Part shown: positions 1-64,000 of the stretch, piece after piece | Numbering within the stretch: the stretch's first letter is position 1 | Layout: every line of letters begins with the position of its first letter | Source: an uncultured Hyphomicrobiales bacterium | Lineage (GTDB): Bacteria; Pseudomonadota; Alphaproteobacteria; Rhizobiales; Xanthobacteraceae | DNA: 64,000 nucleotides | Assembly (NCBI GenBank): GCA_903878085.1 | Contig: CAIRGJ010000021.1 | Coordinates: 62,001-126,000 of the forward strand | Direction of reading: 5' to 3' | Notes under the pieces: model-generated | Told to the model about the DNA's origin: nothing | What the model saw: only the letters and a program-made list of their open reading frames with translations | The model's database searches: none | Program-made: the position numbers and the translations under genes

Positions 1-945
1 GTTTCCAAGGGTGCGAACGAGGCCGAGATCAAGAGCGCCTATCGCAAGCTTGCCAAGAAGCTTCATCCTGACGCCAACAAGCACGACCCCAAGGCGGCCT
101 CGCGCTTTTCCGAGCTCAACGCCGCCTATGAAATCGCTGGCGACAGCGACAAGCGCAAGGCGTTCGACCGCGGCGAGATCGACGCCGAGGGCAAGCCGCG
201 CTTTCAGGGCTTTGAAGGCGCGCAGTCGCGCGGCGGCGCCGGCGGTGTCCATCCGGGCGGCGCCGGTTTTGAAACCTTCAGCTTCGGCCAGGACGGTTTT
301 CAGCGCCGGGCCGGCGGCGGACCTGCCGGTGGCGGCTTCGAGGATATTCTGCGCGGCATGTTCGGCGGTGGCGGGCGCGCGCGGCCGCAATTCGAACAGG
401 AAGAATTCGGCGCCAGCTCAGGCCAAGACTTGCAGGCGAGCCTCACCATCTCGCTGGAGGATGCGGCAAAAGGCACCAAGACCCGCGTGCATCTGCCGAC
501 CGGCAAGGACATCGACGTCAAGATCCCGGCAGGGATTACGAGTGGCCAGAGCATCCGGCTCAAGGGTCAGGGCTATCCGGGCATGGCTGGTCGCGCAGGT
601 GACGCGATCATCACCATCACCATCGCGCCGCATCCGGTGTTCACCCCCGACGGCGCCGATCTGCGGCTCGATCTGCCGATCACGATTTACGAGGCGGTGC
701 TCGGCGGCAAAGTCCGCGTGCCGACGCTCGATGGTGCGGTCGAACTGGCGATCCCCCCCGGCACCGATTCAGGCCGCACGTTCCGGCTGAAGGGCAAAGG
801 CCTCAAATCCAAGACGGCGACCGGCGATCTGCTCGCCACCGCGCGCATCGTGCTGCCGGAAATAGCCGACGACGAGCTTAAAGGCCTGATGAAAAAGCTG
901 CGCGACTCCGCGCCTTACGATCCGCGCAAGGATTTGGAGTCCTAA
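1..945 (+). CDS. DnaJ/CbpA-type J-domain co-chaperone, 5' truncated by window edge
   Basis: The reading frame is open from base 1 and ends at TAA 943-945, so the N-terminus lies outside the window. A J-domain is visible at once: the HPD motif that stimulates DnaK ATPase is at visible residues 22-24, followed by a Gly/Phe-rich linker (about residues 70-135) and the two beta-barrel C-terminal substrate-binding domains (about 140-310). The Cys-rich zinc-finger domain of true DnaJ is absent, which makes this a class B protein like CbpA (cytosolic DnaK partner). It converges with the anti-sigma gene and their stop codons overlap by four bases. Confidence 0.9.
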   Translation, partial: VSKGANEAEIKSAYRKLAKKLHPDANKHDPKAASRFSELNAAYEIAGDSDKRKAFDRGEIDAEGKPRFQGFEGAQSRGGAGGVHPGGAGFETFSFGQDGFQRRAGGGPAGGGFEDILRGMFGGGGRARPQFEQEEFGASSGQDLQASLTISLEDAAKGTKTRVHLPTGKDIDVKIPAGITSGQSIRLKGQGYPGMAGRAGDAIITITIAPHPVFTPDGADLRLDLPITIYEAVLGGKVRVPTLDGAVELAIPPGTDSGRTFRLKGKGLKSKTATGDLLATARIVLPEIADDELKGLMKKLRDSAPYDPRKDLES

Positions 946-1739
946 GACTTCTTCGCTCCGCTCTTGTCGATCTGCTCGTAGACCGACTTGGTGACGTTCT
1001 CGAGCTGGTCGCGGTTGGACGGGCCGCTCACCACATAGGCGACCTTGTCGTCGACCCAATAAAACGCCGCCGAACTGTCGCCGTCCTTGAAGCGAAGCGC
1101 GGTCTGCGGCGCTTCCGCCTTGGCGCAGTAGATGGTGAAGCGTTCGCCCGACGGACCTTCATACATATAGAATGCCGCAGCAGCGCCCGTCGGTCCCGGC
1201 AGCAGCCTGCCGCCGACCAGCTTCAAATTGATCGACTGCAGATCGGGCACGCGCAGTTCGGCGCCGAGCCGCTTCGACAGCCATTGCGTCAGATGCGCGC
1301 GTTCGCTGCCCGGCACTTCGACCGGGTGGCGGACTTCGACCACGTAGAGCCGGTAAGCGTCGAGTGCCTCGGCGGTGAAGGTATCGAAATCGTTCGGCCC
1401 GGCGGCTGCGGCGCCACGCGCAAACCAGCCGGCGCCGCCGCCGATCACGAAGGCGATCAGCGCGGCGGCGGAGGCGAGCGCCGCCCACGAGCGCCCGCTG
1501 GCGCGGTCGCGTTTCAGCGCCTGGTCAAGCTGCAGCCGTTCCGGCACCGGTTCGCCGGCGACCGCGCCGTAACGCGCGCGAATGCTGTCGGCCTGCGCGC
1601 GCCATGCGGCGACCAGTGCGGCCTGATCGGCATTTGCCGCCAGCCAGGCGGTGACGGCTTCGAGGCGGTCGGCCGGCAATTCGCCGTCGACGTAAGCGTG
1701 AAGCTCTTCCTCGGTCACAGGTGAATTGCGATCGACCAT
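942..1739 (-). CDS. Membrane anti-sigma factor paired with ECF sigma
   Basis: A 265-residue protein. The N-terminus carries a short cytoplasmic helical domain (about residues 1-80, with the DGEL motif near residue 18 typical of anti-sigma domains). One transmembrane helix follows (about 88-110, Ala/Ile/Gly rich), then a periplasmic domain of about 150 residues. The HxxxCxxC zinc motif of ZAS-type anti-sigmas is absent. It starts 16 bases after the ECF sigma gene, so the pair is almost certainly co-transcribed, and it should hold the sigma factor inactive at the membrane until an envelope signal arrives. The signal is unknown. Confidence 0.8.
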   Translation of the reverse strand: MVDRNSPVTEEELHAYVDGELPADRLEAVTAWLAANADQAALVAAWRAQADSIRARYGAVAGEPVPERLQLDQALKRDRASGRSWAALASAAALIAFVIGGGAGWFARGAAAAGPNDFDTFTAEALDAYRLYVVEVRHPVEVPGSERAHLTQWLSKRLGAELRVPDLQSINLKLVGGRLLPGPTGAAAAFYMYEGPSGERFTIYCAKAEAPQTALRFKDGDSSAAFYWVDDKVAYVVSGPSNRDQLENVTKSVYEQIDKSGAKKS

Positions 1740-1755
1740 GGCACTTCCTTCTCCG

Positions 1756-2247
1756 TCATTTCACGCGGCGCAGCGCCGGGCGCCCGCCGTCGAGATAAGT
1801 TTTGATTTGCACGCGCGCACGCGCCAGACGCGACATCACGGTTCCGATCGGCACGCCTTGCACTTCCGCGACTTCGCGGTAGCTGAGGCCCTCCAGCACC
1901 ACGAGCAGCAAGGCCTGGCGCTGATCCTCGACCAGCGTGGCCAGCGCGCGTTCGATATCGCGGCCGCCGGCTTCGGGGCCGGCGAGATCCGGCGCGTCGT
2001 TGTCCTCGAGCGACGACATATGCGGCCGGCGCGACAGCGAGCGCAGCCGGTTGCGATTGAGATTGGTCAGGATCGTGTAGAGCCAACTGCGCACTTCCCC
2101 GCCGTGAAATAAGTGTTCCGAACGCAAGGCCCGTACCAAAGTGTCCTGCACCAGATCGTCGGCGATGTCGGAATCCCGGGTCAGCGCGCGGGCATAGCGG
2201 CGCAGCGCCGGAATTGTCGCCTCGACGTTCTGTTGAAACGTGGCCAA
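1756..2247 (-). CDS. ECF-type RNA polymerase sigma factor
   Basis: A 163-residue protein with region sigma-2 (about residues 10-75; the DDLVQDT helix binds core polymerase) and sigma-4 (about 105-155; helix-turn-helix with EGLSYREVAE and GTVMSRLARAR). Regions 1.1 and 3 are missing, as in all ECF sigmas. It is first in a two-gene operon with its likely anti-sigma factor. It is divergent from fabI with 217 bases between the start codons. I could not identify a convincing autoregulated ECF promoter in that gap. Confidence 0.9.
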   Translation of the reverse strand: MATFQQNVEATIPALRRYARALTRDSDIADDLVQDTLVRALRSEHLFHGGEVRSWLYTILTNLNRNRLRSLSRRPHMSSLEDNDAPDLAGPEAGGRDIERALATLVEDQRQALLLVVLEGLSYREVAEVQGVPIGTVMSRLARARVQIKTYLDGGRPALRRVK

Positions 2248-2464
2248 GCCGCCCCTCGATCGAACCGTTAAGGCCCGGAAACCCTCAATCTAGGGTATCC
2301 GCAGCCTCGCGTCTGAGAGAAAAAACCCCTCATTCGCGAACATATTCCCGGAATCGAATTGAATTCGCCGAGGTGGCAGGCCCGGCCGGGCGGTTTGCTT
2401 GATGGCTTTAGGACCCTATGCCATACGAAAGCAGCCGGCGCGTTCCGGCAGAGCAGGAAATTCG

Positions 2465-3277
2465 ATGGCGGAAGTCTCGGGAATGATGCGCGGCAAGCGC
2501 GGGCTGATCATGGGCGTGGCGAACAACCGTTCGATCGCCTGGGGCATTGCGCGGGCCTGCCGCGACCACGGCGCCGACCTGGCCTTCACCTATCAAGGCG
2601 ATGCGCTCAAGAAGCGCGTCGAGCCGCTGGCCGAGGAGGTCGACGGCCTGGTGGTCGGCCATTGTGACGTCACCGACCCGGCCTCCCTGGACGCGGTGTT
2701 TGCCGCCGTGAAATCGGCGTGGGGTTCGCTCGATTTCCTGGTGCACGCCATCGCCTTCTCCGACAAAGACCAGCTCGACGGCCGCTATGTCGACACCACC
2801 GAAGACAATTTCACCAAGACCATGCTGGTGAGTTGCTATTCGTTCACGGCGATCGCGCAGCGCGCCGAGAAGCTGATGACCAATGGCGGCTCGCTGCTGA
2901 CGCTGACTTATTACGGCGCCGAGAAGTGGATGCCGCATTACAACGTCATGGGTCTGGCCAAGGCGGCGCTGGAATCCTCGGTGCGCTATATGGCCGCCGA
3001 TCTCGGCGTCAAGAATATCCGCGTCAACGCCATCTCCGCCGGACCGATCAAGACGCTGGCGGCCTCCGGCATCGGCGACTTCCGTTACATTCTGAAATGG
3101 AACGAATACAATACCCCGTTGCGCCGCAACGTGACGCTGGAGGATGTCGGCAAGGCCGGCGTATTCTTCCTGTCCGACCTGTCGAGCGGCGTGACCGGCG
3201 AAATCCAGCATGTCGACGCCGGGTATCACATCGTCGGTATCAAGCACCCGGACGCGCCGGACTTCACGGTGAAATAG
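2465..3277 (+). CDS. fabI: Enoyl-[acyl-carrier-protein] reductase (NADH) FabI
   Basis: A 270-residue cytosolic SDR-type enzyme that reduces trans-2-enoyl-ACP in the last step of each fatty acid elongation cycle. It shows the FabI pattern: Gly-rich nucleotide site (GVANNRSIAWG, residues 17-27), active-site Tyr149 and Tyr159, and Lys166 in the Y-x6-K arrangement (YNVMGLAK). The start at 2465 is preferred over an upstream in-frame ATG at 2399 because AGGA precedes it and the known family begins there. A palindromic repeat begins ten bases after the stop codon. Confidence 0.95.
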   Translation: MAEVSGMMRGKRGLIMGVANNRSIAWGIARACRDHGADLAFTYQGDALKKRVEPLAEEVDGLVVGHCDVTDPASLDAVFAAVKSAWGSLDFLVHAIAFSDKDQLDGRYVDTTEDNFTKTMLVSCYSFTAIAQRAEKLMTNGGSLLTLTYYGAEKWMPHYNVMGLAKAALESSVRYMAADLGVKNIRVNAISAGPIKTLAASGIGDFRYILKWNEYNTPLRRNVTLEDVGKAGVFFLSDLSSGVTGEIQHVDAGYHIVGIKHPDAPDFTVK

Positions 3278-3286
3278 GAATGGCGC

Positions 3287-3335
3287 GCGCATGATCCCGA
3301 AAAGTGGGTACCGGTTTTCGGACAAGATCATGCGC
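3287..3335 (+). repeat. Palindromic intergenic repeat, copy 1
   Basis: A 49-base element with perfect 10-base outer arms (GCGCATGATC / GATCATGCGC) and inner arms CCGAAAA / TTTTCGG around GTGGGTACCGG. It can fold into a nested hairpin. It lies between fabI and the phosphatase gene and has near-identical copies at 3947 and 7159 and an inverted one at 20993. Confidence 0.85.
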
Positions 3336-3343
3336 AAACCAAA

Positions 3344-3946
3344 ATGACCGCCAAGCCGACCGTCTATTATCTCCGTCACGGCGAAACTGACTGGAATGTC
3401 GGCAGCCGCCTGCAAGGCCGCCGCGATATTCCGTTGAACGCGCGGGGGCGGGGGCAGGCGACCCATTGCGGCGATATCCTGCGCGACCTGTTCGCGCGCG
3501 ATGGCCGCGACCCGGTGGCGCTCGACTATGTCTCGAGCCCGCTCGGCCGCGCCACGGAGACCATGGAATTGGCCCGCGCCGCGCTCGGTCTCGAACGGCA
3601 AGGCTACCGGCTCGACGAACGCCTCGCCGAGCTTTCATTCGGCGACTGGGAAGGCTTCACCATCGCGCAACTGCATAGCCACGACCCCGTGCACATCTCG
3701 CAGCGCGAACACGACAAGTGGCATTTCGTGCCGCCCGGCGGCGAGAGCTATAAGATGGTCTCGGCCCGTATGGCCGAATGGTACGCAAGCCTGACGCGCG
3801 ACACGGTGGCGACCGCCCATGGCGGCACCTGCCGTGGGCTGATGGCCCATCTCGGTATCGCCAAGCCGGCCGCCGCGCCTCTGGTCGATATTACCCAGGG
3901 CGTCGTTTACGTGTTTCAGGGCGACCGGATGACCCGGTATGCCTGA
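3344..3946 (+). CDS. Histidine phosphatase family protein (phosphoglycerate-mutase-like)
   Basis: A 200-residue cytosolic protein. The catalytic RHGETDWN motif sits near residue 11 (the His forms the phospho-histidine intermediate), and the second catalytic His is in AHGGTCRG near residue 160. The length and motifs fit the GpmB/CobC/SixA branch, which are mostly phosphatases of unknown substrate rather than true mutases. It sits between fabI and aroC and is bracketed by two copies of the palindromic repeat, one directly against its stop codon. The substrate cannot be predicted from sequence. Confidence 0.85.
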   Translation: MTAKPTVYYLRHGETDWNVGSRLQGRRDIPLNARGRGQATHCGDILRDLFARDGRDPVALDYVSSPLGRATETMELARAALGLERQGYRLDERLAELSFGDWEGFTIAQLHSHDPVHISQREHDKWHFVPPGGESYKMVSARMAEWYASLTRDTVATAHGGTCRGLMAHLGIAKPAAAPLVDITQGVVYVFQGDRMTRYA

Positions 3947-3995
3947 GCGCATGATCCCGAAAAGTGGGTACCGGTTTTCGGACAAGATCATGCGC
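3947..3995 (+). repeat. Palindromic intergenic repeat, copy 2
   Basis: The same 49-base element as at 3287, in the same orientation. It begins at the base directly after the TGA stop of the histidine phosphatase gene. It could act as a 3' mRNA-stabilising or terminating hairpin, although no T-run follows. Confidence 0.85.
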
Positions 3996-4042
3996 AAATA
4001 GACAAATTTGACCCCCGCAAGGCTGCGGGGTACCAACCCCCC

Positions 4043-5161
4043 ATGTCGTTCAACACCTTTGGCCATCTTTTCCGGTTCACCAGCTTCGGCGAAAGCCACG
4101 GGGCGGCGATCGGCTGCGTGGTAGACGGCTGTCCGCCGCGCATTCCGCTGACCGAAGCTGACATCCAGCTGCATCTCGACAAGCGCCGCCCCGGCCAGTC
4201 GCGCTTCACCACGCAGCGCCAGGAGCCGGATGCGGTGAAGATCCTGTCCGGCGTGTTCACCGGCGACGATGGCATCCAGGTCACCACCGGCACCCCCCTG
4301 ATGCTGCAGATCGAGAATGTCGATCAGCGCTCGAAGGACTATTCCGAGATCAAGGCCAAGTACCGCCCCGGCCACGCCGGCTACGTCTACGACGTCAAAT
4401 ACGGCATCCACGATTATCGCGGCGGCGGACGCGCCTCGGCGCGCGAGACCGCGGCGCGCGTCGCCGCCGGCGCGGTGGCGCGCAAGGTCGTGCCGGGCTT
4501 GAGCGTGCGCGCGGCGCTAGTGCAGATGGGACCGCACAAGATCGACCCTAAGCGTTGGGACTGGAACGAGGTCGACAACAACCCGTTCTTCTGCCCGGAC
4601 GCCAAGCAGGCCAAATTCTTCGAGGAATACTTAGATGGTGTGCGCAAATCCGGCTCGTCGATCGGCGCGGTGATCGAGGTCGTGGCCGAAGGCGTGCCGA
4701 CAGGCCTCGGCGCGCCGGTCTACAAGAAGCTCGATGCCGATCTCGCCGGTGCTCTGATGGGCATCAACGCGGTCAAGGGCGTCGAGATCGGCGACGGCTT
4801 TGCCACCGCGGCGATGAGCGGCGAAGACAATGCCGATGAGATGCGCATGGGAAATGAGAGCAAGCCGGTGTTCCTGTCCAACCATGCCGGCGGCATTCTC
4901 GGCGGCATTTCAACCGGGCAGCCGATCGTCGCGCGTTTCGCGGTGAAGCCGACCTCGTCGATCCTCAATCCGCGCAAGACCGTCGATCGCTACGGCAACG
5001 ACACCGAAATATCGACCAAGGGCCGTCACGATCCTTGCGTCGGCATCCGCGCCGTGCCCATTGGTGAAGCCATGGTGGCATGCGTGCTGGCCGATCATTA
5101 TCTCATGCATCGCGGCCAAGTCGGCGAGGGAACGGCGTGGCCGTTTACGCCCGGCACATGA
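4043..5161 (+). CDS. aroC: Chorismate synthase
   Basis: A 372-residue cytosolic enzyme, the normal family length. It converts 5-enolpyruvylshikimate-3-phosphate to chorismate with reduced FMN, the last common step to aromatic amino acids and folate. Signature stretches are [17 protein letters not shown] near residue 13 and [16 protein letters not shown] near residue 130, both contributing to the FMN/substrate pocket. The gene starts with ATG and is followed 21 bases later by ribBX. That spacing suggests a transcription unit linking a flavin-requiring enzyme to flavin synthesis, though the link may be incidental. Confidence 0.96.
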
Positions 5162-5182
5162 TGCCGCGTCCGAGGACAAGCA

Positions 5183-6271
5183 GTGCCCAATAGTCATTCA
5201 AGCGTCGAAGTGGCCATCAAGGCCTTTGCCAAAGGCGAAATCGTGGTCGTCATGGACGACGACGACCGCGAGAACGAGGGCGATCTGTTCGTCGCCGCCT
5301 CGCTGTGCACGCCCGAGAAGATGGCGTTCATCATCCGCAATACTTCAGGGATAGTCTGCGCGCCGCTCGGCGGCGAACTCGCACGCAAGCTGCACCTCGA
5401 TCCGATGGTGGCGGAGAACGATGCGCCGCTCGGCACCGCCTTCACCGTCACCGTAGACGTCAAGCACGGCCTGTCCACCGGCATCTCGGCGGAAGAGCGC
5501 ACCAACACCGTGCGCGCGCTGGCCAATGACAACAGCGGCGCGTCCGATTTCGTACGCCCCGGCCATGTGTTTCCGCTGGTGGCGCGCGAAGGCGGCGTGC
5601 TGATGCGCTCGGGTCATACCGAGGCTTGCGTCGATCTCTGCCGTCTCGCCGGCCTGCCGCCGGTCGGCGTGCTGTCGGAGCTGATGAAAGACGACGGCAC
5701 CGTGATGCGCGGACCGGACGTCGCGGCCTTCGCCGAAAAACACAAGCTCGCGCAGGTGTCGATTGCCGATCTGATCGCTTATCGCCAGAGCCGCGACAAG
5801 CTGGTCGAACGGGTGTCCGAATTCCAATTGGCGTCCGACATCGGTATGCTCAAGGGCTACGCCTATGTCACGCCGTTCGATCGCGTGCATCACATGGCCT
5901 TCGTCTTTGGCGACCTCGGTGACGGCAAGAACGTGCCGGCGCGGCTGCATCGCGCCGACGTGATCGGCGACGTGTTCGGCGGCGCCAAAACCATCCGTGC
6001 CGCGCTGGCGCACTTCAAGTCGGCCGGCCGCGGCGTCATCGTTTATTTGCGCGACGGCACCGCCGGCGTGCCGGTGCTCGTCCATCAGGACAGCGATACC
6101 GGCACGGAAGCTGCGCGCACCAAGCAATGGCGCGAGATCGGCCTGGGCGCCCAAATCCTCAAGGATCTCGGCATTTCCTCGATCCGGCTGCTGTCGTCGA
6201 GCAAGCGCACCTATGTCGGGCTCGGCGGCTTCGGCATCGAAATCGCGGCGACCGAAACGCTGGACGGCTAG
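5183..6271 (+). CDS. ribB: RibBX: DHBP synthase fused to degenerate GTP cyclohydrolase II domain
   Basis: A 362-residue protein. Residues 1-200 are 3,4-dihydroxy-2-butanone-4-phosphate synthase: acidic MDDDDRENEGDL (24-35) and the RSGHTEA substrate motif (142-148). This domain makes the four-carbon unit of riboflavin from ribulose-5-phosphate. Residues 205-362 align with GTP cyclohydrolase II, but the three zinc cysteines are replaced (Asp259, Thr270, Arg272 by alignment with the intact enzyme at 59393). The second domain should therefore lack cyclohydrolase activity. Such RibBX fusions are known in Bradyrhizobium and relatives. The start is ATG at 5183. Confidence 0.9.
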   Translation: MPNSHSSVEVAIKAFAKGEIVVVMDDDDRENEGDLFVAASLCTPEKMAFIIRNTSGIVCAPLGGELARKLHLDPMVAENDAPLGTAFTVTVDVKHGLSTGISAEERTNTVRALANDNSGASDFVRPGHVFPLVAREGGVLMRSGHTEACVDLCRLAGLPPVGVLSELMKDDGTVMRGPDVAAFAEKHKLAQVSIADLIAYRQSRDKLVERVSEFQLASDIGMLKGYAYVTPFDRVHHMAFVFGDLGDGKNVPARLHRADVIGDVFGGAKTIRAALAHFKSAGRGVIVYLRDGTAGVPVLVHQDSDTGTEAARTKQWREIGLGAQILKDLGISSIRLLSSSKRTYVGLGGFGIEIAATETLDG

Positions 6272-6309
6272 GGCTTCTTTTTCGCCCTGTTGCGTGCCAG
6301 CATATCGGT

Positions 6310-7158
6310 ATGAGGCGTTTTGCCCTTGGCATGATTCTCTCAGGCGCGCTCGGCGCTGCGGCTTTGGCGGTCGCCGCGCCGACGCCATTTCGCCTGGCCG
6401 ACAAAAGCACGAGCGCCATCCCGGTCGATGTCGAACTGGTGATAGCGGTCGACGTGTCCTACTCGATGGACCCGGAAGAGCAGGCGCTGCAGCGCGAGGG
6501 CTACATCATGGCGCTGACCTCGCGCGAATTCCTTCGCGCGCTGCGCGAGGGCGCCAACGCAAAAATTGCCGTCACCTATTTCGAATGGGCTGGGCAGACC
6601 GATCAGAAGATCGTGATGCCGTGGCGGCTGATCGACGGCCCGGAAGCCGCCGATGCGGTCGCTGCCGAGATCGCCCGCGCGCCTTACCGGCGCGCCTCGC
6701 GCACCTCGATTTCCGGTGCGCTGCGGTTTGCCAAGCCGCTGTTCGACAATAGCGGCTATCGCGGCTTGCGCCGCGTCATCGACGTGTCCGGCGACGGCGC
6801 CAATAACAACGGCCCGCTGGTGGTACCGACGCGCGACGATGTGCTCGCCTCCGGCATCACCATCAACGGCCTGCCGATCATGCTCAAGCGGCCCAATATC
6901 GCCAGCATCGATATCGAGAATCTCGACATCTATTATGAGGATTGCGTGATCGGTGGCCCCGGCGCTTTCGTGATCCCGATCCGCGAGCGCGAAAAGTTCA
7001 TCGAGGCGACGCGCACCAAGCTGGTGCTGGAAATCGCCGGCCGGCAGCCGGAACGGCGCGTCATCCCGGCGTCGGCCGAGGCGCCGCGCGTCTCCTGCAC
7101 CATCGGCGAGAAGATGTGGCAGGACCGCTGGGGCGGCCGCGGGCTGGATTTTCAGTAA
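6310..7158 (+). CDS. DUF1194-type VWA-like exported protein
   Basis: A 282-residue protein with an N-terminal signal peptide (about residues 1-23, MRRFALG to VAAP). It then has a von Willebrand A-like fold: a DVSYSMD metal-ion-dependent adhesion motif (about residues 50-56) and SGDGANN at about 160. The pattern fits DUF1194, whose function is unknown; metal-dependent binding to an extracytoplasmic partner is the plausible role. The ATG at 6310 is preferred because the longer upstream frame overlaps ribBX and lacks a signal peptide. A palindromic repeat starts directly after the stop codon. Confidence 0.8.
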   Translation: MRRFALGMILSGALGAAALAVAAPTPFRLADKSTSAIPVDVELVIAVDVSYSMDPEEQALQREGYIMALTSREFLRALREGANAKIAVTYFEWAGQTDQKIVMPWRLIDGPEAADAVAAEIARAPYRRASRTSISGALRFAKPLFDNSGYRGLRRVIDVSGDGANNNGPLVVPTRDDVLASGITINGLPIMLKRPNIASIDIENLDIYYEDCVIGGPGAFVIPIREREKFIEATRTKLVLEIAGRQPERRVIPASAEAPRVSCTIGEKMWQDRWGGRGLDFQ

Positions 7159-7205
7159 CGCATGATCCCGAAAAGTGGGAACCAGTTTTCGGACAAGATC
7201 ATGCG
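7159..7205 (+). repeat. Palindromic intergenic repeat, copy 3
   Basis: A variant of the element at 3287: CGCATGATC / GATCATGCG outer arms, with GGGAACCAG replacing GGGTACCGG in the centre. It fills the gap between two convergent genes (stop codons at 7158 and 7212). Confidence 0.85.
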
Positions 7206-7211
7206 CAAATA

Positions 7212-8450
7212 TTAGCGTTCGAACTTCGCCACCAATTCGACGTGAAACGAATAGCGGAACTGATCGACCGGCGTGACGCCGGCGAGCTTGTAACCGCCAT
7301 CGACCAGAATGCGGGCATCGCGGGCGAAGGTCGCGGCTTCGCACGATACCGCGACGACGGTCGGCACCTTGCTCTTGGCCAGTTCGCGCACCTGCGCTTC
7401 CGCGCCCTGACGCGGCGGATCAAACACGACGGCGTCGAAGCCTTTAAGTTCGGTCGCCATCAACGGGCGGCGGAACAGGTCGCGCGTTTGCGCCTCGACC
7501 TGCTTCAGGCCTGACGTGGTCGACGCCGCGCGCTCCAGCGCCTTGATGGCGGGTGCTTCGTTGTCGACGGCGCTGACCCGCGCCCGCTCGGCCAGCCGCA
7601 GTGCAAATGTGCCGATGCCGGAAAACAGATCGGCGACGCGCTTGGCCGCGCCGACATGGTCGATGACCAGGCGCGCCAAGGCCGCTTCGCCTTCGGCGGT
7701 GGCTTGCAGAAACGCACCCGGCGGCAATGGCACGTGGGCCTTGCCGACCCTCAAGGTCGGCTGCGAGCCTTGCGCGACCAGTTCGCCGTGCCGCGTCAGT
7801 CGCGCAAGCTTGTGCTTCTCGACGAGCTTGGCCAGCACGCCGGTGCGCTGCGACGTCAGCGGACCCGAACCGCGCACATCCATGTCGATGCCGGAGTCAG
7901 TGGCGGTGACATGGATGTCGAGCGGCTTGTCCGTGGGCTTGAGAATCTCGGCGACGGCCCAGGCAGCTTCAATGGCGCCGTCGAGCCCATTGCTGAGCAC
8001 CGGGCAGCGGTCGATGGCGACGATGCGGTGCGCGCGCGGCGCGGCAAAACCGACCTCGAGCAGGCTGCCCCCGCCGCGGCGGGCATGCAGCACCGCGCGG
8101 CGGCGGCCTTGGCCGTGGGCGTCGATCAGGGTCGCGACCGGCGCGACCAGGTTGGCGTGCGCCAGCGCCTCGACCACCAGTTCGCGCTTCCAGATGTGAT
8201 ATTCGGCCAGCGACCAATGCTGCGTGGCGCAGCCGCCGCAAATGCCGAAATGCTTGCAGATCGGCGTCTCGCGTTCGTGGCTTGGTTTGTCGATATGGAT
8301 CAGATGCCGCCGGTCGGGATGGCCGTCGATGCGTTCGACGGTCACGATTTCGCCCGGCAGCGCGTAGGGCACATAGACCGGCCCGATATTGGTGTCGGCG
8401 ATGCCGTCGCCGCGATGGCCGATGCGTTGAATCGTGAGTTGCTCAGTCAT
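7212..8450 (-). CDS. TrmA/RlmD-family RNA (uracil-C5) methyltransferase
   Basis: A 412-residue cytosolic enzyme that transfers a methyl group from S-adenosylmethionine to uridine C5 in rRNA or tRNA. It has an N-terminal TRAM-like beta-barrel (about 1-55), an iron-sulfur cysteine cluster [10 protein letters not shown] (near residue 65), and a C-terminal Rossmann fold with [11 protein letters not shown] (SAM) and FDPPRQG. The nucleophilic Cys lies in [11 protein letters not shown]. The cluster points to the RlmC/RlmD side rather than TrmA. It overlaps tlyA by eight bases, so two RNA methyltransferases are translationally coupled. The exact target nucleotide is not determinable. Confidence 0.88.
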
Positions 8451-9174
8451 GGGTAGCGCCTAGCAGAAATTCGGCATTGCCGTCGCCGCCCGTGATGGGC
8501 GACGGCGCAATGCCGAGAACGCGCCATCCGAGCGCCGTGATAAAAGTGGAGATATCCGCGCAGACCACGGCGTGCACGGCTGTGTCGCGCACGATGCCGC
8601 GTTTCAACGCGGCGCGGCCGGCCTCGAACTGCGGCTTGATCAGCGCGATCAATTGCGCCGGCGTTTTTGCTAGCGCAAGGGCGGCAGGCAGCACCAGCTT
8701 GAGCGAGATGAAGCTGACGTCAACCACGACCAGATCGGGCGGCTCGCCGATGAGGGCAGGGGTGAGCGTGCGGATATCGGTTCCCTCCAGCGAGACGACC
8801 TCAGGGCGGGAGCGCAGGCTCTGGTGCAGTTGCCCATGTCCGACATCGACGGCGGTGATGCGTTTGGCGCCGCGTTCCAGCAGCGCCTGCGTGAAGCCGC
8901 CGGTCGAGGCGCCGACATCGAGGCAAATCCGGCCGCGCGGATCGAAGCCGAAACGGTCGAGCGCGGCGGCAAGCTTGACGCCGGCGCGCGACACGTAAGG
9001 GTGCGGCGCGCTCGCCTGCAAAGTCGCGTCGGTTGCGATGACTTCCGAGGCCTTGCGCACCGTCGCATCGTTGGCGCGCACCAGCCCGGCTTCGATGGCG
9101 GCCTGTGCCTTGGCGCGGCTTTCAAACAAGCCGCGTTCGACCAGCAGTCGATCGGCGCGTCGGCGGGTGGGCAT
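8443..9174 (-). CDS. tlyA: TlyA-family rRNA 2'-O-methyltransferase
   Basis: A 243-residue protein: an S4 RNA-binding domain (about residues 1-65, starting [14 protein letters not shown]), then an FtsJ-like SAM methyltransferase domain with the [15 protein letters not shown] motif (about 83-97). Actinobacterial TlyA methylates 16S and 23S rRNA ribose 2'-OH groups; the alphaproteobacterial form is less studied. The usual TlyA neighbours dxs and xseB lie upstream on the same strand. Its 3' end overlaps the next methyltransferase gene by eight bases. Confidence 0.9.
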
Positions 9175-9182
9175 TCAAACTC

Positions 9183-9284
9183 CGTTACCATGCCCGGCGA
9201 GAGCGGGGCATCCAGCAATCGCAGCGTCAGAGAATATCGTAAAATACGTGAGTGCTGGATCGCCCGCCTGCACGGGTAATCACA
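9183..9284. repeat. Dispersed hairpin-rich intergenic repeat
   Basis: It lies between tlyA and dxs. Outer arms ATCCAGCA (9210-9217) and TGCTGGAT (9253-9260) are perfect complements. Each side carries its own small GC hairpin (GCCCGGCGAGAGCGGGGC on the left, CCCGCCTGCACGGG on the right). The layout resembles repeats common between genes in Bradyrhizobiaceae and Xanthobacteraceae. It may attenuate transcription from dxs into tlyA. Confidence 0.6.
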
Positions 9285-9292
9285 CCACGGCG

Positions 9293-11251
9293 TTACGCCA
9301 GCTTCACCGTCTCGTCCGCGGCGTCCTTGCCCAGCGCTTCGAACACTTTGGCGATGATGCCTTTGGCGTCGAGACCGGCTTTGGCATACATCGCGGCCGG
9401 GGAATCCTGATCCTGGAACACGTCCGGCAGCACCATGCAGCGCACTTTGCAGCCGGCATCGAGCGCGCCGCTTTCCGCCAGCGTCTGCAGCACAAAGGAG
9501 CCGAAGCCGCCGATCGAGCCTTCTTCGATCGTCACCAGTACTTCGTGCTCGCGCACCAGCCGCAGCAACAGCTCGGTATCCAGCGGCTTGGCAAAGCGCG
9601 CGTCGGCGACGGTGGTGGACAGGCCGAGCGCGGCCAATTCGTCGGCGGCTTTCAAACACTCGCCAAGCCGCGCGCCGAACGACAGCAGCGCCACCTTGTG
9701 GCCTTCGCGTACGATGCGGCCCTTGCCGATCTCCAGCGCCTTGCCTTCGGCCGGCATCGGCACACCGAGGCCTTCGCCGCGCGGGTAGCGCAGCGCGGAC
9801 GGCCGGTCGTCGATCGCCACTTGCGTCGCCACCATATTCGCTAGTTCGGCCTCGTCGGCCGCCGCCATCACCACAAAACCGGGCAGGCAGCCGAGATAGG
9901 CCACGTCGAACGAGCCTGCATGGGTCGGGCCGTCGGCGCCGACTAATCCTGCGCGATCGATCGCGAAGCGCACGGGCAATTTTTGAATTGCGACGTCATG
10001 CACGATCTGGTCATAGGCGCGCTGCAGGAAGGTCGAGTAGATCGCGACGAACGGCTTGAAGCCTTGCGTCGCCAGGCCCGCGGCGAAAGTCACCGCATGC
10101 TGCTCGGCAATGCCGACATCGAAGCAGCGGGTGGGGAATTCCTGCTCGAACAGGTCGAGCCCGGTGCCGGACGGCATCGCCGCGGTGATAGCGACGATCT
10201 TGTCGTCCTTGCGCGCTTCCTTGATCAGGCTCTGGGCGAACACTCTGGTGTATTGCGGCGCGCCGCCCTTGGATTTCGCCTGCGTGCCGGTGGCGACGTC
10301 GAATTTGACGACGCCGTGATATTTGTCGGCGGAGATTTCCGCGGGGCCGTAGCCTTTGCCCTTCTGGGTGACGACGTGCACCAGGATCGGGCCGATTTCG
10401 GCATCGCGCACATTGCGCAGGATCGGCAGCAGGTGATCGAGGTTATGTCCGTCGATCGGTCCGCAATAATAGAAGCCAAGTTCCTCAAACAGCGTCCCGC
10501 CCATGACATAGCCGCGGGCATGCTCGACCGCACGCGTGATGGCGCGGTCCCAGCTCTTGGGCAGATGCTTGGTGAGCTGTTTGCCGACGTCGCGCAGCTT
10601 GAGATAAGTGTGACCCGAGCCGAGCCGCGCCAGATAGGCGGACATGGCGCCGACCGGCGGCGCGATCGACATATCATTATCGTTCAAGATAACAATCAGG
10701 CGCTCGTTGCGCGCGCCGGCATTGTTCATCGCCTCATAGGCCATGCCGGCCGACATCGCGCCGTCGCCGATCACGGCGATGACATTGTTTTTCTTGCCCG
10801 CGAGATCGCGCGCCACCGCCATGCCGAGCGCGGCCGAAATTGAGGTCGACGAGTGCGCGGCGCCGAACGGATCGTATTCGCTCTCGGCGCGCTTGGTGAA
10901 GCCGGACAGCCCACCGGCCTGCCGCAAGGTGCGGATGCGGTCGCGCCGGCCGGTCAAAATCTTGTGCGGATAGGCCTGATGCCCGACGTCCCAGATCAGC
11001 TTGTCGGTGGGGGTGTCGAACACGGCGTGCAGCGCCACCGTCAGTTCGACGACACCAAGACCGGCGCCCAAGTGCCCGCCGGTCTTGGCGACCGCGTCAA
11101 TAGTCTCGGTCCGCAACTCGTCGGCGAGCTGCGCCAACTGCTCGGCCGACAGGTTTTTCATGTCGCTCGGGAGGTGAATGCGGTCGAGCAGGGGTGTCTT
11201 GGAAAGTTCCGACAAAAGCAACTCCACGGCGCGGGCGCCGACTCTGAACAA
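9293..11251 (-). CDS. dxs: 1-deoxy-D-xylulose-5-phosphate synthase
   Basis: A thiamine-diphosphate enzyme joining pyruvate and glyceraldehyde-3-phosphate, the entry step of the MEP isoprenoid pathway. Motifs: [14 protein letters not shown] near residue 60, the ThDP/Mg site [15 protein letters not shown] near residue 165, and [13 protein letters not shown] with the catalytic Glu near residue 380; a transketolase C-terminal domain follows. The frame opens at 11251 (652 aa). Relatives usually begin at the [10 protein letters not shown] segment, so a TTG at 11215 (640 aa) is the likelier start. The product also feeds thiamine and pyridoxal synthesis. Confidence 0.95.
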
Positions 11252-11335
11252 AAGCGTAGCGGAAGGCTTACACCAGTTGTGCCGGGGCGGGCAATTCTGC
11301 CCTGCCGTTGGGGTGTACCCGCCCGGTTTTGGCCG

Positions 11336-12517
11336 TTATTGCGCGCCGGTAGCCTTGGTCAGCCGGGTCATGGCGTCCAGCGGGCCGCAGCAGATCAGAT
11401 AATAGTCATAGGCCGCGCCCGGGCGCTCGTTGGCGCGCAGGAACTGGGCGTGGGCCCAAGCAAAGCGCCAGCGCCGGAGCGCAGAGCTGCCATGCTGCCA
11501 CAGGTCCCGGAAGCGCACGGAGACTACCGTCGGGTTGCGCCGCTCGGCCGCTTCCAGCGCCAGGATCGGATCGGCCACCGGATCGAACGGGCAGACATTC
11601 ATGACGTCGTCCGGCGACTGAACGTCGATCCAGTCGATCGCCGGCGCGATCGCAAGCTGGCGCAAGCGGCTGCGGAACCATTTGGCCTCGGGATCGAAGC
11701 CGACCACCGGCAAGTTGGCGCCAAGCGTCAGCAGCACGACACGCCGTTCGTCGCCCCCGAAGGCGGGATCGCGGGCGAGCGCGCGGCCGACGATGTCGAT
11801 GGCGAGCACCGCGCCGAGGTCATGACCGATGATCATGATTTCGTCGGCATTGCTCTTTTGCACGGCGTCGGCCGCGGCGCCGGTGAGCGCGTCCAGACGC
11901 TGCTCGATGTCCTTGCGCTTGCGATTGGCGATCTGGTCCGTAGTGGCGGCCTGGTCGGAGCGCCGCAGCAGGCCGGTGACCGGCTCGGTGAGCCAGAGGA
12001 TCGAGGCAAAGCCGCCGAGCCCGGTAACGGCGCCGACAATCCGCGCGACAATTTCCGGCGCGTGCATGCCCGCGACCAGGTTCATGCACAAGAGGCCGAA
12101 GAAGCAGGCCAGTAAGATCCAAGCGGTGATCAGCAGCAGCGGCGAAAAAGCGAGAGCGGCAAAGCGCCAGTCTGCGCGCATGATGCGGCGGAATGCGCCG
12201 TTGACGATGGCGACGCCGATGGTGCGGTACATCTGCACGATCTTCCACCACGCCGGGCGCGTCAGATCCTCGCGGACAATGTCGTCCCAGCGGAGGAGGC
12301 GGTAATCGGTTTGCACGCCCCAATCATGCCCTTCGGTCATGACGTTCCATTTGGCGGCGGGGCGCTTCGGGTGCGGTTTGGCCTCGCCGACATTGCCGGT
12401 CAGGCCATAGAGCGCGCAGGTGCTGCGGAATTCCCGCTCGAAGTCGCGGCGATGCTCTGCAGGGTCCCGCGGGTCGTAGCCCGGCACTTCGATCACGAGG
12501 CGCGTTTTGATCTTCAC
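11336..12517 (-). CDS. Conserved alpha/beta-hydrolase-like membrane protein, altered nucleophile
   Basis: A 393-residue protein of unknown function. Residues 1-110 are soluble, and two hydrophobic segments (about 118-148 and 157-178) probably anchor it. The C-terminal half resembles an alpha/beta hydrolase: strand plus nucleophile elbow IMIIGHDLGAV (228-238), where the expected Ser is Asp233, followed by LLTLGANLPVVGF and a conserved DWIDVQSPDDVMN segment. It lies seven bases from xseB and 84 bases before dxs on the same strand. Either Asp acts as the nucleophile, as in haloalkane dehalogenases, or the protein is not catalytic. Confidence 0.7.
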   Translation of the reverse strand: MKIKTRLVIEVPGYDPRDPAEHRRDFEREFRSTCALYGLTGNVGEAKPHPKRPAAKWNVMTEGHDWGVQTDYRLLRWDDIVREDLTRPAWWKIVQMYRTIGVAIVNGAFRRIMRADWRFAALAFSPLLLITAWILLACFFGLLCMNLVAGMHAPEIVARIVGAVTGLGGFASILWLTEPVTGLLRRSDQAATTDQIANRKRKDIEQRLDALTGAAADAVQKSNADEIMIIGHDLGAVLAIDIVGRALARDPAFGGDERRVVLLTLGANLPVVGFDPEAKWFRSRLRQLAIAPAIDWIDVQSPDDVMNVCPFDPVADPILALEAAERRNPTVVSVRFRDLWQHGSSALRRWRFAWAHAQFLRANERPGAAYDYYLICCGPLDAMTRLTKATGAQ

Positions 12518-12523
12518 GCGCGG

Positions 12524-12775
12524 TTAATCCACATCGAGCGGCTCGCTGCCGGTCGGCTTGCCGGAGGCGTCGAGGGTAATCTTTTCGACGCGGGCTTCCG
12601 CCTGCCGCAGCAGTTCCTCGCAGCGCGTCTTGAGCGCTTCGCCGCGCTCGTAGATCGCCACCGACTCCTCGAGCGGCACTTTGCCTTCCTCGAGCCGTTT
12701 GACGATCGATTCCAATTCCTCGATCGCCCGCTCGAAGGGCATTTTTTTCACGTCGGTGTTGGGGGTATCGGCCAT
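12524..12775 (-). CDS. xseB: Exodeoxyribonuclease VII small subunit
   Basis: An 83-residue, highly charged, mostly helical protein with the family motif [25 protein letters not shown] near the N-terminus. XseB binds XseA to form the single-strand-specific exonuclease VII. The large subunit gene is not in the window. The position next to dxs is common in proteobacteria. The start codon is ATG at 12775. Confidence 0.93.
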
Positions 12776-12838
12776 CGCGGCTTCCCGGGCGTGAGGGGGT
12801 CCTAGACCGCCATGGGATGGCGGAGTTAGGCGGAATCG

Positions 12839-13642
12839 TCAACCGGCGGTCAGGTGTTTCCGCCGCCAATCGACCATGGCCAGCATTAAACCGCGCGGCA
12901 AAAGCCGCGGCAGCAGCGTGAATATTCGATTGGGCTTGCCCGGTACCACGACGCGGTGGCCCGCCATGAAGCCCTGGTAGCCGTCACGCGCCACCCGTTC
13001 GGCCGACCGGTTCAAGAAGGCCGGGAAATAGCCGTGCGGCACGCCGGCGCGGTCGTTGAATTCGGTGTCGACCGGTCCGGGGCACAGCGCGCATACTTTC
13101 ACGCCGTCCGCTTTAAGCTCCTCGTGCATCGCCTCGCTGAAGGACAGCACAAAGGCCTTGCTGGCATGATAGACGGCCATGCCGGGACCGGGGATAAAGC
13201 TGGCGATCGACGCGACATTGAGGATGCCGCCGCGATGCCGCCTGATCGGTTCGAGCCAGCGCAGCGACAGGTCGGTCAACGCCCGGATGTTGAGATTGAC
13301 GATGGCCAATTGGGCGTCGCGGTCGATATCGGGCGCCTCGCCAAGCATGCCGAAGCCGGCATTGTTGACCAGGACCGAAGGCTCCAGGCCGGCGGCGCCG
13401 AGCGCCTCGGCGAGCCGGGATGGGCCGTCAGGCTGTCCCAGATCGGCGGCGATCACGTGCGGGCGCGTATAACCTCTGCTGGCGATCTCGTCGGCTAATG
13501 CCAAAAGCTGTGCCTCGCGCCGTGCGGTCAGCACCAAAGTGTGGCCGTTTTGGGCAAAGACGCGGGCAAGCGCCGCGCCGATGCCGGCCGAGGCGCCGGT
13601 AATTAAACAAACGGACTGCATGGCTGCGGGTACGGGTGACAT
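12839..13642 (-). CDS. SDR-family short-chain dehydrogenase
   Basis: A 267-residue classical SDR. The N-terminus has the NAD(P) site TGASAGIGAALA, then NNAGFG, the catalytic YHASK (Tyr-x3-Lys), and CPGPVDTEF. The pattern fits DltE/YqjQ-like SDRs of unknown substrate. A longer open frame runs to 13897 but its extra residues look non-coding; ATG at 13642 (or 13621) gives a normal length. It is divergent from another SDR gene with only 36 bases between start codons. Confidence 0.82.
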   Translation of the reverse strand: MSPVPAAMQSVCLITGASAGIGAALARVFAQNGHTLVLTARREAQLLALADEIASRGYTRPHVIAADLGQPDGPSRLAEALGAAGLEPSVLVNNAGFGMLGEAPDIDRDAQLAIVNLNIRALTDLSLRWLEPIRRHRGGILNVASIASFIPGPGMAVYHASKAFVLSFSEAMHEELKADGVKVCALCPGPVDTEFNDRAGVPHGYFPAFLNRSAERVARDGYQGFMAGHRVVVPGKPNRIFTLLPRLLPRGLMLAMVDWRRKHLTAG

Positions 13643-13678
13643 CCGACGATGAATGCTCGACAATAAGCAATATTGCAA

Positions 13679-14422
13679 ATGACAGGGGCTAAGACTTTGG
13701 CTGAACTCAAGGAAAAAATAATATTGGTCACTGGCGCCGGCGGCGCCATCGGCAGCGCCGTGGTGGCCGCGGTGCGTCACGCCGGCGGCATTGCGATTGC
13801 GACCGATCTCGCCGCCGGCAAGGGCGCCGACTCGCCGCTGGACGTTACGTCTGAAGCCGAGTGGCAGCGCGTAACCGCCGACATCGAGCGCGACCACGGC
13901 CGGCTCGATGGGCTGGTGAATGCCGCCGGCATCGCTGCGGTCGGCAGCATCGAGAAGACCGACTTCGCGACCTGGAAGCGCGTGCTCTCGGTCAATCTCG
14001 ACGGCACTTTTCTCGGCTGCAAATACGCGTTTCCGCTGCTGCGCAAGAAGGGCGGCGCCATCGTCAACCTGTCGTCGGTGCTGGCCTTGGTCGGCAGTTC
14101 GAACCTGACCGCCTACAATGCGTCGAAAGGCGGCGTCTCGCTGCTGACCAAATCGGTCGCGCTCAACGGCGCCCGCTATAGGCCGCCGGTCCGCTGCAAC
14201 GCCGTGTGCCCGGCTTTTATCGAGGGCGCGATGGTCGATGGCATCGCGGAGAACACGAAGAATCCGCTAGCCGTGCAGCAGCGGCTGATCAACGACATTC
14301 CGATCGGCCGTCTCGGCCAGCCGGACGAAGTCGCCAAGCTGTGCGTTTATCTTCTGTCCGACGACGCGTCGTTCGTCACCGGCGCCGATTTCCCGATCGA
14401 TGGCGGGCTGACGGCGAAATAG
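13679..14422 (+). CDS. SDR-family oxidoreductase (3-oxoacyl-ACP-reductase-like)
   Basis: A 247-residue classical SDR. The cofactor site [12 protein letters not shown] is near residue 16, an Asp after the second strand (ATDLA) favours NAD(H), NAAG precedes the catalytic Ser and YNASKGG (Tyr-x3-Lys), and it closes with the typical [12 protein letters not shown] at 13679 is chosen over a TTG at 13673 in the same frame. The substrate is unknown. Directly downstream lies an 83-base repeat that recurs at 17039. Confidence 0.82.
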
Positions 14423-14428
14423 GAGCGC

Positions 14429-14511
14429 GGCCAGCAAAGGTGGAAACCGGTTTTGCGGGACGCAATCAAGCTTGCGCAGATTGCGTCAACTTATCGGCAG
14501 TCCGCGCGACC
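14429..14511 (+). repeat. 83-base direct repeat flanking the autotransporter, left copy
   Basis: It matches 17039-17121 in the same orientation at about 72 of 83 positions by eye. It contains an ACCGGTTTTGCGGG core like that of the palindromic repeats at 3287, and an inverted pair CGCAATC / GATTGCG. The pair brackets about 2.5 kb that includes the autotransporter gene. Confidence 0.75.
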
Positions 14512-14664
14512 GGAAATATAAGCCAGGGCGCGTAGTCATAAATCCAGCTTGTTGAGAGCGGCTCGCTGAATGTCCGCTCCTCCCCCAATAGCGACCGCTG
14601 CGCGAACATTCCAGAAGTGTCGCTAAGGGCCCATCAGCGGACATTGTCCGTAGCATCCACGCCA

Positions 14665-14695
14665 ACAAAAACCCCGGCGCTAAGGCCGGGGCTTT
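14665..14695 (-). terminator. Rho-independent terminator of the 14722-16530 gene
   Basis: Read on the minus strand, 7-base arms CCCCGGC / GCCGGGG (14685-14691 and 14672-14678) are followed by five T residues (complement of 14667-14671). It lies 30 bases beyond the stop codon of the minus-strand autotransporter gene. Confidence 0.75.
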
Positions 14696-14721
14696 GTATC
14701 TTCCGAGAAGCGCCAACAAGC

Positions 14722-16530
14722 TTAGAACGGGATCATGCCTCGAACATTGCCCGACCATATTTTGTAGTTCGCGCCGATGCCGCCATATTCGCCGCCGAGT
14801 GAGAGCATCATGCCCCGGTCGTTCATATAGGACGCACCCGTCGTGACGCGCGCCGACCAGCCTTGCGAGATCGCAACGACGGGCTGTCCGGTGGCCACCG
14901 CATTGTCCGACAGGAAGCGGTAATCGCCATAGACCCCAATAAACGGCGCAATCTTCGATCCATCCGGGAGATCGAATGGCCGAGCGATCTTGGTGCCACC
15001 GCTGGCGCGACCAGCTGAGAAGGTGCGGGTATCCTGTAGCGTGCCGAGGTTGTCAGTCCACGTATTCTCCCTCTCCCACAGCACGAAGACTTTAGCCGAC
15101 GGTTCGAGCGAGAACGCACCGAACTTTTGGTATCCGGTAAGCCCGGTGGAGGCGAGCCAGCGGCTGCCAGTGAATGACCCGTTCGCCGTGCCTGCACTCG
15201 CGCTATAGGACATGTACGACCAAGCCAGCGCCGCGTCGAAGCGCAGTGCGCCGAACCGGCGGGCGAAATAGCCGCCGACCGTTTCACCGTTGCCTTTAAA
15301 GGTTCCGGTCAGTGACGTTACGTCGTATTTGAAGTTCTCATGGCCGGCGACCACGCCTACGACCATATCCGGCGTCAGCTTACGACTCAGTCCCATCGTA
15401 AGATTGAGCTGGTTGCCCTTGATATCAGCGTTGGAGTTGTTACTCGTCGTCCAGCCGGTGCCGCGCACGTCGAGCCACAAGCGCCACTCGCGTTCGGGCG
15501 TCGTCTGTCGTGGCGGCGCCTTGGTTGCGTTGCCGGCATATCCGAGCGCCGTGAAGGCGTCATCGACGCGGCGGCTCGGTTGCGGCTCGCCAGCGAAACT
15601 GTTGACACGCAATCCGGGATCGTTTGGATTATTGTTCAGCGTTCCGGCCGCAAAGGCTTTGGCACGCTGCAATTCCGCACTGGCGGGATCGTTGTGTTGC
15701 GGATCGGCGGCAAAGTTGAAGGTGATGCCATTCGGCCCGCCGGTGAATGGCGCATTGCTGGGTGAGAACGCATCATTAATCGCGCCATCGATGGCGCTGG
15801 TGATGACCTGACCCGAGGTCTGCGCCACCATGGGCGTGATCGCATTCTGCAGGGCGCGCACTTTCAGGCTGTCCGCCGGGACCGCATAGCTGAACTGATC
15901 GGCTGAACTGGTGGCGCTGGTGCCACCCGGCGTGGTGACAGTAATGTCCACGGTGCCGAGACTCCCGGCGGGCGAAGTCGCCGTGATCTTGGTTGCACTG
16001 CTAACTGAGAATGAGGCCGCGTCCTTGCTGCCGAACTTCACCGCCGTCGCACCGGTCAGGTCGGTGCCGGTTATGGTCACGCTAGTATTGCCTGTAGTCG
16101 GGCCGCTGCTCGGGCTGATCGATGTCACCGTGGGCACAACAGGGCCGGAGATGCACGAGACGGTTGCCGTATCGGCCCCGCCGTGGCCTGAAAACCCAGC
16201 AGTGAAGATATAGTTCGATAAGCCGGTTGTAACAACGTAAGAAAGTGAACTCGCAGGTGGATTATCACCTACGTCTACGGACCCGTCGCCGTTTCTTATT
16301 TCTTTTGGGCGGTTACCAAATTTGTTTGTGACAGTGATTATTTCACCCGGGATTAGATTGGAGCCACTATTTAAAGTGCTCACGCCACCGAAAATGCTTT
16401 GGACGTCTCCATTAAGGGCTAGACAACCCGCGCTCGTAGCGAGGGCTTGGCCGCCGCCGATAAGCGTCGAAAGCATGCCGCCAATCAGGCTTGCGGTGGC
16501 AAACGATAAAGCGCGATAGCGGATCGACAA
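14722..16530 (-). CDS. Autotransporter with IPT/TIG domain
   Basis: A 602-residue exported protein. It has a signal peptide (about residues 1-32), a Ser/Thr/Gly-rich passenger, and an IPT/TIG immunoglobulin-like domain (about 133-217, starting PTVTSISPSSGPTTGNTSVTITG). After a linker comes a C-terminal autotransporter beta-barrel (about 340-602), ending in the expected aromatic Phe for outer-membrane insertion. The passenger is short, so a surface adhesin or sensor is more likely than an enzyme. Codon use is less GC-biased than in the neighbours. It is an isolated gene with its own terminator, bracketed by an 83-base repeat and a transposase relic, which suggests acquisition. Confidence 0.85.
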   Translation of the reverse strand: MSIRYRALSFATASLIGGMLSTLIGGGQALATSAGCLALNGDVQSIFGGVSTLNSGSNLIPGEIITVTNKFGNRPKEIRNGDGSVDVGDNPPASSLSYVVTTGLSNYIFTAGFSGHGGADTATVSCISGPVVPTVTSISPSSGPTTGNTSVTITGTDLTGATAVKFGSKDAASFSVSSATKITATSPAGSLGTVDITVTTPGGTSATSSADQFSYAVPADSLKVRALQNAITPMVAQTSGQVITSAIDGAINDAFSPSNAPFTGGPNGITFNFAADPQHNDPASAELQRAKAFAAGTLNNNPNDPGLRVNSFAGEPQPSRRVDDAFTALGYAGNATKAPPRQTTPEREWRLWLDVRGTGWTTSNNSNADIKGNQLNLTMGLSRKLTPDMVVGVVAGHENFKYDVTSLTGTFKGNGETVGGYFARRFGALRFDAALAWSYMSYSASAGTANGSFTGSRWLASTGLTGYQKFGAFSLEPSAKVFVLWERENTWTDNLGTLQDTRTFSAGRASGGTKIARPFDLPDGSKIAPFIGVYGDYRFLSDNAVATGQPVVAISQGWSARVTTGASYMNDRGMMLSLGGEYGGIGANYKIWSGNVRGMIPF

Positions 16531-16925
16531 GGAGCCCCCAAACGATATTGCGAACGACTTCGCGCGCTTTGCGAGCGCACAAAATACGATGCACTAAACT
16601 GGTCCCAACTCGGCCCAACGAACTGGTGAATCCAACGGGCATTTCGGGGATGCGCCGTCCCCCAAACCCGTTGAGGCCGGACTCCATTGTGAAGACGCTA
16701 TAATATTAGCCAGGGCAATAACAATTCTGCCAAGTACAATAGTGTAGCTAATGGCCGCCGATGTGGCATTTCTGCCACTAATTGGCAGGGCTCACTTCAT
16801 CAACAAAAACAGGCGTTTGTTTAGTGCGGCGGTGCAACGCCAATATCCGCTTTGGGTCATTAGCGGACATTTGCCCTTTTTTGGAATGTTCGCTTCTCGC
16901 CGTCAGCGACCAAAAAGAGGAGGCA
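16531..16925. other. Non-coding stretch with dispersed repeat fragments
   Basis: There is no convincing gene here. The first part should hold the promoter of the minus-strand autotransporter. At 16843-16872 lies ATCCGCTTTGGGTCATTAGC, which resembles the segment at 63793-63819 near the window end and marks a dispersed repeat that gives rise to spurious ORFs. GGAATGTTCGC at 16882-16892 recurs inverted near 14605-14615. Confidence 0.55.
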
Positions 16926-17053
16926 ATGGCTGGCGTCTGGGACCAGATCATGGATGCACTGGCCGCAATGCATGATGCGGCGGTGCCGATGATCGATACA
17001 TCGGTTGTCCGAGTGCATCAGCACGGTGGCTGTATCGCGGGCAGCAAAAGTAA
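16926..17053 (+). pseudogene. IS5-family transposase relic
   Basis: The frame from ATG 16926 reads MAGVWDQIMDALAAMHDAA then PMIDTSVVRVHQHG, the start of the DDE catalytic region of IS5-type transposases (the first Asp is in MIDTS). Only about 40 residues survive; the frame then runs into the 83-base repeat at 17039. Neither the N-terminal nor the remaining catalytic parts are present, and no terminal inverted repeats were recognised. Confidence 0.65.
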
Positions 17054-17121
17054 GAACCGGTTTTGCGGGGCGCAATCAAGCTTGCGCAGAATGCGTAAAC
17101 TTATCTGCGGTCCGCACGACC
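17039..17121 (+). repeat. 83-base direct repeat flanking the autotransporter, right copy
   Basis: Partner of 14429-14511 (about 72 of 83 positions equal). It fuses to the transposase relic on its left and stops 12 bases short of the stop codon of the convergent HDAC-family gene. Confidence 0.75.
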
Positions 17122-17132
17122 AAGAAAATGAG

Positions 17133-18068
17133 CTAACCCCGCATCAATGCGGTGACATGGGCCGCGGCGGAACGCGCGAGGCCTTGCAGGTCGTAGCCGC
17201 CTTCCAGCATCGAGACGATGCGGCCTTGGGCGCTGTCGTCGGCGATGTCCATCAGCATCTTGGTCACCCAGGTGTAGTCCGCTTCCACCAGATTGAGGTT
17301 GGCGAGCGGGTCGCGGGTGTGGGCGTCGAAGCCGGCCGAGATAATCAGAAGCTCCGGCTTGAACTCGCGTAAGCGCGGCAGGATGGCAACCTCGAAAGCC
17401 TCGCGGAACGCGTCGCCGCCGTCGCCGGCGCGTAGCGGCGCGTTGACGATGGTGTCGTGCTCGCCGCGCTCGCCCAGTGCGCCGGTGCCGGGAAACAGCG
17501 GCATTTCGTGGGTCGAGCAATACATCACGCTCTTGTCGGCCCAGAAGATTTCCTGCGAGCCGTTGCCGTGATGCACGTCGAAATCGACAATCGCCGCGCG
17601 CTCGATGCCGTATTTATTCTGGGCGTAGCGCGCCGCAATAGCCACGCTGTTGAAAAAGCAAAAGCCCATCGGCCGCGCGGTCTCGGCGTGATGGCCGGGC
17701 GGACGCACCGCGACGAAGGCGTTCGACGCCTTCTGGTTCATGACCTCATCAACCGCCAGCACGCCGCCGCCGACCGCGCGCAGCGCCGCCTCCAGGCTGC
17801 CGGGCGACATCGAGGTGTCGGCATCGATCTGGATCATGCCTTCGCCTTCCGACGGCGCGGCTTCGCGGATGGCTTGGATGTAGTCCATCGGATGAACCAG
17901 CGCGATGACATCGGCTTCCGCCATCGGCGCCTGCTCGCGCGCCAGCATCTGGAACTTCGGCTTCGTCAATTCCTCTTCCACCGCACGCAGGCGATCCGGC
18001 CGTTCCGGATGGCCGGGTGGGGTCAGATGATCGAGGCAGGCGGGGTGGGAGATAAGGAGAGTGGACAT
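17133..18068 (-). CDS. Histone-deacetylase-family (acetoin utilisation/acetylpolyamine) hydrolase
   Basis: A 311-residue zinc amidohydrolase of the arginase/deacetylase fold. Motifs: RPPGHHAE (active-site His pair, about residue 123), the metal ligands in DFDVHHGNG (about 163), SAGFDAH (about 247), and LEGGYDL near the end. Bacterial members deacetylate acetylpolyamines, small amides or protein lysines; the substrate here is unknown. In many rhizobia this gene sits just upstream of xseB-dxs-tlyA. Here about 4.3 kb with SDR genes and an autotransporter separates them. The start is ATG at 18068. Confidence 0.9.
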   Translation of the reverse strand: MSTLLISHPACLDHLTPPGHPERPDRLRAVEEELTKPKFQMLAREQAPMAEADVIALVHPMDYIQAIREAAPSEGEGMIQIDADTSMSPGSLEAALRAVGGGVLAVDEVMNQKASNAFVAVRPPGHHAETARPMGFCFFNSVAIAARYAQNKYGIERAAIVDFDVHHGNGSQEIFWADKSVMYCSTHEMPLFPGTGALGERGEHDTIVNAPLRAGDGGDAFREAFEVAILPRLREFKPELLIISAGFDAHTRDPLANLNLVEADYTWVTKMLMDIADDSAQGRIVSMLEGGYDLQGLARSAAAHVTALMRG

Positions 18069-18138
18069 TGGCGAGTTCTAACGCGGCTTATTGGTAAGGC
18101 GCAAATCTATCTGCTGTCGTCGGCCGGGACGACAGCGA

Positions 18139-18999
18139 TTATTTCATCGCCTTCAAACTCACCCCCGCCGGCGGCAGGCTGTCGTCGGGCACGAAGAAAT
18201 CGACCTGAAGCGGCTGGCTCGGATTGACGCGGTACTGGTCGAAATCGGAGACGCCTTCGCCCGACAGGAACGTGTCGTCGATCAGGAAATTGCCGGTAAA
18301 GCTCTTCGGCTTGTGGAAGATGCGATAGGCCGCCTCCGCCAGAATCTCCGGCTTGCGCGACATGTTCATCAGCGCGTCGCCGCCGAGCAGGTTCTTGATC
18401 GCGGCGGTGGCAATCGTCGTGCGCGGCCACAGCGCGTTGACGGCGATTTTGCCGCGCTGTTCGCCGGCGAGCCCCAGCACGACCAGGCTCATGCCGAATT
18501 TCGCCATGGCATAGCCGGTTGCCGGCGCAAACCACTTCTCTTTCATGTCGAGCGGCGGCGACAGCATCAGGATATGCGGGTTCTCGGATTTGGCGAGATG
18601 CGGCAGCGCGTATTTCGACACCATGAAGGTGCCGCGCGAATTGATCTGATGCATCAGGTCGAAGCGCCGCATGTCGGTCTGCGCCACCGGCGTCAGTTGG
18701 ATCGCGCTGGCATTGTTGACGACGATGTCGAGCCCGCCGAAATGCGCCGCCGTCTGGTCGAGTGCCGCCTTCACGGCGGCTTCCTCGCGCACGTCCACGG
18801 CAAGCGCCAAAGCGTGACCGCCGGCCTTTTCGATCTCGGCGGCGGCGGTGTGGATGGTACCTTCAAGCTTGGGATGCGGATCGACGGTCTTGGCGGCGAT
18901 CGCGATATTGGCGCCGTCGGCGGCGGCTTTCAGCGCAATCGCCAGCCCGATGCCGCGCGAGCCGCCGGTGATGAAGAGGGTCTTGCCCTTTAGTGACAT
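18139..18999 (-). CDS. SDR-family oxidoreductase (HSDL2-like)
   Basis: A 286-residue SDR with TGGSRGIGLAIA near the N-terminus, NNASAI, and the active-site region ATGYAMAKFGM (Tyr-x3-Lys). It then has the long C-terminal part typical of hydroxysteroid dehydrogenase-like protein 2 relatives (NALWPRTTIATAA, NFLIDDTFL). ATG at 18999 gives the usual MSLKGK start; the longer frame to 19056 adds an atypical leader. It probably acts on a fatty-acyl or steroid-like carbonyl. Nearby genes for acyl-CoA metabolism fit that idea, but the substrate is not known. Confidence 0.8.
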   Translation of the reverse strand: MSLKGKTLFITGGSRGIGLAIALKAAADGANIAIAAKTVDPHPKLEGTIHTAAAEIEKAGGHALALAVDVREEAAVKAALDQTAAHFGGLDIVVNNASAIQLTPVAQTDMRRFDLMHQINSRGTFMVSKYALPHLAKSENPHILMLSPPLDMKEKWFAPATGYAMAKFGMSLVVLGLAGEQRGKIAVNALWPRTTIATAAIKNLLGGDALMNMSRKPEILAEAAYRIFHKPKSFTGNFLIDDTFLSGEGVSDFDQYRVNPSQPLQVDFFVPDDSLPPAGVSLKAMK

Positions 19000-19099
19000 C
19001 GGTGTGCCCTCGAAGTTTTTTGCGTTTGTCCCTAGATAGGCTTTAATCGATACCACAACCGCCCTCCGCGGTCCGAAACGTTTAAGCCTATCACTTTTA

Positions 19100-19255
19100 T
19101 GCCGCCGGCGTGGCGGCGCCCGGCAGCGACATCACGCTTTTCGACTTTCCCGCAGCGCCGGAACAGCGCGGCAACCACTCGGCGAGAGCCTGGTGTTGCC
19201 GCCGTTCCTGGAAGGCGAGCGCAAGCGCATTGAGGCGGGACTGAAGCCTCTGTAA
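19100..19255 (+). pseudogene. Remnant of a VOC-family (ring-cleaving dioxygenase-like) gene
   Basis: One frame from 19101 reads [20 protein letters not shown], like an N-terminal-to-middle segment of glyoxalase-fold dioxygenases. Another frame, ending at TAA 19253-19255, reads [20 protein letters not shown] and LKPL, like their very C-terminus. The pieces are joined out of frame with most of the gene deleted. There is no start codon. It lies in the gap before the amidohydrolase gene. The identification rests on family resemblance remembered from such proteins. Confidence 0.5.
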
Positions 19256-19265
19256 CGTCCGGGGC

Positions 19266-20198
19266 ATGTCACAGCCCCAGATCATCACGCTTGAAGAACA
19301 TTTCACATCGCCGAAACTTCGCGCGCTGCGCGGCGAGAAGGATAGCCCGGTTCAATGCAAGCTCGACGATCTCGGCGCGTTGCGCATCGCCGAGATGGAC
19401 GAAGCCGGCATCGATCTACAGGTGATCTCCGAGAATAATCCGGCGACGCAAAATCTCGACGCCGAAACGGCGGTCAGGCTGGCGCGCGAATCCAACGATG
19501 TGCTGCACGAGGCGGTGCGCGCGCATCCGACGCGCTTTGCCGCCTTCGCCACGCTGCCGACGCCCGATCCGAAGGCCGCCGCCGACGAGCTGGAACGCGC
19601 GGTCGACAAACTCGGTTTCAAAGGCGCCATGATCATGGGGCTGACCCACGGCCGCTTCATGGACGACAAGCAGTTTCGTCCGATCTTCGAGCGGGCCGCG
19701 GTGCTCGACGTGCCGGTCTATATTCACCCGACGCCGCCGCTGCAGGCGGTGCAGGACGCCTGGTTCAAGGAATATCCGGCGCTTGCCGTGGCGCCGCTCG
19801 GCTTTACGCTCGAGACCTTGACCCACACCGTCCGCCTCGTGGTCAGCGGGCTGTTCGACGAGTATCCGTCGCTCAAGATCATCGTCGGCCATCTCGGCGA
19901 GACCATGCCTTATCTGATGTGGCGGACGAATTATCTGGTGGCCGAACGCATGAAAATGCCGCGCGCCTTCGTCGACTATTACCGCGAACATTTCTGGCTG
20001 ACGACCAGCGGCTCGTTTTCCGATCCGGCGCTGACCTGCGCGATTGCGGAAATGGGCGTCGAGCGCATCATGTTTTCGGTCGACTGGCCGTTCATGCCGA
20101 ATGGTCCCGGCCGCCAATGGCTGGATGCGGCGCCGGTTGCCGAACAAGACCGCGCGTTGATCTTCGGCGGCAATGCCAGGAAGCTGCTGAAGCTTTAG
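19266..20198 (+). CDS. Amidohydrolase-2 family decarboxylase-like protein
   Basis: A 310-residue TIM-barrel metal-dependent protein of the ACMSD / gamma-resorcylate decarboxylase group. It begins ITLEEHFTSP (the usual EEH in place of HxH), then PVYIHP (metal His), IVGHLGE (His), and FSVDWPF with the conserved catalytic Asp. Family members decarboxylate hydroxybenzoates or hydrolyse lactones. Together with the neighbouring dioxygenase remnant and CoA genes this suggests aromatic or side-chain catabolism. It starts with ATG 11 bases after the remnant's stop codon. Confidence 0.85.
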   Translation: MSQPQIITLEEHFTSPKLRALRGEKDSPVQCKLDDLGALRIAEMDEAGIDLQVISENNPATQNLDAETAVRLARESNDVLHEAVRAHPTRFAAFATLPTPDPKAAADELERAVDKLGFKGAMIMGLTHGRFMDDKQFRPIFERAAVLDVPVYIHPTPPLQAVQDAWFKEYPALAVAPLGFTLETLTHTVRLVVSGLFDEYPSLKIIVGHLGETMPYLMWRTNYLVAERMKMPRAFVDYYREHFWLTTSGSFSDPALTCAIAEMGVERIMFSVDWPFMPNGPGRQWLDAAPVAEQDRALIFGGNARKLLKL

Positions 20199-20229
20199 TG
20201 CGATCGGACGCCCGGCGCGATCCCGTCGC

Positions 20230-20979
20230 TCAGCGCTTGCGCGTCATGAAGGCCGTGAAGGCGGCCTGCGCCTCGGCCGATTGCAGCCGCGCCTTGAACT
20301 CAACGGCTTCGGCGTCGATGCGTGCGACGATCTCGTCGGAGTTGCCACGCATCAGGCGGCGCGACGCCAACACCGCTTGCGGCGGCAGCGCGGCTATGGC
20401 CTGAGCGGCTTTCATCGCTTCGGCTTCGACCGCATCCGCGGCAACCACGGTGTTGATCAGCCCGGCGGCCTTGGCCTCGTCGGCAGGCAAGGGCTTGCCC
20501 ATTACCAGCAAGGAGAAGGCGCGTGCGTGCCCCATCAGCCGCGGCGCGATCAGGCTGGAGGCTGCTTCCGGCACCAGGCCGAGGCTGACGAAGGGCGTAG
20601 AGAACCGTGCTTCGGTGCTGGCGACGACGTGATCGCAATGCATCAGCATGGTGGTGCCGACGCCGACCGCGTTGCCCTGGACGGCTGCGACCAGCGGGAT
20701 GTCGCAGCGCGCCAATGCATAGAGAAAGCGCAGGATCGGGGCACCGAGCGCGCCGCCGCTCATCGCCGCCTGCAGGAAGTCGCCGATATCGTTGCCGGCG
20801 CAGAACACGGTCGGCGCGCCGCCGATCAGCAGGCAGCGCACATTGGCTGCGGGCGCCGTTTCGATACCTGCCGCCATGGCGTCGTACATCGCCATGGTCA
20901 GCGCGTTCTTTTTCTCCGGCCGGTTCATCCGGATGGTGCGGACCGGGCCGTCGTCGCTCGTCAGGACGAGATCAGACAT
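20230..20979 (-). CDS. Enoyl-CoA hydratase/isomerase family protein
   Basis: A 249-residue crotonase-fold enzyme. The N-terminal MNRPEKKNALTMAM strand and the oxyanion-hole loops (FCAGNDIGDF, about residue 60, and GNAVGVGTTML, about 107) are intact. The first catalytic Glu position is not clearly occupied, so an isomerase-type activity is as likely as hydration. ATG at 20979 begins MSDLVL; the longer frame runs into the palindromic repeat. It follows the acyl-CoA dehydrogenase gene in the same direction, a typical beta-oxidation pairing. Confidence 0.85.
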   Translation of the reverse strand: MSDLVLTSDDGPVRTIRMNRPEKKNALTMAMYDAMAAGIETAPAANVRCLLIGGAPTVFCAGNDIGDFLQAAMSGGALGAPILRFLYALARCDIPLVAAVQGNAVGVGTTMLMHCDHVVASTEARFSTPFVSLGLVPEAASSLIAPRLMGHARAFSLLVMGKPLPADEAKAAGLINTVVAADAVEAEAMKAAQAIAALPPQAVLASRRLMRGNSDEIVARIDAEAVEFKARLQSAEAQAAFTAFMTRKR

Positions 20980-20992
20980 CGGCTTTTTCCTT

Positions 20993-21041
20993 ACGCATGA
21001 TCTTTTCCGAAAAGCGGTTCCCACTTTTCGGGATCATGCGT
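20993..21041 (-). repeat. Palindromic intergenic repeat, copy 4 (inverted)
   Basis: The reverse-oriented copy of the 3287 element: ACGCATGATC / GATCATGCGT outer arms and CCGAAAA / TTTTCGG inner arms. It overlaps the last codons of the acyl-CoA dehydrogenase gene; the TGA stop of that gene is part of the repeat's arm. Confidence 0.85.
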
Positions 21042-22773
21042 CGAGCGCCGCTTGCGCGCTGTTGATGCTGTCGGCACCTTCGGTGACGCTGCGCTCGAGG
21101 CCGGACGCCTGCACCGCGATGTTTTCGGCAAAGAACCGCGCCAGCGCGGTGCGCGCCGCGCCATTGCCTTCGCGCAGACTCGCCAATGCTTGCTCCGCCA
21201 GCATACAGCCACCGGCGGCGTTGCCGAACAGCCGCAGAAAAGGCGTGGCGCCCGCCAGCGCGGCTTCCGATGATTTCTGCGCTAGCAGCCACTGCGTCGC
21301 GCGGTCCAAGCTGTCGATGGCCTCAGTGAGCCGCGCGGCGGTCTCGCCGAAGCTTGGCGCGTTGCTGGCTTTGACCGCCGCTACCGTTTGCCGCAACTCG
21401 TCGAGATAGAGCGCGACCGTCTTGCCGCCGTTGAGCGGTACCTTGCGCGTCACCAGATCGATGGCCTGGATGCCGTTGGTACCTTCGTAAATCGCCGCGA
21501 TGCGGGCGTCGCGATAATGCTGGGCGGCGCCGGTTTCCTCGATGAAGCCCATGCCGCCGTGCACCTGCACGCCGAGCGAGGCGACCTCGATGCCGATGTC
21601 GGTGGAGAAGGCCTTGGCGATCGGCGTCAGCAGCGAGGCGCGCTCATGCGCCATCTTGCGCGCCGCATCGGTCTTGGCGCGATGCGAGCGGTCGAGCGCG
21701 ACGCCGGTGGCGTAGCAGATGGCGCGCGCCGCGCCGGTCAGCGAACGCATGGTCAGCAGCATGCGCTTCACGTCGGGATAATCGATGATGGTGTGTCCGC
21801 TCTGCTTGCGGTCGCGTGCATAACTCATGGCCTTTTGCGTCGCGCGTTCGGCAATCGCCACGCCTTGCAAGGCGACGGCAAGGCGCGCGCGGTTCATCAT
21901 GGTGAACATCGCCGCCATGCCCTTGTGCTCCTCGCCGATGAGGAAGCCGATGGCGCCGCCGTTGTCGCCGTAGACCATGGTGCAGGTCGGCGAGGCATGG
22001 ATGCCCATCTTGTGCTCGACCGAATGTGCGCGAACGTCGTTGCGGTCGCCAAGCGAGCCGTCCGTGTTCAGCAAAAACTTCGGTACCAGAAACAGCGAAA
22101 TGCCTTTGGTGCCGGCCGGCGCGTCGGGCAGCCGCGCCAGTACGAAGTGGATGATGTTGTCGGTGAGGTCGTGTTCGCCATAAGTAATGAAGATCTTCGA
22201 GCCGGTGAGGCGATAGCTGCCTTCGCCGGCGCGTTCCGCTTTGGTGCGCAGCGCGCCGACATCGGAGCCGGCCTGCGGCTCGGTGAGCTGCATGGTGCCC
22301 ATCCATTCGCCGCTCACGAGTTTGGCGAGATAGGCCTGCTTGAGATCGTCGCTGCCGTAGGCGGCGAGTGCATCGATCGCCGCCATGGTCAGCACCGGGC
22401 CGATGCCGAAGGCCATCGAGGCGGAGTTCCACATTTCGACGCAGGCCGCGTTCAGCGCATGGGGCAGTTCCTGGCCGCCCCAGTCAGCCGGCGAGGCGAG
22501 CCCGTTCCAGCCGGCGGCGGCCCAGGCGGTATAGGCCGCCTTCCAGCCGGGCGGGGTGGTGACGGCGCCGTTCTTGAACGGCGTGCCGAACGTGTCGCCA
22601 ATGCGGTTGAGCGGCGCGATGATGTCGCCGGCGAAGCGGCCGGCTTCCTCCAGCACCGAATCGACCGTCGCCTCGTCGAGGTCGCCGTAGAGCCCTTCCG
22701 CCAGCGCGGCCTTGAGGCCGGCGGCGTGTTTGAGCGCAAAAGCGATGTCGGCAACCGGCGCGCGGTAGGTCAT
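21034..22773 (-). CDS. Acyl-CoA dehydrogenase (long form with C-terminal extension)
   Basis: A 579-residue FAD enzyme. N-terminal helical domain, then the beta domain with MQLTEPQAGSDVG (FAD contact, about residue 160) and the ITYGEHDLTDNIIH segment, then the C-terminal helical bundle with QVHGGMGFIEETGAAQHYRDARIAAIYEGTNG split over about 400-430; the last Glu region holds the catalytic base. The extra 120 residues after the core are typical of the AidB/acyl-CoA dehydrogenase type with a DUF domain. The final stop codon lies in a palindromic repeat, which implies the end of the gene was altered by insertion. Confidence 0.92.
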   Translation of the reverse strand: MTYRAPVADIAFALKHAAGLKAALAEGLYGDLDEATVDSVLEEAGRFAGDIIAPLNRIGDTFGTPFKNGAVTTPPGWKAAYTAWAAAGWNGLASPADWGGQELPHALNAACVEMWNSASMAFGIGPVLTMAAIDALAAYGSDDLKQAYLAKLVSGEWMGTMQLTEPQAGSDVGALRTKAERAGEGSYRLTGSKIFITYGEHDLTDNIIHFVLARLPDAPAGTKGISLFLVPKFLLNTDGSLGDRNDVRAHSVEHKMGIHASPTCTMVYGDNGGAIGFLIGEEHKGMAAMFTMMNRARLAVALQGVAIAERATQKAMSYARDRKQSGHTIIDYPDVKRMLLTMRSLTGAARAICYATGVALDRSHRAKTDAARKMAHERASLLTPIAKAFSTDIGIEVASLGVQVHGGMGFIEETGAAQHYRDARIAAIYEGTNGIQAIDLVTRKVPLNGGKTVALYLDELRQTVAAVKASNAPSFGETAARLTEAIDSLDRATQWLLAQKSSEAALAGATPFLRLFGNAAGGCMLAEQALASLREGNGAARTALARFFAENIAVQASGLERSVTEGADSINSAQAALDA

Positions 22774-22887
22774 AGGGTTAATCTAGCGGGGGCCGGGGGC
22801 GGGTCAACGCGGCCCGCGCTACTCTATGTATAAAGGCTGGCATCGGACGTTGATTGGGGGGTGGCCCGCCGCTATGGTCCGCCGCGT

Positions 22888-22962
22888 TGGGGCGTAGCCA
22901 AGTGGTAAGGCAGTGGATTTTGATTCCGCCATCCCCAGGTTCGAATCCTGGCGCCCCAGCCA
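22888..22962 (+). tRNA. tRNA-Gln (anticodon TTG)
   Basis: A complete cloverleaf can be drawn: acceptor TGGGGCG pairs with CGCCCCA (22952-22958), followed by discriminator G and an encoded CCA. The anticodon stem GTGGA/TCCGC encloses TTTTGAT with the anticodon TTG at 22920-22922. The T-loop GGTTCGAATCC is standard. It is the only tRNA in the window and borders the start of the accessory region. Confidence 0.97.
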
Positions 22963-23382
22963 CTACTTAATCTCGCTAGTGCAACGGTTTAGTCGCCGGA
23001 TGCGTTTTGTTCTTTACCGTCATTCCGAACGCCAATCCGCCCTTCATTCCGAACGTTTGTCTCCGGTTCGTTCGCGACGCGGTGCGCATGACGTTTACGA
23101 GTGGCCGATAGAGCGCGGTCCATCGTTTCCTTAGAGTAGCCCCGATAAGCGCATATTGCGAGGCGACGCGTTGGACACGACTTCAGTCGTCTTGATGCTG
23201 CTTGCGGGCTCGGCACACGCATCGTGGCACGGGGTCCCAGCCAATTTAATTATCTGAACGCTTTGGAGTTTCGTGCTTAGCGGCAAATTTGGACGATTTT
23301 CATTTTGAATTGGTATTCCGCTGCCTGTGCCGCACAATGTCGGTTTGGGTCCATATGCAGACTACTTTCAGACCTTTGGCAG
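22963..23382. other. 420-base intergenic region after tRNA-Gln
   Basis: No gene is supported here. The short ORFs on both strands lack start signals and family features. No second copy of the tRNA 3' end was found to mark an attachment site. The stretch next to the autotransporter stop codon is more A+T-rich than the chromosomal genes. Confidence 0.5.
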
Positions 23383-26328
23383 CTACCAAGCGTAGCGAAC
23401 TGTCCCCTTGCCGGTGTAACCGCGCGTTGTGCGAGAGAACTCTCCGCCGGCATTGGCGTCGATCGACCAGGCGTTTTGCCATTTAATTTCCCCGCCGAGC
23501 GAGGCGAGCACAGCGTTGGACGATGGCTGGGCGCCATACACAGTGAAGGTCGCGCCGGGCAAGGTTTGGAACGTTGCAGTCGCCCCGCGATCCAAACCGG
23601 CGTCATGCGTCCAGGCGGTTTTGACCTTGAGTGTCAACACGCCACTCTGCACGGGCATATCCTTGTCGAATTTGACGCCGAGTTCTGTGCGCGTTGTGGT
23701 GGTGGTTGTTGATGCATAGTTCAGCGCGAACTGGTTGGAGCCCAGGCTAGCTGTCTCGCTATAATTCGGCAGGTAGAATGCAGTCGATTGCAGCGCGGCG
23801 TAAGGCGTTGCGCCGCCACTAGAGGTCGCATAGCGCCACCCACTTTCAAGCCGCGCATTCAAGGCCTGCGCTTTGAATGATGCGTGCAATGCGTCGATAC
23901 CGGCGATGGTTACGGTGCGGTCGGTGGTAGTGCTCTGCCAGCTATAAGTAAGCGCGCCCGCGACATAGGCCGCTCCGATGTTGTGCTTGGCATGGATTGC
24001 CACATTGAACATGTCGGCCTTGCCGCTGCCCAAGCCGCCATCAAGGCTAAAGCTATTGCCCGCCCCGCCTATGGCGAAGCCTGCGAGCGTATCCTGCGTA
24101 AAGCGATAATTGGCGCCAACCGCCGTACCAAATGTGCGCGACATCGTCGTGCTGGTCCCCACGACGGCATCGCCGCTGACGCGATTGTTGCCGCCATAGA
24201 CTGCGGCCCAAACGCCCCAGCGTGGCTCGAATAACTTTAATTTGTCACGCGGCGTCACAGCGGCATAAGCATCCTTGGTCTCGCGTGAAGCTTGCCGCTT
24301 TGGCGCATAAGCGTCCGCATCGGCGTAGCTGATGGGGCCACCCTGTCCAGCGCCGTTGCCGCCGAATCCATTGTCGAACACTGCATTGACGAATTGTCCG
24401 ATGGCATCAATGCTTGGCTGTACAACTGACGCGCCCGGCTGACCGGAGGCTTGCGACAGGCCGTTTCCGTTCAACGTGCCATACACGGTCGAAATGCCAC
24501 CAGTGGTATTGAAATAGTTCGTCAGTGCGTTGGCGACGTTCTGCTGATTGGTGGTGAGACCAACCCCGAAAATCGGGGCCGACGAAGGCGTAAAGTTCAA
24601 CGAGAGATTAAGATAAGCGTGCGTCGCGTCGTAGCTTAGCGCCTTACTAAAGTTGGCCGGCAGAGTCGTGGCGGTAGTGAGTGTGCCGAACGTCCCGCTG
24701 ATGCTGCCGGCGGTCAGAATGGTGTATTGCTTGGCGATGTAGGTGCCCGTTGCGTAGCTGGCGAACACAGTCGCGCCGCCGAGTGTAGCCGCGCCCGATA
24801 CGGTCGCGGAGGATGACGTGGTCGGATTGACGTTGACCATATACGTTGCCGTGGCATTGAAACCGAGCGTGCCGGTCACCGTCATCGACGAGTTGGGTGT
24901 GCCGGAGCCCGGCGCAAAGGTGCCGCCGGTAACGGTCGTGTTCCCAACAGTTCCGGTGCCTATTAGCGTAGCGCCGTTGTTGACGGTGGTCAGACTTGAC
25001 GAGGCGATCGAGCCGTTCACAGTGAGCGTGCCGGCGTTGATGGTGGTGCCGCCGGTGTAGGTGTTGGTGCCCGACAGCGTCAGCGTGCCGGTCCCAACTT
25101 TGATTAGTGAACCTCCACTTTCACCCGAGCCGCCGCCGTCTGCGATTACCCCGCTGACCGTTGTATTAAGATTGTTTCCTCCGACAGTGAGCGACTTCGA
25201 ACCCAGCGAGTACGTGCCTGCGCCCTCGATCGATGCAAAGGCTGTTCCGGGGCTTTGAAGATTCGAAATATCAACTTCGCCTCCGGCATTGGTGATCAAT
25301 GCCGCTTGACCGCCTGAGCTGGTGGCGTGGAAACTAGTCGTTCCGCCATCGTTGGTAATTATGGTAGCGGTCCCCGCCGTGGATGAGCCAAGAAACTGCG
25401 TTATACCGTTGTTGGTTATGATGGCGTTGCCAGCCGTGGCACTGTCAAAAAAATTCGTAATGCCACCGGAGCTGTTGGTAATGTGGGCGTCTTTGGCGGA
25501 GCTCGAATTAAAAAACTGTGTGAACGCGGCAGAGGCCTGAGCCGTATCTCGAATGCCGTTATTGAAGATTGTAGCGTTTCCCGCCGAACTATCTCCTGCA
25601 AACTGCGTCACCCCCGTGGGCATATTCGTTATTGTCGCCGAACCCGCAGAGGCAGTGTCGTGCGTATTGAGATTTCCGAAAAACACATGTGTTGCGAAAT
25701 TGTTGGTAATCTGAGCATTCCCGGCGGTGCTTGCGTTGTTAAAGAATAAGTCGCCTCCACTCAGTGTGATCTTGGCAGAGCCAGCCGTGCTCTGATTGAA
25801 GAAACCAACGCCCGAATTTACTGCAGCAGTAATGTTCGAGTTTGCTGCGGTGCTTGAGTTATAGAAAAATAGTCGACCGTCATTCGACAATGAAAAAGTG
25901 GGTGTATTCGTTGAGTTGTTAGTGATGCCAACGCCGTTAATTGATAGTGCCGCCGCGGATTGTATGTTGAAGGAGTAGGTCGGGGCCGGCGTGGTGATTT
26001 GGATGGAGTTGATAGACACGGTGGCTTTATCTGAAAAAGACAGAGCCGTGACAGTCGATGCCCCGAAGATAGCCGTAGCAGACGGCACCGTAGCTGGGGT
26101 CCAATTGGCAGCCGTGTCCCAAATGTTGGATGAGGGATTGGTCTGCCAAGACGCATCCTGCGCCTGGGCTATGGCTGCGCCTAAGCTGGTGCTCACCAGA
26201 AGTGCAGCTATGCGCAACCACGGCTGCCATTGCGCATTCAGATTTAATGGTATCGCGGCTAAAGCCGCGGGCATAATCAAGTGATGTATGCTCACCGCTC
26301 CGCCCGAATGCGCCATGAATTTGTTCAA
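23383..26328 (-). CDS. Large autotransporter with beta-helix repeat passenger
   Basis: A 981-residue type Va secreted protein. It has an extended signal region (about residues 1-57, hydrophobic core LRIAALLVSTSLGAAIAQA). Next come about ten imperfect repeats of 19-22 residues (about 150-355) of the form Phe-x3-Ser-Thr-Ala-Gly-x-Ala-x-Ile-Thr-Asn. A PATR-type passenger repeat (about 400-475, LSGTNTYTGGTTINAGTL) precedes a C-terminal beta-barrel (about 715-981) ending in aromatic Trp. The beta-solenoid passenger implies a surface adhesin. A C-terminal half without Cys is typical. It is isolated, with no neighbouring secretion genes. Confidence 0.88.
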   Translation of the reverse strand: MNKFMAHSGGAVSIHHLIMPAALAAIPLNLNAQWQPWLRIAALLVSTSLGAAIAQAQDASWQTNPSSNIWDTAANWTPATVPSATAIFGASTVTALSFSDKATVSINSIQITTPAPTYSFNIQSAAALSINGVGITNNSTNTPTFSLSNDGRLFFYNSSTAANSNITAAVNSGVGFFNQSTAGSAKITLSGGDLFFNNASTAGNAQITNNFATHVFFGNLNTHDTASAGSATITNMPTGVTQFAGDSSAGNATIFNNGIRDTAQASAAFTQFFNSSSAKDAHITNSSGGITNFFDSATAGNAIITNNGITQFLGSSTAGTATIITNDGGTTSFHATSSGGQAALITNAGGEVDISNLQSPGTAFASIEGAGTYSLGSKSLTVGGNNLNTTVSGVIADGGGSGESGGSLIKVGTGTLTLSGTNTYTGGTTINAGTLTVNGSIASSSLTTVNNGATLIGTGTVGNTTVTGGTFAPGSGTPNSSMTVTGTLGFNATATYMVNVNPTTSSSATVSGAATLGGATVFASYATGTYIAKQYTILTAGSISGTFGTLTTATTLPANFSKALSYDATHAYLNLSLNFTPSSAPIFGVGLTTNQQNVANALTNYFNTTGGISTVYGTLNGNGLSQASGQPGASVVQPSIDAIGQFVNAVFDNGFGGNGAGQGGPISYADADAYAPKRQASRETKDAYAAVTPRDKLKLFEPRWGVWAAVYGGNNRVSGDAVVGTSTTMSRTFGTAVGANYRFTQDTLAGFAIGGAGNSFSLDGGLGSGKADMFNVAIHAKHNIGAAYVAGALTYSWQSTTTDRTVTIAGIDALHASFKAQALNARLESGWRYATSSGGATPYAALQSTAFYLPNYSETASLGSNQFALNYASTTTTTTRTELGVKFDKDMPVQSGVLTLKVKTAWTHDAGLDRGATATFQTLPGATFTVYGAQPSSNAVLASLGGEIKWQNAWSIDANAGGEFSRTTRGYTGKGTVRYAW

Positions 26329-26715
26329 CCTAACGGTTCCCCGAACGCAACACGATACGGAAGGATGCCGAGCTTCGCCGGCACCCGCAGGAAACCAGCG
26401 CCGCTGCCTTCTCTTTCGCCTTTGATGTCACAACTCCAAAAGTTTGAGTTGTAACTACAAGCCTTAGTGTGAAGGACGCGCTTTGCGGCAGATCAAAGGA
26501 TCCTGATCGACGAGCAAATCGGCAAGCAACGAGGCTGTGCGTTGTCTCGAGATCACGCCGCGGAAGTAACCGATCTTGCCGATCGCGGAATGGTCGCCGC
26601 GCGCGAGGCCATGCTGAAGAACGGCGGCGGCATGATGGGGCGTGGCATGCGCGCCGCCATGAATGACCCGCAGTACCGGCACTAAGGCCGTAACTAGAAA
26701 TGCTGGCGGCAAAGG
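26329..26715. other. Intergenic region upstream of the large autotransporter
   Basis: It should contain the minus-strand promoter of the autotransporter and the dyad at 26430. On the plus strand an open stretch ends at TAA 26683-26685 (last residues MVAAREAMLKNGGGMMGRGM then RAAMNDPQYRH), but it has no convincing start codon or ribosome-binding site and I could not name it. Confidence 0.45.
26430..26452. promoter_or_regulatory. Perfect 7-base dyad, candidate operator
   Basis: ACAACTC and GAGTTGT separated by nine bases, about 100 bases before the autotransporter start codon. The size and spacing fit a dimeric regulator site. There is no T-run, so a terminator is unlikely. No cognate regulator is evident. 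Confidence 0.4.
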
Positions 26716-27000
26716 CTATTTATCTTCGCCGCCAAGCGGCCACCGTTTGGTTCGGCCGGTCGCGACGAAGCTATCGCCAAAGACATGCCGCTCCAGGCCC
26801 GAGAGCCTCTCATCATATGCCTTAAGGTGTTCCGATGTGTGCGGTGTGACGCCTGAGATTGGGGCACGAAATCCACCGAAGGCGCCGGCGAGCTGGACCG
26901 AGAACAGCAAAACGAAAGTCGGTTCGATCGTGATGTCACCTTGCGGGCGCTCGTCGTGCGTCGGATTGGCGTCACGGGGGTGCTCTGCACGATTGTCCAT
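26716..27000 (-). CDS. Small hypothetical protein
   Basis: A 94-residue polar protein of unknown function, starting at ATG 27000, 35 bases after the amidotransferase gene on the same strand. It is rich in charged residues with one hydrophobic stretch (about 27-42, TFVLLFSVQLAGAFGGF), too short to be certain of a membrane segment. The preceding AGGCAGAG could serve as a weak ribosome-binding site. Amino-acid use looks like real coding, unlike the shadow frames around it. It could be co-transcribed with the upstream gene. Confidence 0.45.
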   Translation of the reverse strand: MDNRAEHPRDANPTHDERPQGDITIEPTFVLLFSVQLAGAFGGFRAPISGVTPHTSEHLKAYDERLSGLERHVFGDSFVATGRTKRWPLGGEDK

Positions 27001-27035
27001 GTTATCTCTGCCTGGGTTTACCCGAAGTTTACAAT

Positions 27036-27920
27036 TTAACTTCCGGCGACGTCAGTTCTGCTCATTGCTGACTGATCGATGGGGTGCTCGTAGAATACAG
27101 TACTTTCGTTAGCCAATTGGCGCGCAACGAGCTGTCCGCGAGCAACGGCGACCAACTCTCCTTCTGCAAGAGGTTCCCACCGCTCGTCTGTCAAAGGGAC
27201 GCTCGCGAATAGCGTAACAAGCTGGCCGTCTCCTTGAATGGAAAGCCCTTTCGCCACGATGTCTTGCTGGCCGTTTTGACAATGTTTGTGGAGCAACACG
27301 AGCCCTGGGGCTTCCACCCGGCCTGTATCGGCATGTTTGCGCCGATGCCCGTGAGCGAAGAGCAGATCGCCATCTGAATACAGGAAATTTGCCGGCCCCA
27401 GATCTCTGAGTTCGCGCGCAAGCGATGACACGATTAAAAATCGTTCGCGGAGCGTTGGAGTTGCCTTGCGATCCTTCCAAATCAACGACAACCGGTCGAG
27501 AAGAACGCAGAAGGCACGCTCGGAGTCGGTTTCTCCAATCGGGTTAAACCGCTCAGGTTGAAAGGAATTCGATTCGAAAATTCGAGGGAAGTCGCCGTTG
27601 TGCGCAAAAAGATGAACGCGTCCCGCCATCTCTCGAATGAATGGCTGGGCGTTCGGATAAGACCTAGTTCCGCGTGTCGCCCTTCGGGTGTGTGCGATCA
27701 CCAGCAAGCTTCGCAGATCGTGATTGGCGATAAACCGAACCCAGTCGCTGTCCGCCGCCGCAGTCGCTTCCTTGAACAAGCGGACGTCTAGTCCTTCATA
27801 ATAGCCTACGCCCCAACCGTCGGCATATGTGCCGGCGACGGCGCCATGTTCCGCGAGCTTCGACAGCGAAAAATTCACCGTCGCGGGTGCGTTGCTCGAT
27901 AGTCCCAGGAGTTCACACAT
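27036..27920 (-). CDS. Class II glutamine amidotransferase (YafJ-like)
   Basis: A 294-residue protein of the N-terminal-nucleophile (Ntn) hydrolase type. Cys2 after the initiator Met is the nucleophile (MCELLGLSS). Further landmarks are DGWGVGYY (near 35), HTRRATRG (near 78), FAHNGD (near 103) and ETDSE (near 130), all matching the glutaminase site of the YafJ/EgtC family. No synthetase domain is attached, so ammonia would have to go to a partner or the enzyme acts on a gamma-glutamyl amide. It is isolated at the left end of the resistance region; its role here is unclear. Confidence 0.88.
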   Translation of the reverse strand: MCELLGLSSNAPATVNFSLSKLAEHGAVAGTYADGWGVGYYEGLDVRLFKEATAAADSDWVRFIANHDLRSLLVIAHTRRATRGTRSYPNAQPFIREMAGRVHLFAHNGDFPRIFESNSFQPERFNPIGETDSERAFCVLLDRLSLIWKDRKATPTLRERFLIVSSLARELRDLGPANFLYSDGDLLFAHGHRRKHADTGRVEAPGLVLLHKHCQNGQQDIVAKGLSIQGDGQLVTLFASVPLTDERWEPLAEGELVAVARGQLVARQLANESTVFYEHPIDQSAMSRTDVAGS

Positions 27921-28177
27921 GGCGCCCGATCATATTAGACCCTGCACAGGATCGTGCCACGGAGAAAAATTGAGCCGTCGTCTTCGAGCAGCCAAGCAAT
28001 ACCGTGGAATTGGCTCACAAAGGGCCAGCAGCGGTGCTGCCATTTAGTGGCGCTTCTCTACCAACGCGTGATTCGGGATGAATTGACGTGCATCAACCAA
28101 CCAGAATTCCTTTGCCGGTAGCATTCTGGGCCTAAAGCAATAATACGCAATCGGGGCGTCGAAAGCGGGAGATGATT

Positions 28178-30583
28178 ATGCTGACGACCGAGGCTGCGCC
28201 GATCTCCGGTATTGAAGGCCCACCGACCGCCAATGAGATCGCTTTGGTGCCTAACGGGCTGACGAGTCAGGAGGCGGCTGCCAGGCTGCAACAATACGGG
28301 CCGAATGCGGTCGCAGAAGCCCGCACGAGCACGATAAACATGTTGCTGCGCAAGTTCTGGGGGCTGATACCCTGGATGCTTGAGTTCGCCATCATCCTCG
28401 ACTTGATCTTGGGCCGGTGGGTTGAGGCGGCCGTGATTGGCGCGCTGCTCGTTTTCAATGCGCTGACTGGCTTTGCACAGGAACGTCGCGCTACGTCGGC
28501 GCTCGCGTTGTTGCGCCAGCGCCTGACTGTCAATGCTCGCGTTCAGCGTGACGGCCGTTGGCAAGTGTTGTCCGCTGCCGAGATTGTGCCCGGCGATTGC
28601 GTGCGCCTGCGCGTCGGCGATATCGTTCCCGCCGATATTCGGCTGGTCGATGGCCATGTGCTGCTGGACGAATCGGCGCTCACCGGCGAATCACTTCCCG
28701 TTGATCGTCAGCCGGGGACCGCAGCATTTTCCGGTTCGCTGGTGCGCCGCGGTGAAGCCACCGGTGAGGTGACGGCGACTGGCACGCGAAGCTATTCTGG
28801 CAAGGCTAGCGAACTCGTTCAAATTGCCGCGGCTCCGCCCCGTCTCGAACGCCTCATCGTAGCGATTGCCAAATACATTGCAGCGCTGGATGTCTTGTTC
28901 GCCGTCTTGGTGTTCGCTGCAGCCGCGCTCGCGGGGATCCCCTTCTACGAGGTGCTTCCGTTCGTGCTTATGCTGCTGGTGGTTTCCATTCCGCATATCT
29001 TGCCGACAATGTTTATTGTGACTGCCGCGCTCGGGTCGCGTGGGCTGGCCGAAAAAGGAATCCTGGTCACGCGCCTTTCGGCGATCGAGGATGCGGCATC
29101 GATGGATGTACTGTGTCTCGACAAAACCGGCACGCTCACCGAAAACCACCTTACCGTCCAGCAGCTTGCTCCATGGGCTGGAGCGACATCGGATGCTTTG
29201 CTTCGTTTTGCGGCGCTCGCGTCCGATGAGGCAACACAGGATCCGATCGATCTTGCAATCCTCCAAGCTGCGCGCGAACGAGGCCTGCTTGCCATTCTCC
29301 CGCAGCGCCTAGATTTCACGCCGTTTGACCCAAGCACCAAACGGTCGGAAATATCGATCCGTGAGAACAATGAGATAGTCCGTATCGTAAAAGGCGAACC
29401 CGCGACCATCGCCGAGCTTGCCCACATGCCCTGGTCGGATCTCTCACCCGAGGTGGCTCGACTCTCAGCCGACGGGTCACGCGTTCTGGCGGTGGCGACG
29501 GGAAGCCCTTCCGATCTTCATGTCGCGGGCCTCATAGCGTTGGGCGACCCCACTCGATCCGATTCGGCGGCACTGATAACGGAATTGCGGAATCGAGGCG
29601 TGCGTGTGTTGCTTGTCACCGGAGACGGCGAGGCGACAGCACGAGCCGTTGCCGCCAAGGTCGGGATTGCGGGGGAGGTCGCGCCGGCCGGGACCATCCA
29701 CGAAAATCTCGATACCGAGATGGCGATGCGGTTTTCCATTTTTGCCAGGGTCTTCCCGCAAGACAAGTTCTTCCTGGTCCAGGCGCTTCAGAAAGCTGGA
29801 TACGTTGTCGGTATGACTGGCGATGGCGTGAACGATGCGCCTGCACTGAAACAGGCGGACGTTGGTATCGCCGTGGAAAGCGCAACCGATGTTGCTAAGG
29901 CAGCCGCAAGCCTCGTTCTGACTCGCCCCGGTCTAGGCGAGGTGATCATGGCGATCGATGGAAGTCGCCGCATTTATCAGCGAATGAAGACCTTTGTGCT
30001 GACGATGAACACGCGAAAGATCAGCATCCCACTATTTCTGTCGCTGGGTGTGCTTGTGTTCGGTGCCTTCGCGCTCAATCCGCTGCTCATGATCTTGTTG
30101 ATGCTCTTTGCCGACATCGCAACGATGACGGTATCCATGGATCAGGCGACGCCTTCGCCCGGGCCAGACCGCTGGGATGTCCGACCATTGATGTTAACGG
30201 CCTTGGGGCTCGCGACACTTCTTCTCTTGATGAGTGCCGCGGTCTTCTGGGCCGCAATGAATGTCTTGCGGCTAGGCAGCGACGAGACTCAAACGCTCGT
30301 CTTCGTCTGGCTGGTATTCGCCAGTTCGCAAGCGGTCCTCTATTTGACGCGGGCACGCGGTTTCTTCTGGACGAGACCATTTCCGGGACAATCGCTCAAC
30401 ATGGCCACGCTCGTTGTGGTCACCGTCGTTACGCTGATGGCGACGTTCGGATGGCTGATGGCTCCGATCCCTCTGTCTCTGATTGGAGCCGTGCTGCTTC
30501 TCGCTATTGTTTTCCTCGTCGTCGCCGATCTGCTCAAGGTTGCGCTGACCTATTTGATGACGAAGCCAAAGTTGGCGGCATGA
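28178..30583 (+). CDS. P-type (type IIIA) plasma-membrane H+-ATPase
   Basis: An 801-residue inner-membrane pump. Actuator motif LTGES, phosphorylation motif DKTGTLT, hinge TGDGVNDAPALKQADVGIAV, and a transmembrane SIPHILPT loop. After the hinge, FADIATMTVSMDQ followed by PSPGPDRW mirrors the proton-pump segment (NDGTIMTI..DRV..P.PD.W), including the Asp that carries the proton. A heavy-metal CPx motif is absent. The start is set at ATG 28178 because GGGAG lies eight bases ahead; an ATG two codons upstream is too close. It would help acid tolerance or energise transport next to the arsenic locus. Confidence 0.9.
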   Translation: MLTTEAAPISGIEGPPTANEIALVPNGLTSQEAAARLQQYGPNAVAEARTSTINMLLRKFWGLIPWMLEFAIILDLILGRWVEAAVIGALLVFNALTGFAQERRATSALALLRQRLTVNARVQRDGRWQVLSAAEIVPGDCVRLRVGDIVPADIRLVDGHVLLDESALTGESLPVDRQPGTAAFSGSLVRRGEATGEVTATGTRSYSGKASELVQIAAAPPRLERLIVAIAKYIAALDVLFAVLVFAAAALAGIPFYEVLPFVLMLLVVSIPHILPTMFIVTAALGSRGLAEKGILVTRLSAIEDAASMDVLCLDKTGTLTENHLTVQQLAPWAGATSDALLRFAALASDEATQDPIDLAILQAARERGLLAILPQRLDFTPFDPSTKRSEISIRENNEIVRIVKGEPATIAELAHMPWSDLSPEVARLSADGSRVLAVATGSPSDLHVAGLIALGDPTRSDSAALITELRNRGVRVLLVTGDGEATARAVAAKVGIAGEVAPAGTIHENLDTEMAMRFSIFARVFPQDKFFLVQALQKAGYVVGMTGDGVNDAPALKQADVGIAVESATDVAKAAASLVLTRPGLGEVIMAIDGSRRIYQRMKTFVLTMNTRKISIPLFLSLGVLVFGAFALNPLLMILLMLFADIATMTVSMDQATPSPGPDRWDVRPLMLTALGLATLLLLMSAAVFWAAMNVLRLGSDETQTLVFVWLVFASSQAVLYLTRARGFFWTRPFPGQSLNMATLVVVTVVTLMATFGWLMAPIPLSLIGAVLLLAIVFLVVADLLKVALTYLMTKPKLAA

Positions 30584-30658
30584 AAGATTGGAGTTGAGTG
30601 GGAAACACGATTTGGTCGGCGCCGTTAGCGGAGCTTTCTTGAGTTCGTGGGAGGCCTG

Positions 30659-30880
30659 ATGCAACTCGTCTCGACAATTACGTGCCCTGCTTGCGGGCAT
30701 CGCGCATCAGAGACCATGCCGAACGACGCGTGCGTGTTTTTCTATGTGTGCAAGGGCTGCGGGATACGCCTCAAGCCCAGGCAAGGTGATTGCTGTGTGT
30801 TTTGCTCCTATGGGGACGTTCCTTGCCCGCCAATTCAGGAAGCGCGGGCAAAAGGCGAGAATACCGGCTGCTGCAAATGA
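30659..30880 (+). CDS. Small Cys-rich GDCCVFCSYG-motif protein
   Basis: A 73-residue protein with 11 cysteines (C9, C12, C25, C31, C34, C45, C46, C49, C56, C71, C72). The CPAC and CKGC pairs resemble a zinc ribbon, and GDCCVFCSYGDVPCPP is a block seen in small proteins of heavy-metal resistance islands. The start is ATG 30659, preceded by GGGAGG; GTG at 30647 is an alternative. It stands alone between the ATPase gene and the ArsR-permease operon. Metal binding or trafficking is plausible, but the function is not established. Confidence 0.75.
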   Translation: MQLVSTITCPACGHRASETMPNDACVFFYVCKGCGIRLKPRQGDCCVFCSYGDVPCPPIQEARAKGENTGCCK

Positions 30881-30913
30881 TCTTTTGAAGGCCTTGCATA
30901 ACTGATAGAAGAT

Positions 30914-30941
30914 TGCTTATATGCTGGTATGCGCATAAGCA
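30914..30941. promoter_or_regulatory. Candidate ArsR operator
   Basis: Imperfect dyad TGCTTATATGC ... GCGCATAAGCA (9 of 11 positions complementary, six-base centre). It ends 18 bases before the start codon of the ArsR gene at 30960. The position and the AT-rich arms fit an autoregulatory SmtB/ArsR site. Confidence 0.55.
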
Positions 30942-30959
30942 GTTTAAATAGGTAACTAC

Positions 30960-31253
30960 ATGAATTCAATCACGATTCTTTCCGCCCTTGCTGAGCCGAC
31001 CCGGCTCGAAGCCCTCAGAATGGTGTGGGATGGGCGCGAGCATTGTGTTTGCGAATTGATGCGGGAGCTTGGCGCCAGCCAGTCTCGCATGTCCCGCCAC
31101 ATGGCGGCTCTCAAAGCTGCCGGTCTTCTGGTGGACCGCCGCGATGCTCAATGGGTTCGCTATCGCCGCGCACCCAATCTTCCTCAAGCGGTCGTCGCTC
31201 TTGTCGATGCCGCGCTGGCGATGCCTGCAAATCAGGAAAGGCATGCCGCATGA
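30960..31253 (+). CDS. ArsR/SmtB-family regulator, first in permease operon
   Basis: A 97-residue winged-helix repressor. The motif HCVCELM (about residues 28-34) in helix 3 is the classic ELCVCDL-type arsenite/antimonite sensor with two Cys, followed by the recognition helix SQSRMSRHMAAL. It should repress its operon until As(III)/Sb(III) or a related metal binds. The dyad at 30914 is the likely operator. Its stop codon overlaps the next start codon (ATGA), so it is coupled to the permease gene. Confidence 0.9.
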   Translation: MNSITILSALAEPTRLEALRMVWDGREHCVCELMRELGASQSRMSRHMAALKAAGLLVDRRDAQWVRYRRAPNLPQAVVALVDAALAMPANQERHAA

Positions 31254-32311
31254 GCCTCAGTTCCATCACCGAACATGCACCAAGCACCGGCCCTTCGACC
31301 GCAAAGTGGATCGGAGGAACGGTTGCTGCCCTTATCGCCTGGGGCGTTGTCTACAGCCAACTCGTTCCATTTTCGGAGTGGGTGGTCGCATCGACGAACG
31401 TCGATCCTAAAAGCCATTTCGGCGAGGCGATCAGCTTCTTTGCCTACGACACGCCGAAAGTGCTGATGTTGCTTACCTTGGTCGTGTTCGGCATGGGTGT
31501 CGTACGCAGCTTTTTCTCTCCGGAAAAGACTCGGGCGCTGCTCGCCGGAAAGCGCGAAGGCGTTGGCAACGTCCTGGCGGCATCACTTGGCATCGTGACC
31601 CCATTTTGCTCTTGCTCCGCCGTGCCGCTGTTTATCGGCTTTGTCAGTGCAGGCGTGCCTCTCGGCGTAACCTTTTCATTTTTGATCTCGGCGCCGATGG
31701 TGAACGAGGTGGCGCTGGGGCTTCTATTCGGACTGGTCGGCTGGAAAGTGGCTCTCACTTATCTCGTCTTCGGCCTTGCCGTCGCCATCGTCTCGGGCTG
31801 GATCATCGGGCGGCTGCATCTCGAACACTGGCTGGAGGAATGGGTTCGTAACATCCGTTCAGGTGCTGTCGATCTGCCACCGGAAGACCTCACTGTCGTC
31901 GATCGCATCAAAGCGGGTATTGATGCAGTGAAAGAGATCGTCGGCAATGTCTGGCCCTGGATCATCGCCGGCATCGCCGCTGGTGCCTTCATTCACGGCT
32001 ATGTGCCTTCGGACTTGCTGGCCACGATTATGGGACGGGACACCTGGTGGTCGGTGCCTGCAGCGGTTCTGATCGGCATTCCGATGTATTCGAACGCTGC
32101 TGGCATCATTCCGGTGGTTGAGGCGCTCCTTGCCAAAGGCGCAGCGCTCGGAACCGTGCTCGCCTTCATGATGGCAGTGATTGCGCTTTCACTGCCCGAG
32201 ATGATCATCCTGCGCAAGGTTCTCAGCGTAAAGCTCATCGCGGTTTTCGTTGGCGTCGTTGGGACCGGCATCCTGGCGGTCGGCTTCCTGTTCAACGCCC
32301 TATTCTCGTGA
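31250..32311 (+). CDS. DUF318/ArsP-type membrane permease
   Basis: A 353-residue inner-membrane protein with about eight to ten hydrophobic helices. The family hallmark TPFCSCSAVP (near residue 115) is present, and a related segment, GIPMYSNAAGI (near 275), lies in the second half, so the protein is an internal two-fold repeat. Members include ArsP, which exports trivalent organoarsenicals, and metal-linked permeases of unknown cargo. Co-transcription with an ArsR gene and a small thioredoxin supports export of a thiol-reactive metalloid. ATG at 31250 overlaps the ArsR stop codon. Confidence 0.85.
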   Translation: MSLSSITEHAPSTGPSTAKWIGGTVAALIAWGVVYSQLVPFSEWVVASTNVDPKSHFGEAISFFAYDTPKVLMLLTLVVFGMGVVRSFFSPEKTRALLAGKREGVGNVLAASLGIVTPFCSCSAVPLFIGFVSAGVPLGVTFSFLISAPMVNEVALGLLFGLVGWKVALTYLVFGLAVAIVSGWIIGRLHLEHWLEEWVRNIRSGAVDLPPEDLTVVDRIKAGIDAVKEIVGNVWPWIIAGIAAGAFIHGYVPSDLLATIMGRDTWWSVPAAVLIGIPMYSNAAGIIPVVEALLAKGAALGTVLAFMMAVIALSLPEMIILRKVLSVKLIAVFVGVVGTGILAVGFLFNALFS

Positions 32312-32327
32312 CCTACGGAGAAGATCC

Positions 32328-32564
32328 ATGAAAGACGTCAAAGTCCTCGGTCCTGGCTGTAAACGTTGCGTCACGACGGCCGAGATGGTTCAGACCGAAG
32401 CCAACAAGCTCGGCGTTCCAGTCACTATCGAAAAGGTGACCGACTACGCGGCCATCGCCGGCTACGGCATTGCCTCCACGCCGGGCATCGTCATTGACGG
32501 CAAGGTGGTGCATGCGGGTGGTCTTCCGAAGCCCGACGATCTCGCGCGTTGGCTGGCGGCCTGA
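32328..32564 (+). CDS. Small thioredoxin-family redox protein
   Basis: A 78-residue thioredoxin-fold protein with the active site CKRC (Cys11, Cys14) near the N-terminus and cis-Pro in ASTPGIVIDG (near residue 52). It matches the small redox-active disulfide protein 2 type that regularly follows DUF318 permeases. GGAG precedes ATG 32328. It probably reduces or hands a metalloid or disulfide to the permease system, but this link is inferred from co-occurrence. Confidence 0.85.
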   Translation: MKDVKVLGPGCKRCVTTAEMVQTEANKLGVPVTIEKVTDYAAIAGYGIASTPGIVIDGKVVHAGGLPKPDDLARWLAA

Positions 32565-32565
32565 A

Positions 32566-32979
32566 ATGGCACCGCTGCTGGAATATCGTGTCAGCGCCCG
32601 TCGAGTTGATGGGCACGGCAGCGTAGCTACCACCAAAGAAGCCGAGGTCATTCTCGACACGGACATCAACGGCCGGCCGGACGCCTTCAATCCGGCTGAG
32701 CTGTTCCTCGCGGCCATTGCCGCTTGCATGATTAAGGGAATCGAACGGGTGACGCCGATGCTCCAATTCGATCTTCGTGGTGTGGAAATTCATCTTTACG
32801 GCGTCCGCCAGGACAGTCCGCCCAAGATGGTATCCGTCGATTACGAGCTCATTGTCGATACGGACGAGGACGATCGTCGCCTCGACCTTTTGCACCATAA
32901 TGTCCGCAAGTACGGAACAATCTCGAACACCGTGGCGGCCGCCACAAAGCTCGAAGGCGTGATCAAGAGGAAAGTCTAA
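32566..32979 (+). CDS. OsmC-family peroxiredoxin-like protein
   Basis: A 137-residue OsmC/Ohr-fold protein. The family core AFNPAELFLAAIAACMIKG (about residues 38-56) contains one reactive Cys (CMIKG). The second Cys of canonical Ohr lies in the C-terminal half and is missing here, so it may act as a one-Cys thiol peroxidase or not be a peroxidase at all. It starts one base after the thioredoxin stop codon, so it is the last gene of the arsR-permease-thioredoxin-osmC operon. It would counter oxidative stress caused by the metalloid. Confidence 0.82.
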   Translation: MAPLLEYRVSARRVDGHGSVATTKEAEVILDTDINGRPDAFNPAELFLAAIAACMIKGIERVTPMLQFDLRGVEIHLYGVRQDSPPKMVSVDYELIVDTDEDDRRLDLLHHNVRKYGTISNTVAAATKLEGVIKRKV

Positions 32980-33094
32980 GATGCGTTAGTGCTCGGTCTG
33001 CTGATGGTAGCCGGCTCGTCTTCAATTTAGGCCTTCTGCGAACGCCGTAGACAGGTATTTGGCCACGCTATTGCGAAGCGGCAGTGCCTCACGT

Positions 33095-33118
33095 CACTTC
33101 AATAATCACTTCAATAAT
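33095..33118 (+). repeat. Perfect 12-base tandem duplication before an ArsR gene
   Basis: CACTTCAATAAT occurs twice in direct succession, about 50 bases upstream of the ArsR gene at 33169. It may be a pair of regulator half-sites or a slippage duplication. Confidence 0.6.
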
Positions 33119-33168
33119 CGTCGAAATGCTTCTTGAAGCGGACGATATATTTTTATACCTGTTGAATT

Positions 33169-33483
33169 ATGGAAAAATCAAACGTTGTCGCGGCCCTAGC
33201 CGCCCTTGCCCAGGAACATCGTCTGGATGTTTTCCGCCTGCTGGTCCGGGCGGGCCCTGAAGGCATGGCGGCGGGTGAAGTTGCTGAGGCGCTCAGGCTT
33301 ACACCCAACAATCTCACCTTTCACTTTGATCGCCTGCGCAATGCTGGCTTAGTCAGCGTTCGCCGAGACGGGCGGTCGATGATCTATGCGGCCCGTAATG
33401 AAGCAATGAGCGGCCTTATCGGCTACCTGGGTCAGAATTGTTGCGCGGTGGTGCCGAAAGTGATGTCCCGTTCCAAGGCATAA
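33169..33483 (+). CDS. ArsR-family regulator
   Basis: A 104-residue winged-helix protein with recognition helix TPNNLTFHFDRLRNAGL (about residues 44-60). It lacks the CVC sensor of the first ArsR and instead has NCCAVV near the C-terminus (about residues 89-94). That arrangement resembles ArsR types using C-terminal Cys pairs for As(III), as in the Acidithiobacillus/rhizobial group. Start is ATG at 33169. No partner gene follows within 150 bases, so it may act on sites elsewhere in the locus. Confidence 0.85.
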   Translation: MEKSNVVAALAALAQEHRLDVFRLLVRAGPEGMAAGEVAEALRLTPNNLTFHFDRLRNAGLVSVRRDGRSMIYAARNEAMSGLIGYLGQNCCAVVPKVMSRSKA

Positions 33484-33598
33484 TGATTCTGAACTCCAAA
33501 CTCGGAGCAAAAAGAACGGATTGGGGAGGCTGTTGCGCTCATTGGTCCGGACCTGCCGCAGTCGTACAAATCATATTTCTATGATGCTAGAAGTACGG

Positions 33599-33627
33599 TT
33601 GACATTTCTGGTCAGGCATGAATATCT
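33599..33627 (+). promoter_or_regulatory. Sigma-70-type promoter for the ArsR gene at 33634
   Basis: TTGACA (33599-33604) and ATATCT (33622-33627) with a 17-base spacer. The predicted transcription start falls at or next to the ATG at 33634, so the transcript may be leaderless. The dyad TCATA / TATGA lies just upstream at 33571-33584. Confidence 0.6.
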
Positions 33628-33633
33628 TGGCTC

Positions 33634-33957
33634 ATGAAAATCGATGACGCCGCCGCTCGCCTTGAGGCGCTTGGTAACCCAACCCGCCTGCTGATCTATC
33701 GCTCCCTAGTGCGTGCAGGGGAGGCGGGCATGCCTGTCGGTAAGCTCCAATCAAAGCTCAATATCGCGGCATCGACGTTGTCGCACCACGTCAAATGGCT
33801 GGTGACCGCCGATCTCATCGCACAGGAGCGGCAGGGCACGACGCTTATCTGCCGTGCGAATTGCGACCTGATGCGAGGCTTGGTCGGTTTTCTTGTGGCC
33901 GAATGCTGCGTCGATGCGGTTTGCGCTCCTGGCCAGAAAAAGGGCCACGCCGCCTGA
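33634..33957 (+). CDS. ArsR-family regulator
   Basis: A 107-residue winged-helix regulator with recognition helix AASTLSHHVKWLVTADL (about residues 46-62). Near the C-terminus lies ECCVDAVC (about residues 90-97), three Cys suitable for trivalent arsenic. It resembles the regulator at 33169 closely enough to suggest an old duplication (both have LVRAG-EAGM and a C-terminal CC). It starts next to a strong promoter and lies 42 bases before the flavoprotein gene, which it probably controls. Confidence 0.85.
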   Translation: MKIDDAAARLEALGNPTRLLIYRSLVRAGEAGMPVGKLQSKLNIAASTLSHHVKWLVTADLIAQERQGTTLICRANCDLMRGLVGFLVAECCVDAVCAPGQKKGHAA

Positions 33958-33999
33958 GTGTTTTGCCAAATATTTCGATGATTCCAGGAGGATAGATAA

Positions 34000-35463
34000 A
34001 TGACTGAACCAATGAAAACCGTAGCGATCATCGGCGCTGGTCCGGTCGGTCTGGCCGCTGGGGCGCACGCACTGGAGCGCGGTTTGACGCCCGTGATTCT
34101 TGAGGTCGGGCCTGAGGTTGGTCACGCGATGCGGCAATGGAGCCACGTCCGACTATTCTCGCCTTGGGAATATAACATCGACAGCGCGGCCGGACGGCTG
34201 CTGGCTGCGACCGGCTGGAACTTGCCGGACCCTCAGCATTACCCGACTGGCGGCGAACTCGTTGAACGCTATCTGACGCCGCTCGCGACACGCACCGCTC
34301 TTAAGGATCACATTCAGACCTCAAGCCGCGTCACGGCGATCAGCCGCGTAGGCTTTGACAAGGTCAAGACCAAGGGCCGAGATCGCGCGCAGTTTGAAAT
34401 TCATTATCAAAACGGGGCGGGACCGAAGAAGCTGCGCGCTGATGCGATCATCGACGCGTCTGGCACTTGGTTTACGCCGAACGCGGCTGGCGCCAGTGGC
34501 CTTGCGGCGGTGGGCGAGCGCGAGGCGTACGAGCGTATAGCATACGGAATGCCCGATGTGCTGGGCAAAGATCGGGCACGTTACGCGAGTAAGACGGTCG
34601 CAGTTCTTGGTAGCGGTCACTCCGCGGCGGGAAGCCTGATCGAACTCGCGGCTCTTAAGGAGCAGGCCGCTGGCACGCAGGTGATCTGGCTGGTACGCGG
34701 CGATAATCCGGAGAAGGCATTTGGCGGGGGCGCTAACGATAAACTTGCAGCCCGCGGCGAACTTGGCTCGGAGCTTGCGCGTCTCGTTGCAGCAGGCTCG
34801 CTTAAAGTTGAGTCCAGATTTTCTGTGTCGCACATCGATTTGCAAGACAGCCGTATACGTATTGGTGCAGGTTCGTCTTGCTGCGGCCGTCACGCGGTCG
34901 TTGACGAATTGATCGTGGCGACTGGCTTCCGCCCGGATTTATCGTTTCTCAGCGAGCTTCGGATCGCGCTCGATCCGGCGCTTGAATGCCCGCCGGCGCT
35001 GGCGCCGCTGATTGATCCGAACGAGCACAGTTGCGGCACTGTGCGACCGCATGGCGCGCGCGAACTGGGGCAGCCCGAGCCCGGATTCTATCTAGCCGGC
35101 ATGAAGTCATATGGCCGAGCGCCGACTTTTCTCATGCTCACCGGTTACGAACAGGTGCGCTCGATCATGGCCGAACTGGCCGGTGATCACGCTGCGGCGG
35201 AGCGTGTCGAATTGCTGTTGCCGGAGACCGGCGTATGCAGCCGTAGTGCAACTCCTGGCGGTAGTGAGGCTGGGTGCTACGGCGGTCCCGCACCCGCGCA
35301 ATCCGGTGCGTGTTGCAACGATGACGCCGTCGCTAAGGCCGACGGCAAGTCTGGATGCGGTTGTTCAACCGCGGTGAAGGCGCCTGCATCAGCCGTCAAG
35401 GCATCCTGTTGCGGCGGCGCGAGTACTGCCACCCAACCGCGCGATGAACCCGTAAGCGCGTGA
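34000..35463 (+). CDS. FAD/NAD(P)-binding flavoprotein with Cys-rich C-terminal tail
   Basis: A 487-residue protein. Residues 1-410 are a two-dinucleotide-domain oxidoreductase: FAD site IGAGPVGLAAG (10-20), NADPH site VLGSGHSAAGS (about 205), and the ATGFRPD motif (about 307) of flavin monooxygenases. The last 76 residues hold eight Cys as singles or pairs (413, 426, 438/439, 453/455, 470/471) in a Gly/Ala-rich linker, like a metal-binding tail. Flavin monooxygenase-like genes (ArsO) occur in ars operons, but their reaction is not established. An SD sequence (GGAGG) precedes ATG 34000. Confidence 0.85.
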   Translation: MTEPMKTVAIIGAGPVGLAAGAHALERGLTPVILEVGPEVGHAMRQWSHVRLFSPWEYNIDSAAGRLLAATGWNLPDPQHYPTGGELVERYLTPLATRTALKDHIQTSSRVTAISRVGFDKVKTKGRDRAQFEIHYQNGAGPKKLRADAIIDASGTWFTPNAAGASGLAAVGEREAYERIAYGMPDVLGKDRARYASKTVAVLGSGHSAAGSLIELAALKEQAAGTQVIWLVRGDNPEKAFGGGANDKLAARGELGSELARLVAAGSLKVESRFSVSHIDLQDSRIRIGAGSSCCGRHAVVDELIVATGFRPDLSFLSELRIALDPALECPPALAPLIDPNEHSCGTVRPHGARELGQPEPGFYLAGMKSYGRAPTFLMLTGYEQVRSIMAELAGDHAAAERVELLLPETGVCSRSATPGGSEAGCYGGPAPAQSGACCNDDAVAKADGKSGCGCSTAVKAPASAVKASCCGGASTATQPRDEPVSA

Positions 35464-35516
35464 ATTTGGCTCTGGCGCTCATTATGTGGCGCCGGTCGGC
35501 GTGCTCTGGAAACTAA

Positions 35517-35545
35517 GGGGCCGCTAAGCGAGCGTGAACGGCCCC
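35517..35545 (+). terminator. Possible stem-loop terminator after the flavoprotein gene
   Basis: GGGGCCG (35517-35523) and CGGCCCC (35539-35545) are perfect arms with a 15-base loop. No T-run follows, so it is only a tentative terminator. Confidence 0.35.
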
Positions 35546-35614
35546 CGGCTGGAGGGTTCTAATCTATCCCCAGTCAGCAATGCATTGTCATCAGTCTGTC
35601 ACGCTCCAACCTCT

Positions 35615-35638
35615 ATATGTCGACTCGCGTAGACATAT
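35615..35638. promoter_or_regulatory. Dyad operator candidate upstream of pstS
   Basis: ATATGTC (35615-35621) and GACATAT (35632-35638) are perfect inverted arms with ten bases between, 15 bases before the pstS start codon. It differs from the ArsR dyad at 30914 and has no Pho-box repeats that I can see. Confidence 0.5.
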
Positions 35639-35653
35639 CGACAGGAGGGGTGG

Positions 35654-36667
35654 ATGAGGCGATTTATTGGGGCGCTGGCGGCGCTCGCTTTTATAGGCTC
35701 GGCACATGCCGGGGAGACCACGGGCGCGGGTTCGACCTTTGTGTATCCGATACTCGCGAAGTGGGCCGCTGACTACCAGACCAAGAACGGTACTAAGGTC
35801 AATTATCAATCGATCGGTTCGGGTGGCGGAATCGCACAGATCAAAGGTGCGACAGTAGACTTCGGTGCCAGCGACATGCCGATGAAGCCCGAAGAACTCG
35901 AAAAACTTGGGCTTGGACAATTTCCGTTCGTGATCGGCGGCGTCGTTCCGGTCGTCAATATCGACGGTATCAAGGCCGGCGACATCAAATTTTCGGGCCC
36001 GGTATTGGCCGATATCTTTCTCGGCAAGATCAAAACCTGGAATGATCCTGCCCTCGCAAAACTAAATCCCGGCCTCAATCTACCCGGCACAGCGGTTGTC
36101 GTAGTTCATCGTTCGGATGGATCGGGCACTACGTTCAACTGGGCCAACTACCTCTCCAAGGTCAGTCCCGATTGGAAGAGCAAGGTCGGCGAAGGCACAG
36201 CCGTGGAATGGCCGGTCGGTGTCGGCGGCAAGGGCAACGAAGGTGTCGCGGCGTTCGTGAATCAGACCAAGGGCTCGATCGGTTACGTCGAGTACGCCTA
36301 CGTGCTGCAAAACAAGATGGCCTATGGTCTGGTCGAGAACAAAGCCGGCAAGTTCATCAAGCCTGACACCGAAAGCTTTCAGGCTGCCGCTGCGAGTGCA
36401 GATTGGGGAAGTGCGAAGGACTTTTACCTCATCATGACCGACGCTCCCGGGGAGAAGGCATACCCCGTCACCGCGACCGTTTTCATGCTGATGTACAAGC
36501 AGCCCAAGAACCCCGAGCGCGCGAACCTCGCGATCGATTTCTTCAAGTGGGCAATGGAGAACGGTCAGAAGCAGGCCGAGTCTCTCAATTATGTGCCGCT
36601 TCCCGACGCATTGGTTCGCCAGATTGAGACCTATTGGAAGGCTCAATTCTCGGGCGTGAAGGGTTAG
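35654..36667 (+). CDS. pstS: Orphan phosphate-binding protein PstS
   Basis: A 337-residue periplasmic solute-binding protein with a signal peptide (about residues 1-20, cut after AHA). Phosphate-site blocks are TGAGSTFVYP (near 24), SIGSGGGI (near 53), and HRSDGSGTTF (near 152). GGAGGGG precedes ATG 35654. PstC, PstA and PstB are not in the window, so it would have to feed a distant PstSCAB system. Its place in an arsenic locus suggests selecting phosphate against arsenate, or sensing of arsenate. A strong terminator follows. Confidence 0.9.
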   Translation: MRRFIGALAALAFIGSAHAGETTGAGSTFVYPILAKWAADYQTKNGTKVNYQSIGSGGGIAQIKGATVDFGASDMPMKPEELEKLGLGQFPFVIGGVVPVVNIDGIKAGDIKFSGPVLADIFLGKIKTWNDPALAKLNPGLNLPGTAVVVVHRSDGSGTTFNWANYLSKVSPDWKSKVGEGTAVEWPVGVGGKGNEGVAAFVNQTKGSIGYVEYAYVLQNKMAYGLVENKAGKFIKPDTESFQAAAASADWGSAKDFYLIMTDAPGEKAYPVTATVFMLMYKQPKNPERANLAIDFFKWAMENGQKQAESLNYVPLPDALVRQIETYWKAQFSGVKG

Positions 36668-36693
36668 CCCGCGACAAAAAGCCCCATGTAACT

Positions 36694-36722
36694 GGCCCCG
36701 CCCGAAGGCGGGGCCCCTTTTC
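36694..36722 (+). terminator. Rho-independent terminator after pstS
   Basis: Perfect 9-base arms GGCCCCGCC (36694-36702) and GGCGGGGCC (36707-36715) with loop CGAA, then CCTTTTCCTT. It separates pstS from the next ars operon. Confidence 0.85.
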
Positions 36723-36752
36723 CTTGGAAACCAAATCAGTTATTATGTCCGT

Positions 36753-37622
36753 ATGTCTGGAACAATCGACGTACAAAACGTAATCGACGGACTTGGTTCC
36801 CTCGCACAGCCGACCCGGCTGGCAGCCTTCCGGCATCTACTTCTGGTGCATCCAGAAAGCGTGCCGGCCGGCGAAATCGCGCGGCAGTGTGAGGTACCGC
36901 ACAATACCATGTCCACGCATCTCACCATCCTTCAACGCGCCGGTCTCGTAACCGTCGAACGTGAGGGGCGGGCGATGAACTACCGAGCCGACGTAAAGGG
37001 CTTTCGTGGACTGATCCGGTTTCTGGCCACCGACTGTTGCAACGGCCGGCCGGAATTGTGTGGCGACCTCGCGCGGCTGCTTCCCGAGGAAGTCCCAGAC
37101 ATGAAGGAAACCACCATGTCGCCCGCGTTCAACGTTCTGTTTATCTGCACACACAATTCGGCCCGCTCGATCATGGCTGAGGCCTTGCTGCAAAAACTCG
37201 GCAAAGACCGGTTCAACGCTTACTCAGCCGGTTCCGATCCCTCAAAGAAACCGTTGCCCGAAGTTATCGATCGCCTGAGCAAACTTGGCCATGACGTAAC
37301 GAACCTGCGCTGCAAATCATGGAATGAGTTTACTGGACCTAACGCACCGCGAATGGATTTCGTCATCGCACTTTGCGACACGCCGCAGGGTCAAGTTTGT
37401 CCAGACTTTGGCGAAAAATTTGTCAACGTGGCTTGGCCGCTTCCCGATCCGATGAGTTTCACCGGCTCGGACAAAGAGCGCATCACGTTGCTCAATGAAC
37501 TTTATGGAATGATCCGGCGGCGTATCGAGATTTTTACCAACCTGCCTTTCGCATCGCTCGACAAAATGGCGTTGAATGCGCGGCTGGACGAGATCGGCGA
37601 TACGGCGCGCACCGCACCTTAA
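36753..37622 (+). CDS. ArsR-ArsC fusion: arsenic repressor joined to LMW-phosphatase-type arsenate reductase
   Basis: A 289-residue fusion in one frame. Residues 1-115 are an ArsR winged helix (NTMSTHLTILQRAGL recognition helix), with Cys95, Cys96 and Cys103 as a likely As(III) site. Residues 124-289 are a low-molecular-weight phosphatase-fold arsenate reductase with the CTHNSAR P-loop (Cys132, Arg138) and further Cys187, Cys208 and Cys216 for disulfide relay. Arsenate is reduced to arsenite and the product is sensed on the same chain. It heads a run ending in ACR3 and ArsC; the gap to the GAPDH gene is 12 bases. Confidence 0.9.
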   Translation: MSGTIDVQNVIDGLGSLAQPTRLAAFRHLLLVHPESVPAGEIARQCEVPHNTMSTHLTILQRAGLVTVEREGRAMNYRADVKGFRGLIRFLATDCCNGRPELCGDLARLLPEEVPDMKETTMSPAFNVLFICTHNSARSIMAEALLQKLGKDRFNAYSAGSDPSKKPLPEVIDRLSKLGHDVTNLRCKSWNEFTGPNAPRMDFVIALCDTPQGQVCPDFGEKFVNVAWPLPDPMSFTGSDKERITLLNELYGMIRRRIEIFTNLPFASLDKMALNARLDEIGDTARTAP

Positions 37623-37634
37623 GGATAGCTTTAT

Positions 37635-38678
37635 ATGGGTATTGGCATCAATGGCATGGGCCGCATTGGTCGGCTCGCGCTTCGTGCGGCATTCGGTGGA
37701 ATGCACCGGGCAGCCGGCGATCCGCGTGCGAGTAACCGCCTAAACATAGTTCATGTGAACGAACTCAAGGGTGGGGCGCCTGCAACGGCGCACCTTCTTG
37801 AGTTCGATAGCATCCATGGCCGCTGGCATGGCGCGTTTGAAGTCGACGGCGAGGCTGCGATCACAATCGACGGCCACCGAATGGGCTTTAGCGCGGCAGC
37901 TGCGCCGGGGGATGTCGCGTGGGGCGACCTGGGTTGCGACGTCGTACTCGAATGCACGGGCAAGTTTCTCAAGCCAGACCAGCTTCAGGCGTATTTCGAT
38001 CGTGGTGTAAAGCGTGTGATCGTTGCCGCGCCGGTTAAAGACGAACGGGCCTTGAACATTGTCGTGGGCGTCAACGATCACCTTTATGATCCCGAACGCC
38101 ACCGGTTGTTAACCGCCGCATCCTGCACGACCAACTGCCTCGCGCCAGTCGTTAAAGTGATTCACGAGGCCATAGGTATCCGCCACGGCCAAATCACGAC
38201 CATCCATAATCCCACCAACACCAATGTCGTGGTAGATGCGCCGCACAAAGATTTGCGACGCGCCCGCTCAGCGATGCTGTCGTTGCAGCCGACCTCGACT
38301 GGCAGCGCCACCGCAATTGCGCTGATTTATCCAGAGCTAAAGGGCAAGCTAAACGGCCATGCAGTTCGTGTGCCGGTGTTGAATGCAAGTCTCACCGACT
38401 GCGTGTTTGAATTGAAGCGGGCAACGACCGTGACGGAGGTCAACACTCTGTTTGATTCCGCAGCGGCCGGACCTTTGGCCGGCATTCTTGGCATGGAACA
38501 TCGGCCGCTGGTGTCGGCTGACTACAACAACGACACCCGTAGCTCGATCGTGGATGCGCTGAGCACGATGGTGACCGACGACACGCTGCTGAAGGTCTAC
38601 GCCTGGTACGACAATGAGGTTGGGTACGCTTGCCGCATGGTAGACCTCGCCAATATCGTGCTTAAGGCAGGTGTGTGA
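37635..38678 (+). CDS. ArsJ-associated glyceraldehyde-3-phosphate dehydrogenase
   Basis: A 347-residue GAPDH with NAD site INGMGRIGR (residues 5-13), catalytic Cys164 in AASCTTNC, and the terminal [12 protein letters not shown] motif. In ars operons this paralogue uses arsenate in place of phosphate and makes 1-arseno-3-phosphoglycerate, the substrate of ArsJ (established for the Pseudomonas gapdh-arsJ pair). The housekeeping GAPDH would be elsewhere. Its TGA stop overlaps the ArsJ start (TGATG), so the two are made in a fixed ratio. Confidence 0.93.
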
Positions 38679-39913
38679 TGGGTACAGCGCGAAACTATCT
38701 CATCGTCACAGCATCCTATTGGGGCTTTACGCTCGTCGATGGCGCCTTGCGCATGCTGGTGCTGTTCCACTTTTTCCAGCTCGGCTATACGCCGTTCACC
38801 TTGGCCTTTCTCTTTCTGCTCTATGAGACCGCCGGCATCGCCGCCAATCTCGGCGGTGGCTGGCTTGCCTCGCGCTTCGGCATTCCGCGCATGCTTGCGG
38901 TCGGTCAGTCATTGCAGATCGCCGGACTTATCATGCTCTCGATGCTCGATCCCGGCTGGAGCACGGTCGTTTCGGTCACTTGGGTCGTGATCGCCCAAGG
39001 CATTGCCGGCGTCGCCAAGGACGTCACCAAGACCGCCTCCAAATCGGCGATCAAGGCGACGTCGGGCGAGGGTAGCGGGCAGTTGTTCCGTTGGGTGGCG
39101 TGGTTCACCGGCTCGAAGAACGCCATGAAGGGCATCGGTTTCTTCGTCGGCGGGCTTCTTCTCCAGGTCGTCGGCTTCCGTGTCTCCCTTTGGATGATGG
39201 CCGCACTTCTCGCCGTGATTTTCGCCGCGGGCCTCGTGCTGCTGCCGCGCGAACTTGGCAAGGCCAAGTCATCCAAGACCATGAAGGAACTGTTCGGCAA
39301 ATCGCGCGGCATCAACCTTCTGGCGGCGGCGCGCATCTTCATGTTCGGCGCGCGTGATGTGTGGTTCGTCGTGGGCTTGCCCGTCTTCCTTTATGCCAAT
39401 GGTTGGCGTTTTCTGGAGGTCGGCGGCTTTCTCGCCGCTTGGACCATTGCCTATGGCGGCATCCAGGCCATTGCGCCGACACTGGTAAGCCGCAGCGACG
39501 ACGGCCTCAGCCGAGAAATACCTGCGGCGCGGCTATGGGCAGGTTTCTTGGTGGCGGTGCCGGTCGTGTTGGTGCTGGTCATGCAAATGCCGGGGCTTTG
39601 GCGTCCCGATCTCATTCTCGTTGTCGGGCTAGCGCTGTTCGGCTTGCCCTTCGCGGTCAACTCTTCGCTGCACTCCTATCTGATCCTGGCCTATGCCGGA
39701 TCGGAGAAGGCAGCCGAAGACGTCGGTTTTTACTACGCCGCCAATGCCACCGGCCGGTTGATGGGAATCGTACTCTCCGGCGTCCTATACCAATTAGGCG
39801 GGATCAGCGCGTGCTTGATCGGCTCGGCGGTCATGCTGGCCATCTGTTGGCTCGTGACGTTCCTCCTTCCCGCCGCTGTTCAATCGGTGGCAGCACGGCA
39901 ACGGATGGCCTGA
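38678..39913 (+). CDS. arsJ: ArsJ, MFS exporter of 1-arseno-3-phosphoglycerate
   Basis: A 411-residue inner-membrane MFS protein with about 12 helices. The N-terminus ARNYLIVTASYWGFTLVDGA and the loop AKDVTKTASKSAIK (near residue 115) are typical of ArsJ. It exports the unstable arseno-sugar-phosphate made by the adjacent GAPDH, so arsenate resistance needs no reduction. ATG at 38678 overlaps the GAPDH stop codon; GTG at 38675 is an alternative start. ACR3 follows after 9 bases. Confidence 0.93.
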   Translation: MGTARNYLIVTASYWGFTLVDGALRMLVLFHFFQLGYTPFTLAFLFLLYETAGIAANLGGGWLASRFGIPRMLAVGQSLQIAGLIMLSMLDPGWSTVVSVTWVVIAQGIAGVAKDVTKTASKSAIKATSGEGSGQLFRWVAWFTGSKNAMKGIGFFVGGLLLQVVGFRVSLWMMAALLAVIFAAGLVLLPRELGKAKSSKTMKELFGKSRGINLLAAARIFMFGARDVWFVVGLPVFLYANGWRFLEVGGFLAAWTIAYGGIQAIAPTLVSRSDDGLSREIPAARLWAGFLVAVPVVLVLVMQMPGLWRPDLILVVGLALFGLPFAVNSSLHSYLILAYAGSEKAAEDVGFYYAANATGRLMGIVLSGVLYQLGGISACLIGSAVMLAICWLVTFLLPAAVQSVAARQRMA

Positions 39914-39922
39914 AAGGCGTCG

Positions 39923-40987
39923 ATGTCCATATTCGAGCGTTATCTCACCCTCTGGGTGGCTCTCTGCATTGTCGTTGGAATTGCGCTCGGGCAATTCTTT
40001 CCCGCCGCGTTTCAGGCCATCGGTTCGGCTGAAATCGCCAAGGTCAATCTGCCAGTTGCCACACTGATCTGGCTGATGATCATTCCGATGCTGGTTAAGA
40101 TCGATTTTCTAGCGCTGTCGGGCGTCAAGAACCATTGGCGTGGGATCGGCGTTACCCTGTTTATCAACTGGGCGGTAAAGCCATTCTCGATGGCGCTGTT
40201 GGGCTGGCTCTTCATCGGCTGGATTTTCAGGCCCTATCTGCCTTCAGACCAGATCAACAGCTACATTGCGGGCCTGATCCTTCTGGCAGCAGCGCCGTGC
40301 ACTGCGATGGTGTTTGTCTGGAGCAATTTGACCGACGGTGAGCCGCACTTCACGCTAAGCCAGGTTGCTCTCAACGATGTCATTATGGTGTTCGCTTTTG
40401 CGCCGCTTGTCGGGCTGCTGCTCGGCCTGTCAGCGATAACGATACCGTGGGAGACGCTGCTCCTCTCTGTGGGCCTCTACATCGTAGTCCCGGTTATCAT
40501 TGCGCAAGTCGTCCGGCGGGCAATATTGGCAGGGAGTGGGCAGCCAGGTCTGGCTCGGCTGCTTGAGTTCCTACAGCCCATCTCCCTTGTGGCGCTGCTC
40601 TCCACGCTGGTGCTTCTGTTCGGATTTCAGGGCGAACAAATCATCGCTCAGCCGCTGATTATCGGCATGCTCGCCGTTCCAATCTTGATCCAGGTCTATT
40701 TCAATTCCGGTCTGGCTTATATGCTCAATCGTGCGACGGGTGAAGCGCATTGCGTCGCTGGTCCCTCTGCGCTGATCGGGGCCAGCAACTTCTTCGAACT
40801 GGCAGTTGCTGCCGCAATTAGCCTGTTCGGCTTCAATTCGGGCGCGGCGTTGGCGACAGTTGTCGGCGTGCTTATCGAGGTGCCGGTAATGCTGTCGGTG
40901 GTGAAGATCGTGAATGCCTCGCGCAGCTGGTATGAAACGGGTGCAAAGGTGCGGCAGCGTGTAGGCGCGCAGAAGACGGAGCCTTGA
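39923..40987 (+). CDS. acr3: ACR3-family arsenite efflux transporter
   Basis: A 354-residue inner-membrane carrier with ten helices. Family motifs are IPMLVKIDF (near residue 55), the essential Cys in LLAAAPCTAMVFVWSNL (near 115), and GASNFFELAVA (near 290). It extrudes As(III) using the proton gradient. It takes the product of both the ArsR-ArsC fusion and the downstream ArsC. The start at ATG 39923 lies 9 bases after arsJ. Confidence 0.94.
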   Translation: MSIFERYLTLWVALCIVVGIALGQFFPAAFQAIGSAEIAKVNLPVATLIWLMIIPMLVKIDFLALSGVKNHWRGIGVTLFINWAVKPFSMALLGWLFIGWIFRPYLPSDQINSYIAGLILLAAAPCTAMVFVWSNLTDGEPHFTLSQVALNDVIMVFAFAPLVGLLLGLSAITIPWETLLLSVGLYIVVPVIIAQVVRRAILAGSGQPGLARLLEFLQPISLVALLSTLVLLFGFQGEQIIAQPLIIGMLAVPILIQVYFNSGLAYMLNRATGEAHCVAGPSALIGASNFFELAVAAAISLFGFNSGAALATVVGVLIEVPVMLSVVKIVNASRSWYETGAKVRQRVGAQKTEP

Positions 40988-40990
40988 CCG

Positions 40991-41449
40991 GTGGACGTCG
41001 TAATCCACCATAACCCAGACTGCGGAACGTCCCGCAATGTTTTGGATATCATCAGAGCTGCGGGCTACGCGCCGACTGTGATCGAATATTTGAAGGTTGG
41101 ATGGACAGAGCCTCAGCTTTTGGGCCTCTTCGCCGCCGCCTCGCTTACACCGCGGGCGGCACTGCGCGAGACGAAGTCACCGGCCGCGGAACTAAAGCTT
41201 CTCGATCAGAATGTCTCCAACGAATTAATCCTTGAGGCGATGATCAAGCATCCAATTCTTGTAAATCGTCCGATTGTCTGCACATCCAAGGGTGTTCGGC
41301 TATGCCGCCCGAGTGAAACGGTCCTCGATCTACTCGACCGATTGCCGCCAGGGCCGTTTGAAAAAGAAGACGGTGAACTAATCATTGATCGTGAAGGGCG
41401 GCGCGTCACCAAGGCAATCACTTCATTGGTTTCGAAAAGTCCACTTTGA
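40991..41449 (+). CDS. arsC: Arsenate reductase, glutaredoxin-dependent type
   Basis: A 152-residue ArsC of the plasmid R773 class. N-terminal HNPDCGTSRN puts the catalytic Cys at residue 11, followed by the arsenate-binding Arg region NRPIVCTSKG (near 93). It reduces arsenate to arsenite using glutathione and glutaredoxin. It starts with GTG at 40991, three bases after acr3. The locus therefore encodes two unrelated arsenate reductases, this one and the phosphatase-fold domain at 36753. Confidence 0.93.
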   Translation: MDVVIHHNPDCGTSRNVLDIIRAAGYAPTVIEYLKVGWTEPQLLGLFAAASLTPRAALRETKSPAAELKLLDQNVSNELILEAMIKHPILVNRPIVCTSKGVRLCRPSETVLDLLDRLPPGPFEKEDGELIIDREGRRVTKAITSLVSKSPL

Positions 41450-41511
41450 TCAACTTGAGTCTGCGGGGCTCGTGGTCATGCACTAACATTCAACCCGAAC
41501 CACCTAATGGG

Positions 41512-41538
41512 GGCTGGCCAAAAAAGGCCAGTCCTTTC
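41512..41538 (+). terminator. Terminator at the end of the ars operon
   Basis: CTGGCC (41514-41519) and GGCCAG (41526-41531) around an A-rich loop, followed by TCCTTTC. It lies about 65 bases past arsC and before the convergent amidase gene. Confidence 0.55.
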
Positions 41539-41598
41539 AAGCCCGTATGAATAAACAGGCGTTAGACCCCGCGGCTACAACGCTGCCCATCGACTTGG

Positions 41599-43947
41599 TC
41601 ACATTCGACGGGGGTCTGGTAAGTAACCCGCAGACGCCAGCGGGCCAAAGGCCGGCGGCGGAATACGCCGCTTCGAGGCGGCTTCGTAGGCCGACGCGAT
41701 TTCCAGCAGCCGGTCTTCCTTGCCAGGCTCGGTGCGGAACACGAGCGAGAAGGGCAGGCCCGGCGCCGGAATGGTTGTCGGCTTGTCGGAGGCCTGCGAG
41801 ACGTAGCGCTTGCCGTCGTCCGTCAGTTTGTAAATGGGGTCATAGGTCGTCGTCACATAACCCGCGGGCACCAGCATTTCGGTGAGACCGGCATTCGGCC
41901 CGTACAGCGACTCCGGCCGCAGGTTGCTCGGTATGTTGTATTGATACGCATGCCCGATCAGTCCGGGCGGCCAGGGCGTGTGCAGACGCACCAGCGCGTC
42001 GAGCTTGTTTTCCAGGATCACCATCATGTCGGCGCGGCGTAACAGCTCGCGCAGCATGATGCGCTCGTTGACGCCTTGCCGGCCGCCGAGCGGATTGCGC
42101 GGATCGCCGATTTCTTCCCAGTTCTTGAAGGCCGCGCGCTGGTCGTCGCCCCAGAACTTGGAGTGGCGGTTGAGTTCGGCGAAATTCGTCAGCGTCTCGG
42201 TAAAGCCGCGTTCCTTCCAGTCGGCGGCGCGGCGCGTGAGATATTGCGGGATGTGGAAGCGGAAAGTGTTCGCCAGTTCTTGTTGCTGGATGGTGCCGAG
42301 GTCGAGATTTGACGGCGGCTCGATATGGCCGTCCGCCAGCGCGACGCAATAGTCGATCGGCTGCATCGTTCCGGAACCGAACGTCTTGCCTGGCAGGAAT
42401 TCGGTGGGAACGATGGCGGCGGCGAATTCCTTGAACACCGGCTGACCGTCGGCGCCGAGCCGGAACAGCAGATCAGGCATGAACACCGGCACCAGCCGCG
42501 CTAGCGCGCGGCGGAAGTCCACTGTCATCTTTTCGCATGCGGGATCGGGCGTCCACAGCGGATCGCCGGATTCGACCAGTGTGGCGCCGAGCTTTTCGCC
42601 GAGCACCTGTTTGATTTCCCCGGTGGCGGCATCGACGATCGGCTGCTCGGTCTTGGAGCCTCGCGGATAGACCATCGATTCCCGGATCACGCCAAGGCGC
42701 ACGCCTTTGAGTGCGCCGGCCGTACCATTCGCGGTCGCGTGTTTGGTGTAGCCGCCTTCGATCATAGACGAGCGCGGCACGGTCGTATAAGGGTCGCGCG
42801 GGTCGTAATAGCCGTTGTCGGGATCCTTCAAGGCGTCGAGAACCTTGGCGCAATCGATCAGCGTGCGGCAATGAATGCCAGTCCGGTCGCAATAAATATC
42901 GGCGCCGATGGCGCCGCCGTCGAAGCCGAGCATCGCCTTGTGCGGCAGAATCAACGCCACGGCGTTGTGGTTGGACGGCCCGCGGCAAGACGCTCGCGTT
43001 TCCTCGCCGAGGCTCGCCATCACCATATTGGTCGAGACCGACAGCGCCGAGCCGGAGCTCGAGCCGAGCGAAGCGGAGCGTGTCGTATCGTAAGGGTTCG
43101 ACGGATTGCCGGCCCAGGTGCTGCGCTGATAGCCGAGCGTCGAGGGCAGCGCCTTGTCTGGCTTGTGGCGGCCGCCGGGATCGCCGGCGCGGCCGTTGTA
43201 TTCCGTGTTCACCGCCTTGGCGAAAATAATGGCGCCTTTGTTGCGAAGTTGTTCGACGAGTTGATGGTCGCGCGCCGGAAAATCGATGTCGTAAGCCGCG
43301 TCGCCGCCGCCGGTCGAGCGCATGTCCTTGGTGTCGAATGGGTCTTTGAACGAGAACACCACGCCATACATCGGCAATTTTTCGAGGTCGGGATTGCGTC
43401 CGTATTGGGCGTCGAGCTCGGCGGCGCGCTCAAGCGCATCGGGCTGCTGGCGGAAGAATTCGCAGACCGGCGGCGCGCCTTTCGGCAGAGGGCCCAGGGA
43501 TGGGTGCCGGTCGTAGTCGCCGCGACAGGTCACCGAGCGCTCGCCGCGAATGTTCAGCGTGCCCAGCGCGTTCACCTGCCCGGCGTTCGGAATGCCGACC
43601 ACCATGCCGAATTGCTGCTTGACCGAGGGATCGGATGCGGTCGGCTCCATGCGGCCGTATTCGAGCGGCGGCCCTTTGTATTTGTCGAGATCGGGGAGGA
43701 TGGTGGAAGCTTTCACCGTCTGCGCCGGGAAGCGCAGCGGCTGCTGCCCGCGCACCGTGCCGGTTTCCGCCGGAACCGGGCTGCCGTCTTCCGTCACCAG
43801 CATGCTGGCGGGCCCGTTAAAGGCGCGCACGCGCGCGATGTAGTGTTCGACCGTGGCTTTGACAGTCGTTTCGCCGGATTTGATCGCAGCATGCAACTCA
43901 TCAATGGTTGCTTCTTCGAGACGAAACGGTACGTGCGGCTTTGTCAT
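41599..43947 (-). CDS. Amidase-signature family protein, unusually long
   Basis: A 782-residue protein. Amidase-signature features: catalytic Lys in SFKDPFD (about residue 205), the Gly/Ser-rich loop LGSSSGSALSVS (about 295), and a nucleophile region ETRASCRGP (about 315) where Ser replaces the usual GGSIR context but is retained. Typical amidases are 450-520 residues, so there are long N-terminal and internal insertions. There is no obvious signal peptide. ATG at 43947 (MTKPHVPF) is preferred over an open extension to 44082. It faces an esterase gene, so both may act on one imported amide or ester. Confidence 0.82.
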   Translation of the reverse strand: MTKPHVPFRLEEATIDELHAAIKSGETTVKATVEHYIARVRAFNGPASMLVTEDGSPVPAETGTVRGQQPLRFPAQTVKASTILPDLDKYKGPPLEYGRMEPTASDPSVKQQFGMVVGIPNAGQVNALGTLNIRGERSVTCRGDYDRHPSLGPLPKGAPPVCEFFRQQPDALERAAELDAQYGRNPDLEKLPMYGVVFSFKDPFDTKDMRSTGGGDAAYDIDFPARDHQLVEQLRNKGAIIFAKAVNTEYNGRAGDPGGRHKPDKALPSTLGYQRSTWAGNPSNPYDTTRSASLGSSSGSALSVSTNMVMASLGEETRASCRGPSNHNAVALILPHKAMLGFDGGAIGADIYCDRTGIHCRTLIDCAKVLDALKDPDNGYYDPRDPYTTVPRSSMIEGGYTKHATANGTAGALKGVRLGVIRESMVYPRGSKTEQPIVDAATGEIKQVLGEKLGATLVESGDPLWTPDPACEKMTVDFRRALARLVPVFMPDLLFRLGADGQPVFKEFAAAIVPTEFLPGKTFGSGTMQPIDYCVALADGHIEPPSNLDLGTIQQQELANTFRFHIPQYLTRRAADWKERGFTETLTNFAELNRHSKFWGDDQRAAFKNWEEIGDPRNPLGGRQGVNERIMLRELLRRADMMVILENKLDALVRLHTPWPPGLIGHAYQYNIPSNLRPESLYGPNAGLTEMLVPAGYVTTTYDPIYKLTDDGKRYVSQASDKPTTIPAPGLPFSLVFRTEPGKEDRLLEIASAYEAASKRRIPPPAFGPLASAGYLPDPRRM

Positions 43948-44102
43948 GGGGCGCCTTGCAGTGGTCGACCGCTGGGAGCGGCCGTTCGTATCGTGAAATT
44001 GTTGCGGTGCAGAACTTAGCTGTAATTTCAAACCTACAACGGTTGCTTCGCGCTTTGAAATAGAATCAATTGCAGGCGTCAAAACCTGGGCTGGAAATTC
44101 AC

Positions 44103-45290
44103 ATGACTCAAAAACAAGAAGAATTGTCGTTCACTTACTTTCCCGAGAACTACCGCTGGTCGCATGGCCTGCTGATCGGCCTGAACATGGCGCCGTGGGG
44201 CGGCGCCGAGATCGGCGAGGTCAACCGCATTGGCCTTCGCCTCAAAAATCATGTCGGCGACGATGACACCTGGTTCCGCGAATGGTCGCGCGAGGCGCGC
44301 ACCGTCGAGGATCGCGGCCGCGAACGCATCGCGCAAGGCCACACCGCCAGTGGCGCGCAATATCTGCAGCGCGCCAGCGCCTACTACCATGTCGGCGAAC
44401 GTTTTCTGCAGCCCAAGAGCCAGCAGGGCAACGACGCCTATAGGCGCGGCGTCGATTGTATGCGCGACGCCGCCAAATATTTGAAGCGGCCGCGGCTGGA
44501 ACACGTCGAAATTCCGTATGGCGAAACCAGCCTGCCGGCGATCTATGTCCACGCCGAGCCGATGAATGGCGGCGGCAAGGTGCCGGCGATGGTGTTTTTC
44601 GACGGGCTCGACGTCACGAAGGAGATTCAATATCTCAAGGGCGTCGCCGACCTCGCCGCGCGCGGCATCGCCTGCCTGATCGTCGACGGCCCCGGCAACG
44701 GCGAGAGCATCCGCTTCCGCAATCTTTATCTGCGGCACGACACCGAAGTCTATGCCACGCCGGCCTACGAATGGCTCGCGGCGCGGCCCGAGGTCGACGC
44801 CAAGCGCATCGGCGTCATGGCGATCAGCCTCGGCGGCTATTACGCGCCGCGCGCCGCGGCCTTCGAGCAGCGCTTTGCCTGCTGCATCGCCTGGGGCGCG
44901 CAATGGGACTACCAGAAGATCTGGCGCGACCGCTTCGACCGGATGGCGCAGTCGGTGACGCCGTCGCTCTCCGTCGCAGCCCAACACATCTCCTGGGTGC
45001 TGAACGCCAGCGGTCAGGACGAAGCACTCAAGCTGCTCGAGCCGTTCAAGCTCGACGGCGTGGTGCAGAAGATCACGTGCCCGTTCGTGATGTTGCACGG
45101 CGAGGGTGACGAGCAGATCCCGCTACCAGAGGCGCAGAAATGCTTCGACGCCGTCGGCTCGAAGCAAAAGACCATGAAGATCTTCACCCGCGACGAGGGC
45201 GGTTACCACCACTGCCAGATCGACAACCAGAGTATTTGTACGGCCTATATGTGGGACTGGCTCGAAGACGTGCTGCAGCCGGGGCGCTAG
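44103..45290 (+). CDS. Alpha/beta hydrolase (FrsA/dienelactone-hydrolase-like)
   Basis: A 395-residue cytosolic hydrolase. A helical cap precedes the core (about residues 1-150), then VDGPGNGES and the nucleophile elbow GVMAISLGGYY (Ser near residue 242). The acid sits in HGEGDEQIP and the His in GGYHHCQ. It resembles the family-S9-like esterases that often accompany aromatic or cyclic-amide degradation. Divergent from the amidase, with 155 bases of shared promoter region. The substrate is unknown. Confidence 0.85.
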   Translation: MTQKQEELSFTYFPENYRWSHGLLIGLNMAPWGGAEIGEVNRIGLRLKNHVGDDDTWFREWSREARTVEDRGRERIAQGHTASGAQYLQRASAYYHVGERFLQPKSQQGNDAYRRGVDCMRDAAKYLKRPRLEHVEIPYGETSLPAIYVHAEPMNGGGKVPAMVFFDGLDVTKEIQYLKGVADLAARGIACLIVDGPGNGESIRFRNLYLRHDTEVYATPAYEWLAARPEVDAKRIGVMAISLGGYYAPRAAAFEQRFACCIAWGAQWDYQKIWRDRFDRMAQSVTPSLSVAAQHISWVLNASGQDEALKLLEPFKLDGVVQKITCPFVMLHGEGDEQIPLPEAQKCFDAVGSKQKTMKIFTRDEGGYHHCQIDNQSICTAYMWDWLEDVLQPGR

Positions 45291-45320
45291 TTCGCGATCT
45301 GCCGAGAAATCTCGCCCCGC

Positions 45321-45404
45321 TCATTCCCGCCCCCGCCTGCGCGGGGGCGGGAATGAGCGGGAATCCAACTGGTTTGGCTCTGGGTCCCCGCTTTCGCGGG
45401 GACG
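45321..45404. repeat. Perfect long hairpin plus second hairpin between convergent genes
   Basis: Arms of 17 bases (45321-45337 and 45342-45358, CTCATTCCCGCCCCCGC and its complement) enclose a 4-base loop. A second hairpin follows: GTCCCCGC (45385-45392) and GCGGGGAC (45397-45404). It separates two convergent genes, so it may terminate both. The shape matches dispersed intergenic repeats of related genomes and of 9183-9284. Confidence 0.75.
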
Positions 45405-45434
45405 AGCGGACAATGAGGCGATTCTAACTCCGCG

Positions 45435-46412
45435 TCACTGATCGACGTGGATGTTGTTGTCGCGGATCACCTGACCCCAGCGCGTAATCTCGCTCTTGAG
45501 CAGCGAGTTCGCGAAGGCCGCGCTGCGCTGCTCCTTCGGATAGATGAAGAAGCCTTCGGTATCCCAGGTCTTGATGATGGTCGGGTCCGACACCGCCTCC
45601 TGCAATGCGGCGTTGAGCATCTTGAGTACGGCCTCGGGCGTTCCGGCCGGCGCATACATGGCCTGCCAATAAAGAATCTCAAGTTTCGGCCCGAGCACTT
45701 TCACGAAACTCTCGACGTTCGGCAGTTGCTCCAGCTTGTCTTTCGAAGTGACGCCGTAGGCCTTGGCCTGCCCCGCCTTGACCTGCGGCACGGCCGATTG
45801 CGGCGTGGCGAAGAACAGGTCGACATGGCCGCCCATCAGGTCGGTCATCGCCGGCGCCGCGCCGCGATAGGGGATCTGGTCGACCGGCACCTTGGCTTCC
45901 TGCGCGACCAATGTCGTGGCGAGATGTCCGGTGGCGCCGTAGCCCGGCAGCGCGGCCTTCAGGCGGTGGTCTTTCATGTAGGCGAGCAGGTCAGGCAGCG
46001 AATTCGGTGCGAGGTCCTTGCGGCCGAGCAGCACCAGCGGATTGTTGTTGACCATCATCACCGCGGTCAGATCTTTTGCGGTGTCGAACGGCAGATTTTT
46101 ATACAGCGTCGCGTTCGCGGAAATCTGCAGGTTGTGCAGCAGCAGCGTGTAACCGTCCGGAGACGCCTTGGCGACGCGGTTGGTGGCGATGATGGTGCCG
46201 CCGCCGGTGACGTTCTCGACGATGAATGTCTGGCCGAATTTCTTCGACAGGAAGTTGGCGACCACGCGCGCGGTCTGGTCGGTCGGCCCGCCGGCCGGGT
46301 AGGGACACACGATGGTGACGGTGCGGCTCGGATATTGCTGCGCCGTGCCCGGCGCTGTGAATAAAAACAGGCCGACGGCGGCCATGGTAAAGGCGGCGAC
46401 GCGCTTCATCAT
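45435..46412 (-). CDS. Tripartite tricarboxylate transporter solute-binding protein (Bug family)
   Basis: A 325-residue periplasmic binding protein with a signal peptide (about residues 1-24, cut after GTA). The family start YPSRTVTIVCPYPAGGPTDQ is followed by the long conserved GGTIIATNRVAKASPDGYTL. Bug proteins bind carboxylates such as citrate or aromatic acids. No TctA/TctB membrane genes are nearby, which is common because Bug genes far outnumber the transporters. It lies in a hydrolase cluster and probably supplies an ester or amide substrate. Confidence 0.88.
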   Translation of the reverse strand: MMKRVAAFTMAAVGLFLFTAPGTAQQYPSRTVTIVCPYPAGGPTDQTARVVANFLSKKFGQTFIVENVTGGGTIIATNRVAKASPDGYTLLLHNLQISANATLYKNLPFDTAKDLTAVMMVNNNPLVLLGRKDLAPNSLPDLLAYMKDHRLKAALPGYGATGHLATTLVAQEAKVPVDQIPYRGAAPAMTDLMGGHVDLFFATPQSAVPQVKAGQAKAYGVTSKDKLEQLPNVESFVKVLGPKLEILYWQAMYAPAGTPEAVLKMLNAALQEAVSDPTIIKTWDTEGFFIYPKEQRSAAFANSLLKSEITRWGQVIRDNNIHVDQ

Positions 46413-46448
46413 CGAATCCTCCCAAGTATTATGCTTTTGCCGGCAAGC

Positions 46449-48191
46449 TTACGCCTCAGGGATTACCGGCAACAAGAGGTAGGGCTGCTGACCGGCGGCG
46501 AAATGCAGCGTGTTGCGGCCGCCGAAAAGGGCGGGCGGCCGGTCGTTAGCGTCGATGTGCAGGAACGGGCCGACGCCTTTCATCGGGTAGGGCGCGTTCG
46601 GCAGCGCGATATCGGTGCCGTCCACCTCGTAGTCCTTGCCGCGCACGTTCAGCGCCAAGCGGTAGCCTGGCGGCACGACGATGCTGGTCGGCCAGATTTC
46701 GACGTCGAGTTCGACCGGTTCGCCGGGCGTCAGCGGCCGTTCCTCGTCGTGGCTGTGCCACGGCCGGTAGGGCTGCGACTTCGCCGGATTGAGCTTGCGC
46801 TGCGAGGCGCGCAGCCAGCCAAGACCGACCGGCACGCGCGGATCGTTGGAGCCGATGAAGGTGACTTCCTTGTCGGCCGGATCGAACACACGCAGCGCCA
46901 GGAACAGATCGGCGTCGGTCGTGTCCGACGACACCCAGAGCTTGGCCGCGACCGGCCCGGTGATCTCGACGCTGCGCGTCAGCGGCGGCGTGCTGAACGT
47001 CAGGCCATCGCCGCTGGTCTCGTAGCTCAGCGCCGTCGCTGGCTCCGGTTCGCCGGTCGCCAGCGCGCGCCCCTGCGGGTGCAGGAATAACTTGGTCCAT
47101 TGCGTGCGCGCCAGCGGCCATTCGTTCTCCGCGCGCAGCACGAATTTCTCGCCCGGGTGCCGGACGTTGATCGAGACGCGCGGCTGCTTGCTCCAGCCGG
47201 TGTCCTCGCCTTTGAGGAAATGGCCCAAGAATTTCTTCTGCAGCGTCTCGCCGTATTGGCTGTAGAAATGCGTGAAGTGCGTGTCGCCGTGCACCTCCAG
47301 CCATTTCTGCTTGGAGCCGGCGGCCAGCCAGCCTTCGAAATTGCCGCGGGTGTGCAGACCCATGCCGCCCCAATTTCCGGCGGACAACAACGGCGCTTCG
47401 ATCTGCGCGCAATCGGCGGTGCGCGCCGCGTAATAATCGTCGGCGAGCGTGCGCGCCTTGGCTTCGCCGGGTGTGTCGGTGCGATTCTGCGCGAGCACGT
47501 CCGGCGGCAGCGTCGGCGGGCCCGCGACCGGCTCGCCGGTTACCAAGCTTTTGGCGCCGCGGTCGCCGACGCCATGCTGCACGCCCGCCACCTGACGCGG
47601 ATGCCAGGTGTTGAGAAAATCGCTTAAGATGCCGCCGTGGCGGCAAAGCTCGCGGTAGTAGTCGCAGGACCCTTCCCAGATGCACAACGCGGCGAGGTGC
47701 GGCGGCCGTAGCGCGCCGGCGTTCCACTGGTTCATCGCATAGTAGGAAATGCCGTTGATGCCGACCTTGCCGTTGCTCCAGCCTTGCGTGCCAGCCCATT
47801 CGACGCATTCGTAGATGTCCTGCGCTTCGCGCGTCGACCAGACATCGAGCAGGCCTGGCGAACGCCCCGAGCCGCGCGAGTCGACGCGCACGCAGGCATA
47901 GCCGTCCGGCACCCATTTTTCCGGATCGACCAGTTCCCAGTTTTGATACTTGTTGCTGGAGCCTTGCAGCACCTCGGGCGCCGCCTTGATCACGCGCGAC
48001 CATTGGCTCTTGTAGCCTTCCTGAAACGACAGCCCCTTAGCGTAGGGCCCGTAGCTCAGGATCACCGGATATTGCCCGTCGCCGGCCGGCCGGAACACGT
48101 CGGCGCGCAGCACGATGCCGTCGTCCATGCGGATGGCGGCGTCCCAGTCGATCTGTATGCCGTCGCGCACTTCACTCTTGGCAAAGTCCAT
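46449..48191 (-). CDS. CocE/NonD-family (S15-like) hydrolase
   Basis: A 580-residue enzyme. The X-Pro dipeptidyl-peptidase fold is visible: YGPYAKG, VDSRGSGRSPG and the nucleophile elbow GINGISYYA (Ser near residue 147), then a C-terminal jelly-roll domain (about 340-580). CocE-like members hydrolyse cocaine esters, acyl esters or peptides. No signal peptide is seen. It is followed by the Bug gene and preceded by the FAH gene, all minus strand with 15-40-base gaps, so an operon is likely. Confidence 0.87.
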   Translation of the reverse strand: MDFAKSEVRDGIQIDWDAAIRMDDGIVLRADVFRPAGDGQYPVILSYGPYAKGLSFQEGYKSQWSRVIKAAPEVLQGSSNKYQNWELVDPEKWVPDGYACVRVDSRGSGRSPGLLDVWSTREAQDIYECVEWAGTQGWSNGKVGINGISYYAMNQWNAGALRPPHLAALCIWEGSCDYYRELCRHGGILSDFLNTWHPRQVAGVQHGVGDRGAKSLVTGEPVAGPPTLPPDVLAQNRTDTPGEAKARTLADDYYAARTADCAQIEAPLLSAGNWGGMGLHTRGNFEGWLAAGSKQKWLEVHGDTHFTHFYSQYGETLQKKFLGHFLKGEDTGWSKQPRVSINVRHPGEKFVLRAENEWPLARTQWTKLFLHPQGRALATGEPEPATALSYETSGDGLTFSTPPLTRSVEITGPVAAKLWVSSDTTDADLFLALRVFDPADKEVTFIGSNDPRVPVGLGWLRASQRKLNPAKSQPYRPWHSHDEERPLTPGEPVELDVEIWPTSIVVPPGYRLALNVRGKDYEVDGTDIALPNAPYPMKGVGPFLHIDANDRPPALFGGRNTLHFAAGQQPYLLLPVIPEA

Positions 48192-48206
48192 AGATAAAAT
48201 CCTGTC

Positions 48207-49145
48207 TTATTGCGGCCGGTGGCGCTTAACGGCGTCGGGATTGGTGGAATCGGCGCCCATGTAGATGCCGCGGTCCCACGTGCGCTTGAGCGGGTCCGAC
48301 ACTTTCAGCGTCATCTTGCCGATGTGCTGGATTTCGATATCGACGGTTTCGCCGTCCTGCAGCGCGCCGAGGCCTTCGTGATTGGTGCCGCAGGCGATCA
48401 GGTCGCCGGAATTCATGGTCATCACCGTGGTCGCGAACTCGATCAGTTCGGGCACGCGATGCTCCATGTCGTCGGTGTTGTAGTGATGGCGCAACTGACC
48501 GTCGTTCCAGAACTTCACGACCAGGTCGTTGGGGTCTTTGATCTCGTCGGCAGTGGTGATGCAGGGACCGATCGGCGCGAAGGTGTCGAACGATTTGCCG
48601 AGCCAACTGGTCAGCGGCGTCGCCGGCCAGGTGCGGCGGCCTTGCTCGCGCGCCGAGACGTCGATCATCGCGGTGTAGCCGAACACCGCGTTCTGCCAGT
48701 CCTTGGCCTTGACCATCTTGGCCGGGCCCTTGATCACCAGCGCCAGCTCCGCCTCGTGCATGAACATCCACGGCACGGTGTATTCCGGCAGCATGATGGT
48801 GTCGCCCGGGCCGATCACGGCGTCCGGGTTCTTCATGAACATGTTGAGCGGCCGCGCCTCGCGCTGCGCATGTTCCCAGTAGTTCGCAATGCAGGCAAGG
48901 ATCTTGCCGGGCCGCGGCAGCGGCGCCCGCAGCCGCACGGTGTCGAGCGCGATGGCGTTGCCGTCCTTGGCGAGTTTCTCCAGCGCCGGGCGCAGTCTGT
49001 CGAAGCCGTCGATGATGTCCTGCATGGTCAGTTGCGGCGTGTAGCTCTTCGGCACCGCGGTAGAGATGTCGACCACGCCGCGGCCGGTCAGCACGCCCGG
49101 CACGATCTCGGCCGTGGGCGACGATTGGAACAGAACGAGCTTCAC
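48207..49145 (-). CDS. Fumarylacetoacetate hydrolase family protein
   Basis: A 312-residue metal-dependent hydrolase. The FAH core has the metal ligands in HEAELALVIKG (near residue 128) and conserved GTNHEGLG near the end. Activities in this family include C-C hydrolase, decarboxylase and isomerase in aromatic meta-cleavage. The start is set at GTG 49145, since GGGGAGG lies just upstream and the protein then begins VKLVLFQS; an open extension to 49187 looks spurious. It is the first gene of the minus-strand FAH-CocE-Bug operon. Confidence 0.85.
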   Translation of the reverse strand: MKLVLFQSSPTAEIVPGVLTGRGVVDISTAVPKSYTPQLTMQDIIDGFDRLRPALEKLAKDGNAIALDTVRLRAPLPRPGKILACIANYWEHAQREARPLNMFMKNPDAVIGPGDTIMLPEYTVPWMFMHEAELALVIKGPAKMVKAKDWQNAVFGYTAMIDVSAREQGRRTWPATPLTSWLGKSFDTFAPIGPCITTADEIKDPNDLVVKFWNDGQLRHHYNTDDMEHRVPELIEFATTVMTMNSGDLIACGTNHEGLGALQDGETVDIEIQHIGKMTLKVSDPLKRTWDRGIYMGADSTNPDAVKRHRPQ

Positions 49146-49299
49146 GAAGAGCCTCCCCGCATGATTTTTTTTATGACTACAGCACATGCCCCGTCCTGCA
49201 GCTAGCCGCGGCTGCGACCATCAGCCATTCGCTGTGTTGGACCGGGGTCGCCGAATTGGCTAATCTCACCGCGCATCGGTGGGGCGACAGGAGGACGGC

Positions 49300-49818
49300 A
49301 TGAGACTCTTGGCATTGATCGGCGCGCTGGGTTTGATCGGCGCCATCGTCGCGGCGGCGTATTTCTTCGGCGGCTTCTACAGCGTCGCCGGTACCGCCGA
49401 TGAACCGGAGATCGTGAAATCGGTGCTGATCCGCGTCCGCACCGCCTCGATCGCGCGCCACGCCAAGGACCCGGCGCCCGCCAATCTCGAAGAGCCGGCC
49501 ACCATTCAGGCCGGCGCGCGCCAGTTCGTCGGGCAGGGCTGCACCACCTGCCACGGTTGCCCCGGCGCGAACTGGGCCAAGTTCTCGGAAGGCCTGCATC
49601 CCGATCCGCCGGACCTGAAAGAAGTGGTTGGCGAGCGCACGCCGTCGGAACTGTTCTGGGTGATCAAGAACGGCATCAACATGACCGGCATGCCGAGCTT
49701 CGCGCTGGCCGGCGCCAAGGACGAAGAGCTGTGGCAGATCGTGGCGTTCCTAAAGCGGCTGCCGAACGTGTCGGAAGCCGACTTCAAGACGTGGACGGCG
49801 GGAGTGACCAAGCCGTAA
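49300..49818 (+). CDS. Membrane-anchored c-type cytochrome
   Basis: A 172-residue protein. An N-terminal hydrophobic segment (about residues 3-26) probably anchors it in the inner membrane. A single heme motif CTTCH (Cys81, Cys84, His85) and the likely axial Met in NMTGMPSF (near residue 128) mark a class I cytochrome c. The order anchor, linker, heme resembles small electron carriers for dehydrogenases. SD GGAGG precedes ATG 49300. No matching dehydrogenase gene is adjacent. Confidence 0.87.
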   Translation: MRLLALIGALGLIGAIVAAAYFFGGFYSVAGTADEPEIVKSVLIRVRTASIARHAKDPAPANLEEPATIQAGARQFVGQGCTTCHGCPGANWAKFSEGLHPDPPDLKEVVGERTPSELFWVIKNGINMTGMPSFALAGAKDEELWQIVAFLKRLPNVSEADFKTWTAGVTKP

Positions 49819-49823
49819 TCGCG

Positions 49824-51269
49824 TCAGCGATGCAGGCAGGCGTGTAGCCGGATCAGGCGGCGGCTCTGCGCCGGAATGGCGGTGCTGATTTGCTCACTGT
49901 GTGTTGCCGTCCAGCACGATAGCCAGAAGAAGCCGGCGCTCGGATCGACCACGAGCCGCGTCGGCGACAGGCCCGGCGCGACCAATACCGAGAGATAGGG
50001 CGAGGTCGAATTCCACGACAACCGGTTGAGGCTCGCGCCGATCCGTTGCGACGACACGAACAGCGGATTGCCAAGCGCCGGATCGGAATCCGAACCGGTC
50101 GCGAGCGCGCGTATCGCTGTTTTGTAATCGGTCCACGCGAGAACAAATTTCGCCGTCTCGACCGCGTGCACCAGCAGCGTCAGCACGAAAGCACCGGCGA
50201 TCAGCCGCGGGTTCATGGCTTTCTCAATTGCCGCCGCGACATTCGACAGGAACGGCAGCGGCGATCGCTGCCGGGCTGCGTCGTCCATCGCATGGATCGC
50301 GGCGGCGAGGCCGAAGGCGGGCGTTACGATCAGCAACACGGTGCGTAGATTGTAGCGGGCTTCGGCGAGCAGCGAGCGGTCGAACCAGAACCAATACACC
50401 GCAAGCAATAAGGCACAGGCCAGGACGGCACAGGCATAGGCGCTGCGTGGCGCTGCCCGCCGCAATAGGATCACCGCAATATCGAAACCGGCCAGCGCGG
50501 CCATCAACAGCACGAAGGCCGGTTCGGTGAGGTTGCCGATGTCGATAAATCTGTAAGCGGCCGCATCCAGGACGGGCGCGATAGTGTCGTCGGGCCTGAT
50601 CGTGAGCTTGACGATCAGCCAGATCGTCATCACGGCGGCAAGCGCGCCGACAATGCGAATGAAAGCCTGATCGCGCCAGCCGCGCAGGAATACCGCGAAC
50701 AGGATCGCGCCCGCGAGGACGATTGCGCCCTCATGCGTGAACACCAGAGCCAACAGCGCGGCGAACACGGTGGCCGTGCCGCGCATATTCTGCGGAGCGT
50801 GCAGACAGATGGCGAGCGCCGGCCAGAACAGCGCATGGGCCATCCACATTTCGGTCGGCGCGCCATAGACCAGCGGACACAGGCCCGCCGTCGACAGGCA
50901 GGCGGTGACGAAAATCACCCGATCTCTGCTGCGGTCGGCGGCAAAGGTCGCCACGAGGCCCAGCAACGGCGCCGCGAAGAAAAGCAGCCCATAAACCGCG
51001 ATGCCGGCTTGCGCGCTGCCGCTCAGGGCGACGACCGCCTCGGCCGGAATGTAGGCGTAGATATAGCTGAACAAGCGGCCCGAAATGTTGTGCCAGTGAA
51101 AGGCCCAGGCCTCCTGCACCGCGACCGCATAGGAAAAGAGCGAGCCGTCGCCGAACATCTGCAGGCCTGTTGAAAGGCCGATCAGGACGAATAGGATCGC
51201 GCTGCCGATGCCGGCGGCGACGGCAAGGCTGCGCAGCCGCCGCCACGCCGCGCTGTCGCCGGCGTCCAT
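49824..51269 (-). CDS. Polytopic membrane protein, GT-C-like, last in opgH operon
   Basis: A 481-residue inner-membrane protein with about ten hydrophobic helices and a periplasmic C-terminal part. There is no strong motif. Long loops with acidic residues between helices 1 and 2 fit lipid-linked-sugar glycosyltransferases of the GT-C fold. ATG at 51269 overlaps the stop codon of the preceding gene by one base, so it is coupled. Together with opgH and FkbM it could decorate a periplasmic glucan. The function cannot be fixed from sequence. Confidence 0.75.
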   Translation of the reverse strand: MDAGDSAAWRRLRSLAVAAGIGSAILFVLIGLSTGLQMFGDGSLFSYAVAVQEAWAFHWHNISGRLFSYIYAYIPAEAVVALSGSAQAGIAVYGLLFFAAPLLGLVATFAADRSRDRVIFVTACLSTAGLCPLVYGAPTEMWMAHALFWPALAICLHAPQNMRGTATVFAALLALVFTHEGAIVLAGAILFAVFLRGWRDQAFIRIVGALAAVMTIWLIVKLTIRPDDTIAPVLDAAAYRFIDIGNLTEPAFVLLMAALAGFDIAVILLRRAAPRSAYACAVLACALLLAVYWFWFDRSLLAEARYNLRTVLLIVTPAFGLAAAIHAMDDAARQRSPLPFLSNVAAAIEKAMNPRLIAGAFVLTLLVHAVETAKFVLAWTDYKTAIRALATGSDSDPALGNPLFVSSQRIGASLNRLSWNSTSPYLSVLVAPGLSPTRLVVDPSAGFFWLSCWTATHSEQISTAIPAQSRRLIRLHACLHR

Positions 51270-52555
51270 CACGTCCGCCGCGCCGCCAGCGCCACCGTGC
51301 CGGTCAACCCCGCGAGCACCGCCCAATAAGCGTAACGGAAATCTGTGCCTACGCCGACCGTGAAAAACGTCATCACGTAGATGACGGCCGCGCCACAGAT
51401 CCAAAACGCAAAGGCGCCGGCGGCTGTGTCGCGACGGCGCCACGCGAACAGACAGACGATGACATCCAGCAGCAGCCAGGTGCCGGTCCAAAATAGCGGT
51501 GTCGGCTTGAGCACGTCGTGAATGCTTTTAAGCGCCATCAGTCGCGGATTATTGGCGAAGATGATCTTGTCGTGGTCGTCGAGATCGCGCGTCCACATGG
51601 CCATGTTTTGGGAACCGGCGAGGAACGTCGCCATGAAGGTCATGCGGTGTTCGAGATAGGCGATAGGATGCTTTGCGATGGCATGCGCCCAGGCCTCCGT
51701 CAGTTCCGGCGAAGCGAAGCGCTTGTCGCGCTCAAGATGCGCCATCACGAACAGGCACGGCTGCTGCGTCCAGTAGACATCCCACGCCACCGGATTATAG
51801 CAGCCATCGGTGATCAGCTTGGCTTCGTCCCGCGTCCACGTTCCCGGGAACACGTTGTCCTTGGCAAAATGCGAGATGCCGCCGAGGTCGAACACCATGA
51901 TCGAATGCAACGGCTGCTGCCGCGTTGCGCCGAGCACGCCGTAGTAGACGAGCTGTACAAGGCCGAACAGCGCCAGCGCCGCGGGGACATACAGGATCGC
52001 CGCGCGCTTCCATTGGAAACGTGACGGCCAGAGGATGTACGCGGCGAGAATTGGCGCCGCGGCCAGCCCGTTCGGCCGCAGCAGCACGCCGAAGGCCAGC
52101 AGCGCGAGCGCAATGACCTGTACGGTTATGCGCAATTTCGCGCCGTGCCCAGCCGTCGCAAAAACCAATGCTGCCGCCAACAACCACGCGACCGCGAATA
52201 GGACATCGCGCCAGATGATGCCGACAAACACGAAGGCTGGCGGCGACAGCGCCAGCAACGGCAGTAATAGCGCCAGCAAGGGCGCCCGCCGCGCCACCGT
52301 CAGCGCCACGATGGCAAAGGTCAGCCAATACAGCGCCACGGTCAGCAGCAACAGGCTGCCCGGTCCCGGTGCAATCGGATCGACGAGGCGCCACAACACG
52401 ATCATAACCGGCGATTGCCAGTCGCCGTAGAAACCCTTGGCCATGTCCATGTAGATGTAGCGTGCGTCGAAGGTCATGACGCCGGGCCAGAACACCCACA
52501 GCGTCAGCGCGAAGCCCATGCCGCATAGCGCGGCGATCGGCAGCTTTGTGTGCAT
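51269..52555 (-). CDS. Polytopic membrane protein, GT-C-like
   Basis: A 428-residue inner-membrane protein with about ten helices. The first loop has TFDARYIYMDMAKG then GDWQSP, the Asp-rich early-loop pattern seen in GT-C and GtrII-like glycosyltransferases. The second half ends in four close helices. ATG 52555 lies four bases from the FkbM stop codon; ATG 52576 is possible. It lies between the FkbM methyltransferase and a second such membrane protein in one operon. Confidence 0.75.
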   Translation of the reverse strand: MHTKLPIAALCGMGFALTLWVFWPGVMTFDARYIYMDMAKGFYGDWQSPVMIVLWRLVDPIAPGPGSLLLLTVALYWLTFAIVALTVARRAPLLALLLPLLALSPPAFVFVGIIWRDVLFAVAWLLAAALVFATAGHGAKLRITVQVIALALLAFGVLLRPNGLAAAPILAAYILWPSRFQWKRAAILYVPAALALFGLVQLVYYGVLGATRQQPLHSIMVFDLGGISHFAKDNVFPGTWTRDEAKLITDGCYNPVAWDVYWTQQPCLFVMAHLERDKRFASPELTEAWAHAIAKHPIAYLEHRMTFMATFLAGSQNMAMWTRDLDDHDKIIFANNPRLMALKSIHDVLKPTPLFWTGTWLLLDVIVCLFAWRRRDTAAGAFAFWICGAAVIYVMTFFTVGVGTDFRYAYWAVLAGLTGTVALAARRT

Positions 52556-52559
52556 GGTG

Positions 52560-53306
52560 TCATCCCAGCCGGGCATAGATATCCCCGGAGTTGGCCTCGG
52601 GCGGCAGCGCGTCGAGCCAACGCAGTAGGGCGGCGGCAGCGATCCAATCGCTGTGCTCGAACGTCTGGCTCTCTCCCAGCACCGCATTGAAACGCGCATA
52701 GCCTAGCGCATGACAGCGGTTGACGCAGGCGCGCGCAATATCGCGCTGGATCAGCGTGAACTCGAAGGACAGCGCCGGAACGGGCTGGGACAGGCCACCC
52801 AGCGCCTCGGCCTCGAAGCCCTCGACGTCAATCTTGATAAAAGACGGCGCGCCACGTTGCGCGATCAAGGCATCGATGGTGGTCAGCGGCACGCGCACAC
52901 GCTTGCCCCAGTTTTGGCCTTGCCATCCCGGCGCGCCCGCCGCGGCGGCGATGAAATCCGCCGACGCGGTCGAGACCGTCGGATTGTCGATGTTGAGCCT
53001 CAAGTCGATGTCGCCCGGCGTCCGCCCGACCGCGGCGGCCTCGATCGCCACCTTGGCGTCGCGGCCGTAGAGCAGCCGCAGCGTCTTGGCCAACGCCGGC
53101 TGCGGTTCGACGGCGACGACTCGTGCGCCCAGCCGCCGGAACGCGGCGACGCGGTCGCCGACATGGGCGCCGATGTCGAATACCAGATCGCCGGGCCGCA
53201 CGAACTGCGCATAGAGCCGGTCCATGGCCGGGCCGTGCCGGCGGTTGCCGTAGTAGATGCGCAGCGAGCGGAGAATTCCACGGACCGTTCTGAGCGCATC
53301 CAGCAT
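52560..53306 (-). CDS. FkbM-family methyltransferase
   Basis: A 248-residue SAM-dependent enzyme. Motif I VFDIGAHVGDR (near residue 42), VEPQP at the end of strand 2, and IKIDVEGFEAE (near 158) are all characteristic of FkbM, which O-methylates sugars and polyketides. It starts six bases after opgH on the same strand. Methylation of glucan or lipid-linked sugar is the obvious inference, since osmoregulated glucans often carry non-sugar substituents. Confidence 0.87.
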   Translation of the reverse strand: MLDALRTVRGILRSLRIYYGNRRHGPAMDRLYAQFVRPGDLVFDIGAHVGDRVAAFRRLGARVVAVEPQPALAKTLRLLYGRDAKVAIEAAAVGRTPGDIDLRLNIDNPTVSTASADFIAAAAGAPGWQGQNWGKRVRVPLTTIDALIAQRGAPSFIKIDVEGFEAEALGGLSQPVPALSFEFTLIQRDIARACVNRCHALGYARFNAVLGESQTFEHSDWIAAAALLRWLDALPPEANSGDIYARLG

Positions 53307-53312
53307 GGTGCC

Positions 53313-55118
53313 CTAGCGCGCCGAAGGCGCGTTGACCTCGATGGCCGGTAGACGCAGAGGCGCCAAGGCGACCGGCACTTCTTTTTCCTCGGGCAGATGG
53401 CAGATGCCGATCCGCGCGAACCAGCGGCCGAGCAGCGGCGAGGCGGTCGCGACCGCGAACGGTGCCGCCAGAATAAGCCCGATGGTGCCCAGCAAAAAGA
53501 AGGCAATGTCGTGCGGCGCCTTAATGGCGGCGACGGCCAGCACCACGCAACCGGCCAGCGTCTGCGGCCACAGCTTGGCGAACGCCATGCCAAACGGCAC
53601 CGCATGGCTTTGCCGCGTCTGGCTGGTCCAGGTGCCGCCGCGCCGGAACACGAACAGCCGCGTCATGAAGATCGTGTGCGACAGCGCGATCACCGGCGTC
53701 AGCAGGATCATGAACAGCAACTCGGCCGCGATGTTGGCGGCGAATACCAAGGTGCCGCCAAAGGCGCGGCGCAGCGGCGGCGTCAGCAGCACGTCGGCGA
53801 CCGTGGCGATCTTCGGCGTAAACGTCATCAGCGTCATGATGGCAAACAGCAAGGTGCCGGCGCCGGGCTCGACCGGCATGTATTGCGCCGCCGGTGTGTC
53901 GGACAGCGCGAGCAGAACGGTGCCGAGTGCGATCATCGCCATCCAGGCCGGCGAGCCGAGATACATCCAGATCGCGAACAGCAATTGGAAACGGCTGACC
54001 GGCTTCAGGCCAGGCATGCCCAGCAATTGCCAATACTGCATGTTGCCTTGCAGCCAGCGCAGATCGCGGCGGCTGAACTCCATCAGCGTCGGCGGGTTCT
54101 CCTCCCAGCTCATGCCTTCGATGGGGAGAACGCGCACCTCGTAACCGGCGCGCCGCATCATCACCGCTTCGACCTGATCGTGGCTGAGCACGTAGCCTGA
54201 GAGCGGCCCGTTGCCCGGCAGCACCGGCATGTGGCAATGCGCGATGAACGGCGCCAGCCGGATGATGGCGTTGTGGCCCCAATAGGGCCCGCAATCGCCC
54301 TGCCACCACGTCGCGCCGAGCGTGTAGGAGCGCATACCGAGCCGCATGCCGAATTGGAACACGCGCGCGAACACGCTGACCGACGGCATGCCGACGATCA
54401 GCGTCTGCAGAATGCCGAGCGTCGGGTTGGCCTGCGCGATGCGGATCAGCCGCAGCACGGCGTCGGCCGGCATGAAGCTGTCGGCATCCAGCGTGATGGC
54501 GAACTCGTGGTCGGCGCCCCAGCGCTCGCAGAAGTCGCGGATATTGCCGGATTTGAACGCGGTGTTCACCGCGCGGCGGCGGTAGGTGACCGGGATGATG
54601 CCTTGCCACTTGGCGGTGAAGGCGTCGACCAAGGCCGTCTCGGCGGCGATGATCTCGGGGTCGCTGCTGTCGCTCAGCACATAGACATGAAACAGATGCG
54701 CGACGCGCGCTTCGACCAGGCCTTCCAGTAACGGCTGGAGATTGCGCGCCACCGGGTCGGGGCTTTCGTTGCGAATGCACATCAAAATCGCGGTCGACGT
54801 CGTGATCGGCTCGTCGCCGCGGATGCTCGCCGCCAGCGGGTTCACCGTCACCGCCGGATCGCGGGCCAAGCGCATGATCAGAAAGCCGATGATGGCGTTC
54901 CAGAAGCCCATCACCGACCAGGGCAAAGTGATGGCGAACAGCACCAGAAAGGCGATGGCGCCAAAGCTATGAGGCGGCACGGCGATTGCGGCGAGCCAGA
55001 GCACGGCGATCATCGTACTGGCCGCCAGCGCGCCAAACAGCGCCCGGCGGCGCGTGAGTGCCGCCGCCGCTGAATTTGGTACGGCAACGGCCGCGAGCGC
55101 GATGGTACGGTCGAGCAA
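53313..55118 (-). CDS. opgH: Osmoregulated periplasmic glucan glucosyltransferase OpgH (MdoH)
   Basis: A 601-residue inner-membrane GT2 enzyme that polymerises glucose from UDP-glucose and passes the chain across the membrane. The GT2 motifs are TLDADSFM (DxD), GDCGPYWGHNA, and the SRRDLRWLQGN acceptor motif (R/QxxRW). Two helices precede and about five follow the catalytic domain. The frame is open to 55436, but TTG 55118, preceded by AGGGGG, gives a normal start (LLDRTIAL). The periplasmic partner gene opgG is not nearby. It heads the operon with FkbM and two GT-C-like genes. Confidence 0.9.
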   Translation of the reverse strand: MLDRTIALAAVAVPNSAAAALTRRRALFGALAASTMIAVLWLAAIAVPPHSFGAIAFLVLFAITLPWSVMGFWNAIIGFLIMRLARDPAVTVNPLAASIRGDEPITTSTAILMCIRNESPDPVARNLQPLLEGLVEARVAHLFHVYVLSDSSDPEIIAAETALVDAFTAKWQGIIPVTYRRRAVNTAFKSGNIRDFCERWGADHEFAITLDADSFMPADAVLRLIRIAQANPTLGILQTLIVGMPSVSVFARVFQFGMRLGMRSYTLGATWWQGDCGPYWGHNAIIRLAPFIAHCHMPVLPGNGPLSGYVLSHDQVEAVMMRRAGYEVRVLPIEGMSWEENPPTLMEFSRRDLRWLQGNMQYWQLLGMPGLKPVSRFQLLFAIWMYLGSPAWMAMIALGTVLLALSDTPAAQYMPVEPGAGTLLFAIMTLMTFTPKIATVADVLLTPPLRRAFGGTLVFAANIAAELLFMILLTPVIALSHTIFMTRLFVFRRGGTWTSQTRQSHAVPFGMAFAKLWPQTLAGCVVLAVAAIKAPHDIAFFLLGTIGLILAAPFAVATASPLLGRWFARIGICHLPEEKEVPVALAPLRLPAIEVNAPSAR

Positions 55119-55209
55119 CTTAATCCCCCTGCATTTCTTGCCCCGTTCAGGATATACCCGGGACACGGCCGGAAAGTCCAAAGGCGTCAAAGGGCGAGCG
55201 AAGAAAAAA

Positions 55210-56193
55210 GTGTCAGATCGATCGACCCAGGCACTTTGGTATATCGGGCCAGGCCGCGCTGAAATTCGCGACGAGCAGGTCGTTGCGCCGCTTCCGGGCG
55301 AGGTCCGGGTGCGCGCGCTGCACAGCGCCATCAGCCGCGGCACCGAACGCCTGGTGCTGGCCGGTCGCGTGCCGCCCAGTGAATTCGAGCGCATGCGCGC
55401 GCCGTTCATGGCTGGCGCGTTCCCGTTTCCGGTCAAATATGGCTACGCCGTGGTCGGCCGGGTCGAGCAGGGACCGGCCGAACTGCAAGGCCGTACGGTG
55501 TTCGCGCTGCATCCGCATCAGAGCGTCTTCAATGTGCCTGCCGTGGCGGTGGCGCCGGTCCCCGATGGCGTGCCGCCGGCGCGTGCGGTGCTTGCCGCCA
55601 ATACGGAGACCGCGCTCAATGCCGTGTGGGACGCGGCACCCGGACCTGCCGACCGGATCGCGGTGGTCGGCGCCGGTGTCGTCGGCGCGCTGGTCGCCTA
55701 TCTGTGCGGACGGATTCCCGGCACTCAAGTGACATTGGTCGATGTCGAACCGTCGCGTGCGGAATTAGCGCGCGCCCTCGGTGTTAGCTTTGCGGCGCCC
55801 GATGCGGCGGCACGCGATTGCGATCTCGTCGTCCACGCCAGCGGCGCGGCCGCCGGTTTAGCCACCGCGCTCGGTCTGGCCGGTGAGGAGGCGACGGTGC
55901 TGGAGATGAGCTGGTATGGCACGGACGACGTCGCCGTGCCGTTGGGCGCGGCGTTCCACAGCCGCCGCCTGAAGTTGATATCGAGCCAGGTCGGCAAGGT
56001 CTCAGCCTCGCACCGTGCGCGCTGGAGTCATGCGCGCAGGCTCGCCGCCGCGCTCGATCTGCTGGCCGATCCGAAGCTTGACGCGCTGTTGGCGCCGGCC
56101 ATCAAATTTCACGATCTTCCGGCGCGGCTTCCCGGTATGCTGTCACCTGCTAGCGGCGTGCTGTGCCAGCTTGTGACTTACCCTGACGCTTGA
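55210..56193 (+). CDS. BchC-like zinc-less MDR dehydrogenase
   Basis: A 327-residue medium-chain dehydrogenase fold. The N-terminal GroES-like part has the SRGTERLVLAGRVP and FPFPVKYGYAVVG blocks seen in BchC-like enzymes. The Rossmann site is VVGAGVVGALVA (near residue 155), with Asp after strand 2 favouring NAD. The structural-zinc Cys cluster and catalytic Cys of alcohol dehydrogenases are absent. GTG at 55210 is chosen; the upstream frame overlaps opgH. It is first in a tight four-gene run with a pterin-synthase homologue, so oxidation of a ring or sugar side chain is likely. Confidence 0.8.
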   Translation: MSDRSTQALWYIGPGRAEIRDEQVVAPLPGEVRVRALHSAISRGTERLVLAGRVPPSEFERMRAPFMAGAFPFPVKYGYAVVGRVEQGPAELQGRTVFALHPHQSVFNVPAVAVAPVPDGVPPARAVLAANTETALNAVWDAAPGPADRIAVVGAGVVGALVAYLCGRIPGTQVTLVDVEPSRAELARALGVSFAAPDAAARDCDLVVHASGAAAGLATALGLAGEEATVLEMSWYGTDDVAVPLGAAFHSRRLKLISSQVGKVSASHRARWSHARRLAAALDLLADPKLDALLAPAIKFHDLPARLPGMLSPASGVLCQLVTYPDA

Positions 56194-56203
56194 GAGGTTT
56201 CCC

Positions 56204-56605
56204 TTGTTCGCCGTCGAAGTTCGCGACCACATCATGATTGCCCATTCGTTTCGCGGCACCGTGTTCGGCCCGGCGCAGGCGCTGCACGGCGCGACCTTCG
56301 TCATCGACGCCGCCTTCATGGCCGAGACGCTCGATGAGAACGGCATCGTCATCGACATCGGCCGCGCCCATGAGGCGCTGAAAGCAACGCTCGCGCCGCT
56401 GAATTATTCCAATCTCGACGCGGTGCCTGATTTCAAAGGCAAGAACACCACCACCGAATTCCTGACCAAGCACATTTACGACAAACTCGCCGAGGCCGCG
56501 CGCGCCGGCTCATTTGGCCGCGACGGCCACGAACTCAAATCGATCCGCATCACGCTGTCGGAATCGCATGTTGCGCGCGCCTGGTACGAGGCGCCCTTGT
56601 GGTGA
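56204..56605 (+). CDS. 6-pyruvoyl-tetrahydropterin-synthase/QueD homologue with altered active site
   Basis: A 133-residue T-fold protein. Zinc ligands His14 and His28 are conserved, but the second His of the HGH pair is Ala30. The catalytic Cys aligns with Ala24, and the Asp-His pair of LDH is Asn67-Tyr68. A Glu near the C-terminus (LSESHVARAW) is retained as the pterin anchor. So binding of a pterin or pyrimidine may persist, but normal QueD/PTPS chemistry should not. The start is TTG 56204, preceded by GAGAGG. It overlaps the next gene by four bases. Confidence 0.85.
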   Translation: MFAVEVRDHIMIAHSFRGTVFGPAQALHGATFVIDAAFMAETLDENGIVIDIGRAHEALKATLAPLNYSNLDAVPDFKGKNTTTEFLTKHIYDKLAEAARAGSFGRDGHELKSIRITLSESHVARAWYEAPLW

Positions 56606-57651
56606 GGCGTTTCGCCTTCGCGGTGCCGGGCGATCTCGCAACCCCGACCGGCGGCTATGCCTACGACCGGCGCATGATCGCGGAGCTTGAGCGGCTGGGC
56701 TGGCAAGTCGATGTCGTCGATCTGGGCGATGGGTTTCCCTGGCCAAGCGATCAGACGCGTGCGCGGGCGTGGGGGCGATTATCCGACATCCCGCCCGGCC
56801 GTACAATTGTCATTGATGGACTGGCCTTCGGTGTCTTGCCTGAGGCCGTGCTTCAGCTTCGCGTGGAAAATCCGCTGATCGCCTTGGTGCATCATCCGCT
56901 TGCGTTGGAGGCCGGACTTTCGATGCAGCAAGCCAATATCCTGCGCAGCTGCGAGCGTGCGGCGCTCACCGCGGCGCGGCTTGTCATTGCCAACAGTGCG
57001 GAGACCGCCCGACACCTGACGAGCGATTATGCTGTGGCTGCCGATCGCATCGCGATTGCATGCCCCGGGACCGATCTGGCGCCGATGGCGCAGGGCAGCA
57101 GCGACGGCATTGTTCGATTGATCTCGGTCGGCGCACTGGTGCCGCGCAAGGGCTTTGACGTGTTGGTTGCGGCGCTGGCGACGCTTGCCGAATTGCCATG
57201 GCATCTGACCATCGCCGGCGATGCTGGCCGCGACCGCGGCACCGCCGCGCGGCTTGCTGCCGATATCGCGGGCTTGAACCTTACGGACCGAGTCACGGTC
57301 ACGGGCGCGGTGCCGCCAGAGTGGCTGTCCGAACTCTATACAAGCGCCGATGCGTTCGTGCTGGCCTCGCGCTTTGAAGGCTATGGCATGGCGTTTTCCG
57401 AAGCCATCGCCCGTGGCCTGCCGGTGGTCGGCACCACCGCCGGCGCCATTCCCGAAACCGTGCCGAAAGGGGCGGGGCTGCTAGTGCCGCCGGACGATGC
57501 CGCCGCGCTGGCGGCGGCGCTGCGCCAAGTCATCGAACATCCTGGCGAACGGCAGCGCATGGCCGGCGCCGCACGCGCCGCGGCGCACAGCCTTCCCACC
57601 TGGCAGGACTCCGCGAAATTGTTCGCACGCGCCATCGAGGCCGTGGCATGA
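56602..57651 (+). CDS. Glycosyltransferase family 4
   Basis: A 349-residue GT-B enzyme. The donor domain has VGALVPRKGFDVL (near residue 175) and the EGYGMAFSEAIARGLPVV motif (about 256-274) with the E-x7-E pair typical of GT4; these bind a nucleotide sugar. No membrane segment is seen. GTG at 56602 (or 56599) overlaps the stop codon of the PTPS-like gene. Its fixed place beside pterin/flavin genes suggests it glycosylates a small heterocycle, as pterin glycosyltransferases of cyanobacteria do, rather than a polysaccharide. Confidence 0.85.
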   Translation: MRRFAFAVPGDLATPTGGYAYDRRMIAELERLGWQVDVVDLGDGFPWPSDQTRARAWGRLSDIPPGRTIVIDGLAFGVLPEAVLQLRVENPLIALVHHPLALEAGLSMQQANILRSCERAALTAARLVIANSAETARHLTSDYAVAADRIAIACPGTDLAPMAQGSSDGIVRLISVGALVPRKGFDVLVAALATLAELPWHLTIAGDAGRDRGTAARLAADIAGLNLTDRVTVTGAVPPEWLSELYTSADAFVLASRFEGYGMAFSEAIARGLPVVGTTAGAIPETVPKGAGLLVPPDDAAALAAALRQVIEHPGERQRMAGAARAAAHSLPTWQDSAKLFARAIEAVA

Positions 57652-58457
57652 CGGGCTTCTCCGCCGACTGGCTGGCCTTGCGCGAGCCTTACGATCTCCG
57701 TGCGCGCAATCCAGCGGTTCTCGACGCGGTCGTCGCCTCGCTCGCCGGCAATAATCAAATCCGCATCGTCGATCTTGCCTGCGGTACCGGCTCGACGATG
57801 CGCGCGCTGGCGCCGCGTTTCCCAGCCGCGCAGAACTGGCGGCTCGCCGACAACGATCTCAGCCTGTTGGCGCGCGCGTCCGGCATGGCGCGGCCCCTGC
57901 GCGTCACGGTGACGACGACGCCGATCGATCTCAATCACGATCTCGAAGCCGCGCTCGACGGCCCGGTCGATTTGGTCACCACCTCGGCGCTGCTCGATCT
58001 CGTCTCCGAAGCGTGGCTCGACCGGCTTGCGGTCGAGACGCTGGCGCGCGGGATTCCGCTGTATGCGGCTTTGAGCTATGACGGCCGCATCGAGATCGCG
58101 CCGTCGCACCAGCGCGATGCGGCGATTATCGCCGCGGTCAATAAACATCAGCGCGGCAACAAAGGCTTCGGCCCCGCGCTCGGGCCGGAAGCGGCGAAAG
58201 CCTGCATCGCGCGGTTCGAGCAGCTTGGTTGCTCGGTCGTGCATGGCGCGTCCGATTGGGCCGCCGGCCCGACCGAGCGCGAATTTCAGATCGAGATTTT
58301 TTCCGGCTGGGCCAGCGCTGCGCGCGACACCGGCGATCTGCCGCTGCCGGACATCGTCGAGTGGCTGACGTTTCGCCGCGACCAGGTCGCCGCCGGGCGC
58401 TCGTCACTCCGCGTCGGTCATGTCGATATTTTTGCACGTCCCACCGGCACGCGCTGA
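57648..58457 (+). CDS. Class I SAM-dependent methyltransferase
   Basis: A 269-residue soluble protein with SAM motif I VDLACGTGSTMRAL (near residue 41), a following acidic loop, and a Rossmann core. The C-terminal part holds REFQIEIFSGW with few family matches. ATG at 57648 overlaps the glycosyltransferase stop codon (ATGA). It is the fourth gene of the plus-strand run, and its 3' end overlaps the convergent RibD-like gene by 40 bases. Methylation of the glycosylated product is the natural guess. Confidence 0.82.
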   Translation: MTGFSADWLALREPYDLRARNPAVLDAVVASLAGNNQIRIVDLACGTGSTMRALAPRFPAAQNWRLADNDLSLLARASGMARPLRVTVTTTPIDLNHDLEAALDGPVDLVTTSALLDLVSEAWLDRLAVETLARGIPLYAALSYDGRIEIAPSHQRDAAIIAAVNKHQRGNKGFGPALGPEAAKACIARFEQLGCSVVHGASDWAAGPTEREFQIEIFSGWASAARDTGDLPLPDIVEWLTFRRDQVAAGRSSLRVGHVDIFARPTGTR

Positions 58458-59242
58458 GCCGACAGGTCGCAATCGAACAAGGTCTCGCCGTCGAGGCGAA
58501 ACGTCCGCATCGGCACCCGTAGCGCCTGGTCGGCGCGTTCGACCGGCGGCAGGATGAAGCTGGCGCGGCCGCTGCCGAGGATGATCGGCGCCACCATCAC
58601 ATGCAGGCGGTCGAGACAACCGGCGGCAAGAAAGCGCGACACGGTGTCGGCGCCGCCCTCGATCAGGATGCGCCGCAAGCCGCGTTCGGCCAGGCTGGCG
58701 AGGACGTCGTGCGGCGCGATATGCCCGCCCTCTAGCGGCAAGGCGACGATCTCGACACCGGCGGGCGGGGCGCAGCGCGTGTCTGCGGCCGTCACCACCA
58801 GACGGCGCACGCCATCGGCTGCAAATATTTTTGCGCTGCCCGCAAGCCGCCCCTTGGGGTCGAGCACGACGCGCGCCGGGTGCGGGCCTTCGCACCGACG
58901 CACCGTGAGCTGCGGATCGTCGGCGATGGCCGTGCCGACGCCGACCACCACGGCATCGACCAGCGCGCGTAGCCGGTGCAGATGCTCGATCCCCGCCGGA
59001 CCATTGATGTAATGGGAGTGCCCGGTTTCAGTGGCGATCCGGCCGTCGAGCGACTGGCCGATCTGGCCGATCACGACCAGATCGTCGACCGCGCCGGTTC
59101 GCAGCGGCGCGAACAAGTCGGCCCACGGCGGCGGTAAAGCTTGAACCGGATCGCGAAAAGCCCGCGCGAATGCGGCCCAACTCCCGGCGGTGGTGTCCGG
59201 CCCAGCCTCGCCGACGGGCCCATATGGCGGCTTCAACGGCAC
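58418..59242 (-). CDS. RibD-reductase-domain protein (no deaminase domain)
   Basis: A 274-residue protein. The C-terminal RibD-like reductase fold is clear: IGQSLDGRIA (near 60), RALVDAVVVGVGTAIADDPQLTV across about 90-115, ILIEGGADTVS (near 195). The deaminase domain of full RibD is absent, and the first 55 residues are unrelated. Alone, this domain reduces the ribosyl side chain of 2,5-diamino-6-ribosylaminopyrimidinone phosphate, as in archaeal riboflavin synthesis. It converges on and overlaps the methyltransferase gene, and stands between it and ribA. Confidence 0.82.
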   Translation of the reverse strand: MPLKPPYGPVGEAGPDTTAGSWAAFARAFRDPVQALPPPWADLFAPLRTGAVDDLVVIGQIGQSLDGRIATETGHSHYINGPAGIEHLHRLRALVDAVVVGVGTAIADDPQLTVRRCEGPHPARVVLDPKGRLAGSAKIFAADGVRRLVVTAADTRCAPPAGVEIVALPLEGGHIAPHDVLASLAERGLRRILIEGGADTVSRFLAAGCLDRLHVMVAPIILGSGRASFILPPVERADQALRVPMRTFRLDGETLFDCDLSAQRVPVGRAKIST

Positions 59243-59392
59243 AAGCTTGCCTTCATAGAAACGATTTTGCTTTCAATAAGCTGGCACAAAACAATCGCTC
59301 GCGCGACCGGAATGGCCAGGGGGCTCGCGGTGTTCTACAATTGAAGCCCATGGCAAAAGCGCCATCGGACGTCCGCTGGGAAAATTCACTAC

Positions 59393-60541
59393 ATGAGTTC
59401 GGTCGGTAAAGTTTCCGCTTTGTTCGGCACCAAGGGACAAACCGGCGTCAATCGCGGCGTCGCGGAGTTTCACGCCCGCCGCCCGGTGCTGGTCACGGGC
59501 GCGGGCGAAACAATGCTGGCCTTGCCGGTCGAGGGTCTCGACGCGCAACGGCTCGCCGAATTCATTGCGCTCTGTGCGCCGGTGCGGCCGCGGCTCGTCG
59601 TCACCGCGCGCCGCGCGCATGCGCTCGGGCTCGACGCCACGTCGCCGATGGCCTTGCAGCTTGCGCCCGACATCGGCGTGGCTGCGATCCTGGCGCTAGT
59701 CGCCGATGCCAAGGTCGAATGCGCGGTTGAAGCAAAGCCCGCCGGCGAAGCGGCCGCCGCGGCCATCGAACTGGTGAAATTGTCGCAAGGCCTGCCCGCG
59801 GTGCTGGTGGCCGATGCCGCCGCGTCGCTCGCAACCGAGCACATGATCGTCACCGTCGAAGCCAAGGCCGTTACCCAGTTCGGCGATGAAGCGATCCGCA
59901 CGCTGACCATCGCCAGCAAGGCCTTCGTGCCGCTCGACTCCGGGCGCCGCGCGCGCTTTGTCGTGTTTCGCGACGCCATGGGCGGCAGCCCGGTCGCCAT
60001 CATTGTCGGCAAGCCGGATTATGCCAAGCCGGTTCTGGTGCGGCTGCACTCGGCCTGTCTCACCGGCGACGTGTTCGGTTCGCGGCGTTGCGACTGCGGC
60101 GATCAGCTCGATCTGGCGATCAAGCGCATCGAGGAGATCGGCGGCGGCATCGTCTTGTACCTCGCGCAGGAAGGCCGTGGCCTCGGCCTCGCCAACAAGA
60201 TGCGCACCTATCAGATGCAGGACGACGGTCTCGACACGGTCGACGCCAACACCACGCTCGGCTTCGATGACGACGAACGCGACTACGGCATCGCCGCCCG
60301 CATGTTGCAGATGCTCGATTGCCACCGTGTCGTGCTGCTGACGAACAACCCGGCCAAGCTCGACGGCCTTGCCGAATACGGTATCGAGATCACGGCGCGC
60401 ATGCCCATCGAGGCGCCGGTCAACGCCGACAACCGTCGCTATCTGACGGCGAAGGCGGCGCGGGCGGGGCACCGGCTCGATCATTTGGTGACGTCGCTGG
60501 CGGATTCGTCCGACGCCGACATCGCGCCGCTGGCGCCGTGA
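59393..60541 (+). CDS. ribA: GTP cyclohydrolase II with N-terminal extension
   Basis: A 382-residue protein. Residues 180-370 are a complete GTP cyclohydrolase II with zinc ligands Cys222, Cys233 and Cys235 (CLTGDVFGSRRCDCG) and the RGLGLANKMRTYQ motif. It opens GTP to the pyrimidine precursor of riboflavin. About 175 N-terminal residues are extra and resemble a RibB-like or regulatory domain without the DHBP-synthase motifs. Because the RibBX at 5183 has lost its zinc Cys, this gene should supply the cell's cyclohydrolase II. The start is ATG 59393. Confidence 0.93.
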   Translation: MSSVGKVSALFGTKGQTGVNRGVAEFHARRPVLVTGAGETMLALPVEGLDAQRLAEFIALCAPVRPRLVVTARRAHALGLDATSPMALQLAPDIGVAAILALVADAKVECAVEAKPAGEAAAAAIELVKLSQGLPAVLVADAAASLATEHMIVTVEAKAVTQFGDEAIRTLTIASKAFVPLDSGRRARFVVFRDAMGGSPVAIIVGKPDYAKPVLVRLHSACLTGDVFGSRRCDCGDQLDLAIKRIEEIGGGIVLYLAQEGRGLGLANKMRTYQMQDDGLDTVDANTTLGFDDDERDYGIAARMLQMLDCHRVVLLTNNPAKLDGLAEYGIEITARMPIEAPVNADNRRYLTAKAARAGHRLDHLVTSLADSSDADIAPLAP

Positions 60542-60543
60542 CC

Positions 60544-61326
60544 ATGGCAAACGCCGGTGCGGCTCGGCTGATCGGCGAGCTGACGTTCCAGGAGATTTCA
60601 CAGCGCCTCAGCGCGACGTCGATTCTGTGTCTGCCGATCGGCTCGATCGAACAGCACGGACCGCATCTGCCGCTCAACACCGATGTCGTCTTGGCCGAGG
60701 GCGTCACCCGCCAGATCGTGGCGCGGTGGGGCGAGGCGCTCGATCTGTGGCAGTTGCCGACCATATCGATCAGCCTGGCGCGCGAGCACGACTGGGCGCC
60801 CGGCACGCTGTCGCTGTCGATCGCCGGCATGACGGCCTATATGCGCGATCTCGGCCGCGAAATTTCTCGTTCGCTGCTGGCCCGCAACCTGATGATCGTC
60901 AATGGCCACGGCGGCAACCGCGGCATTCTCGAAGCGCTGGCGCAGGAGTTGCGCGCCGACTTCGGCCTCAACATCTGTATCCTGCATCCCGCCGCCTTGG
61001 CCGACACCAAGGCGGATTCCGCCGCGCCCGAAATTCACGGCGGCAAGAACGAAACGTCGATGATGCTGGCGGTCGCGCCGCATCTGGTGCGCCGCGAAGC
61101 CATCGCCGCGTTGAAAAATCCGCCGGACGGCGACGCCATCCGCAAGACGATCCTGCAACGCGGCGTCACCTGGCCCTGGACGAGCGATGAGAAGGGCCTC
61201 GCCGACACCGGCGTCATCGGCGATCCCAAGGCCGCGTCGGCGGAATTCGGCCAAGTCATCGTCGATCGTGCCGTCGAGATGGCGGGGGCGGTGCTCAAGC
61301 AGCTTTTAGAACGGCGGCACGGCTAA
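60544..61326 (+). CDS. Creatininase-family hydrolase
   Basis: A 260-residue metal-dependent amidohydrolase. Metal-site motifs: IEQHGPHLPLNTD (Glu36, His38, Asp47), NGHGGN (near residue 120), and IHGGKNETS (near 160). The family includes creatininase, ArfB (formamide hydrolase of archaeal riboflavin/F420 synthesis), and inosose hydrolases. Placed 2 bases after ribA, it is most simply a formamidopyrimidine or heterocycle hydrolase of the same pathway. ATG 60544 follows the ribA stop codon directly. Confidence 0.87.
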   Translation: MANAGAARLIGELTFQEISQRLSATSILCLPIGSIEQHGPHLPLNTDVVLAEGVTRQIVARWGEALDLWQLPTISISLAREHDWAPGTLSLSIAGMTAYMRDLGREISRSLLARNLMIVNGHGGNRGILEALAQELRADFGLNICILHPAALADTKADSAAPEIHGGKNETSMMLAVAPHLVRREAIAALKNPPDGDAIRKTILQRGVTWPWTSDEKGLADTGVIGDPKAASAEFGQVIVDRAVEMAGAVLKQLLERRHG

Positions 61327-61440
61327 ATCGCCTGTCGATTCATAGGCCTAGCCCGGCGAGCACGCGCTATACGGGCTTCTAATCGGCCGGGAAAGTGCCT
61401 ATACAGACCGCATTCCGCACTTATGCGGCCGGGAATACCC

Positions 61441-62022
61441 ATGGCGCTTCCTCTCATTGTCGGCATCAGCGGCGCATCCGGCGCCATCTACGGCGTCCGG
61501 CTGCTCGAGGCGCTGCGCCAGGCCAAGGTGCCGTCGCATCTGGTGGTGTCCAAGTCCGCCGCGCTGACGCTCAAGGCCGAGCTGGACATGACCGTCAATC
61601 AGGTCCGCGACCTGGCGGACGTGACTTATTCCAACGGCGACGTCGGCGCCGCGGTGTCGAGCGGCTCGTTCAAGACGCTGGGCATGGTGATCGTGCCGTG
61701 CTCGATCCGCACCGTCTCCGACATCGCCTACGGCACCACCGATACGCTGCTCAGCCGCGCCGCCGACGTCGTGCTCAAGGAGCGCCGCCGCCTCGTTCTC
61801 GTGGTGCGTGAGACGCCGCTGCATGCCGGGCATTTGCGCACGCTGACGGCCGCCACCGAAAACGGCGCCATCATCATGCCGCCGATGCCGGCTTTCTATC
61901 ATCGCCCCAAGACCATCGACGACATCGTCAATCAGACCGTCGGCCGCTGCCTCGATTTGTTCGATATCGACAGCGGCCTGGTCAAGCGTTGGAACCCCGA
62001 CGCCGCAGAAGAGAAAGACTAA
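61441..62022 (+). CDS. ubiX: Flavin prenyltransferase UbiX
   Basis: A 193-residue flavoprotein of the UbiX/Pad1 family. SGASGAIYG near residue 11, VVSKSAALTL and a central SSGSF region match. It attaches dimethylallyl phosphate to FMN and makes the prenylated flavin cofactor for UbiD decarboxylases. ATG 61441 is preferred over 61423. Its TAA stop overlaps the UbiD start by one base, so the cofactor maker and user are coupled. The adjacent ribA gene would help provide FMN. Confidence 0.93.
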   Translation: MALPLIVGISGASGAIYGVRLLEALRQAKVPSHLVVSKSAALTLKAELDMTVNQVRDLADVTYSNGDVGAAVSSGSFKTLGMVIVPCSIRTVSDIAYGTTDTLLSRAADVVLKERRRLVLVVRETPLHAGHLRTLTAATENGAIIMPPMPAFYHRPKTIDDIVNQTVGRCLDLFDIDSGLVKRWNPDAAEEKD

Positions 62023-63674
62023 TGACCGACGCGCCGCGTACCTATCCCGACCTGCACGAACACCTCGCCGAACTCGACAGACGCGGCCTGCTGCGCACCA
62101 TCGACACGCCGATCGACAAAGATTCGGAAATGCATCCGCTGGTGCGCTGGCAATTCGTCGGCGGCGTCGCCGAGGCCGAGCGCAAGGCATTTTTGTTCAC
62201 CAACATCACCGACGGCCTGGGCCGTAAATACAACATCCCGGTCGTGGTCGGCGCCATCGCCGCCAATCCGGCGATCTACAGCGTCGGCATGCGCGCCGAG
62301 CTGTCGGACATCCAGGCGAAATGGGATCACGCCATCGCCAACCCGGTCGAGCCGCGGCTGGTCAATGACGCGGTGTGCCATGAGGTCGTGATCGAAGGCG
62401 ACGCCATCAAGGGCGAGGGCAACGGCCTCGACATGCTGCCGATCCCGATTTCGACGCCGGGCTTCGACTCAGCGCCGACACTGACCGCGACCAACGTCAT
62501 CACCCGCGATCCGGAAACCGGCATCCAGAACATGGGCACGTATCGTGCTGCGCTCAAAGCGCCGGACCGTCTGGTGGTGCGCATGGCGACGCGGGTCGGC
62601 GGCGCCGGCGGCTATCAGCATTATCTGAAATACCAGAAGCGCGGCGAGCCGATGCCTTGCGCCATCGTGCTCGGCTGTCCGCCTTATGTCGCCTTCATGG
62701 GCCCGCAGAAGCTTCCGATTGGCGTCGACGAGTTGACAGTCGCGGGCGGTCTGGCCGGCGGCCCGATCAACATCACGCGCGGCCGCACCGTCGATCTCTT
62801 GATCCCGGCGGAATCCGAAATCGTCATCGAAGGCCTGATCGACACCGAATATCTCGAGCCGGAAGCGCCGTTCGGCGAATCCCACGGCCACGTCGCGCTC
62901 GAAGAGTTCAACATGCCGATGCGGGTCACCGCGATCACGCATCGCAAGAAGCCGGTCATTCCGTCCTACATCAGCCAGGTGGCGCCGAGCGAATCCAGCG
63001 TCATCAAGCGCGTCGCCTATGAGCCGTTGTTCACCTCGCACTTACGCAATACGCTCGGTATTCGCGGCGTCAAGAAAGTGTCGCTGCACGAGCCGCTGAC
63101 CGGGCTGCTGCGCGTCACCGTCATCACGCTGGAGAAGGGCACGCCGCGCACCGAAATCTGGCGCGCGCTGCAGGGCGCCGCGTTCTTCAAGGGCGATTGC
63201 GGCAAGATCTGCATCGCGGTCAACGACGACATCGACGTCGACAATGCCGACTCGCTGCTGTGGGCGATGGCCTATCGCATGAACCCGGTCGAGGACGTGC
63301 AGTTGGTGCCGCATCGCGGCCAGGGTCATGGCCCCAAGCGCGAGCACGACAACGAAGAAGACTCCACGATGCTGATGGACGCCACCATGAAGGGCGACAT
63401 GCCGCCTCTGGCGCTGCCGAAGCAAGAATACATGGAGCGCGCCAAGGCAATCTGGCAGAAGCTCGACCTCGGGCCGTTGCGCCCGCAGTCGCCGTGGTTC
63501 GGCTACTCGCTCGGCGACTGGTTGCCGCAATGGGACGAGGCGGCCAAGCGCGCCGCGCAAGGCAAGTACCTCGAGAACGGCAAGATCAGCGCCAAGCAAT
63601 TGCGCAAAGGCATCAAGCCGGAAACCAAGTTCCGGCCGGACGAAGACAAGCCCAAGGGCAACGGCAAGGCTTAA
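62022..63674 (+). CDS. UbiD-family prenyl-FMN-dependent decarboxylase
   Basis: A 550-residue enzyme. Landmarks are NVITRDPETGIQNMGTYR across about 165-183 (the Arg contacting the cofactor), the Glu-rich APFGESHGH block (near 285), and a long insert after residue 430. UbiD of ubiquinone synthesis is about 490 residues, so this longer protein belongs rather to the aromatic or phenol/benzoate carboxylase branch. The extra N- and C-terminal segments fit that. Reversible decarboxylation of an aromatic or heteroaromatic acid is expected. It is the last gene of the plus-strand block that starts at ribA or ubiX. Confidence 0.9.
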   Translation: MTDAPRTYPDLHEHLAELDRRGLLRTIDTPIDKDSEMHPLVRWQFVGGVAEAERKAFLFTNITDGLGRKYNIPVVVGAIAANPAIYSVGMRAELSDIQAKWDHAIANPVEPRLVNDAVCHEVVIEGDAIKGEGNGLDMLPIPISTPGFDSAPTLTATNVITRDPETGIQNMGTYRAALKAPDRLVVRMATRVGGAGGYQHYLKYQKRGEPMPCAIVLGCPPYVAFMGPQKLPIGVDELTVAGGLAGGPINITRGRTVDLLIPAESEIVIEGLIDTEYLEPEAPFGESHGHVALEEFNMPMRVTAITHRKKPVIPSYISQVAPSESSVIKRVAYEPLFTSHLRNTLGIRGVKKVSLHEPLTGLLRVTVITLEKGTPRTEIWRALQGAAFFKGDCGKICIAVNDDIDVDNADSLLWAMAYRMNPVEDVQLVPHRGQGHGPKREHDNEEDSTMLMDATMKGDMPPLALPKQEYMERAKAIWQKLDLGPLRPQSPWFGYSLGDWLPQWDEAAKRAAQGKYLENGKISAKQLRKGIKPETKFRPDEDKPKGNGKA

Positions 63675-63884
63675 CTGGCTAGGGCGTGTCCTCATCAATC
63701 GAGATTGGTGAGCGGTGGTTCGCCGATTTCCGCTTTGCCCTCATTTAGGTCCGCTCTACCTCTGAAAGCAGACACTCGCCTGTACCGGAGACAGGTCCGC
63801 TTTGGGCCAAAAGCGACATCGCCAAACGTCCGCGTCATTTCCGTTCGACGTTTTGATCGAGGCACGCGGAAGCGGAATGAAGCA
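63675..63884. other. Intergenic region with dispersed repeat fragment
   Basis: No gene is supported here; the open frame on the minus strand across 63695-63982 is made of repeat-derived sequence. The segment GTCCGCTTTGGGCCAAAAGC (63796-63815) matches the repeat at 16843 and shows the same dispersed element. Confidence 0.5.
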
Positions 63885-64000
63885 TTAATTAAGTTTGGTC
63901 GAGACGTTCGTAAACGTGGCGTTGAGTTGCGTGCCAAGGCCATTGACCACCGCAATAATCGCAACAGCGATGCCTGCGGCAATCAAACCATATTCGATGG
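63885..64000 (-). CDS. Flp/TadE-type IVb prepilin, 5' end beyond the window
   Basis: Only the C-terminal 37 residues are present, ending at the stop codon at 63885-63887. The frame reads IEYGLIAAGIAVAIIAVVNG then LGTQLNATFTNVSTKLN, which is the hydrophobic helix of a Flp pilin starting at the conserved Glu5-Tyr6 (usually TAIEYGLIA). Flp pilins form tight-adherence pili. The gene runs leftwards from beyond position 64000, so the Tad pilus locus should lie to the right of the window. Confidence 0.8.
   Translation of the reverse strand, partial: IEYGLIAAGIAVAIIAVVNGLGTQLNATFTNVSTKLN

Follow-up and report, generated by a model that had tools for sequence, protein, structure and literature searches.

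Do the genes around a PTPS-like reading frame in an uncultured Hyphomicrobiales bacterium form a pathway for a glycosylated, methylated pterin- or flavin-like metabolite, as proposed in a preliminary description of the 64,000-nucleotide window (the whole stretch of DNA that was analyzed)? The analysis partly supports this reading, with the joint product presumed from the gene set. All seven genes named there, encoding a dehydrogenase (DH), a PTPS-like protein, a GT4 glycosyltransferase, a methyltransferase (MT), a RibD_C reductase, RibA and a creatininase-family hydrolase, are present as open reading frames with profile matches (Table 1). A published description of the cluster was not found in the literature searched, the coverage of which mostly excluded subscription papers. 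If true, the pathway would provide a function for a cross-phylum cluster and for an orphan family whose structure has been solved (SCO6650).

Gene content and layout of the locus

The first four genes had been described as one overlapping run. The PTPS-like and GT4 genes overlap by 7 bases and the GT4 and MT genes by 4 bases, whereas the DH and PTPS-like genes are separated by a 10-base gap. Likewise, only one of the three genes said to face this run, that of RibD_C, does so, converging on the MT gene with a 40-base overlap; the RibA and creatininase genes are oriented in the same direction as the run. An MdoH-like GT2 protein, missed in the preliminary description, also belongs to the cluster. 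Its gene diverges from the DH gene and starts about 100 bases away, an approximate start taken from homologues (the open frame extends to 55436). Farther out, the membrane-type protein adjoining the FkbM-type methyltransferase has no Pfam match at E 0.01 and is the outer neighbor in part of the close relatives (13 loci).

At Rfam gathering scores the window contains one tRNA and no RNA element at the cluster, and an RNA switch there was rejected. A defense function was also rejected, PADLOC giving one weak methyltransferase match and nothing else.

Table 1 Features of the cluster and its outer neighbors in the window.
Feature	Position	Strand	Basis or remark
Membrane-type protein, no assigned family, adjoins FkbM	51269..52699	-	ORF
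FkbM-type methyltransferase	52560..53306	-	Pfam Methyltransf_21 E 2e-16
MdoH-like membrane GT2 (beta-glucan synthase family)	53313..~55106	-	NCBIfam MdoH models, GT2 Pfam
BchC-like MDR dehydrogenase (DH)	55210..56193	+	GTG start
PTPS-like T-fold protein	56204..56605	+	Pfam E 6.8e-22; without catalytic Cys, HGH -> HGA, Glu120 kept
GT4 glycosyltransferase	56599..57651	+	profile matches
Class I SAM methyltransferase (MT), poorly described family	57648..58457	+	weak Methyltransf_25
RibD C-terminal-type reductase (RibD_C), no deaminase	58418..59242	-	Pfam RibD_C E 2.5e-40
GTP cyclohydrolase II (RibA)	59393..60541	+	intact active-site residues
Creatininase-family amidohydrolase	60544..61326	+	ATG start; Pfam E 5.8e-55

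Residues and closest relatives of the cluster proteins

Pfam bears out the PTPS homology (Table 1). The catalytic Cys position is Ala in all 126 PTPS-like sequences (123 distinct), a count that excludes translations with internal stops and matches below 60% coverage. His14 and His28 are kept at the zinc site, and the third position is Ala30 in all 126. Glu85 and Glu120, including the Thr/Ser-Glu pair, are likewise kept throughout, and Glu120 is presumably the anchor of the 2-amino-4-oxo-pyrimidine ring in the PTPS family. Among the features that mark QueD/PTPS members, the anchor Glu is present, and the catalytic Cys and the complete set of three zinc His are missing; the QueD model gives the window protein 38.3 bits versus a cut-off of 89.25. 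Plasmid records name the gene 6-carboxytetrahydropterin synthase, and public annotation often mislabels the protein, attaching the name of a queuosine enzyme to a chain that lacks the catalytic residues. A queuosine or 7-deazapurine branch, suggested by this label and by membership of the PTPS superfamily, is extremely improbable. Judged from the sequences, it is already contradicted: all 126 lack one zinc His as well as the catalytic Cys, and the low QueD score also speaks against it.

The closest solved relative of the family is the orphan SCO6650 (PDB 3d7j, E 4e-52), which reportedly contains no zinc and has no PTPS activity. SCO6655 reportedly has a Met in place of the Tyr and for that reason releases the pyrimidine still formylated. 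Besides this structural closeness, the likeness to the SCO6650/SCO6655 system extends to the presence of the gene set in Streptomyces plasmid relatives (L106, L136); the window RibA differs from SCO6655 in keeping the Tyr. A Streptomyces coelicolor source lists SCO6655 as GTP cyclohydrolase II (PMC2853524).

The window RibA is an intact GTP cyclohydrolase II, as had been claimed, with zinc cysteines C54/C65/C67, Y105 and R128 (E. coli numbering) all in place. The zinc cysteines and Arg128 are found in 50 of 50 cluster RibAs and Tyr105 in 48; the two Tyr105 to Met proteins are two Streptomyces copies, both accompanied by a creatininase. A general partnership of creatininase with formyl-retaining RibA was rejected because Tyr to Met occurs in 2/50 RibAs versus a nearby creatininase in 18/50. 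The N-terminal half of RibA is predicted to be DHBP-synthase-like by structure model and Foldseek, a likeness that sequence models miss.

The window also encodes a RibBA (5183-6271) without zinc cysteines, and a third PF00925 protein in the genome matches 7ej3/7eev (E 4e-174), entries titled UTP cyclohydrolase. The cluster RibA is therefore the sole intact GTP cyclohydrolase II found in the genome and may serve riboflavin, and the earlier argument that ribA alone would suffice, which treats the cluster RibA as an additional copy, loses some of its force. On this evidence RibA, with or without RibD_C, could restore riboflavin synthesis given the dead cyclohydrolase half of RibBA, and the other genes would constitute an unrelated envelope operon. 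We consider such a housekeeping role quite improbable. Seventeen of 18 cluster-free members of the genus have no strong GTP cyclohydrolase II copy, and 16 of these 17 retain a RibD match; residue inspection covered 6 of the 17. RibD_C is a second copy alongside full RibD, and the gene linkage spans phyla. Co-occurrence within the genus favors a biosynthetic reading of the whole cluster: a strong GTP cyclohydrolase II copy occurs in 6/6 genus members with the cluster versus 1/18 without (Fisher p 5e-5, uncorrected for relatedness), and the PTPS-like gene with a strong second RibD_C in 6/6 versus 0/18.

Pfam matches the RibD_C domain alone, with no N-terminal deaminase, as the preliminary description had it; in the window's genome, a longer frame at G000:C23 also matches RibD_C. 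The closest solved sequences are ribosylaminopyrimidinone-phosphate reductases (6p8c, 2azn). The creatininase matches creatininase structures (E ~1e-17), and its identity as ArfB (NF033501, 27.9 bits, cut-off 180) or MftE (TIGR03964, 120.9 bits, cut-off 172, the highest score among NCBIfam models) was rejected on these scores. Archaeal-type riboflavin synthesis starts with GCH III, the ArfB deformylase and reduction before deamination. The echo of this route noticed earlier persists in the creatininase-family membership and in the stand-alone RibD-type reductase with its pyrimidinone-phosphate relatives; it is lost in the creatininase score, far under the ArfB cut-off, and the cluster differs further by its bacterial-type GTP cyclohydrolase II.

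The folds of the GT4, MT and DH proteins do not give their substrates. BchC identity of the dehydrogenase was rejected (TIGR01202, 49.3 bits, far under the cut-off of 291.25). The first structures in the GT4 profile search are Tll1590, MshA-type and PimB, with PimA and WaaG among the relatives, and a pterin acceptor is a candidate reading. The MT match to Methyltransf_25 is weak (28.2 bits, cut-off 27); its structure model (pLDDT 95.8) resembles class I methyltransferases of mixed substrates by Foldseek.

Distribution and gene linkage

In an even draw of 398 Pseudomonadota genomes, 27 carried the PTPS-like gene. The census of neighbors required 6 kb on both sides of this gene, which dropped 2 of the 27 phylum-draw loci, 28 of 80 named loci and 2 of 6 loci of relatives. 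DH and GT4 are present at all 25 remaining draw loci, followed by MT (23), RibD_C (22), RibA (11) and creatininase (7). FkbM lies near the PTPS-like gene at 7 of these 25 loci and at 14 of 52 named loci; the named loci are the best 80 of at least 551 candidates and over-represent close relatives. In three pairs of loci the two members share an identical PTPS protein, and each pair is counted once among distinct loci. Of 123 distinct loci, all collected via the PTPS-like gene, 119 combine PTPS with GT4 and with DH or MT. The gene arrangement is not due to chance, and the conserved neighborhood on which the preliminary description had made its reading depend is kept in relatives and across phyla, in changed orders.

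The cluster is common to Alpha-, Beta- and Gammaproteobacteria and Actinomycetota. A complete or almost complete set is present in Streptomyces (L106, L136; RibD_C was not found at the plasmid locus L106), Microbacterium (L110), Thiodictyon (L109), Rhizobium (L111), Agrobacterium (L138) and Methylosinus (L108), and L134 and L118 carry RibA-DH-PTPS-MT-RibD as a single-strand run. Next to PTPS, L118 and L137 showed no GT4 gene and L120 and L139 no MT gene; L107 and L112 have PTPS without other set members. Sequence distances of PTPS correlate with those of the other cluster genes (r between 0.58 and 0.95, where the maxima of permutations reach 0.41), a result given little weight because species descent is uncorrected. 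A phage or mobile origin was rejected, with no match to the PTPS-like gene in 50,697 phage records and matches in 21 plasmid records, one of them from Natronorubrum at 30.6%.

Genomes without a local RibD_C number 26 (31 full-flank loci minus 5 plasmid records). Six have a cluster-type copy elsewhere, 3 of these beside RibA. In 17, of which 14 are Roseibium/Labrenzia, a genome-wide search found neither a cluster-type RibD_C nor a match to the window RibA at E 1e-12, and these genomes retain DH-PTPS-GT-MT or most of it. Because a precursor opened from GTP has no evident source in them, they weaken the reading of the cluster as a GTP-derived pathway.

Membrane partners and the putative envelope product

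The MdoH-like protein passes the cut-offs of the MdoH models PRK05454.2-1 and 2-5, and falls under those of the best-scoring model, 2-6 (678.7 vs 884), and six others. Within 1 kb of DH, the divergent neighbor at 110 distinct loci is MdoH-like in 83 and a CDP-alcohol phosphatidyltransferase in 14. The two never both occur within 5 kb of PTPS in the four locus sets; L129 and L113 have the phosphatidyltransferase plus an MdoH-like gene at 5.0 and 7.7 kb from PTPS, and neither enzyme lies within 5 kb at 6 of 27 draw loci. CDP-alcohol phosphatidyltransferases carry the motif D-x2-D-G-x2-A-R-x8-G-x3-D-x3-D, which is invariant in the 8 proteins aligned of 16 extracted from relatives. NdvA, which accompanies the cluster in betaproteobacteria and some alphaproteobacteria, is found at 45% identity or more in 21 distinct loci, and the L046 protein exceeds the glucan-exporter cut-off (832.4 vs 733 bits). 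Early NdvA matches at 26 to 34% identity were left out of this count because they look like generic ABC proteins. The MdoH-like GT2 and the NdvA of some lineages recall the osmoregulated periplasmic glucans (MdoG/MdoH, NdvA); the window's genome (G000) differs in having no match to MdoG (PF04349). In the genome G027, the cluster-type MdoH shares 43% identity with the window MdoH-like protein, and a separate MdoH, with MdoG as its neighbor, shares 34%.

These membrane partners raise an option that the preliminary description had itself named as contrary to its proposal, namely a glucan or lipid as the final acceptor of the sugar. The MdoH-like protein, GT4, FkbM and NdvA (or the phosphatidyltransferase and a flippase) would build an envelope glycan or glycolipid, the PTPS-like protein, DH and MT would make or modify a non-pteridine sugar or head group, and RibA and RibD would be neighbors for another reason. 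The 83 of 110 divergent MdoH-like neighbors, the 21 NdvA loci, the PimB, PimA and WaaG relatives of GT4, and the 17 of 26 genomes lacking cluster-type RibA and RibD_C all argue for this arrangement. It nevertheless appears rather unlikely, with RibD_C and RibA near PTPS in 22 and 11 of 25 phylum-draw loci and in one strand-wise run with it in L134 and L118, the anchor Glu kept in 126/126 proteins, and DH-PTPS-MT-RibD in L118 and L137 with no GT found alongside.

Since the gene set usually lies beside sugar-adding and membrane enzymes, it probably makes a small molecule for the cell envelope. With slightly less than even confidence, we favor conversion of GTP to a modified 2-amino-4-oxo-pyrimidine or pteridine that is delivered as a glycoside to the envelope; we infer every reaction, the reaction order and the product. 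RibA would open GTP to diamino-ribosylamino-pyrimidinone phosphate, perhaps in its formylated form in the two examined Streptomyces RibAs, for which the creatininase-type amidohydrolase would serve as deformylase. RibD_C would reduce this to a ribityl side chain and, as there is no deaminase, the 2-amino group would stay. The zinc-less PTPS-like protein may bind the ring via Glu120 and cyclize or rearrange it, and DH, MT and GT4 would decorate it. The divergent membrane enzyme, MdoH-like or elsewhere the CDP-alcohol phosphatidyltransferase with a flippase-like protein, would extend or anchor the product, and NdvA-type ABC exporters may move it in some lineages. Should the membrane partners indeed use this product, a single pathway would link pteridine chemistry to the making of envelope glycans or lipids.

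Cyanopterin and limipterin derive from GTP cyclohydrolase I pterins. To our knowledge, the cyanobacterial and Chlorobium routes to pterin glycosides have no GTP cyclohydrolase II, RibD or MdoH. The cluster would share with them the glycosylated pterin and appears to differ in its GTP cyclohydrolase II, RibD and MdoH-like protein. Pterins carrying sugars are established bacterial products (PMC13259868).

An envelope-bound redox cofactor is improbable as the specific product: a flavin-like ribityl-pteridine that keeps the 2-amino group would be glycosylated, methylated, fixed to a glucan or a phospholipid head group by lineage and, in some, paired with a nearby cytochrome b561. Mycofactocin is an oligoglucosylated, methylated redox cofactor. 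The logic that the two may share is a small redox molecule with a sugar chain and a methyl group, and MftE is the model that, at a score under its cut-off, ranks first for the creatininase.

Conservation of the gene set

The cluster combines a BchC-like MDR dehydrogenase (DH), a PTPS-like protein, a GT4 glycosyltransferase, a methyltransferase (MT), a RibD_C reductase, RibA and a creatininase-family hydrolase. No published description of it was found in a literature search. The preliminary description had named the gene families correctly, while placing too many of them opposite the run: RibD_C alone faces it, and RibA and the creatininase lie on the same strand.

Features of the cluster (window coordinates)
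Feature	Position	Strand
MdoH-like GT2	53313 to about 55106	minus
BchC-like dehydrogenase (DH)	55210-56193	plus
PTPS-like protein	56204-56605	plus
GT4	56599-57651	plus
Methyltransferase (MT)	57648-58457	plus
RibD_C reductase	58418-59242	minus, converging on the plus-strand run
GTP cyclohydrolase II (RibA)	59393-60541	plus
Creatininase-family hydrolase	60544-61326	plus

A profile of the PTPS-like protein matched 27 of 398 evenly drawn Pseudomonadota genomes. All 27 loci, the window's own genome among them, were fetched, and 25 of them carry flanks of 6 kb or more on either side. The earlier proposal that these genes adjoin in relatives was borne out, with DH and GT4 within 6.5 kb at 25/25 loci, MT at 23/25 and RibD_C at 22/25; RibA (11/25), creatininase (7/25) and cytochrome b561 (7/25) were also found. 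A scan of named genomes gave at least 551 relatives, and among the best 80, a set skewed to close relatives with many Roseibium, 52 loci with sufficient flank had nearby a glycosyltransferase (52), MT (51), DH (49), MdoH-like gene (47), RibD_C (29) and RibA (23). Within the genus, where several genomes are incomplete drafts, 6 of 24 were cluster-positive as scored by MT. PTPS and a strong second RibD_C (≥130 bits) each occurred in 6/6 cluster-positive versus 0/18 cluster-negative genomes, and a strong GTP cyclohydrolase II (GCHII; >175 bits) in 6/6 versus 1/18.

Thirteen plasmid loci were studied, from 21 records with a match. The set or most of it is present on plasmids of Streptomyces (L106, L136), Microbacterium, Thiodictyon, Methylosinus, Rhizobium, Neorhizobium, Agrobacterium, Palleronia and one Rhodobacteraceae strain; an Arthrobacter plasmid locus (L135) has three of the genes. 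Gene order differs between loci, and at L134 and L118 RibA, DH, PTPS, MT and RibD form a single same-strand run. Two Streptomyces plasmids (L107, L112) have the PTPS-like gene without the rest of the set, in the neighbourhood of MBL-fold, cupin and BTAD regulator genes, and the family may have another use there.

The PTPS-like protein and membrane partners

The closest solved structure to the PTPS-like protein is Streptomyces coelicolor SCO6650 (3d7j, E 4e-52). The catalytic Cys and the third zinc His are each replaced by Ala in all 126 sequences (123 distinct), and identity as QueD was therefore rejected. Glu120, Glu85, His14 and His28 are retained in 126/126, and the protein may well bind a 2-amino-4-oxo-pyrimidine ring; the authors of 3d7j reportedly reached much the same conclusion for SCO6650. 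The label 6-carboxytetrahydropterin synthase is carried by PTPS-like proteins without the catalytic residues (plasmid loci L106, L108-L112 and other plasmid records).

We infer all reactions of the cluster, and tentatively, at somewhat under an even chance, read its product as a GTP-derived pyrimidine or pteridine that would be glycosylated, methylated and end in the envelope. The strongest rival, less likely than this reading, is that the cluster makes a glycan or glycolipid and that its PTPS-like protein has some other substrate. Within 1 kb of DH, the divergent gene encodes an MdoH-like protein at 83 of 110 distinct loci and a CDP-alcohol phosphatidyltransferase at 14 (86 and 14 before repeat removal). 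No locus in the four locus sets has both within 5 kb of PTPS, by a thin margin at L129, where the phosphatidyltransferase is accompanied by an MdoH-like gene 5.03 kb from PTPS; at L113 such a gene lies at 7.7 kb. Neither partner occurs within 5 kb of PTPS at 6 of 27 draw loci. The phosphatidyltransferase motif is intact in 8/8 aligned sequences; nearby there is frequently a flippase-like protein of the LPG-synthase-TM type. NdvA-type exporters (≥45% identity) occur at 21 distinct loci. No MdoG was found in the window's own genome (G000); genome G027 has an MdoG-linked MdoH elsewhere as well as the cluster-type MdoH-like gene. At L019 (G024:C2) a distant MT relative immediately precedes an NdvA-like exporter, with a RibA-like match near and no PTPS-like gene in the 14 kb.

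RibA, RibD_C and riboflavin supply

The zinc cysteines and Arg128 are retained in 50/50 cluster RibA copies, and Tyr105 in 48; the remaining two, both from Streptomyces, have Met. In SCO6655, listed as a GCHII, the Tyr105 to Met change reportedly makes the enzyme release a formylated pyrimidine. A creatininase is present at both Streptomyces loci, and a deformylase role beside Met-type RibA would fit the residue pattern; 16 Tyr-type RibAs likewise have a creatininase nearby, which limits this reading. The N-terminal half of the window RibA has a DHBP-synthase-like fold (model pLDDT 87.8; Foldseek RibB E 3e-5 and weaker), and the protein thus looks, in the model, like a decayed RibBA. The closest relatives of RibD_C are ribosylaminopyrimidinone-phosphate reductases.

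The separate RibBA (window 5183-6271) lacks all zinc cysteines in its GCHII half, as do those of 8/8 other genus members inspected; it is RibBX-like and comparable to 6mnz. The third PF00925 protein of G000 (G000:C14, L155 915-2228), readily confused with RibA, matches 7ej3/7eev (E 4e-174), titled UTP cyclohydrolase. Cluster RibA is consequently the sole intact GCHII found in G000 and may feed riboflavin too, which counts against a simple dedicated-pathway story. Evidence pointing the opposite way, against a riboflavin role, is that 17 of 18 cluster-negative genus members have no strong GCHII copy and that 16 of these 17 still have a RibD match (G001-G023).

Among 26 genomes without RibD_C beside PTPS, 17 (14 Roseibium or Labrenzia) had neither cluster-type RibD_C nor a match to the window RibA at E 1e-12, which counts against the pathway reading. 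Cluster-type RibD_C lies elsewhere in six (G055, G453, G455-G458), and RibA adjoins it in three of these (G455, G456, G458).

Directly downstream of the cluster, window 61423-63674 holds two ORFs, which we take to be UbiX-like and UbiD-like; among 128 fetched loci (E 1e-20), the pair recurs beyond its own locus at L012 only, and UbiD also at L021.
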